Assembly: GCF_003474435.1 (NCBI RefSeq)
Contig: NZ_QRNF01000039.1
Span: 1-31,011 of the forward strand
From: Ruminococcus sp. AF46-10NS
Lineage (GTDB): Bacteria; Bacillota; Clostridia; Lachnospirales; Lachnospiraceae
DNA length: 31,011 nt
Direction of reading: 5' to 3'
Shown: positions 1 through 31,011 of the stretch, one piece after another
How the letters are laid out: each line of letters opens with the position of its first letter
Position numbering within the stretch: position 1 is the first letter of the stretch
Made by a program: the position numbers and the translations under genes
The notes under the pieces: model-generated
Seen by the model: the letters and a program-made list of their open reading frames with translations, nothing else
Database searches by the model: none
Told to the model about the DNA's origin: nothing

Positions 1-212
1 TGGACCGGTTGGCTTGCCAAAGCCATGGCCGGGTAGCCAAGTCCGGAAGGGATAAACGCTGAAGGCATCTAAGCGTGAAGCCCCCCTCAAGATGAGATAT
101 CCCATTCTTTAGTGAAGTAAACCCCCTTGAAGACGACGAGGTAGATAGGGCAGGGGTGGAAGTGTGGTAACACATGGAGCTGACTGTTACTAATCGGGTG
201 AGGGCTTGACCA
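1..212 (+). rRNA. 23S ribosomal RNA, 3' end (partial)
   Basis: The first ~212 bases match the highly conserved 3' end of bacterial 23S rRNA. This includes the stretch around AAGATGAGATATCCCATTC, the GTGGTAACACATGGAGCTGAC segment and the closing GAGGGCTTGACC that pairs with the 5' end of the molecule. The gene enters from the left edge, so only the last ~7% is present. The exact 3' nucleotide is estimated by comparison with the family and could be off by a few bases. Confidence 0.95.
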
Positions 213-505
213 ACTAGCCGAGGAAGCGGGCAGGATGTAACAGAAATGGGGCGGAACAAGCTTGCTTGTGGAGAACCATTTATGGTACAGACTGAACATT
301 TGGAAGCAAATGACATCGAGCAACGAAGTTGCGAGATGACCACCGCTGGAGTAGCCTAAAGAACAGGCGATGCAGCTTTAGCTGCGAGCCCGTGAAAAAA
401 GGTGAATCGGTACGCAGGTTAAAATTGATTCAACAAAATGATTAACCATCAACAAGCATGTATGTAGTTTTTAAGGTACAAGCCTTAAATTAAATATTTA
501 AGTAT
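213..505 (+). other. rRNA-tRNA spacer without a recognisable 5S rRNA
   Basis: About 290 bases separate the 23S 3' end from tRNA-Asn. I looked for the conserved 5S features (the GAACCCGG/CCGAAC loop and the GCGATGGTAG-like segment) and found none. The stretch holds several small stem-loops, for example ACAAGC/GCTTGT near 257-270, GCAGC/GCTGC near 371-385 and a TTTAAGG/CCTTAAA stem near 471-489. These may be processing structures. I see no ORF here. Confidence 0.6.
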
Positions 506-578
506 TCCTCCTTAGCTCAGTCGGTAGAGCATGCGGCTGTTAACCGCAGTGTCGTTGGTTCGAGTCCAACAGGGGGAG
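506..578 (+). tRNA. tRNA-Asn (anticodon GTT)
   Basis: A complete cloverleaf can be drawn. The acceptor stem is 506-512 with 571-577 (one G-U pair). The D-arm is 515-530. The anticodon stem TGCGG/CCGCA is 532-536 with 544-548 and has loop CTGTTAA, giving anticodon GTT. The variable loop is 549-553, and the T-arm is GTTGG/CCAAC with loop TTCGAGT. The discriminator base is G578. CCA is not encoded. Its place behind the 23S gene suggests co-transcription with the rRNA operon. Confidence 0.97.
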
Positions 579-589
579 TTTTTTTGTGT

Positions 590-623
590 CTGTAAACAAG
601 GAGCTGTTTACAGGCATTTTTTA
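590..623 (+). terminator. Rho-independent terminator of the rRNA/tRNA-Asn unit
   Basis: A perfect 8-bp stem CTGTAAAC/GTTTACAG (590-597 with 606-613) has an 8-base loop and is followed by GCATTTTTT. It lies 12 bases after tRNA-Asn, so it should end the rRNA-tRNA transcript. Confidence 0.85.
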
Positions 624-628
624 CAGGC

Positions 629-657
629 TGGAAACTGTTTCGAAATCATGCTAGAAT
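629..657 (+). promoter_or_regulatory. Probable sigma-A promoter for the NUDIX/flavin-reductase pair
   Basis: The sequence shows TGGAAA, a 17-base spacer, and TAGAAT at 652-657 with a TG one base upstream (extended -10). It sits just after the tRNA terminator and about 50 bases before the NUDIX start codon. No other promoter is visible before the second gene. Confidence 0.55.
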
Positions 658-706
658 GAGATTGATTTGGTTAAGAAAGAATAAAATATGAGAAAGAAGC
701 AGAAAA

Positions 707-1276
707 ATGGAATTATTTGATATCATAGATGAAAACGGTGATCCCACCGGACAAACTATAGAAAGGAGTATTGCTCACGCAGAAGGAATCCCTCATCGTA
801 CTGCTCATATCTGGATCATCCGCCGAGGAAATGAAAAAACAGAGATTCTTCTTCAAAAAAGATCCAGAAATAAGGACTCCTTTCCTGGAAAATTTGATAC
901 TTCATCTGCAGGTCATATACAGGCAGGTGATGAGCCAATGGAATCAGCATTGCGGGAACTGGAAGAAGAACTGGGAATCCATGCAGAACCAGCTGATTTG
1001 CAGTTTGCAGGAAAATTCCCCATATCTTTTGCCAGAGAATTTCATGGAAAATTATTTCGGGATGAAGAAATTGCTTTTGTTTATATCTATGACCATCCGG
1101 TAGAGATCGATCATCTTACACTTCAAAAGGAAGAAGTAGAAGAGGTACAGTGGTTTGATTTGGAAGAAACGTATCAGCAATGCAGTCAGCACAGAGATAA
1201 ATTCTGTGTTCCGTTGGGAGGTCTGCAGCTTGTACGTCAATTTATAAAAAGTAACAATAATACAATAAAGGAGTGA
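707..1276 (+). CDS. NUDIX hydrolase (isopentenyl-diphosphate isomerase-like NUDIX domain)
   Basis: This is a 189-residue protein with one NUDIX domain. The NUDIX box runs from Gly69 to Ile91 and matches GX5[E/D]X7REUXEEXGU, with Asp75 in place of the usual first Glu and RELEEELGI at residues 83-91 providing the metal-binding glutamates. The N-terminal segment (a D-E-x-G-x-P-T-G stretch, then HRTAHIWI) is typical of the YfcD/Idi-like branch, which hydrolyses nucleotide-type diphosphates or isomerises isopentenyl diphosphate. The exact substrate cannot be read from sequence. It lacks the full set of cysteines expected for a true type-1 Idi, so a hydrolase role is preferred. Its 3' end contains the ribosome-binding site of the next gene, 6 bases away, so the two are probably co-transcribed and coupled. 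Confidence 0.88.
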   Translation: MELFDIIDENGDPTGQTIERSIAHAEGIPHRTAHIWIIRRGNEKTEILLQKRSRNKDSFPGKFDTSSAGHIQAGDEPMESALRELEEELGIHAEPADLQFAGKFPISFAREFHGKLFRDEEIAFVYIYDHPVEIDHLTLQKEEVEEVQWFDLEETYQQCSQHRDKFCVPLGGLQLVRQFIKSNNNTIKE

Positions 1277-1282
1277 AAGATC

Positions 1283-1843
1283 ATGAGAAAAGATTTCGGA
1301 GCAAAGCCTTATACTTATCCACAGCCGGTATTAATGATCGCCACATATGGCGAGGATGGAAAACCGGATGTTATGAATGCAGCCTGGGGAGGAATCAGCG
1401 ATGATAAGGAAATTTCCATCTGTGTCAGTGAAAATCACAAAACAACTGAAAACATTCTGAAAAAAGGTGCTTTTACAGTGAGCATGGCAGACGTGGAGCA
1501 TATGACCGCCTGCGATTATGTAGGAATTGTTTCCGGAAACAAAGAGCCGGATAAATTTGAAAAAGCCGGATTTACAGCAGAAAAATCTGATAAAGTAGAT
1601 GCACCTATTATCAAAGAGCTTCCGATCTGTGTGGAATGTAAGCTGAAAAGCTACGACAAAGAAACCTGCCGGCTGATTGGTGAGATCGTAAATGTTAGCG
1701 TGGATGAGAGCGTTCTGGATGAAAATGGAAATGTGGATGTCTCAAAAGCAGCACCGATCACTTTTGATCCGTTTAACAATGCTTATATCCGTCTTGGCGA
1801 AAAAGTCGGTGATGCTTTTAAAGCCGGAACGGCATTGAAATAA
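1283..1843 (+). CDS. Flavoredoxin-like flavin reductase family protein
   Basis: This 186-residue protein belongs to the FMN-binding split-barrel (flavin reductase-like) family. The hallmark N-terminal run PQPVLMIATYGEDGKPDVMN (14-33), followed by AAWGGISDD and an NILKKGAFTVS segment, is the FMN-contacting part. The length fits flavoredoxins, which carry electrons or reduce flavins in anaerobes. It starts at an ATG preceded by AAAGGAGTG, a strong ribosome-binding site lying inside the end of the upstream NUDIX gene. The two genes look like a small operon, but I see no functional link between them. A bidirectional hairpin follows. Confidence 0.88.
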   Translation: MRKDFGAKPYTYPQPVLMIATYGEDGKPDVMNAAWGGISDDKEISICVSENHKTTENILKKGAFTVSMADVEHMTACDYVGIVSGNKEPDKFEKAGFTAEKSDKVDAPIIKELPICVECKLKSYDKETCRLIGEIVNVSVDESVLDENGNVDVSKAAPITFDPFNNAYIRLGEKVGDAFKAGTALK

Positions 1844-1863
1844 ATATTATCTGCTGAAATATA

Positions 1864-1925
1864 GAAAGTCTCTTTCACAGGTACAGATGAAAAATTATCT
1901 TCTGGAAGAGACTTTCCATTTGTTA
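1864..1925. terminator. Shared hairpin between convergent genes
   Basis: GAAAGTCTCTT (1864-1874) pairs with AAGAGACTTTC (1906-1916), giving an 11-bp stem with a ~30-base loop. Only short T-runs follow on each side. It lies between the stop of the flavin reductase and the stop of the minus-strand HAD gene, so it probably terminates both. Confidence 0.5.
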
Positions 1926-1935
1926 TAAATATTCT

Positions 1936-2757
1936 TTAATTCAGAACTCCCAGTTCTTTAAAAGCCTGAAAAATACCGTCCTGATCATTACTCTTTGTTA
2001 CAAAAGAGAAATGTTTTTGCAGCTCAGAAGGTGCATTTCCCATCAAAACTCCATATCCTACTGCCTCCAACATTTCCAGATCATTATAATTATCTCCGAA
2101 TGCAATAGTACTGGAAAGAGGAATTTTTCGAAGATCGCAGAGATATTTTACAGCTTCTGCTTTGTTTATGCCGCCAGCCATGATCTCAAGAAGAGAATCG
2201 GAAGATCTTGCAATAGATAATTTCGGAAAATATTTGCGGAGAAGTGTTTCTGACGATGACATATATTCAGGATCGCACATACACAGGATTTTATCTATCA
2301 TAACTGTATCTGAGAGAGAATGAAGTGATCCCTCCATGGAGATAGTTTCCACAACCGTTTCTTCATGGATCACATGAGGATCTGTCCGGTCTTTTACGAT
2401 CCAGTCTTCTGCGGTAAAAACATTCCAGGTCACGTGAGGGCATTTTTTTTCGATCACATCAATGATTTTGGAAGCATCAGAAATAGTTATTCCTTTTTCA
2501 TAAAGGATATTTTGATCTTCATCCAGGATCAGTGCACCACTGAATGCAATGGTGCAACAATGAAAATTATTTTTTTCTATAATAGGACGGATGCCGGAGG
2601 GGCTTCGTGCTGACGAAATAGTAAACAGAACACCCTGATCTGTCAAAGTATGAATGGCGGAGCTGGTCAGCGGAGATATAACATGTTCTGAGGTTAGTAA
2701 AGTGCCGTCGATATCGCTGAAAACAGCCTGTGGCTTAAATGAAGATGATGGTTTCAT
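1936..2757 (-). CDS. Cof-type HAD-superfamily hydrolase
   Basis: This is a 273-residue sugar-phosphate or flavin-phosphate phosphatase of the Cof (HAD type IIB) family. HAD motif I is FSDIDGTLL (catalytic Asp15 and Asp17). Motif IV is AFGDNYNDLEMLEAVGYGV near the C-terminus, and the alpha/beta cap lies between. I chose the ATG at 2757 because it follows AAAGGATTTCGGAT at good spacing. An upstream ATG at 2826 would add a hydrophobic-aromatic tail unlike this family and has no clear ribosome-binding site. The substrate is not predictable, since Cof enzymes are promiscuous. It is convergent with the flavin reductase and stands alone. Confidence 0.88.
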   Translation of the reverse strand: MKPSSSFKPQAVFSDIDGTLLTSEHVISPLTSSAIHTLTDQGVLFTISSARSPSGIRPIIEKNNFHCCTIAFSGALILDEDQNILYEKGITISDASKIIDVIEKKCPHVTWNVFTAEDWIVKDRTDPHVIHEETVVETISMEGSLHSLSDTVMIDKILCMCDPEYMSSSETLLRKYFPKLSIARSSDSLLEIMAGGINKAEAVKYLCDLRKIPLSSTIAFGDNYNDLEMLEAVGYGVLMGNAPSELQKHFSFVTKSNDQDGIFQAFKELGVLN

Positions 2758-2855
2758 ATCCGAAATCCTTTCTGTAAAAGATGAGTATCGGTGTTTCTGC
2801 ATATAAAAATAGCACATAAATAACAAAATAAAAAGGTTTGTTTATGTTTTGTTCA

Positions 2856-2864
2856 TGATATAAT
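2856..2864 (+). promoter_or_regulatory. Extended -10 promoter element upstream of hydF
   Basis: TGATATAAT (TG, one base, then a perfect TATAAT at 2859-2864) sits about 210 bases before hydF in the gap after the divergent HAD gene. A clear -35 hexamer is missing, as is common for extended -10 promoters. Confidence 0.55.
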
Positions 2865-2893
2865 AAAGGAAATAATGTTTAAGGACAGAAAAA

Positions 2894-3085
2894 TTGACTA
2901 CTCAGAGATTATGTAAGCTTTGTAGAAAGGATATAAGGATCTGTTTTTCTGATAAAGTTAAAGAGTTGATAAGAGTGGAAGGACTGTCCGGCTTTTTAAA
3001 ATCAAAAAGAAGCAGGTTGATGGGAACAGGAATGGATGAGAACCTGTCTGATGCTGAAAGAAAAGAGGAAGAATTATGGGAATGA
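2894..3085 (+). CDS. Possible small ORF coupled to hydF, unknown function
   Basis: A 63-codon ORF starts with TTG 8 bases after an AAGGA. It is rich in Lys, Arg and Glu, with a CKLC pair near the N-terminus. Its stop overlaps the hydF start (the hydF ATG at 3076 lies 7 bases before the TGA), which is the geometry of translational coupling. I do not recognise the protein. A separate 13-codon ORF starting at the ATG at 2875 also has a good AAAGGA upstream. The segment may simply be a leader, so this call is weak. Confidence 0.25.
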   Translation: MTTQRLCKLCRKDIRICFSDKVKELIRVEGLSGFLKSKRSRLMGTGMDENLSDAERKEEELWE

Positions 3086-4308
3086 ATGAAACGCCGTCAG
3101 CAGACCGTGTACATATCGGTTTTTTTGGCAAAAGAAATGCAGGAAAATCCAGTATTGTAAATAAGGTGACAGGCCAGGAGCTGGCAGTGGTATCAGATGT
3201 AAAGGGAACTACTACGGATCCGGTAAGTAAGGCCATGGAACTGCTTCCTTTGGGCCCGGTGGTGATCATAGATACACCAGGTATTGATGATGAAGGCCAT
3301 CTTGGAGAGCTTCGCGTCCGCAAGGCGAAACAGGTGCTGAACAGAGTGGATGTAGCAGTTCTTGTAGTAGATGCCACTGTGGGAAAAACCAGTGTGGATG
3401 AAGAATTGATCCGTATTTTTAAAGAGAAGGAGATTCCGTATCTGGTTGTTTATAACAAGGCAGATCTGCTGAAAACGAAAGACGGGAACCGGCTTTCTTC
3501 AGAAAATAAATTAAACCAGAACGCAGAGCAATCTATTTATGCCAGCGCCGCTACCGGTCAGAATATCTACGAGCTGAAAGAGAGGATCGCTTCTCTGGCA
3601 GTAACGGATGAACTGAAATTGCGTCTGGTAGGGGATCTTCTTGAACCATCAGATTTTGTGATTCTTGTAGTTCCCATAGATAAAGCTGCACCAAAAGGGC
3701 GCCTGATCCTTCCGCAGCAGCAGACCATCCGTGATGTGCTGGAAGCCGGAGCAGCAGCGATCGTGATCAAAGAGGATGAGCTTTCCAATACCCTGGAAAA
3801 CCTGGGTAAAAAACCTAAGCTTGTGATCACAGACAGCCAGGTTTTTGCCAAAGTCAGTAAGGAAACACCGGAAGATATCTGGCTTACGTCTTTTTCTATT
3901 CTGTTCGCTCGATTTAAGGGGAATTTAAAAGCTGCAGCAGCCGGTGCAGCAGCGATCGACCGGCTGAAAGACGGAGATAAGATTCTGATCTCAGAGGGAT
4001 GTACCCACCACAGGCAGTGTGATGATATCGGAACAGTCAAGCTTCCACGATGGATCCGTAATTATACGGGGAAGGATCTGGAATTTGAGTATTCCTCCGG
4101 AAGAGATTTCCCGGAGGATGTGACGAAGTACAGTCTGATCGTGCATTGTGGCGGATGTATGCTTAATGAGAGGGAAATGCGTTACCGTCAGAAATGCGCA
4201 CTGGACCAGGAGATTCCCATCACCAATTACGGAATTGCCATTGCCTACATGCAGGGAATCCTGAAACGTTGTGTGGAAATGTTCCCGGATGTGCTGTCTG
4301 TTCTGTAA
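3076..4308 (+). CDS. hydF: [FeFe]-hydrogenase H-cluster maturation GTPase HydF
   Basis: HydF is the GTPase scaffold on which the diiron subcluster, made with HydE and HydG, is built before transfer to apo-HydA. This 410-residue protein has the expected order. The N-terminal GTPase domain shows the P-loop GKRNAGKS (18-25), DTPG (66-69) and NKAD (127-130). A dimerisation region follows, then a C-terminal cluster domain with the family's CxH...HCxxC ligands (Cys309, His311, His357, Cys358, Cys361; 45 residues between the histidines). All are intact. The start follows GAGGAAG. HydE, HydG and HydA are not in the window, so the maturation genes are dispersed. A SprT-like gene follows 47 bases downstream in the same direction. 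Confidence 0.97.
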   Translation: MGMNETPSADRVHIGFFGKRNAGKSSIVNKVTGQELAVVSDVKGTTTDPVSKAMELLPLGPVVIIDTPGIDDEGHLGELRVRKAKQVLNRVDVAVLVVDATVGKTSVDEELIRIFKEKEIPYLVVYNKADLLKTKDGNRLSSENKLNQNAEQSIYASAATGQNIYELKERIASLAVTDELKLRLVGDLLEPSDFVILVVPIDKAAPKGRLILPQQQTIRDVLEAGAAAIVIKEDELSNTLENLGKKPKLVITDSQVFAKVSKETPEDIWLTSFSILFARFKGNLKAAAAGAAAIDRLKDGDKILISEGCTHHRQCDDIGTVKLPRWIRNYTGKDLEFEYSSGRDFPEDVTKYSLIVHCGGCMLNEREMRYRQKCALDQEIPITNYGIAIAYMQGILKRCVEMFPDVLSVL

Positions 4309-4355
4309 AAGCAGCAGCCATACTGAATCAGCAGAATAAAGGAGTTGCAGACACA

Positions 4356-5048
4356 ATGATCGATCAGACACTAGCACAGGCCCTGCAGAAAGAAATCCCA
4401 ATACTTACAGCCCAGATCCGAAGTCTCTATGCAGAATTCGATAAAAAATTTCATCTTAACGGAGCGAAGATTCCTATAACGTTTGGCATGGAGCCGGATC
4501 TTCTTGGATCGTATACAAGGGGCAGTTACCACGAAAAAGAGCATTTTCATTTTTCCCTGTTGTTTATCGGCTATGCGGTAAAAAATCCGCTGAAAAAAGA
4601 GGACAGGATGGATCTTTACAAACATGAATATGCTCATTACATGCAGCATAATTTTCACATTCCCACAGAATACCGATGGCAGCACGGAACTCACGGAAGC
4701 GCATGGAAATACTGTTGTTCCCTGACCGGTGCAGCACCAACGCCATATTATAAGGCAGGGGAAGCTCTGATGAAACACGATTACGAGAAAAAACTTAGAA
4801 GCCCGATTCATGACCGGACGGTAACAGTGCGAGATACATATCGGAGAGAGCAGCAGCACAGGAACACACAGAACAGCATTGTGCGCTATGAGATAGGAGA
4901 GGATATCAGCCATCCGAAATTCGGAACCGGGAATATTGAGCATGTAGAGCAGCTTCCGGGTTCTGTAAGACTTCATATCCGGTTTGGAAAAGAACTGAAA
5001 GTGATCGATCAGAAGTGGCTTCTCCGGACAAAATACAAGAAAAATTGA
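4356..5048 (+). CDS. SprT-like zinc metalloprotease with C-terminal UvrD/PcrA-like (Tudor-type) module
   Basis: This is a 230-residue protein. The start ATG at 4356 follows AAAGGAGT; an in-frame upstream extension lies inside hydF and is not credible. Residues ~85-120 carry a SprT-type zinc site: HEYAH (His90, Glu91, His94) and HGSAW (His113 as third ligand). SprT/Spartan proteins cleave or process DNA-bound proteins, though bacterial members are poorly characterised. Residues ~178-222 (IGEDISHPKFGTGNIEHVE, then an LHIRFG strand) closely resemble the small beta-barrel at the C-terminus of UvrD/PcrA helicases, which contacts RNA polymerase. The fusion suggests a protease acting near transcription or repair complexes; that role is inference. 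It ends in front of a terminator hairpin. Confidence 0.82.
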   Translation: MIDQTLAQALQKEIPILTAQIRSLYAEFDKKFHLNGAKIPITFGMEPDLLGSYTRGSYHEKEHFHFSLLFIGYAVKNPLKKEDRMDLYKHEYAHYMQHNFHIPTEYRWQHGTHGSAWKYCCSLTGAAPTPYYKAGEALMKHDYEKKLRSPIHDRTVTVRDTYRREQQHRNTQNSIVRYEIGEDISHPKFGTGNIEHVEQLPGSVRLHIRFGKELKVIDQKWLLRTKYKKN

Positions 5049-5144
5049 AACTGAGCAAGTAATGAATGCGGATGATTTTATTCGCTTGACTCAAAAAAGA
5101 AATGGACATTATTCTGGATATTACAAAGTAATTTTTTAAGACAT

Positions 5145-5190
5145 AAAAAATTCTCCGGTACAGGGAACCTGCTTTTCGGAGAATTTTAAA
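5145..5190. terminator. Bidirectional Rho-independent terminator
   Basis: AAAATTCTCCG (ending 5157) pairs with CGGAGAATTTT (5177-5187), an 11-bp stem with A-runs before and T-runs after on either strand. It lies between the stop of the SprT-like gene and the stop of the minus-strand ABC exporter subunit, so it serves both. Confidence 0.85.
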
Positions 5191-5201
5191 GTCAGTTTAT
5201 A

Positions 5202-6959
5202 TTACTCAGCGACCCTCACAAACTGGCTGTTATACAGATCATTGTAGAATCCACCCCTAGCCATCAGTTCGTCATGGCTGCCTTGTTCGATAATGCTACC
5301 GTCTTTCATGACAAGGATCTCATCAGCATTGCGGATGGTAGACAGACGGTGTGCTACGATAAAGCTTGTTCTGCCCTGCATCATCCGGTCGAAGGCTTCC
5401 TGGATCAGCATTTCAGTTCGTGTATCAATACTTGAAGTTGCCTCATCAAGGATCAGCATCGGAGGCAGGCACAGCATAACACGGGTGATGCAGAGAAGCT
5501 GCTTCTGTCCCTGGCTTAAGCTGTCTTCATAAAGAATGGTATCCAGACCATCCGGAAGACGGCGGATAAATTCCCAGCTGTGAGACATTTTGGAAGCCTT
5601 GATCACTTCCTCATCAGAAGCGTCCGGTTTTCCGATGCAGATATTATCACGGACTGTTCCCTGCTTAATCCAGGTATCCTGAAGCACCATACCATAGCTG
5701 CTTCGAATGGCATGTCTGGAAACTTCTGTGATGGGTTTTCCATCTACGGAAATGCTTCCGCCGTTCACATCGTAGAATCGCATCAGAAGATTGATAAATG
5801 TTGTTTTACCGCAGCCGGTAGGACCTACAATGGCAATTCGTCTGCCTGGTTCTGTGTGCAGATTGAAGTTTTCAATCAGAGGTTTGTCCTCCTCATAGCG
5901 GAAGGAAACATTCCGGATATCCACAGCACCTTTTACATCATTAAGAGTTCCGGCAGGATCCGTGCTTTCCGGCTGCTCCTCCAGAAGATCAAAAATTCTG
6001 GTTGCACAGGCCAGAGCATTCTGAAGCTCTGTGATAACGGAACTGATGTCATTAAATGGCTTCATGTACTGATTTGCATAGGCAAGAAGTACGGAGAGAC
6101 CGCCAACAGTAAGATGTCCGCCGGGGATCAGAAAAGCACCTGCAAGAGCTACACCTGCATAGATGATATTGTTGACACATCGTGTGGACGGGTTGGTTAG
6201 ACTGCTGTAAAAAACAGCCTTCTGGCTGGAATCACGGAGTTCTTCGTTGATCGCAGCAAAACGTTCGGAAGAACGATTTTCGTAACCAAAGGCCTGAACC
6301 ACTTTCTGATTTCCGATCATTTCCTCGATCAGTGCGGTCTGACGTCCACGGGCATCACTCTGTGCACGGAACATCTGGAATGAATGGGAGGAGATGAATT
6401 TTGCCACAAAAAAGCTTACAGGTGTCAGGACAATGACCATCAGTGTGATCCAGACATTTTTGGAAAACATGAAGATCAGGGTTCCGATGATAGTGATGAT
6501 ACCGGAAAATAACTGTGTAAACCCAAGGAGCATACCATCGGAAAGAATATCTGTATCTGCGATGACGCGGCTGATGATATCGCCGGTGCTGTGTCCGTCC
6601 AGGTAGGACAACGGAAGCTTCTGGATATGGCGGATAGATTTTGCACGGATATCCTGCACTGTGCGGTAAGTCATGCGGTTGTTGATAATACTCATCACCC
6701 ATGTGGCAGCACCGGAAAGTACGATCATCACAAGAATTCTGGAAAGATAGAACCACATCCTTGAAAAGTTTACTTCATGGGTAGCTGCAACCTCATCAAT
6801 GGCATAGCCGAAAAGTACAGGTACATACAGCTGCAGAATTACAGTGACAGCTGCAAGGATAATGCTTAATACAAGAAGAAAACGGTATTTTCCAATAAAG
6901 CGGAGCACCTTTAAGAAGGTTGCCATGCTATTTTTTGAGGTAATGTCTTTTTTGCTCAT
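5202..6959 (-). CDS. Heterodimeric ABC exporter subunit (consensus-catalytic half), permease-ATPase fusion
   Basis: This is a 585-residue half-transporter. Six membrane segments lie in residues ~25-310 and the nucleotide-binding domain at ~345-580. The Walker A is GPTGCGKTT (379-387), Walker B MLILDE (501-506) keeps the catalytic Glu506, and the switch His537 is present (VAHRLST). The signature motif is altered to LSQGQ (481-485). This is the pattern expected of the TM288/BmrD-type partner: it supplies catalytic Walker B and His to the working site and a degenerate signature to the silent site. Substrates are likely drugs or lipids, not determinable here. The start follows AAAGGAGG, and the gene overlaps the stop of the upstream partner by 4 bases (ATGA), so the pair is translationally coupled. 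Confidence 0.93.
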   Translation of the reverse strand: MSKKDITSKNSMATFLKVLRFIGKYRFLLVLSIILAAVTVILQLYVPVLFGYAIDEVAATHEVNFSRMWFYLSRILVMIVLSGAATWVMSIINNRMTYRTVQDIRAKSIRHIQKLPLSYLDGHSTGDIISRVIADTDILSDGMLLGFTQLFSGIITIIGTLIFMFSKNVWITLMVIVLTPVSFFVAKFISSHSFQMFRAQSDARGRQTALIEEMIGNQKVVQAFGYENRSSERFAAINEELRDSSQKAVFYSSLTNPSTRCVNNIIYAGVALAGAFLIPGGHLTVGGLSVLLAYANQYMKPFNDISSVITELQNALACATRIFDLLEEQPESTDPAGTLNDVKGAVDIRNVSFRYEEDKPLIENFNLHTEPGRRIAIVGPTGCGKTTFINLLMRFYDVNGGSISVDGKPITEVSRHAIRSSYGMVLQDTWIKQGTVRDNICIGKPDASDEEVIKASKMSHSWEFIRRLPDGLDTILYEDSLSQGQKQLLCITRVMLCLPPMLILDEATSSIDTRTEMLIQEAFDRMMQGRTSFIVAHRLSTIRNADEILVMKDGSIIEQGSHDELMARGGFYNDLYNSQFVRVAE

Positions 6960-8722
6960 GCAAGAACCTCCTTTCCGGTAGTTTTTTCATATTTGATCCG
7001 TTCTTCCGGAAACTGTGAGAAAAAGATCTCACGGTAAGTTTCACAGGAATTTACCAGCTCCTGATGGGTACCTTTTCCTGCAAGCTGGCCATCGTCCAGT
7101 ACCAGAATCAGATCGGCCTGACGGATACTTGCTGCTCTCTGGGAAACCAGGAAGGTGGTAGTGTTTCCGCCGAGCTGGTGGAGAGATTTCCGAAGTGCCG
7201 CATCTGTGGCAAAGTCAAGAGCACTGGCACTGTCATCCAGGATCAGGATCTCTGGTTTTTTCACAAGGGCGCGGGCAATGGTAAGTCTCTGGCGCTGGCC
7301 ACCGGAAAGGTTCCGGCCGTTTTGTTCCAGACGGAAATTAAGCTGGCCGTCTTTTTTCTCCACAATCTCACGGGCCTGTGCTGTTGTAAGAGCTTCCCAC
7401 ATTTCCGCATCTGTGGCATCCTCACGACCCCAGCTTAAGTTATCGCGAATGGTTCCCTGGAAAAGAGCTGCCTTCTGAGGAACAACGCCGATTTTTTCAC
7501 GGAGCTCCTTCCGGGAGTAGTCCTTAACGTTCTGGCCGTCAAGAGTGACAGTCCCTTCATTTGCATCATAAAAACGTGCGATCAGATCCACAAGGGTAGA
7601 TTTACCGCTTCCGGTACCACCGATGATTCCGATAGTAGAGCCTTTTTTTGCTGAAAAAGTGATATCAGAAAGACTGGGTGCGCCGGTTTCTTTGTAGGAG
7701 AAGGTCACATGATCAAATGCAACAGCACAGTTATCCTGAACCTTGGATACAGCAGAAGTATTTTCCGGATAATTCATGGTAGAATTTACTTTCAGGATTC
7801 CGGCAACACGGTCTGCACAGGCCATGGATTTGTTCAGGGTGATGATAAGGGAAGCAAGCTTGATCAGCTCTACGATCATCTGTGCCATGTAGTTGTAAAG
7901 AGCAACAACTTCACCTTGTTGCATGTTTCCGAGATTAACCTGAATACCCGCAGTCTGAATCAGAATAACAGTTGCGATGTTGATCAGCACATAGGTAGCC
8001 GGATTTAACAGCGCGGAGATCTTTCCGACGAACTCATTAAGTTTTGTAAGTGCAAGATTGCTCTGGTCAAATTCTGAAACTGCGTCTTCCTCACGGCAGA
8101 ATGCTCGGATGACACGGACACCGGTAAGATTCTCCCTGGTAAGTCGTGTTACGGTATCCAGGCGGCCCTGCACTTTTTTGAATAGCGGGATACTTAAAAA
8201 CATGATCACAAAGACAACGAGGAACAGTACCGGGATGGCCACAACAAAGATCAGTGCACAACGTACATTGATAGTAAAGGCCATGACCATGGAGCCAAGA
8301 ACGATAAACGGGCTTCGAAGTAGAAGACGAAGTCCCATATTCACACCGTTCTGTACCTGATTCACATCATCGGTAAGACGGGTGATCAGTGTGTCCGTTC
8401 CAAGGGTATCCAGCTCTGTGTAGGAAAGCTTCTGGATATGGTCAAATACAGCCTGACGTACTTTTGCAGCAAAACCTACGCTGGCTTTTGCTGCAAAAAA
8501 CTGTGCAGTAATGCTGACTGCAAGTCCTGCGGCAGCCATCAGTATCAGAATAAAAAATCTCTGCACGATATAGCCGTGATCATTACAGGCGATTCCCACA
8601 TCAATGATCTGGGCGATAACGATAGGCACAAGCAGGTCAAATACAACTTCCAAAAACTTGAAAAAAGGAGCCAGAATGCTTTCTTTTTTGTAATCTCGAA
8701 GATATTTTGCGAGTGTTCGCAT
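6956..8722 (-). CDS. Heterodimeric ABC exporter subunit (degenerate-site half), permease-ATPase fusion
   Basis: This is a 588-residue half-transporter. The membrane domain is ~15-305 and the ATPase domain ~335-575. Walker A is GGTGSGKST (368-376) and the signature is canonical LSGGQ (472-476). The Walker B carries Asp instead of the catalytic Glu (ILILDD, 492-497), and the switch histidine is replaced by Gln528 (VSQRAAS). These losses complement the defective LSQGQ of the second subunit, so the heterodimer should have one silent and one active ATP site, as in TM287/288 and BmrCD. It is the first gene of the pair, with GGAGGAA about 9 bases before its ATG, and is transcribed away from the LysR gene. 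Confidence 0.93.
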   Translation of the reverse strand: MRTLAKYLRDYKKESILAPFFKFLEVVFDLLVPIVIAQIIDVGIACNDHGYIVQRFFILILMAAAGLAVSITAQFFAAKASVGFAAKVRQAVFDHIQKLSYTELDTLGTDTLITRLTDDVNQVQNGVNMGLRLLLRSPFIVLGSMVMAFTINVRCALIFVVAIPVLFLVVFVIMFLSIPLFKKVQGRLDTVTRLTRENLTGVRVIRAFCREEDAVSEFDQSNLALTKLNEFVGKISALLNPATYVLINIATVILIQTAGIQVNLGNMQQGEVVALYNYMAQMIVELIKLASLIITLNKSMACADRVAGILKVNSTMNYPENTSAVSKVQDNCAVAFDHVTFSYKETGAPSLSDITFSAKKGSTIGIIGGTGSGKSTLVDLIARFYDANEGTVTLDGQNVKDYSRKELREKIGVVPQKAALFQGTIRDNLSWGREDATDAEMWEALTTAQAREIVEKKDGQLNFRLEQNGRNLSGGQRQRLTIARALVKKPEILILDDSASALDFATDAALRKSLHQLGGNTTTFLVSQRAASIRQADLILVLDDGQLAGKGTHQELVNSCETYREIFFSQFPEERIKYEKTTGKEVLA

Positions 8723-9037
8723 TTCTTTTTCTTCCTCCGTTTCCTTATTTTTCTTAAACCTCTGTTATTATACTCCTATGGCGATAATACGTATAATATT
8801 GTTTTTAATGTATGGTAATATAATTTTACTATTGCCGTGGATGAAAATCTGTGGGATGATAGAAGTATGGTTTTTCGGATAATTGCGGGGAAAGATATTC
8901 ATAGTATTTACAAAGTATTGCAGATATATCATTTTTTAACCGAATTAAGGAAGTCCTCTGTGGGACGGCGAAAAGCAATAAGCAGCAGATGGGTTTTGCC
9001 TGTGTTATATACCGGATAAAGAAAGAAGGATTTATAT
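8723..9037. other. Divergent intergenic region between ABC exporter and LysR regulator
   Basis: This 315-base A+T-rich gap holds the face-to-face promoter elements described at 8766-8798 and a ~240-base leader in front of the LysR gene. A 60-codon ORF can be read at 8837-9019, but it has no ribosome-binding site and no family resemblance, so I do not call it. Confidence 0.6.
8766..8798. promoter_or_regulatory. Symmetric, overlapping divergent promoter elements / operator candidate
   Basis: TATTATAC (8766-8773) and GTATAATA (8791-8798) form a perfect 8-bp inverted repeat with a 17-base spacer. Each arm contains a TATAAT -10 box: minus strand 8767-8772 reading toward the ABC genes, plus strand 8792-8797 reading toward lysR. 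Each box therefore falls near the other's -35 position, so the two promoters would exclude one another. The dyad could also be a regulator site. Confidence 0.45.
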
Positions 9038-9916
9038 ATGGAAATCAGACAGCTGGAATATTTTCACGAGATTGCAGCAACAGGAAGCATTAATGAAGCT
9101 GCAAGGAGACTGAATATGTCGCAGCCGCCGCTGAGTTATCAGATCAAGCAGCTGGAAGCGGAACTGAATGTGAAGCTTTTTGAGCGAACCAGGGCAGGAG
9201 TGACACTGACGGAAGCAGGCAAGCTTCTTTATGACAGGACAGAGAACATTTTGAGCTATGTCCGTTCTACAGAGCTGGAAGTATCCAAGGCAGGGAAAAA
9301 ACAGGTTTTACGTATCGGGATCACGCCAACCACAGTGACCACCATTATGCCTTATATTTCCAGATTTTCAAGGGAAAACTCCGATGTAAACTTTGAGGTA
9401 AGGGATGCCATCACCTTTACGCTTCTGAATTATCTGATGGATGGGATCATTGATGTTTCGGTAGTACGGACACCTATCAAGCTGGATGGTTTAAATTATC
9501 TGGAGCTGGTTGAGGAACCCATGATCGCGGTTCTTCCTCCGGAGATTCCTGAAAATGAGACAAAAAAAGAGGGCATCAGCCTTAAGGAGCTGACCGGATG
9601 CCCTCTCATTATTTACCGGCGGTACGAAGAATTTCTGATGAAAGCTTTTGGAGAAAAAAATCTCCTGCCGGATATTTTCTGTGTCTGCGATGATCCCAGA
9701 GACGCCATGCTCTGGGTGCAGGAAGGTCTTGCAACCGCCGTTTTTCCAAGATCTATGGAAGATCTCTGTACAGACCTTCCGATCCGGATCATTGAAGAAG
9801 AGAAGCTGAAGACCAGGATCCTTCTTGCCTGGAAAAAGGATCGCAGGTCTTCTGCTGTGATGCAGGATTTTATCAATATCTGTCAGGAATATGCAGGAAA
9901 TCAGTCTTTGAGATGA
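9038..9916 (+). CDS. LysR-family transcriptional regulator
   Basis: This 292-residue protein has the LysR winged helix-turn-helix at residues 1-60. The recognisable run is EIRQLEYFHEIAATGSINEA, then LNMSQPPLSYQIKQLEAEL and LFERTRAGVTLTEAG. A periplasmic-binding-like effector domain follows from ~90. It starts at an ATG after AGAAGGA. It is divergent from the ABC exporter and convergent with the SulP transporter, whose stop lies inside the last codons of this gene (16-base overlap). Either neighbour could be its target. LysR proteins usually regulate a divergent gene, so the ABC exporter is the first candidate. Confidence 0.93.
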   Translation: MEIRQLEYFHEIAATGSINEAARRLNMSQPPLSYQIKQLEAELNVKLFERTRAGVTLTEAGKLLYDRTENILSYVRSTELEVSKAGKKQVLRIGITPTTVTTIMPYISRFSRENSDVNFEVRDAITFTLLNYLMDGIIDVSVVRTPIKLDGLNYLELVEEPMIAVLPPEIPENETKKEGISLKELTGCPLIIYRRYEEFLMKAFGEKNLLPDIFCVCDDPRDAMLWVQEGLATAVFPRSMEDLCTDLPIRIIEEEKLKTRILLAWKKDRRSSAVMQDFINICQEYAGNQSLR

Positions 9917-12059
9917 TCTTCCTTCCAGTGTTTCCATTTCTGAACAGCTTCCGGATTCTGCTTTTCCAGCCGTTCTTCCAGCTTTTTCCGGCGTTGTTCC
10001 AACCGTTCCAGAACTTCAGGATGCTCGGCAAGGATTTTTTCTTTCAGCTTGCCACGGCGCTTTTCCAGAAGCTGAAGGATCAGTTTCCGGTCGGAAGTTA
10101 ATTCTTCAGGCAGCTCATCCATATGTAATTCAATTCTTCGAAGCAGTTCATCCTCATCCAGAACACCAAGGCCGTGCCAGTTATCCAGAAGCTCTTCCAG
10201 ACCTTCTTCAGAGAGTCGTTCGATATCCGGGATTTGGTGCAACTGTTCAATAATGTGATGGACAGATTCTTCGATCTCTTTTACTGCATCGTCACCAAAG
10301 GCCCAGGCAAACTCTTCCAGGGTATTTTCTTCTTCTGCCGGAAGAAAAGCGATACTGCGGCGCAGAAGCTTTGCCTCGTCTTCCTTTGGAACATCCAGTT
10401 CATAAGGGGATTCGATCCCTGCGTCATGCAGAGCAGCAAGAATGGTACGGCGAACCATACCGTCCTTGATCATATGACCGATCCCGAACTGACGCAGCTG
10501 GTCATTGATCTGGGTGGAATGCTCTGTGAGGTAAAAACGGATTCCACGTTTCTTCAGGCTTGCGGAGATAGCCTCCAGACGGTCTGCTGCTGTGACATCG
10601 ATGCTGTTGATAGCACTGGCATCTATGATCACTACCCTGGTGTCTTTTTGGATGCTGTTCTCAATATCTTCCTGAAAAATCTTTATATTTGCAAAAAACA
10701 GGTTTTCACTGAAACGGTAGATCACAACGCCTTTAATAGGGTAGGCGAAACGATTTCTGGACAGATCAAAATAAGCATCTCTTCCCGGGATCATACCAAG
10801 GAAGGAGCGCGGCGGGTTGGTGGCCTTCAGGATCACAGCTACGAAAGAGAGCAGGATACCAATGATAACACCGTAAATGGTTCCAAGACAGAGCACACTG
10901 AAACCGGCAGCCATGAAGATGTAGAATTCTGTACGGCTTACTTTGAAAAGACGTACAGCCAGATGAGTTTCCACTACATCCATCAGCGCAGAGATCACAA
11001 TGGCAGTAAGCACAGGAACCGGGAGATATCCGATAAAACCGGTGAAGAAAAGAAGGATCACAGCCATGGTGATACCGGCAGTGATGGAAACCGCCTGGGA
11101 TTTTCCACCGTACTGTTCGTTGAGGGAAGTACGGGAAATACTTCCGTTTACGGGGCAGCATCCGACTGCAGCAGCAGCTATGTTTCCGGCAGCACATGCC
11201 AGGATCTCCTGGCGATCATTCAGCTTGTAATCATTACGGAATGCAAAAGTATTTTCTGCAAGAAGTGTTTCGGCCATAATGACGACAGCGACCATGAGAC
11301 CACGTCCTGCGGCCTGGGTGAAATCGATATTTCCAAAATCCGGGATCACCAGGGAAGGAAGACCACGTTCCACAGACTGGAGAAGTACCACACCTTTTTC
11401 ATCCACATGAAAAACAACGGTGGAGAAAACCCCCAGTGCCATGATTACAATAGCCATGGGAAATTTTGGCGCAAGCTTTTTAAACAGCCGGATCAGGATC
11501 AGGGCACCAAGTCCCATAAAAAGAGAGAGCCAGCTGATATTTTTTGCGGCAGCAAGATATGCTTTGCCAGCTCCAGAAGCTCGCCTGAGCCTGCGGGACT
11601 TCCCATGAGCTTGGGAATCTGCATAAGAATGATCGTAACAGCAATGCCACTGATAAAACCACCCATAACGGGTGTAGAGATGAAATCCACAATCTTATCT
11701 GCATGGAGCAGGAAGAATATGAACAGCCATAATCCGGCAAACAATGCAATAGCAGGAACATAATACATGGCAGCTTCAGACTCTGCGGCAATGCCAAGAG
11801 TAGACAGTGCACCGCCTACAATAGCAGCAGGAGCAGCATCAACTCCGAAGATAAACTGTCTTGAAGTGGAAAACAGTGCAAAAAGCAGGATCGGGAAAAC
11901 AGAGCCGTACAGTCCATACACCGCCGGAATCCCGGAAATCTGTGCATATCCCATGGAGATAGGAATGGAAACTGCGGCAATAATGATACCGGAAAAGATA
12001 TCTTTGGGAAGGTATTCTTTACGGTAACCCCACAGTGTGGAAAACAGGGAAAGCTTCAT
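9901..12059 (-). pseudogene. SulP-family anion transporter with STAS domain, single-base frameshift
   Basis: Two minus-strand reading frames together make one SulP protein (sulfate/bicarbonate/dicarboxylate permease). The N-terminal part (start 12059, AAAGGATGTGAG upstream) covers the first membrane helices through the family's GxPAGSGE segment. It runs out of frame at a run of six A on the coding strand (11540-11545). The second frame continues with ISWLSLFMGLGALILI, the remaining helices, and a STAS domain near VVIIDASAINSIDVTAADRL. Adding one A joins the frames into ~719 residues. After STAS there is an unusual ~130-residue acidic and coiled-coil tail. The defect may be a sequencing error in the homopolymer, a phase-variable tract or a true mutation. 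The 3' end overlaps the convergent LysR gene. Confidence 0.88.
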
Positions 12060-12092
12060 ATACTCACATCCTTTTCTGAAAAAATATGTTCT

Positions 12093-12121
12093 ATTATATA
12101 CCAAACAGCTCTCCGGGGAAA
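12093..12121 (-). promoter_or_regulatory. Probable promoter of the SulP gene
   Basis: On the minus strand a perfect TATAAT lies at 12098-12093, about 35 bases before the SulP start codon. The -35 region is poor (TTTCCC at 17-base spacing), so strength is uncertain. Confidence 0.4.
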
Positions 12122-12152
12122 GAGCAGGTTACTTTTTACTGATGAAAAATCA

Positions 12153-12181
12153 TGGACAAAGAATATCTGCCATATTATAAT
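12153..12181 (+). promoter_or_regulatory. Sigma-A promoter of mnmA
   Basis: TGGACA (12153-12158), a 17-base spacer and TATAAT (12176-12181) lie 63 bases upstream of the mnmA start. This is near consensus and correctly oriented. Confidence 0.75.
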
Positions 12182-12244
12182 AAATGCGAAATTGCAGAGA
12201 TGCTGTATAACAAAAAAGATCATCAATGAAAGGTTAAGATATAA

Positions 12245-13327
12245 ATGAAAAAAGCGATCATAGCAATGAGCGGCGGTGTGGACAGCTCCGTGGCAGCTCT
12301 TCTTACAAAGGAATCCGGTGACGAGTGCATCGGTGCTACCATGAAACTTTACAACAATGAAGATATTGGTATCCACAGGGAAAAGACCTGCTGTTCCCTG
12401 GATGATGTTGAGGATGCCAGAAGCGTAGCCTATCAGATGGATATGCCTTATTATGTATTCAACTTTACCGCAGATTTCCATACAGAAGTTATGGACAGGT
12501 TTGTGGAGGCCTACGAAAACGGCTGTACACCTAATCCATGTATAGACTGTAACCGATATCTGAAATTTGATAAAATGTTCCACCGTATGCAGGAAATCGG
12601 CTACGATTATATTGTAACCGGACATTATGCAAGAGTGGAGTACGATGAGAAACGTGACCGCTACCTTCTGAAAAAAGCAGTGGACGACACTAAGGATCAG
12701 TCATACGTTCTCTATATGTTGACCCAGGAACAGCTGGCACATGTAAAGCTTCCTCTTGGAGGTCTCCGGAAGGATCAGGTCCGTGTTATTGCCGAAGAGC
12801 ATGGCTTTATCAATGCCAGAAAACATGACAGTCAGGATATCTGCTTTGTGCCGGATGGCGATTATGCGAAATTTATTGAGAAGTACACAGGCAAAAAAAC
12901 ACCGGAGGGTGATTTTGTAGATAAAGAGGGAAACTATATCGGACGTCATAAGGGAATCATCCATTACACTATCGGCCAGCGTCGCGGTCTTGGAATCCCG
13001 GCAGCCAGCCGTCTTTATGTTTGTGAGATCTCTCCGAAAACCAATACTGTAGTATTAGGTGATAACAGTGATCTTTTCAGCAGTGAACTGGAAGCTGACA
13101 GTGTAAATCTGATCTCTGTGGCAGATTTAAGTGAGCCTAAGAGAGTTACTGCAAAGATCCGCTACCGTCATAAAGAGCAGCCTGCAATTGCATGGCAGAC
13201 ACCGGATGGTATCCTTCATGTGAAATTCGATGAGCCTCAGAGAGCCATCACAAAAGGCCAGGCAGTAGTAATGTATGACGGAAATGAGGTTGTAGGTGGT
13301 GGCGTTATAAATAAAATCTATAACTAG
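12245..13327 (+). CDS. mnmA: tRNA-specific 2-thiouridylase MnmA
   Basis: MnmA adenylates and thiolates U34 of tRNA-Lys, -Glu and -Gln using sulfur relayed from a cysteine desulfurase. This 360-residue cytoplasmic protein has the N-terminal PP-loop SGGVDSS (9-15). Both catalytic cysteines are present: Cys102 in NPCIDCN and Cys200 in DSQDICFV. The TGHYAR tRNA/ATP-binding segment is followed by the C-terminal beta-barrel domain with IGQRRGLGI. Everything expected is intact and the length is normal. The start follows AAAGGTTAAG. No cysteine desulfurase or NifU gene is adjacent. The next gene, metY, has its own promoter. Confidence 0.97.
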   Translation: MKKAIIAMSGGVDSSVAALLTKESGDECIGATMKLYNNEDIGIHREKTCCSLDDVEDARSVAYQMDMPYYVFNFTADFHTEVMDRFVEAYENGCTPNPCIDCNRYLKFDKMFHRMQEIGYDYIVTGHYARVEYDEKRDRYLLKKAVDDTKDQSYVLYMLTQEQLAHVKLPLGGLRKDQVRVIAEEHGFINARKHDSQDICFVPDGDYAKFIEKYTGKKTPEGDFVDKEGNYIGRHKGIIHYTIGQRRGLGIPAASRLYVCEISPKTNTVVLGDNSDLFSSELEADSVNLISVADLSEPKRVTAKIRYRHKEQPAIAWQTPDGILHVKFDEPQRAITKGQAVVMYDGNEVVGGGVINKIYN

Positions 13328-13365
13328 TCATAAATAAAGGCGAGAACCTAAACAGATAAACCCCA

Positions 13366-13394
13366 TTGACATACTAGGAAAAGGGTGATATGAT
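13366..13394 (+). promoter_or_regulatory. Strong sigma-A promoter of the metY leader
   Basis: A perfect TTGACA (13366-13371), a 17-base spacer and TATGAT (13389-13394). Transcription should start near 13401, giving a ~195-nucleotide leader before metY that contains a short Cys-rich ORF. Confidence 0.88.
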
Positions 13395-13456
13395 TGCATC
13401 ATCAAAAAACGGAGCACACAAAACAAAGTGAGCAACGTGATGATCAGGAGGAAATC

Positions 13457-13522
13457 ATGAAGGTTTTACAGAAGTCAACAAGGGTGTTTATCGAAGAAAA
13501 GCGAATGTGTTGTTGTCGCTGA
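13457..13522 (+). CDS. Cysteine-rich leader peptide upstream of metY (putative attenuator)
   Basis: This is a 21-codon ORF with an excellent ribosome-binding site (AGGAGG at 13446-13451, 5 bases before ATG). It ends Lys-Arg-Met-Cys-Cys-Cys-Arg-stop, with three consecutive TGT codons just before the end. The ORF lies inside the 5' leader of metY, a sulfur-assimilation gene, behind a consensus promoter. Such placement is typical of ribosome-mediated attenuation, in which starvation for the encoded amino acid stalls the ribosome. Polycysteine leader ORFs that sense cysteine are described in mycobacteria. ATGATCA (13440-13446), just upstream of the leader's ribosome-binding site, can pair with TGATCAT (13531-13537) just past its stop, so ribosome position could affect folding. 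I see no classical terminator in the leader. Confidence 0.72.
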   Translation: MKVLQKSTRVFIEEKRMCCCR

Positions 13523-13594
13523 TAAGCAGATGATCATAAGATAAGAAATTACTATTTTACCGAATATAAGAATAAAAGAAAAGAGGACAAACAC

Positions 13595-14902
13595 ATGAGC
13601 AAAATTACAAGAGATCAGAGAAAATTCAAATTTGAGACATTACAGCTTCACGTAGGACAGGAAAATCCGGATCCGGTTACAGATGCAAGAGCAGTACCGA
13701 TCTATCAGACATCTTCCTATGTATTCCGCAACTGCGATCATGCAGCAGCACGTTTCGGACTTGCAGATGCAGGTAACATTTACGGACGTCTTACAAACCC
13801 GACAGAGGATGTATTCGAGAAGAGAATCGCAGCACTTGAGGGTGGTTCCGCAGCACTTGCAGTAGCATCCGGTGCCGCAGCTATCACATACACAATAGAG
13901 AATCTTGCACAGCAGGGAGATCACATTGTATCTGCAAAGAATATCTATGGTGGAAGCTTCAACCTTCTTGAGCATACGCTTCCAGCATACGGAGTAACAA
14001 CAACATTCGTAGATATCTTCAATCTTGAGGAAGTAGAGAATGCGATCCAGGAAAACACAAAAGCTGTTTATATCGAGACTCTCGGAAACCCGAATTCTGA
14101 TGTTGTAGATATCGAAGCAATTGCGAATATTGCTCACAAACATAAAATTCCGCTTGTTGTAGATAACACATTTGCAACACCATACCTTGTAAGACCGATT
14201 GAGTACGGTGCAGATATCGTAGTTCATTCTGCAACAAAATTCATTGGCGGACATGGAACAACAATTGGTGGAGTTATCGTAGAGGGCGGTAAGTTCGACT
14301 GGGAGGCATCCGGTAAATTCCCGTCCCTTACAGAGCCAAACCCAAGCTATCATGGCGTAAGCTTCACAAAAGCTTGCGGACCGGCTGCATTTGTTACAAA
14401 GATTCGTGCGATCCTTCTCCGTGACACAGGAGCAACAATTTCTCCTGTAAGCTCTTTCATCTTCCTTCAGGGACTTGAGACACTGTCTCTCCGTGTAGAG
14501 CGTCATGTGGAGAACGCACTGAAGGTTGTACAGTATCTGAATAATCATCCTCAGGTAGAGAAGGTTCATCATCCGTCTGTAGCAACAGAGGCAAGCCAGC
14601 AGGAGCTTTACAAGAAATATTTCCCTAACGGCGGCGGTTCCATCTTTACATTCGAGATCAAGGGAGATGCACAGAAAGCTAAGGATTTCATTGATAACCT
14701 TGAGCTGTTCTCACTTCTTGCAAATGTCGCTGATGTGAAATCTCTTGTTATCCATCCGGCTACTACAACACACAGCCAGTGCACAGAGGAAGAGCTTCTT
14801 GACCAGGGAATCAAACCAAACACAATCCGTCTTTCCATCGGAACTGAGAATATCGATGATATCATCCAGGATCTTGATGAGGCATTCAAGGCAGTTCAGT
14901 AA
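13595..14902 (+). CDS. metY: O-acetylhomoserine sulfhydrylase (homocysteine synthase)
   Basis: MetY condenses O-acetyl-L-homoserine with sulfide to give homocysteine, the last step before methionine; some family members also make cysteine from O-acetylserine. The 435-residue protein is a full-length PLP enzyme of the Cys/Met metabolism family. The cofactor lysine is Lys215 in HSATKFIGGHGTTIGG. NIYGRLTNPT (61-70) and the SGAAAITYTIENLAQQGDHI region are characteristic of MetY rather than MetB. It starts at an ATG after AGAGGA. The codon choice is strongly biased, as in highly expressed genes. A consensus promoter and a Cys-codon leader ORF precede it, suggesting control by cysteine supply. A strong terminator follows. 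Confidence 0.95.
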   Translation: MSKITRDQRKFKFETLQLHVGQENPDPVTDARAVPIYQTSSYVFRNCDHAAARFGLADAGNIYGRLTNPTEDVFEKRIAALEGGSAALAVASGAAAITYTIENLAQQGDHIVSAKNIYGGSFNLLEHTLPAYGVTTTFVDIFNLEEVENAIQENTKAVYIETLGNPNSDVVDIEAIANIAHKHKIPLVVDNTFATPYLVRPIEYGADIVVHSATKFIGGHGTTIGGVIVEGGKFDWEASGKFPSLTEPNPSYHGVSFTKACGPAAFVTKIRAILLRDTGATISPVSSFIFLQGLETLSLRVERHVENALKVVQYLNNHPQVEKVHHPSVATEASQQELYKKYFPNGGGSIFTFEIKGDAQKAKDFIDNLELFSLLANVADVKSLVIHPATTTHSQCTEEELLDQGIKPNTIRLSIGTENIDDIIQDLDEAFKAVQ

Positions 14903-14950
14903 TTCATGATAATTAAATAAGAAGAACACCTTCTAAATCAATAGCACAGA

Positions 14951-15003
14951 AAAATCTGTCCCGGGACGTATGGTTTATACAGTCCCCGCGGACAGATTTT
15001 TTC
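14951..15003. terminator. Bidirectional Rho-independent terminator between metY and pdaA
   Basis: AAAATCTGTCC (14951-14961) pairs with GGACAGATTTT (14990-15000), enclosing further GC-rich pairing (CGGGAC with GTCCCCG). T-runs follow on both strands, so it can end metY and the convergent deacetylase transcript. Confidence 0.88.
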
Positions 15004-15034
15004 ATATTTGAAGCAGGAAGCTGCATATCTATAT

Positions 15035-15885
15035 TCAGGCAGACTTCACAAGCTCTTCCAGTGTTCCGAAGGTATATCCCATTTCTTTCCATTTTGTCAG
15101 CAGCTCATCCAGGATCTCTGCATTGGTGGAAGAAGTGCTGTGCAGCAGTACAATAGCACCCGGGTGGATCCGTCCCAGAAGTTTCTGGAAGGCTTCTTCT
15201 TTTGAGGCTGTTTATCCTGATACCAGTCAACATAAGCCAGACTCCAAAAAAAGGTACTGTATCCCAGATCTTTTGCCATCTGGAGATTATCCGTGCTGTA
15301 GATTCCCTGCGGTGGACGGTAAAATTTCGTCATTTCATTTCCGGTTGCATCTTTATAAAGAGCTTCCACATCTTCCAGCTGTTTCTGAAAAGCTTCTTTT
15401 GTGGAGATGCCGGACATATCCGGGTGGGTCATGGTATGGTTGCCGACTGTGTGGCCAGCATCTGAAATTTCCCGGATCAGTTCAGGTTTTTCCCGGATTA
15501 GTGTTCCCACAACGAAGAAAGTCGCGTGCACCTGGTGTTTATGTAAGGCGTCCAGGATTGCAGGCATATTTCCATTCTCATATCCTGCATCAAAAGTGAG
15601 ATAGATGATTTTTTCATCTGTATCCTGTGCATACCAGGCATTATACTGCTTCAACTCTTCAATAGAAGCATTGCCTGAAGGTCTTGTTCCCTCCTCCTGG
15701 AAACCAAGTCCCCAGTTTTCACTTTGAGCAGACAGCGATGCAGAAGAAGGCTGGCTGTTTTCTTCTGAATTTTGGCTGGCGGCTGAACGGGAAGTAAAAT
15801 GATAGGAGATTTTTCCTACAAGACTGCCGAGAGCAAAAACCATGATAAAAAGAAATATAAGACGGTAAATTTGCTTTAATTTCAT
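15035..15885 (-). pseudogene. PdaA-type polysaccharide (delta-lactam) deacetylase, single-base frameshift
   Basis: The N-terminal frame (start 15885) has one membrane anchor at residues ~8-26, an S/E/Q-rich linker and a NodB-type deacetylase domain. The segment YLTFDAGYENG is the variant of the TFDDG motif typical of PdaA, which makes muramic delta-lactam in spore cortex. The metal-binding NHTMTHPD and FYRPPQGIYS motifs follow. After VDWYQDKQP the frame is lost at about 15205-15208. One added base restores SKEEAFQKLLGRIHPGAIVL and a normal C-terminus ending at 15035 (~283 residues). As written, the protein ends early at 15097 with a foreign tail. It could be an error or a real knockout. Its role would be peptidoglycan or spore-cortex modification outside the membrane. 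Confidence 0.85.
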
Positions 15886-15942
15886 AGGAACCTCGGAAGA
15901 GCGGAGTTATTAATAAAATTATGAGAAGTGAAGGAAGAATAT

Positions 15943-15991
15943 AACAAAAATAAGAGCCATCAGCGATTCATTTCTTCTGCCGATGACTCTT
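15943..15991 (-). terminator. Strand-specific terminator of a minus-strand noncoding transcript
   Basis: Read on the minus strand, 15991-15979 pairs with 15964-15952 in a 13-bp stem that includes two G-U pairs, followed by ATTTTTGTT. On the plus strand the same two positions become A/C mismatches, so the structure favours the minus direction. It lies beyond the pdaA start, so it does not serve that gene; it fits the transcript starting near 16226. Confidence 0.78.
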
Positions 15992-16003
15992 TTAATTTTC
16001 AGT

Positions 16004-16190
16004 ATCCAATGGAATATACCTCTTTTCTTAGATTTAAAACTTATACGGAATTAAAATTTACGTTCTCGGTGGTCCGTACCTCCTTGGTTTAATTATGAAG
16101 GAAAATCTTTAAATCTTCTGGTGGACTGTACCTCTCTTTCTTAGATTATTGGAAGTAAGTTATGTTTTCGGTGGGTTCACGCTCCTTTTT
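16004..16190 (-). repeat. Four degenerate tandem copies of RGAGGTANNNNCCAYY
   Basis: In minus-strand reading the cores are GGAGCGT-GAAC-CCACC (near 16184), AGAGGTA-CAGT-CCACC (near 16134), GGAGGTA-CGGA-CCACC (near 16082) and AGAGGTA-TATT-CCATT (near 16022). The spacers are A+T-rich and only partly similar. The spacing and divergence rule out a CRISPR array. Confidence 0.7.
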
Positions 16191-16232
16191 GATTTATTTT
16201 TTTGTTTTCCGTTTGTTTTATTTGATGGTTAT

Positions 16233-16261
16233 ACTATAACAGATAAAAACGAAGTTGTCAA
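16233..16261 (-). promoter_or_regulatory. Consensus sigma-A promoter for the minus-strand noncoding RNA
   Basis: On the minus strand a perfect TTGACA (16261-16256), a 17-base spacer and TATAGT (16238-16233). No gene start lies downstream for over 300 bases, so the promoter appears to serve a noncoding transcript. Confidence 0.82.
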
Positions 16262-16576
16262 CACTAAATCTGAAAAATAACAAAATTAAATCAAAAAAGA
16301 AAATAACAAGAATATATCATACAAAATATTCAGATAATAACAACATGCAATCATAGAGGAAAAGATTTTGTTCGCAGATGGTCGGATGATAATATCTGTT
16401 AAAGGAAAGCATGGCAACGTAGTCATCAGTTTTTTACACAGCGTATAGACAGGCTGTATTTCGGATAAGATATCTTTATGAACATAAGAAAAAACATAAA
16501 GAACTGTAAAGTGTGCAGAGAACCATGATCAGTCAGCATTATTACAAGAATATTATTTTCAAGGAGGGAAAACAAA
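16262..16576 (+). other. Upstream region of eno
   Basis: This is about 315 A+T-rich bases between the minus-strand RNA promoter and eno. I see no convincing sigma-A promoter. The best candidate is TAGACA near 16447 with a weak -10 around GATAAGATATC. No ORF has a ribosome-binding site. An AAGGAGGG Shine-Dalgarno for eno sits at the right end. Confidence 0.5.
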
Positions 16577-17926
16577 ATGCTACGTTATCTGCCTGTTCGA
16601 AAAATTCACGCGAGACAAGTCCTGGATTCCAGAGGAAATCCTACTGTAGAAGCAGAAGTAACAGTAGGAGAAGGAATCGTAGGGATCAACGGATTTACGG
16701 GAAGAGCCATGGTGCCGTCAGGAGCATCTACAGGAAAATTCGAAGCAGTAGAGCTGCGTGACGGAAACCGTGAAGAATATCTTGGACAAAGTGTAAAAAA
16801 AGCAGTGGAAAACATTAATACCCGTCTGGCGGATGCCATTATCGGGGAAAATGCCCTGAACCAGGCATGGATCGATCGTCTGATCCTTGATACGGATGGT
16901 ACAGAAAACAAAAGCAGCGCAGGAGCCAATGCCACTCTTGCCGTATCTCTGGCAACTGCCCGTGCAGCAGCAGGAGCTTTAAGGATTCCGCTGTATCAGT
17001 ATCTGGGAGGTTGTCATACAACAAAACTTCCAGTACCTATGATGAATATTTTAAATGGCGGAAAACATGCGGATAATACAGTAGACCTTCAGGAATTCAT
17101 GATCATGCCTGCAGGGGCCGGCTGTCTGGAAAAGGGAATCCGCATGTGTGCGGAGATCTACCAGCATTTAAAGCTGCTTCTCAGGGAAAAAGGTCTTTCA
17201 ACAGCAGTAGGAGATGAAGGTGGTTTTGCCCCGGATCTTGCTGACTCCAGAGAAGCACTGACATTGATCGTCCATGCAGTGGAAAAAGCAGGCTACAAAC
17301 CAGGCGATGAGATTTCCATTGCCATAGATGCAGCTTCCAGTGAACTTTATGATGAGGAAAAAGGAGTATATTTTTTTCCGGGGGAAAGCCGCATGAAAGG
17401 GGAAAAAATCTACCGGGATGCCAGAGAAATGACAGCATATTATGAAGAACTGGTGGAGGAGTTTCCCATTGTGTCCATTGAGGACGGACTCTGTGAGGAT
17501 GACTGGGATGGATGGAAATATCTCACAGAGCATCTGGGAAAAAAGATTCAGCTTGTTGGAGATGATCTTTTTGTTACCAATATCAAAAGGCTTCGATGTG
17601 GAATCCAGCTGGGAATTGCCAACGCGATTCTTATCAAGGTAAATCAGATCGGAACCCTGACAGAAACTCTGGATGCGGTGGAGATGGCCCAGCATGCAGG
17701 ATACCGGGCCGTGATCTCCCACAGATCCGGTGAAACAGAGGATTCCTTTATCGCAGATCTTGCTGTAGCCTGTGGCGCAGGGCAGATCAAAACAGGCGCA
17801 CCCTGCAGATCTGACAGGAATGCGAAATATAATCAGCTGCTGCGGATCCATGAACAGCTGGGAAGTCTTGGCAGATTTGAAGATCCCTTTGCCCGGGAAA
17901 AACCCAAAAAGCCCTGCACAAAATAA
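16577..17926 (+). CDS. eno: Enolase (phosphopyruvate hydratase)
   Basis: Enolase interconverts 2-phosphoglycerate and phosphoenolpyruvate in glycolysis in the cytoplasm. The 449-residue protein carries the N-terminal [14 protein letters not shown] and [18 protein letters not shown] loops, the [10 protein letters not shown] segment with the catalytic Glu, the [13 protein letters not shown] signature with the catalytic Lys near residue 353, and SHRSGETED. All core residues are intact. It has a short basic C-terminal tail (ending KPKKPCTK) and is somewhat longer than the common ~430 residues. The start follows AAGGAGGG. Clostridia often carry more than one enolase gene, so this may not be the only copy in the genome. 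Confidence 0.95.
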
Positions 17927-17937
17927 ACGGAAAACAG

Positions 17938-17966
17938 TTGAAATCCGGTATCAGCTATGGTAAAAT
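17938..17966 (+). promoter_or_regulatory. Sigma-A promoter of secG
   Basis: TTGAAA (17938-17943), a 17-base spacer and TAAAAT (17961-17966) lie 31 bases before the secG start, just after the eno stop. Confidence 0.72.
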
Positions 17967-17996
17967 AACCTCTAGTTGATTAGGAGGTGTAACCGC

Positions 17997-18230
17997 GTGA
18001 ATATTTTGAAGATTATTCTGACTGTAATTTATGCAATAGATTGTATCGCTCTGACTGTTGTCGTACTGATGCAGGAGGGTAAGCAGCAGGGTCTTGGCTC
18101 TATCGCCGGAGTAGCTGATACCTATTGGGGTAAGAATAAGGGACGTTCCATGGAGGGTGGCCTCATAAGAGGAACCATTATCATGGGAGTTATTTTCTTT
18201 GTACTTTCAATTGTACTGAACATTATCTGA
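17997..18230 (+). CDS. secG: Preprotein translocase subunit SecG
   Basis: SecG is the small stimulatory subunit of the SecYEG protein-export channel. This 77-residue protein has two hydrophobic helices (residues ~3-22 and ~56-76) separated by the conserved loop MQEGKQQGLGSIAG, which is diagnostic. I chose the GTG at 17997 because AGGAGGTG lies 7 bases upstream; a longer reading to 17976 would place the ribosome-binding site inside the gene. Its position before rnr and smpB is the common Firmicute order. A hairpin overlaps the stop codon. Confidence 0.93.
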   Translation: MNILKIILTVIYAIDCIALTVVVLMQEGKQQGLGSIAGVADTYWGKNKGRSMEGGLIRGTIIMGVIFFVLSIVLNII

Positions 18231-18335
18231 CCGGCAGTTTATCCGGTCAGAATGTGGGAACACTCTTGCTGCGTTAGCATGCAGAAGGAACTCTGAAAGG
18301 AGTCTTCTTTTGTTAATCAGCAGGAGTGTTTTTGC
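18227..18335 (+). terminator. Two stacked stem-loops after secG, the second a terminator
   Basis: CTGACCGG/CCGGTCAG (18227-18234 with 18243-18250) is a perfect 8-bp hairpin over the secG stop, with no T-run. A larger structure follows: AACACTCTTGCTG (18259-18271) pairs with CAGCAGGAGTGTT (18318-18330), enclosing a second hairpin (ACTC/GAGT near 290-303 extended by GAAG/CTTC), then TTTTTGCG. The last element has terminator form. A partial terminator here would let rnr be made at lower level than secG. Confidence 0.7.
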
Positions 18336-18408
18336 GTTGATATAAGATCCGCGGGGAAATTCTTTCTGAAAATTACTGAAGTAGAATTATTATGAAACAG
18401 GAGAAATT

Positions 18409-20670
18409 GTGAAAAGATCAAAAAAATTTGAAAAAAGAAAAAAATTCGTGATGGAGCTGTTAGGAGATCCGCTGTACAAGCCTATGCGCCTGCGTGAGAT
18501 CGGTTCTCTGCTCCGGTTGGATAAAAGTGAAAAAAAAGAACTTTTTGAGGTGCTGGATGAGCTTTGTGCCCAGGGAAAAGCTGAAGTAGACAACAAAGGC
18601 AGATACAGCAAAGCTTCCGGCAGACATAAAGAAAGAGGAAAAAAGAAAGAACGTTTTAAATCCGAGAAGAAGGACAGAAACAGTCGTGAAAGAGACCGCA
18701 GAGAAGAATATCGCGAGGAACATCATTTTTCTGAAAAAGACGGAACTATTATGGAAGGAACTTTCATTGGCCATTATAAAGGGTTTGGATTCGTAGAAGT
18801 GGAAGATCAGGAACAGGATATTTTTATTCCGGAGAATGATACGGGAAGTGCCATGCATCAGGATAAAGTGCAGATCCTTGTGCGAAACGGGCATAAAGAA
18901 GGCAAGCGTCCGGAAGGAATTGTGCTGAAAGTCCTGGAACGTGGAATGCCCTCTATTGTGGGAACATATCAGAGCAGCAGGGACTATGGTTTTGTGATCA
19001 GTGACAACCCCAAATTTTCCAAAGATATTTTTATTTCCCGAAAGAATTCCATGGGAGCCAAAGACGGGGATAAAGTAGTGGTCGAGGTAACAGATTATGG
19101 CTCCAGAAACAGAAAACCAGAAGGAAAAGTGACAGAAGTCCTGGGAAATTTACGTTCACCGGGAACCGATATTCTGGCAATCGTGAAGAGTTTTAATATT
19201 CCAAGTGTATTTCCAGACAAAGTACTCCGTCAGGCAGACCGTGTGCCGGATCATGTGCAGGAAGCAGATATGGACGGAAGGCTGGACTTAAGAGATTTTG
19301 TTACTGTTACGATTGACGGTGAGGATGCCAAGGATCTGGATGATGCCATTTCTCTGACAAAAGAAGACGGAATCTACCATCTTGGCGTGCACATTGCAGA
19401 TGTAAGCAATTATGTTCAGGGTGGCAGTGCTCTTGACCGTGAGGCACTGAAACGGGGAACTTCCGTGTATCTGGCAGACCGGGTGATTCCCATGCTTCCG
19501 GAGCGGCTTTCCAACGGAATCTGTTCTCTGAACCAGGGGCAGGATCGCCTGACATTAAGCTGCCTCATGGATATCAACGAAAAAGGTGAGGTTATTTCAC
19601 ATAAGATCGCGGAGACAGTGATCTGTGTGAATGAGAGAATGTGTTATACAGATGTAAAGAATATTCTTGAGGATACTGATGATGAGGCGAAGAAGCGGTA
19701 TGAATCCCTGATTCCGATGTTTTTCCTGATGAAAGAGCTTTCAGGACTTGTTCGCAGTCGCCGTCATACAAGAGGATCCATTGATTTTGATTTCCCGGAA
19801 AGTAAAATCATTCTCAATGCAGCAGGTAAAGCCATCGACGTACAGCCGTACGAAGCTAATGTTGCAACCAGGATCATTGAGGATTTTATGCTACTTGCCA
19901 ATGAGACTGTTGCACAGGAGTATTGTACCGGAGATTATCCTTTTGTATACAGAACCCATGAAACTCCGGATCCCGAGAAAATCGAGAGCCTTCTGATGCT
20001 TCTTCATAATGAGGGAGTCAATATTCAGAAATCCGGTCAGGAGATCACGCCAGGAGAAATCCAGGAAATTCTGGAAAGCATTGAGGGCCTGCCCAATGAG
20101 GCGCAGATCAGCCGCATGACGTTGCGTACCATGAAACAGGCAAAATATACAACAGAATGCAGCGGTCATTTTGGGCTTGCAGCAAAATACTACTGCCACT
20201 TTACTTCACCGATCCGAAGATATCCGGATCTTCAGATCCACAGGATCATCCATGACAAGCTGCGAGGGAGACTGGTCCGGGAAGGACGTACCGAGCATTA
20301 TAAGGAGATTCTGGATGAAGTGGCACGCCAGTCCAGTGTGTGCGAGCGGCGTGCAGATGAGGCAGAAAGAGAATCTGACAAGCTGAAAAAAGCTGAGTAC
20401 ATGTCCTATCACCTGGGTGAGGAATATGAGGGGATCATTTCCGGCGTTACAGGCTGGGGACTTTATGTGGAACTCCCCAATACTGTGGAAGGACTGATCC
20501 ATATCAATACATTACGTGACGATTATTATGTATTTGACCAGGATGCATATGAACTGCGGGGCGACATGACCGGCCGGATTTTCCGTCTTGGACAAAAAGT
20601 CCGTGTACGTGTGGCAGATGCAGACAAGATGCTGAAAACCGTAGATTTTGTTCTGGTTGAGGAAGACTGA
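18409..20670 (+). CDS. rnr: Ribonuclease R
   Basis: RNase R is a 3'-to-5' processive exoribonuclease that degrades structured RNA and works with tmRNA-SmpB in quality control. The 753-residue protein has a winged-helix N-terminus (~1-65), a highly charged K/R/E linker (~65-105), two cold-shock-like OB folds and the RNB catalytic domain. [12 protein letters not shown] (from ~303) supplies the metal-binding aspartates. The C-terminal S1 domain runs from ~670 ([20 protein letters not shown]). It starts with GTG at 18409 after CAGGAG. smpB begins 11 bases after the stop, so the two are co-transcribed, matching their shared role. Confidence 0.96.
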
Positions 20671-20681
20671 GGGAGCAGAAA

Positions 20682-21152
20682 ATGGCAAAAAAATCAGGAA
20701 TGAAGCTGATCGCGAATAACAAAAAAGCGTTTCATGATTATTTTATCGAGGATACCTATGAGGCTGGGATCGCACTTGCAGGAACAGAGGTAAAATCCCT
20801 CCGTTCAGGCAAATGCAGCATTAAAGAGGCTTTTGTCCGCGTGGAAAACGGGGAAGTGTATGTATATGGAATGCATATCACTCCTTATGAGAAGGGAAAT
20901 ATTTTTAACAAAGATCCGCTTCGCGTGCGCAAGCTCCTGCTGCACCGCTATGAGATCAACAAGATTGAAGCAAAATTAAAAGAAAAAGGACTGACACTAG
21001 TACCGCTTAAGGTCTATTTCAAGGACAGTCTGGTAAAAGTGGAAATTGGCATGGCCCGCGGTAAGAAACTCTATGACAAACGCCAGGATATTGCTAAGAA
21101 AGACCAGAGAAGAGAAGCAGAGAGAGATTTCAAGGTAAAAAATCTCTATTAA
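20682..21152 (+). CDS. smpB: SsrA-binding protein SmpB
   Basis: SmpB carries tmRNA to stalled ribosomes for trans-translation. The 156-residue length is normal. The conserved blocks are [39 protein letters not shown], the HITPYEKGN segment and the basic C-terminal tail ([20 protein letters not shown]) that enters the mRNA channel. The ribosome-binding site is GGGAG. It follows rnr at once. No ssrA (tmRNA) gene is visible in the window, although it often lies next to smpB. Confidence 0.97.
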
Positions 21153-21171
21153 AAATGAGGGGGAATGTACC

Positions 21172-21663
21172 GTGGATAACGGTCAGGAAAGAAGAAAAAA
21201 GACAATAGAGGATTCTATGACAGAGCAGGTTCATCTGATCATGCAGCAGCATCTCAATGGAAGCGGAAGGCTTTTTGGCGGAGCCCTGATGCAGTGGATC
21301 GATGAGGTGGCAGGTATTGTGGCCATGCGCCACGCCGAGACACACAGAGTTGTGACAGCAGCTGTTGATAATCTTCAGTTTAAACGCGCTGTTTATGAGG
21401 GAGATATCCTGGTTTTAAGAGGATATGTGACTTACGTAGGAAAAACTTCCATGGAAGTCGAAATCGATACTTATACAGAACTGCCGGATGGCATGCGCCA
21501 GACAGTAAACCGGGCATTTTTTGTGATGGTGGCAGTGGATGAAGATCAGAAACCTGTACAGGTACCGGATCTTGTCATTTCCACAGAGGCAGAAAAAGCC
21601 AGGAATGAGGCTGCAAAAATGCGCCGTACCATGCGAAAACAGCGAAGAGAGAATGGATTCTGA
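21172..21663 (+). CDS. Hotdog-fold acyl-CoA thioesterase (YkhA/YciA-like)
   Basis: This is a 163-residue single hotdog-domain protein. The run LFGGALMQWIDEVAGIVAMRH, with the catalytic Asp and an A-x-x-A-x-R/H-H pattern, then VTAAVDNLQFKRAVYEGDIL, is characteristic of the BACH/YkhA acyl-CoA thioesterases that hydrolyse acyl-CoA to free acid and CoA. It starts at GTG (21172) after GAGGGGGAA. It follows smpB by 19 bases and may be co-transcribed with rnr-smpB, but no functional tie is known. Substrate chain length cannot be read from the sequence. Confidence 0.9.
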   Translation: MDNGQERRKKTIEDSMTEQVHLIMQQHLNGSGRLFGGALMQWIDEVAGIVAMRHAETHRVVTAAVDNLQFKRAVYEGDILVLRGYVTYVGKTSMEVEIDTYTELPDGMRQTVNRAFFVMVAVDEDQKPVQVPDLVISTEAEKARNEAAKMRRTMRKQRRENGF

Positions 21664-21732
21664 TGTCAGATGCCGCAATTTTTTGCATAGTCTGAAAAAA
21701 CTAAAAATTGTGTGAAATTCCGAATGGTCAGG

Positions 21733-21761
21733 TTGACAAGAAAGTGATACTCTGCAATAAT
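21733..21761 (+). promoter_or_regulatory. Sigma-A promoter of the lipoprotein-pyrH operon
   Basis: A perfect TTGACA (21733-21738), a 17-base spacer and AATAAT (21756-21761) lie 53 bases before the lipoprotein start. No later promoter is obvious before pyrH, so this may drive the whole run to rseP. Confidence 0.72.
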
Positions 21762-21814
21762 AAGAAGAGATAACTAAAAAGAAAGACAGAACCATTTTAT
21801 ATGGAGGAGATATA

Positions 21815-22840
21815 ATGAAGAAACGCTATTTGATCCTTGCCGGTATCCTGGCAGCAAGTATGTTTGCGGCTGGCTGTGGAAATAAAACTTCCGTAGCACC
21901 GGAGCAGAAAGTGGAAGCAACAGCAACACCAGCAGTAACCGAGGCACCGAAGTCAGATGTAGTGGAGATGAAGACTGCAACAGATGATACAGAGAATATC
22001 AAGAATGTGATGGGAACCAAGAGTGAAACCACTACAAGTATTGTATTTACGAATAAAATGGGGTCTACCATTTCAGCAATTTATGTTCGTCCGACCAGAG
22101 ACGATGGAGATGACAGTGATGAGACCTGGGGTAGTGACCTTGTGAACGGCAAGTTTTCACTGGCCGATAATGATAAGGCTGTTTATTATATGGAGAAAGA
22201 TCAGAAGGATGATAATGGTGACACAGCAACCAGTTTTGATGTGCGCATAACATTCTCTGATGAGGAGCAGAATGAGTGCTTTTTCCGTCAGCTTCCGCTT
22301 ACGACTATCTCACAGATCAGACTGTGTATGGATGGAGAGGGTGAAGACGGAATTCCTTATGCTACATATCTGACAAGCGGAAGCACCAGGGAAGTTTCCA
22401 CTTTGAAGGATGTGAAGGCAAGACTTGGAATCGAGGATGACGGCGAGGAGAGTGACAGCACAGATTCCGACAGTGACAGCACTGATGTTACACCAACTCC
22501 GTCAGCAGATGATGAGAGTGGTAATTCAGATGGTACGGATAATTCGGACTCCACACCGTCTGCAGATTCCACATCAAATCAGCCGTCAGCAGATCCTACT
22601 TCAGCACCGTCTGACAACAATAATGGAGATAACAATAATGGTGATGATCTGGCTTCTGTAGCGGCAGGATATATCGGTCGGTCCATGTCAGATCTTGAAA
22701 GCGCATGCGGCAGTCCGAACGGCAGTGATTATGAAGATGAGCCGGAATCCGGCAAGACTGGTTATTATTACTATGATACGTTTACGGTTTCCACAACTTT
22801 TGATGATGATGGCAATGAAGTTGTATCCGGCGTATGGTAA
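21815..22840 (+). CDS. Putative lipoprotein with Asp/Ser-rich linker and BamE/SmpA-like C-terminus
   Basis: A type II signal peptide (residues 1-20, lipobox AAGC) puts the lipid-modified Cys21 at the outer face of the membrane. A T/P/A-rich stretch follows. Residues ~55-200 form a domain with SIVFTNKMGSTISAIYVRP and WGSDLVNGKFSLADN, which looks like a small secreted beta domain. A long Asp/Ser/Thr/Asn linker (~215-280) leads to ~60 residues with GYIGRSMSDLESACGSP and a Tyr-rich strand, reminiscent of the BamE/SmpA fold. I do not know the function. It precedes pyrH by 14 bases, where rpsB-tsf would usually sit. The start follows GGAGGAG. Confidence 0.75.
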   Translation: MKKRYLILAGILAASMFAAGCGNKTSVAPEQKVEATATPAVTEAPKSDVVEMKTATDDTENIKNVMGTKSETTTSIVFTNKMGSTISAIYVRPTRDDGDDSDETWGSDLVNGKFSLADNDKAVYYMEKDQKDDNGDTATSFDVRITFSDEEQNECFFRQLPLTTISQIRLCMDGEGEDGIPYATYLTSGSTREVSTLKDVKARLGIEDDGEESDSTDSDSDSTDVTPTPSADDESGNSDGTDNSDSTPSADSTSNQPSADPTSAPSDNNNGDNNNGDDLASVAAGYIGRSMSDLESACGSPNGSDYEDEPESGKTGYYYYDTFTVSTTFDDDGNEVVSGVW

Positions 22841-22854
22841 AGGAGAATAAACAT

Positions 22855-23550
22855 ATGAAGAGAGTGTTACTGAAATTAAGCGGAGAGGCTCTTGCAGGAG
22901 AGCAGAAGAGAGGTTTTGACGAGGCAACTGTCACAGAGGTAGCCAAACAGATCAAGACTATTGTTGATGAGGGACTTCAGGTAGGTATTGTTATCGGAGG
23001 CGGAAACTTCTGGAGAGGACGTACCAGCGGAGCCATGGACAGAAGCAAGGCAGACCAGATCGGAATGCTTGCAACGATCATGAATTGTATCTATGTATCT
23101 GATATCTGCAGATATGTAGGACTTAAGACAGAGGTATTCACACCATTTGTATGCGGTGCGTTCACAACACTTTATTCTAAAGACGCAGTGGAAGAGAGCT
23201 TTGCAGCAGGCAAGGTAGTGTTTTTTGCAGGCGGTACAGGACATCCGTATTTCTCCACAGATACAGCTACTGTACTTCGTGCAGTTGAGATCGGTGCAGA
23301 TGCTATCCTTCTTGCGAAGGCAGTTGACGGAATCTATGACAGCGATCCGAAGGTTAATCCGGATGCCAAGAAGTATGACGAGATTTCCATTGATGAGGTA
23401 GTTGCGAAGAAACTGGCAGCTATGGATCTGACAGCTTCCATCATGTGTATGGAGCAGAAGATGCCGATGTTGGTATTTGGTCTCGATGAGAAAGACAGCA
23501 TTGTGAATACCGTTCACGGCAAGTTCTCCGGAACTAAGGTAACTGTGTAA
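22855..23550 (+). CDS. pyrH: Uridylate kinase (UMP kinase)
   Basis: PyrH phosphorylates UMP to UDP using ATP and is hexameric and UTP-regulated. The 231-residue protein begins MKRVLLKLSGEALAG, the amino-acid-kinase fold motif. GIVIGGGNFWRG, the FFAGGTGHPYFSTDTA segment and the DGIYDSDPKVNPDA loop follow, all family hallmarks. The ATG at 22855 has AAGGAG 9 bases upstream; an earlier in-frame start overlaps the lipoprotein stop and is not preferred. It heads the conserved pyrH-frr-uppS-cdsA-dxr-rseP run. Confidence 0.96.
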   Translation: MKRVLLKLSGEALAGEQKRGFDEATVTEVAKQIKTIVDEGLQVGIVIGGGNFWRGRTSGAMDRSKADQIGMLATIMNCIYVSDICRYVGLKTEVFTPFVCGAFTTLYSKDAVEESFAAGKVVFFAGGTGHPYFSTDTATVLRAVEIGADAILLAKAVDGIYDSDPKVNPDAKKYDEISIDEVVAKKLAAMDLTASIMCMEQKMPMLVFGLDEKDSIVNTVHGKFSGTKVTV

Positions 23551-23588
23551 TCAAATTAATAAAATAACCATACAGGGAGATATGTGAA

Positions 23589-24140
23589 ATGGATGAGAGA
23601 ATTCAGGTATACGAAACAAAAATGGGAAAAACACTGAATGCTTTGGAGAGCGAGCTTACAACGATCAGAGCCGGACGTGCGAATCCGCATATTCTTGATA
23701 AACTTACTGTAGATTATTATGGAGCACCAACTCCGATCCAGCAGGTTGCCAACATTTCCGTACCAGAGGCGCGTATGATCCAGATCCAGCCATGGGAATC
23801 CAGCATGATCAAGGCAATCGAGAAAGCAATCCTCTGCTCTGACCTTGGATTAAACCCAAGCAACGATGGCAAGGCAATCCGTCTTGTATTCCCGGAGCTT
23901 ACCGAGGAACGTCGTAAAGAGCTGGTAAAAGATGTTAAGAAAAAAGGTGAAGGTGCCAAGGTCGCAGTGAGAAATATCCGCCGTGACGCTAATGACGCAT
24001 TCAAGAAACTTGCAAAACAGGATGTATCCGAGGATGAGATCAAGGAGCTTGAAGAGAAAGTACAGAAGCTCACAGACAAGTACATCAAGGAAGTTGACAA
24101 GGCAATCGAGAACAAATCTAAAGAGATTCTGACCGTATAA
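23589..24140 (+). CDS. frr: Ribosome recycling factor
   Basis: RRF splits post-termination ribosomes together with EF-G. The 183-residue length and the two-domain pattern are standard: the three-helix bundle contains [24 protein letters not shown], with the conserved Arg-Ala-Gly-Arg-Ala. [20 protein letters not shown] is in the C-terminal helix. It follows pyrH by 38 bases, with GGGAGA as ribosome-binding site. A stem-loop separates it from uppS. Confidence 0.97.
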
Positions 24141-24160
24141 CTGCAGGAATACAATGATTA

Positions 24161-24186
24161 AGAGGGCTTCTTCGAAGAAGCTCTCT
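24161..24186 (+). other. Intercistronic stem-loop between frr and uppS
   Basis: AGAGGGCTTCT (24161-24171) pairs with AGAAGCTCTCT (24176-24186), an 11-bp stem with a 4-base loop, followed only by TTCTG. The short T-run suggests a partial terminator or an mRNA-processing/stability hairpin that lowers expression of the downstream lipid genes relative to frr. Confidence 0.6.
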
Positions 24187-24206
24187 TTCTGTATGGAGGA
24201 AAAATT

Positions 24207-24914
24207 ATGAACGTACCAAATCATATCGCGATCATTCTGGATGGAAACGGAAGATGGGCCGGGGAACGCGGAATGCCGAGAACATACGGGCATGTGAAAG
24301 GCTGTGCCAACCTTGAGAACATCTGCTACGACATCAAAGATCTGGGAGTGAAATACCTGACAGTCTATGCTTTTTCCACAGAGAACTGGAAGCGTTCCAG
24401 AGATGAGGTTGAAGCACTGATGAAGCTGTTCCGCAGCTATCTCAAGAAATGTATCAAGATTTCCAGGAAAAATAACATGAGGATGAAAGTCATCGGAGAT
24501 ATTAAGGCATTTGCACCGGATATCCAGCAGAGTGTCCGTGAGCTTGAGGAATATTCCAAGGATTTTGACGGAATCTATTTCCAGCTGGCATTAAATTATG
24601 GAAGCCGTGATGAGATCCGCCGTGGAATGCAGAAGATGGCGCAGGATGTAAAAGATGGAAAAGTAGAGCCGGAGAGTATTACAGAGTCTACGATCGAGAG
24701 CTACCTGGATACAGCAGGTGTTCCAGATCCGGATCTGATGATCCGTACCAGTGGAGAGCAGCGGCTTTCCAATTTCCTTCTTTGGCAGCTGGCTTATTCC
24801 GAGTTTTATTTCACACCGGTAGCATGGCCGGATTTCAACAAAGAAGAGCTTATTAAGGCCATCGAGAAATATAATCAGAGAGACAGACGTTACGGTGGCG
24901 TTAAGGAGGAGTAA
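24207..24914 (+). CDS. uppS: Undecaprenyl diphosphate synthase (isoprenyl transferase)
   Basis: UppS extends farnesyl diphosphate with cis isoprene units to make the C55 carrier for cell-wall precursors. The 235-residue protein shows HIAIILDGNGRWA (catalytic Asp13), RTYGHVKG, the YLTVYAFSTENWKRS region, and near the C-terminus the LMIRTSGEQRLSNFLLWQ and YSEFYF motifs that bind substrate. It is intact. Its start has GGAGGA 9 bases upstream. It overlaps no neighbour but ends 3 bases before cdsA, indicating one operon. Confidence 0.96.
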   Translation: MNVPNHIAIILDGNGRWAGERGMPRTYGHVKGCANLENICYDIKDLGVKYLTVYAFSTENWKRSRDEVEALMKLFRSYLKKCIKISRKNNMRMKVIGDIKAFAPDIQQSVRELEEYSKDFDGIYFQLALNYGSRDEIRRGMQKMAQDVKDGKVEPESITESTIESYLDTAGVPDPDLMIRTSGEQRLSNFLLWQLAYSEFYFTPVAWPDFNKEELIKAIEKYNQRDRRYGGVKEE

Positions 24915-24917
24915 TTT

Positions 24918-25711
24918 ATGTTTAAGACAAGACTGATAAGTGGTATCGTCCTTGTCATCATTGCCCTTGCAACGATCATTTCCGGCAGCTGGATCTTGTT
25001 TTTTACACTTCTGGCTGTTTCACTGATCGGAATGCGTGAGCTTTACAATGTGATGAAGGTGAGTAATGAGCACATTACCGTGCTGGAGCTTGTGGGATAT
25101 CTTGGAGCAGTGCTCTATTATATTGCCATAAAGTTTGATTTTGGAAATTTTGGAATGATGGCAGTCATTGTAAGTATGATCCTGATTCTGTTCGTTTATG
25201 TATTTGGCTACCCGAAATACCATGCAGAACAGGTAATGGCAGCATTTTTCGGTGTAGTGTATGTTGCAGTGATGCTTTCATTTATTTACCTGACCAGAAA
25301 TCTTCCGGATGGTAAATTTCTGGTATGCTGATCTTCTTATGCTCCTGGGGCTGCGATACCTGTGCTTATTGCGTGGGAATGCTCATCGGCAAGCACAAGA
25401 TGGCGCCTGTTTTAAGCCCGAAAAAATCCATTGAAGGAGCTGTGGGCGGTGTTGTGGGTGCAGCACTTCTGGGAGTGATCTATGCAGCAGCAACACAGGG
25501 GAAAATGGCTGAGTATGCCCTGATCTGCGGAGTTGGAGCCCTGATCTCCATGGTAGGTGATCTGGCAGCTTCTGCCATCAAGAGAAACCAGAACATCAAG
25601 GACTATGGAAAGCTGATCCCTGGTCATGGTGGGATTCTGGATCGTTTTGACAGCGTGATCATCACAGCACCTGTTATTTATTATCTTGCAAAACTGATTC
25701 TTGGAATTTAG
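24918..25711 (+). pseudogene. cdsA: Phosphatidate cytidylyltransferase CdsA, single-base frameshift
   Basis: CdsA makes CDP-diacylglycerol from phosphatidate and CTP, the branch point of phospholipid synthesis in the membrane. The first frame (24918-25331) supplies the N-terminal helices and stops after GKFLVC. The second, from about 25325, continues LIFLCSWGCDTCAYCVGMLIGKHKM and ends with the family signature SPKKSIEGAVGG ... KDYGKLIPGHGGILDRFDS. One G added after 25327 turns TGC-TGA into TGG-CTG and gives a continuous ~264-residue protein. Because cdsA is essential in studied bacteria, an error in the sequence is the likelier explanation. It sits between uppS and dxr with tight spacing. Confidence 0.9.
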
Positions 25712-25722
25712 GAGATATTGAA

Positions 25723-26865
25723 ATGAAGAATATTGCAATATTAGGTTCTACCGGTTCCATTGGAACCCAGACGCTGGATGTAGTGCGGAAGAATAATGAT
25801 CTTCGTGTAGTTGCAGTCAGTGCAGGTAGGAGTGTGGAAAAGCTGGAGGAACAGATCCGTGAGTTTCATCCCCTTCTGGCAGCAGTCTGGGATGAGAAAG
25901 CAGCCGAAGATCTGAAGATCCGCATCGCAGATACAACAACAAAGATTGTCAGCGGGATGGACGGTCTTCTGGAGCTTGCATCCATGCCGGAGTCCGATAT
26001 CCTTGTTACGGCTATTGTTGGAATGATTGGAATCCGTCCGACCATGGAAGGAATCCGTGCAGGAAAAGATATCGCACTTGCCAATAAAGAAACATTGGTC
26101 ACAGCGGGTCATCTGATCATGCCTATGGCAAAAGAGTACGGCGTTTCCATCCTGCCTGTTGACAGTGAGCATAGTGCAATCTTCCAGGCAATCCACGGAG
26201 AAGAGAAAAAGGAGATACACAAGCTTCTGATCACAGCTTCCGGCGGACCGTTCCGCGGCCGAACCACAGAAGAACTTAAGAAAGTGACAGTGTCAGATAC
26301 TCTCAAACATCCGAATTGGGTAATGGGACAGAAGATCACTGTAGATTCTGCAACACTGGTAAACAAAGGTCTTGAAGTTATGGAAGCGAAATGGCTTTTT
26401 GACGTGGATCTGGATCATATACAGGTTGTGGTACAGCCTCAGAGCATCATTCATTCCATGGTAGAGTTTAAGGATGGAGCCATTATGGCCCAGCTCGGAA
26501 CACCGGATATGCGTCTCCCGATCCAGTATGCACTGTACTATCCTCACAGACGTTTTCTGGATGGAGATCGTGTTGATTTTACGAAACTTCGAGAGATTAC
26601 TTTCGAGATTCCGGATATGGAAACATTTCGCGGTCTTCCGATGGCAATCAAGGCATCCAGAGAGGGCGGTAGCATGCCAACAGTCTTTAATGCAGCCAAT
26701 GAGCTGGCAGTAAAGAAATTCCTGGAGGAAAAGATCGGATTCCTGGATATTTATGAGATTATTGCGCAGTCTATGGACAGACACAAAAAAATCGCTCACC
26801 CGGATCTGGATGAGATCCTTTCTGTAGAGCAGGATACTTATCAGTGGATCGAAAGCAGGTGGTAA
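25723..26865 (+). CDS. dxr: 1-deoxy-D-xylulose 5-phosphate reductoisomerase
   Basis: Dxr converts DXP to MEP with NADPH, the committed step of the methylerythritol phosphate route to isoprenoids, and so feeds UppS in the same operon. The 380-residue protein starts with the NADPH-binding ILGSTGSIGTQTLDV. It has ALANKETLVTAGHL, PVDSEHSAIFQ (metal-binding Asp/Glu), the SGGPFRG loop and MGQKITVDSATLVNKGLEVMEA with the metal-binding glutamates. All are intact. A ribosome-binding site (AGGAGA) lies 11 bases after cdsA. The stop is one base from the start of rseP. Confidence 0.97.
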   Translation: MKNIAILGSTGSIGTQTLDVVRKNNDLRVVAVSAGRSVEKLEEQIREFHPLLAAVWDEKAAEDLKIRIADTTTKIVSGMDGLLELASMPESDILVTAIVGMIGIRPTMEGIRAGKDIALANKETLVTAGHLIMPMAKEYGVSILPVDSEHSAIFQAIHGEEKKEIHKLLITASGGPFRGRTTEELKKVTVSDTLKHPNWVMGQKITVDSATLVNKGLEVMEAKWLFDVDLDHIQVVVQPQSIIHSMVEFKDGAIMAQLGTPDMRLPIQYALYYPHRRFLDGDRVDFTKLREITFEIPDMETFRGLPMAIKASREGGSMPTVFNAANELAVKKFLEEKIGFLDIYEIIAQSMDRHKKIAHPDLDEILSVEQDTYQWIESRW

Positions 26866-26866
26866 A

Positions 26867-28153
26867 TTGAGATTTGTAATTGCTGTTATAATTTTCAGCG
26901 TTGTGATACTGATCCATGAGCTGGGACATTTTTTTCTGGCGAAAAAGAACCATATAGAGGTACTGGAATTTTCTCTTGGCATGGGTCCGAGAATTTTAAG
27001 TACTGTAAAAGGCGGTACCCGTTATTCCCTGAAGCTTCTTCCCCTTGGAGGCTCCTGCGCCATGGCCGGGGAGGACGCGGAGGATGATGGTCCCGGGACA
27101 TTCAATTCAGCTCCTGTATGGGGCAGGATCGCAGTTGTTGCTGCAGGACCGGTTTTTAACTTTTTGCTGGCGTTTGTGCTTTCTGTGATTATTGTAGGCT
27201 GTATTGGTTATGATCCGGCTACAGTACTGGAAGTTACGGAAGGCTCCTCCGCTGAGAAGACAGGTCTTGAGGTCGGAGATGTGATCACGGAATACCAGGG
27301 ATATCATATCGACCTGGGAAAAGACCTCTATGTATATTCTTATCTGAACCAGCTGGAAGAGGATGATACCATCCATCTGAAGGTAAAGCGTGACGGTGAG
27401 ATAAAGGAATTTTCCTATAAGCCGGATGTAAACGTGAGATATCTTCTGGGCTTTAACCGTTCTGATGTGAATTCCATGACAGTGGAATCTCTGATCAAGG
27501 GAATGCCTCTGGAAGAGGCAGGCCTTGAAGCTGGAGATGTGATCACAAAGATCAATGGTGTGGAAGTTCCGGATGGAGCAACCTATGAGAAGTATCTTGA
27601 GAAACATCCTCTGTCTGATCAGCCGGTTACCATCACATATGAACGAAACGGGTTGGAATATGAGACAGAGATCACACCCAGAGAATACAGAACTCCGGTA
27701 TCTGGTTTCGGGTATAATACTTACAGTGAAAAAACTTCTGGTTTCAATGTACTGAAATATGGTGCTGTGGAAGTGAAATATATGATTCGTACCACGATTT
27801 TGAGCTTAAAAGAGCTTGTGACCGGGCATCTTGGAATGAAAGATTTAAGCGGTCCGGTTGGCGTTGTGGATGCTATTGGTGATACTTATGAGCAGTCCAG
27901 GAGTGAAGGAACCCTGATGATCTGGATGAATATGCTGAATATGGCAGTCCTTCTCTCGGCAAACCTTGGAGTTATGAACCTGCTTCCTCTTCCCGCACTG
28001 GATGGAGGAAGACTGATGTTCTTACTTGTGGAGGCCATCCGCAGGAAACCGATTAACCGTCAGGTAGAAGGTATGGTGCATTTTGCGGGGCTTATGCTTT
28101 TGATGGCACTGATGGTTGTGGTGATGTATAACGATATTTTAAAAATTTTCTAA
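26867..28153 (+). CDS. rseP: RIP (site-2) zinc metalloprotease RseP/RasP-like
   Basis: This intramembrane protease cuts anti-sigma factors, signal-peptide remnants and division proteins. The 428-residue protein has HELGH (His17, Glu18, His21) in the first membrane helix. Two PDZ-like regions lie at ~120-185 and ~195-265 (GLEVGDVITEYQGYHI, GLEAGDVITKINGVEV). The second metal motif is in NLLPLPALDGGRL near the C-terminus, and helices close the protein. The second PDZ-like copy makes it resemble the E. coli layout. It starts with TTG one base after the dxr stop, with AGGTGG upstream. The weak start and tight packing suggest coupling to dxr. A terminator ends the operon. Confidence 0.93.
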   Translation: MRFVIAVIIFSVVILIHELGHFFLAKKNHIEVLEFSLGMGPRILSTVKGGTRYSLKLLPLGGSCAMAGEDAEDDGPGTFNSAPVWGRIAVVAAGPVFNFLLAFVLSVIIVGCIGYDPATVLEVTEGSSAEKTGLEVGDVITEYQGYHIDLGKDLYVYSYLNQLEEDDTIHLKVKRDGEIKEFSYKPDVNVRYLLGFNRSDVNSMTVESLIKGMPLEEAGLEAGDVITKINGVEVPDGATYEKYLEKHPLSDQPVTITYERNGLEYETEITPREYRTPVSGFGYNTYSEKTSGFNVLKYGAVEVKYMIRTTILSLKELVTGHLGMKDLSGPVGVVDAIGDTYEQSRSEGTLMIWMNMLNMAVLLSANLGVMNLLPLPALDGGRLMFLLVEAIRRKPINRQVEGMVHFAGLMLLMALMVVVMYNDILKIF

Positions 28154-28179
28154 AAGAATATATGAAAAAGAAACTGATA

Positions 28180-28211
28180 AAAGAGAAGGCATAAAAGGCC
28201 TTCTCTTTTTC
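28180..28211 (+). terminator. Rho-independent terminator of the pyrH-rseP operon
   Basis: AAGAGAAGGC (28181-28190) pairs with GCCTTCTCTT (28198-28207), a 10-bp stem with a 7-base loop and a TTTTT run, 27 bases after the rseP stop. Confidence 0.92.
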
Positions 28212-28289
28212 AGTGACAATTTTGCATAAAAATTAATTATTAAAAATGAAAAAAGCTTCCGGGTTTGAAATCCGTCTGTTCTTAAATAA

Positions 28290-28351
28290 AGAGTGCGAAA
28301 AAAATTCGTACTCTGGAATAGGGCCATTCATTCATATTCAGGCATATACTA
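28290..28351 (+). promoter_or_regulatory. Hairpin and candidate promoter upstream of the SleC-like gene
   Basis: AGAGTGCGAA/TTCGTACTCT (28290-28299 with 28305-28314) forms a 10-bp stem with one G-U pair and a 5-A loop. Downstream, CATATACTA (28343-28351) fits the sigma-K-type -10 pattern CATANNNTA and also contains TATACT, one base from a sigma-A -10. No good sigma-A -35 is present. A sporulation sigma factor is therefore possible but unproven. Confidence 0.35.
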
Positions 28352-28396
28352 GCAGAGAGTCAAAGTGTTTTCAGGCACAAAAAGGAGTCTCTGTTT

Positions 28397-29092
28397 ATGA
28401 AAAATCATTCTTATATTTCCATGCAGCAGGATACCCCGGATCAGGGACAGCTGCAGGTGACGGTGCAGGATGGGGCAAGTAACCGTCCTGTGGAAAATGC
28501 CAGAGTACGGATTTCATACACAGGAGTACCAGATAATATCATTGAGGAAGTGCGTACGGATTCCTCAGGAAAAACACCTCTTCTGGATTTGGCAGCTCCG
28601 CCTTTGGAGTATAGCATGAAGCCGGTGGAACAGCAGCCCTATTCCGAATATACAGTTCAGATCAGCGCAGATGGTTTTGAACCAAAAGAAGTGGCAGGAA
28701 CAGAAGTACTTCCTCATTCAATCTCTTGGCAGGGTGCATCTCTCAGGCGGCAGCAGGGAAATGGGGAGGATTATCAGCGGATCGTTATCGGGCCACACAC
28801 CCTGTTTGGAGAGTATCCGCCTAAAAATCCGGAAGCAGAGATTAAGCCGGTAAATGAATCTGGGGAGATTGTTTTGAGCAAAGTGGTGATTCCGGAGTAC
28901 ATCGTAGTCCATGATGGTCCGGCAGGGGACACCAGTGCCCGGAATTATTATGTACGTTACAAAGATTATATCAAAAATGTGGCCAGCAGCGAGATCTATG
29001 CAACCTGGCCGGACGATACGATTCGTGCTAACGTGTGGGTACATAAAGGCTACCCACACTTATTTTCGCTGGATTTTCGGATAAATATCTAA
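28397..29092 (+). pseudogene. SleC-like spore cortex-lytic protein, N-terminal half, interrupted by an integrated element
   Basis: The ORF starts after AAAGGAG. It matches the N-terminal half of the SleC family of spore cortex-lytic enzymes (peptidoglycan lytic transglycosylases used in germination). The first ~90 residues form a carboxypeptidase-regulatory-like beta domain (QLQVTVQDGASNRPVENARV). A linker follows, then the segment around PEYIVVHDGPAGDTSARNYY and YKDYIKNVASSEIYATWPDD, highly characteristic of SleC. Similarity ends at Val213 (codon 29033-29035), where the family continues with a long catalytic region. Here 18 unrelated residues follow and the frame ends at 29092, inside the 3' end of the opposing recombinase gene. 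The catalytic half is absent from the window. It is most likely displaced to the far side of the element. Confidence 0.85.
29020..29066. mobile_element. Left junction (att site) of an integrated element within the SleC-like gene
   Basis: SleC similarity stops at about 29035, and the recombinase stop codon is at 29060, so the junction lies between or just before them. A perfect inverted repeat, GTGTGGGTA (29033-29041) with TACCCACAC (29051-29059) and a 9-base loop, spans the join. It may be part of the recombinase-binding site or may terminate the truncated gene (TTATTTT follows). The crossover bases cannot be fixed without the right-hand junction. Confidence 0.6.
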
Positions 29093-30628
29093 AGTAAAAG
29101 AAACATCATCACCGTTTTTCCATGTATTTTTTGTATTTTTAGTATAAACAGCCTTTTCTATCAGCTCACGAAGAAACTGATTCTTTGTAGAGGTATCCCA
29201 TGTCCAGTAATGAGCGAGAAGATCTTCACATTTGGGGATAAAAGAAGAACGCTGAAACTGGAGTTCCTGTTCGTGTTTAATCTCCTGCCTTAAAGAATGA
29301 ATTACTGTATCGCAGGCAGACAGTTCGGCAGCAGTAGCCCGGGAACGTTCGAGAAATTCTTCTGTAGAATAAATTCCCTGCTCAAGAAGATCATATTGCT
29401 TTTCTTTTTTCTTCTTCAAAACATCAATTTCTTTTAATTTTCCCCGAAGCATTTCTTCTTTCTCGGAAATAGAAAGAGAATATTCCTGATCAGAAAAATT
29501 GCTATTTAACTTGTAGCCATCTACAAGTTCCTGGATTCCGTCAAGAAGAGCTTTTTCAACAAGAGGGAGCTTACTACTTACATTGTCGCAGGAACTGTAT
29601 GGACATCGAAGCAGATCACCCTGTTTGCCACTTGGTGCTTTACGGGTCATAACATAACCACATTTTCCACAACGAATAATACCGGCAAGTGGATTACGGA
29701 GTACATGCAGAGAATTGAGCGGCCGTGCAGGATTTCGATTCACAATGTCCTGGGCTTGCTGAAAAAGTTCCTTTGATACAATAGAGGGATGTTTGCCTTC
29801 AACAAGAATATAATCCTTAGCAAAAGGGCGAGAGATGGTTATTTGCCCATCTTGTATATGCTTTACAGCCTTTCGGCTGTTCCAGCGTATCATTCCTGCA
29901 TACACTGGATTTCTAAGAATTGCCTGCACACGAGGGACGGTCCATAAACCGCCATCCATGGTTTTAATTCCGGAATCATTTAATTTACGGCAGATCTTAG
30001 CCATTCCAATTCGCTCACCTGCCACTCCGTGGACATACAAATTGAATATGAGCTTAACGATCTCTGCCTGATCAGGAACAGGCTGCAGCGTCCACCCTTT
30101 TTCTCCAACAAGCTTTATACGGGAATATCCGTAAGGCGGCTTACTGCCACAATATTTCCCCTCTTTCGCAGAAGATTCACGACCTGCAGTAAGACGGCGG
30201 CGAATAGTTTTATATTCTCGCCGAGACATAAAAAGGCCGAATTCGAAATATTCTTCGTCATATTCATTGTTTGGATCATAAGTTTTGAGCGGAGTAATAA
30301 TCAGTGTTTTAGAATATCGGAAGGCTCTGGCCACAACACCCTGATCTATAGTATCGCCCCTGGCCAGACGCTCAACCTCGACAACCAGGACACCATCCCA
30401 CATGCCAGCTTCTACTTCATGGAGAACCTGTTGCATAACAGGCCTTGCAGAGATTGTCTCACCGGATACGATCTCTTTATAGATTGCACCCACATTATAA
30501 CCACGCTTTTTAGCAAGATCCAGCAAGATCCGTTCATGGCGTGCAAGAGTTTCGCCTTCGCCCCTGGCCTCAGCTTCCCGATCAGCACGGGACTTACGCA
30601 GGTAGATACATACATTTAAAAGTTCCAT
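29060..30628 (-). CDS. Large serine recombinase (SprA/phage-integrase type)
   Basis: This is a 522-residue site-specific recombinase. The N-terminal resolvase domain has the nucleophile Ser13 in YLRKSRAD, and VVEVERLARG and the RRR region at ~143 are conserved. The recombinase DNA-binding domain begins near KYCGSKPPYGY (159-168). A zinc ribbon follows, with Cys320, Cys323, Cys342 and Cys347, into which a coiled-coil (~385-470) is attached. This layout is that of large serine integrases such as SprA of SPbeta, which do both integration and, with a directionality factor, excision. I chose ATG 30628, with GAGGTGAT before it; a longer frame to 30721 lacks support. The gene ends ~25 bases from the break in the SleC-like gene. 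No directionality-factor gene is visible here. Confidence 0.94.
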   Translation of the reverse strand: MELLNVCIYLRKSRADREAEARGEGETLARHERILLDLAKKRGYNVGAIYKEIVSGETISARPVMQQVLHEVEAGMWDGVLVVEVERLARGDTIDQGVVARAFRYSKTLIITPLKTYDPNNEYDEEYFEFGLFMSRREYKTIRRRLTAGRESSAKEGKYCGSKPPYGYSRIKLVGEKGWTLQPVPDQAEIVKLIFNLYVHGVAGERIGMAKICRKLNDSGIKTMDGGLWTVPRVQAILRNPVYAGMIRWNSRKAVKHIQDGQITISRPFAKDYILVEGKHPSIVSKELFQQAQDIVNRNPARPLNSLHVLRNPLAGIIRCGKCGYVMTRKAPSGKQGDLLRCPYSSCDNVSSKLPLVEKALLDGIQELVDGYKLNSNFSDQEYSLSISEKEEMLRGKLKEIDVLKKKKEKQYDLLEQGIYSTEEFLERSRATAAELSACDTVIHSLRQEIKHEQELQFQRSSFIPKCEDLLAHYWTWDTSTKNQFLRELIEKAVYTKNTKNTWKNGDDVSFTLDIYPKIQRK

Positions 30629-30693
30629 AATATCACCTCGGTTTAAAAATATGAAAAATGGGTACAAAAATAACGACCACACAAACGTTCTGA

Positions 30694-30722
30694 TTGTGCA
30701 GCCGCTCCGAAGATGATACAAT
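30694..30722 (+). promoter_or_regulatory. Promoter for a short RNA next to the recombinase
   Basis: TTGTGC (30694-30699), a 17-base spacer and TACAAT (30717-30722) with TG one base upstream (extended -10), reading right, away from the recombinase. A strong terminator lies only ~40 bases beyond, so any transcript would be about 65 bases. Confidence 0.55.
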
Positions 30723-30751
30723 ATTTTTGCGAAATGAGTAGCATCTTCGGA
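30706..30751. repeat. 10-bp inverted repeat overlapping the short-RNA promoter
   Basis: TCCGAAGATG (30706-30715) and CATCTTCGGA (30742-30751) are perfect inverted repeats 26 bases apart. They bracket the -10 box and predicted start, so they could be an operator. They also could fold together in any RNA that reads through. Confidence 0.55.
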
Positions 30752-30795
30752 AGCTACATGCCGGTTCCTGTTGGCGCAGGAGCCGGTTTTTGCTT
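30729..30795 (+). ncRNA. Candidate ~65-nt small RNA carried by the element
   Basis: From the predicted start near 30729 the RNA would hold two hairpins. The first is GTAGC/GCTAC with an inner TC-TTCG-GA (a UUCG tetraloop) at about 30737-30756. The second is a terminator stem, CCGGTTCCTG/CAGGAGCCGG (30761-30770 with 30777-30786), followed by TTTTTG. No ORF fits in it. I do not recognise a family. It may be a regulatory or antitoxin RNA, but this is a guess. Confidence 0.45.
30761..30795 (+). terminator. Terminator of the short RNA
   Basis: A 10-bp stem (one G-U pair) with a 6-base loop and a five-T run, in plus orientation only; the minus strand has A before the stem and no T-run after it. 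Confidence 0.8.
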
Positions 30796-30797
30796 AC

Positions 30798-31011
30798 TTA
30801 TAATTCAAGTTCAGATAACTGTGGAGAAATTATTTTTGCTTGATGATGCTGAAAAAAAGCTTGATTTCTAGTAATTATATCAACATCAGAAATATAAAGA
30901 AAATCTGCATCGTTAGTTACAATTTTTAAATTATAATATTGGGCAAGTAACGCATAATATCTGTCGTTAAAATCGAAAGAGGCTTCGTTATCAAAAAAAT
31001 AGTTTAAATTT
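30798..31011 (-). CDS. PIN-domain protein, C-terminal part (partial at right edge)
   Basis: An open minus-strand frame enters from the right edge and stops at 30798, giving 70 residues. The stretch FDFNDRYYALLAQYYNLKIV followed by TNDADFLYISDVDII has the pattern of PIN-fold ribonucleases: an acidic residue in the helix before ALLA, then the TNDxDF strand-loop with catalytic aspartates. VapC-type toxins end this way, but so do other PIN nucleases. The N-terminus and any antitoxin lie beyond the window. It is A+T-rich, unlike the housekeeping genes, in keeping with a mobile element. Confidence 0.65.
   Translation of the reverse strand, partial: NLNYFFDNEASFDFNDRYYALLAQYYNLKIVTNDADFLYISDVDIITRNQAFFQHHQAKIISPQLSELEL

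Follow-up and report, generated by a model that had tools for sequence, protein, structure and literature searches.

Near the right-hand end of the window (the whole stretch of DNA analysed here, 31,011 nt), an open reading frame resembling the spore cortex-lytic enzyme gene sleC (28397-29092, + strand, 231 aa) breaks off beside the gene of a serine recombinase. The locus raises the question of whether sleC has been destroyed, whether it is a landing site for mobile DNA, or whether it is rebuilt by excision during sporulation as in the skin and SPbeta systems. The last is considered the probable answer: the window element would be a skin/SPbeta-type intervening element in sleC, excised in the sporulating mother cell so that the gene is rebuilt.

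The interrupted gene was compared with intact relatives. Against the sleC of the nearest relative compared (locus L001, genome G001), the window DNA is 92% identical over 28317-29034 and unrelated beyond, and the encoded protein is 97% identical over residues 1-213. The 5' part of sleC (28397-29034, + strand, delimited by the DNA and protein alignments to L001) comprises codons 1-212 and the GT of codon 213; the break falls at 29034, and the final 18 residues of the frame, an unrelated tail that includes the stop codon (29036-29092, + strand, by alignment), are element DNA. The first-pass annotation had described a frame that follows its family to residue 213 and then runs into 18 unrelated residues, and the alignment to L001 agrees; it had also proposed a search of relatives for an uninterrupted gene, which was found in L001, L021 and L022. 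The best named matches of the window half are from Blautia, which makes Blautia the probable host genus. Intact L001 aligned over residues 14-422 with PDB entry 9h68, "Spore cortex-lytic enzyme pre-pro-form" (E 8.7e-134), and contains a PG_binding_1 domain. As judged by these matches the interrupted gene is that of the spore cortex-lytic enzyme SleC, with its first half in the window. Upstream of it lie the host genes frr, uppS, dxr and rseP; rseP (26867-28153, + strand, TIGR00054 RseP above cut-off, with DNA resembling that of L001 and L021 as far as 28151) also adjoins intact sleC in L001 and L021. A possible sigma-K -10 box of sleC, CATATACTA, was found by pattern match at 28343-28351 (+ strand), with no clear -35.

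The gene beside the sleC half lies on the - strand at 29060-30628 (522 aa from an ATG at 30628, stop at 29060, longest frame from 30721). Its product contains the Pfam domains Resolvase (PF00239), Recombinase (PF07508) and zinc ribbon (PF13408) and matches PHROG 95, integrase, and on these matches it is a large serine recombinase, the level to which the first-pass label SprA-type is borne out. The first-pass placement of this - strand gene some 25 bases further on than the sleC frame holds when the distance is counted from the break to the recombinase stop; the frames themselves overlap by 33 bases (29060-29092). The attL core GTGCTAACGT (29025-29034, + strand) stands in the place occupied by GTGCCAATGT at both attL and attR of the relatives G081 and G083. 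At the element edge a 9-bp perfect inverted repeat with a 9-base loop, GTGTGGGTA / TACCCACAC (29033-29059, from reading of the sequence and self-match), is likely to be part of the recombinase binding arm, and the symmetry of the arms would place the crossover dinucleotide at the GT of 29033-29034. A scan of viral contigs returned recombinases 97, 91 and 90% identical to that of the window in L101, L102 and L103, each abutting an N-terminal half of sleC. The host-element junction, with natural sequence variation, is common to all three, and since the same junction recurs in three other records, an assembly or chimera artefact of the window at 29034 can be given almost no weight. The window holds about 2 kb of the element, whose far end lies beyond it, and somewhere between 30725 and 30791 its DNA ceases to resemble L101-L103. 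The gene that follows in the element, left incomplete at the window's edge (30798-31011, - strand), has a weak PIN-domain likeness (PF01850, E 0.00098, under the curated cut-off), and another gene is found at that place in G083.

Both ends are visible in two relatives of the window element (recombinase clade A below). G083, a single 44,442-bp record, carries the C-terminal half of sleC (residues 208-422) at its far end in the same orientation; GTGCCAATGT is present at both ends, the intact genes L021 and L022 have it at the same place, and joining the halves restores the frame as RANV-LAIMSF. In IMG genome 2900013633, which has a 97% identical recombinase, the N-terminal half is in 2900013633_000004 and the C-terminal half in 2900013633_000003, and the joined product is identical to intact L021 at 419 of 425 aligned positions. 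In each of these two the C-terminal half is present, undecayed and in frame, with a 10-bp direct repeat; in a third relative, G082, the record ends before any C-terminal half. Among the features of an intervening element, the window itself shows the location inside the sleC coding region and the recombinase gene adjoining the gene half; the restorable far half, in the same orientation and with a direct repeat, is seen in G083 and, across two records, in IMG genome 2900013633. Read from sequence, the sleC interpretation is well supported in structure through these relatives. The earlier suggestion that sleC might be restored in the manner of skin and SPbeta is in part supported: it has gained from them a C-terminal half, a 10-bp repeat and a restorable frame, and it gains further from the wider survey described below. 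The excision, its timing and its cell are inferred, as is the likeness of the window's own far end to those of the relatives.

Genes for terminase, portal, major head, tape measure and endolysin lie between the sleC halves of G083, and by this gene content the G083 element is a temperate phage. The C-terminal end of its terminase (L181:8427-10088, - strand) matches an intein splicing domain (E 3.8e-07, under the curated cut-off). DNA identity between the window and G081 is 95.3% in the recombinase and 83.2% in the sleC half; the recombinase being the closer of the two, the element family moves between hosts. A search of viral contigs for the attP pattern expected of the excised phage gave zero exact matches, and a clear target was not seen at the inspected insertion sites of the ~50% relatives of the clade A recombinase.

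The frequency of split sleC was surveyed in 296 genomes of the family with completeness of at least 95%, 196 of which had a sleC match. The gene was split in 27 of the 196, in one piece in 165, represented by a distant homologue only in two and unclear in two. Among the 27, the break was at site B (~residue 230) in eight and at site C (~residue 297) in 15, with two halves found for both sites; one gene was broken at site D (~residue 166, G248), and in three (G134, G139, G214), counted as split on this basis, only the C-terminal half was found. G398, one of the eight site-B genomes, is split at B and C. In a first survey the match to other genomes stopped at ~residue 228-231, and both halves were then found in most. 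G204 was counted as split, its N part running into a contig end; not counted were G169 and G384 (distant homologue only), G176 (where the halves lie at contig edges) and G158 (where the gene after the N part reads as dihydroorotase). The 165 one-piece genes are made up of 149 and a further 16, among which G202 and G394 are truncated at contig ends and G354 contains a single stop. Assembly breaks were considered as a cause of the split counts and rejected: with dxr as the control gene in these 296 genomes, 7 of 295 best matches were weaker than 1e-110 (on match score alone) and two further genomes (G174, G260) had a second match, against 27 of 196 for sleC. Split and one-piece species occur side by side in eight genera, and one genus has two split species; many of the insertions may therefore be recent, in which case the intact state of the halves says less. 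At the fourth break, in G248 (L252, L253), a recombinase fragment adjoins the gene, and the element ends look by eye like an inverted repeat.

Thirty-eight junctions from 34 cellular genomes and two phage records were examined (A, 2; B, 19; C, 17). Among the genomes with a split sleC is that of a commensal isolate, Faecalicatena orotica NLAE-zl-C242 (L072, G104). In G107 and G398 sleC is in three pieces, broken at B and C, with a different recombinase beside each break (L215-L217; L218, L219, L236). Both sides were open at all 38 junctions and abutted without loss of a residue, in the reference register for A and B and in a register two residues shorter for C; the two L001 residues missing from the C register are also absent in 51 of 75 one-piece genes. 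Once joined, all 34 single-split genes were full-length and stop-free. Frame restoration alone is weak evidence, because the scripts searched for in-frame joins, and the independent test of the junctions was the shared repeat across 61 registers. The expected register had the longest shared repeat in 23 of the 38 (20 without ties); in the other 15 the expected-register repeat was short (2-7 bp) and was beaten by chance repeats elsewhere. The expected register shared 2-5 bp at G393, G104, G295, G124 and G145, where a free choice of register favoured a longer chance repeat. Element size was 2.4-18 kb where both halves lay on one stretch and, by coordinates, ~24 kb in G120 and ~40 kb in G295; the elements of G370, G292, G267, G174, G393, G244, G038 and G101 measured 2.4-4.1 kb. 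The cargo of small sleC elements, read by eye, includes CheD/CheC in G393 (L167) and serine dehydratase subunits in G140 (L169).

A recombinase tree of 50 rows was built from clade A (4 rows), site B (15), site C (16), split sigK genes (6) and viral-contig relatives of clade A (9). The second recombinases of G107 and G398, which adjoin the C break and were already among the C rows in a 44-row tree, were labelled C. Clade A, B, C and sigK rows each formed one group with support of 100/100, and the five labels required the minimum possible number of changes on the tree; recombinase clade and insertion site correspond one to one. Long branches meet in this tree and the order of the big clades is not trustworthy, their separateness being sufficient for the argument. 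Divergence of site-C recombinases was correlated with that of the host sleC (14 genomes, Mantel r 0.55, 5 of 5000 permutations as high); for site B the value was r 0.20 (13 genomes, 951 of 5000 permutations as high).

The sporulation context of the split genes was also considered. In Clostridioides difficile, sleC belongs to the sigma-K (mother-cell) regulon and is described as essential for germination (PMC3789822), and excision of skin requires the recombinase CD1231 and the directionality factor CD1234, produced in the mother cell under sigma-E and SpoIIID (PMC5025042). Of 101 sequences upstream of sleC, 33 contained the -10 pattern CATANNNTA (mean 8.6 and maximum 17 in 100 shuffles) and 57 a sigma-K-type -35/-10 pattern, which is thus enriched there (mean 9.1 and maximum 16 in 100 shuffles). 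Sporulation-type promoter patterns upstream of recombinase genes were weak (8 of 34; 4 of 200 shuffles as high), and a pattern search upstream of the window recombinase returned none. A directionality factor was looked for in clade A and none was identified, and a search for shared small ORFs yielded, among the matches listed, mostly frames overlapping sleC or the recombinase; at site B, small ORFs that look alike by eye lie upstream of 7 of 15 recombinase genes. In at least six split-sleC genomes (G103, G120, G126, G250, G267, G295; L240-L248) sigK is split as well, near residue 109-129 and with a serine recombinase gene inside each, so that skin-like elements in sigK and sleC elements coexist there. 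The sporulation gene spoIVA was matched in all 34 split cellular genomes, 31 of them above the family cut-off; in G022 and G295 the gene is spread over two adjoining frames, and in G017 it is a fragment. In G295, a one-contig genome, the spoIVA locus (contig C1, 2245002-2246472) has either a frameshift or a sequencing error.

The proposed course of events is as follows. The window would hold the left end, attL, of an element of temperate-phage type that was placed at codon 213 of sleC by the serine recombinase encoded beside attL. In growing cells sleC would be split and silent, at little cost since the enzyme has no role outside spore germination. In sporulating cells the recombinase, probably aided by a mother-cell directionality factor, would recombine attL with attR and excise the element, and an uninterrupted sleC would be rebuilt in time for transcription by sigma-K. 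The forespore would retain the element, which would thereby be inherited; the reasoning is that excision from a gene used only by the dying mother cell would not remove the element from the spore. A wider proposition, put forward tentatively and at somewhat less than an even chance, is that in gut spore formers of the Lachnospiraceae type sleC has repeatedly become a developmental switch gene, with at least three unrelated recombinase lineages tied to it independently at separate sites; some genes would then need two excisions per mother cell, and phages would gate germination, with non-excising cells making dormant spores.

Destruction of the gene would leave its halves decaying in hosts that no longer germinate in this way. 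The presence of another one-piece SleC homologue (~42% identical) in G120 and G359 would fit such hosts, as would the spoIVA genes in two frames or in fragment noted above; this homologue was found in only 2 of the 34 split cellular genomes, however, and spoIVA matches occur in all 34. The joined single-split genes are open over their whole length, and the window half has a dN/dS of 0.063 against intact L001. With the halves open and this ratio low, the dead-gene reading was set aside as very unlikely, and the wider survey tips the balance strongly towards a reversible insertion. The unsaturated pairs among the surveyed genes, too few for a firm comparison, gave a dN/dS of 0.23 for split genes (6 pairs) against 0.053 for one-piece genes (13 pairs), a point estimate that leans against restoration.

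An ordinary integration hotspot is a less remote alternative, here judged rather unlikely. sleC is conserved and dispensable in growth, so several phage and element lineages might insert in it and leave by ordinary induction with no tie to sporulation; spores of the carriers would then be germination-defective unless the element happened to have left. The phage genes of G083, the movement of clade A between hosts, the failure of site-B recombinases to track host sleC divergence and the eight genera with both split and one-piece species all suit this explanation. The elements of 2.4-4.1 kb, and one of ~1.9 kb in a paralogue (below), are too small for phages and yet keep a recombinase and both open halves, the site-C recombinases do correlate with host sleC divergence, and the carriers keep spoIVA; for a carrier that lost its only SleC, sporulation would be pointless. 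The recurrence in related bacteria of sleC elements that could leave without damage to the gene suggests, short of proof, that the split is a developmental switch, and programmed excision from sleC remains the preferred reading.

Among known systems, skin in sigK (Bacillus subtilis, C. difficile) is likewise a serine recombinase element inside a mother-cell sporulation gene that is rebuilt by precise excision; it differs in that its target is a sigma factor and not a germination enzyme, and on the tree the sleC recombinases group separately from the recombinases in the six split sigK genes. SPbeta, a whole temperate phage, splits the B. subtilis spore gene spsM, which is rebuilt on excision (PMC4191935), and G083 similarly has a phage genome between its halves, in a different target gene. 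The gin element in gerE of Bacillus cereus is a non-phage intervening element with a 9-bp shared core and excision in sporulation (PMC5595907), comparable to the 2-4 kb sleC elements, but gin is 28.6 kb long with three recombinases (PMC5595907) and the small sleC elements have one. The yin element of Clostridium botulinum is prophage-like and lies in yabG, a sigma-K-linked clostridial gene, and its excised circle was seen in culture (PMC10747680); because YabG processes pre-pro-SleC in C. difficile (PMC10747680), yin and the sleC elements both lie on the germination pathway. According to the accessible text of that source yin is unique to one strain, in contrast to the 27 of 196 genomes in which sleC is split, and the same text gives sigK, spsM, spoVFB, gerE and yabG as known targets of programmed excision and names SleC only as a YabG substrate (PMC10747680).

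In the literature searched, which consisted of titles and abstracts with most subscription papers outside it, no report of an element in sleC and none joining SleC, Lachnospiraceae and prophage was found. Within that literature the first-pass view of sleC as a new target gene is supported; several convergent recombinase lineages and doubly split genes also set the system apart. If split sleC is rebuilt in sporulation, the mechanism would be frequent in one of the major groups of gut spore formers and would act on germination rather than on the building of the spore. The three recombinase clades, elements of ~2 to 43 kb and doubly split genes would then provide many natural replicates of the sharing of a developmental switch between phage and host, and where sleC looks "truncated" or "missing" in genomes of this kind, an inability of the spores to germinate should not be taken for granted.

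Two further observations were made on sleC-like frames. In L040, L048 and L049 ([Ruminococcus] torques ATCC 27756) the sleC frame ends at ~residue 299, at site C. G334 also has a divergent paralogue of sleC (L249, G334:C64:51000-56500), which shares 31-45% identity with L001; it too is broken at site B, where ~1.9 kb of inserted DNA holds little besides a recombinase gene.
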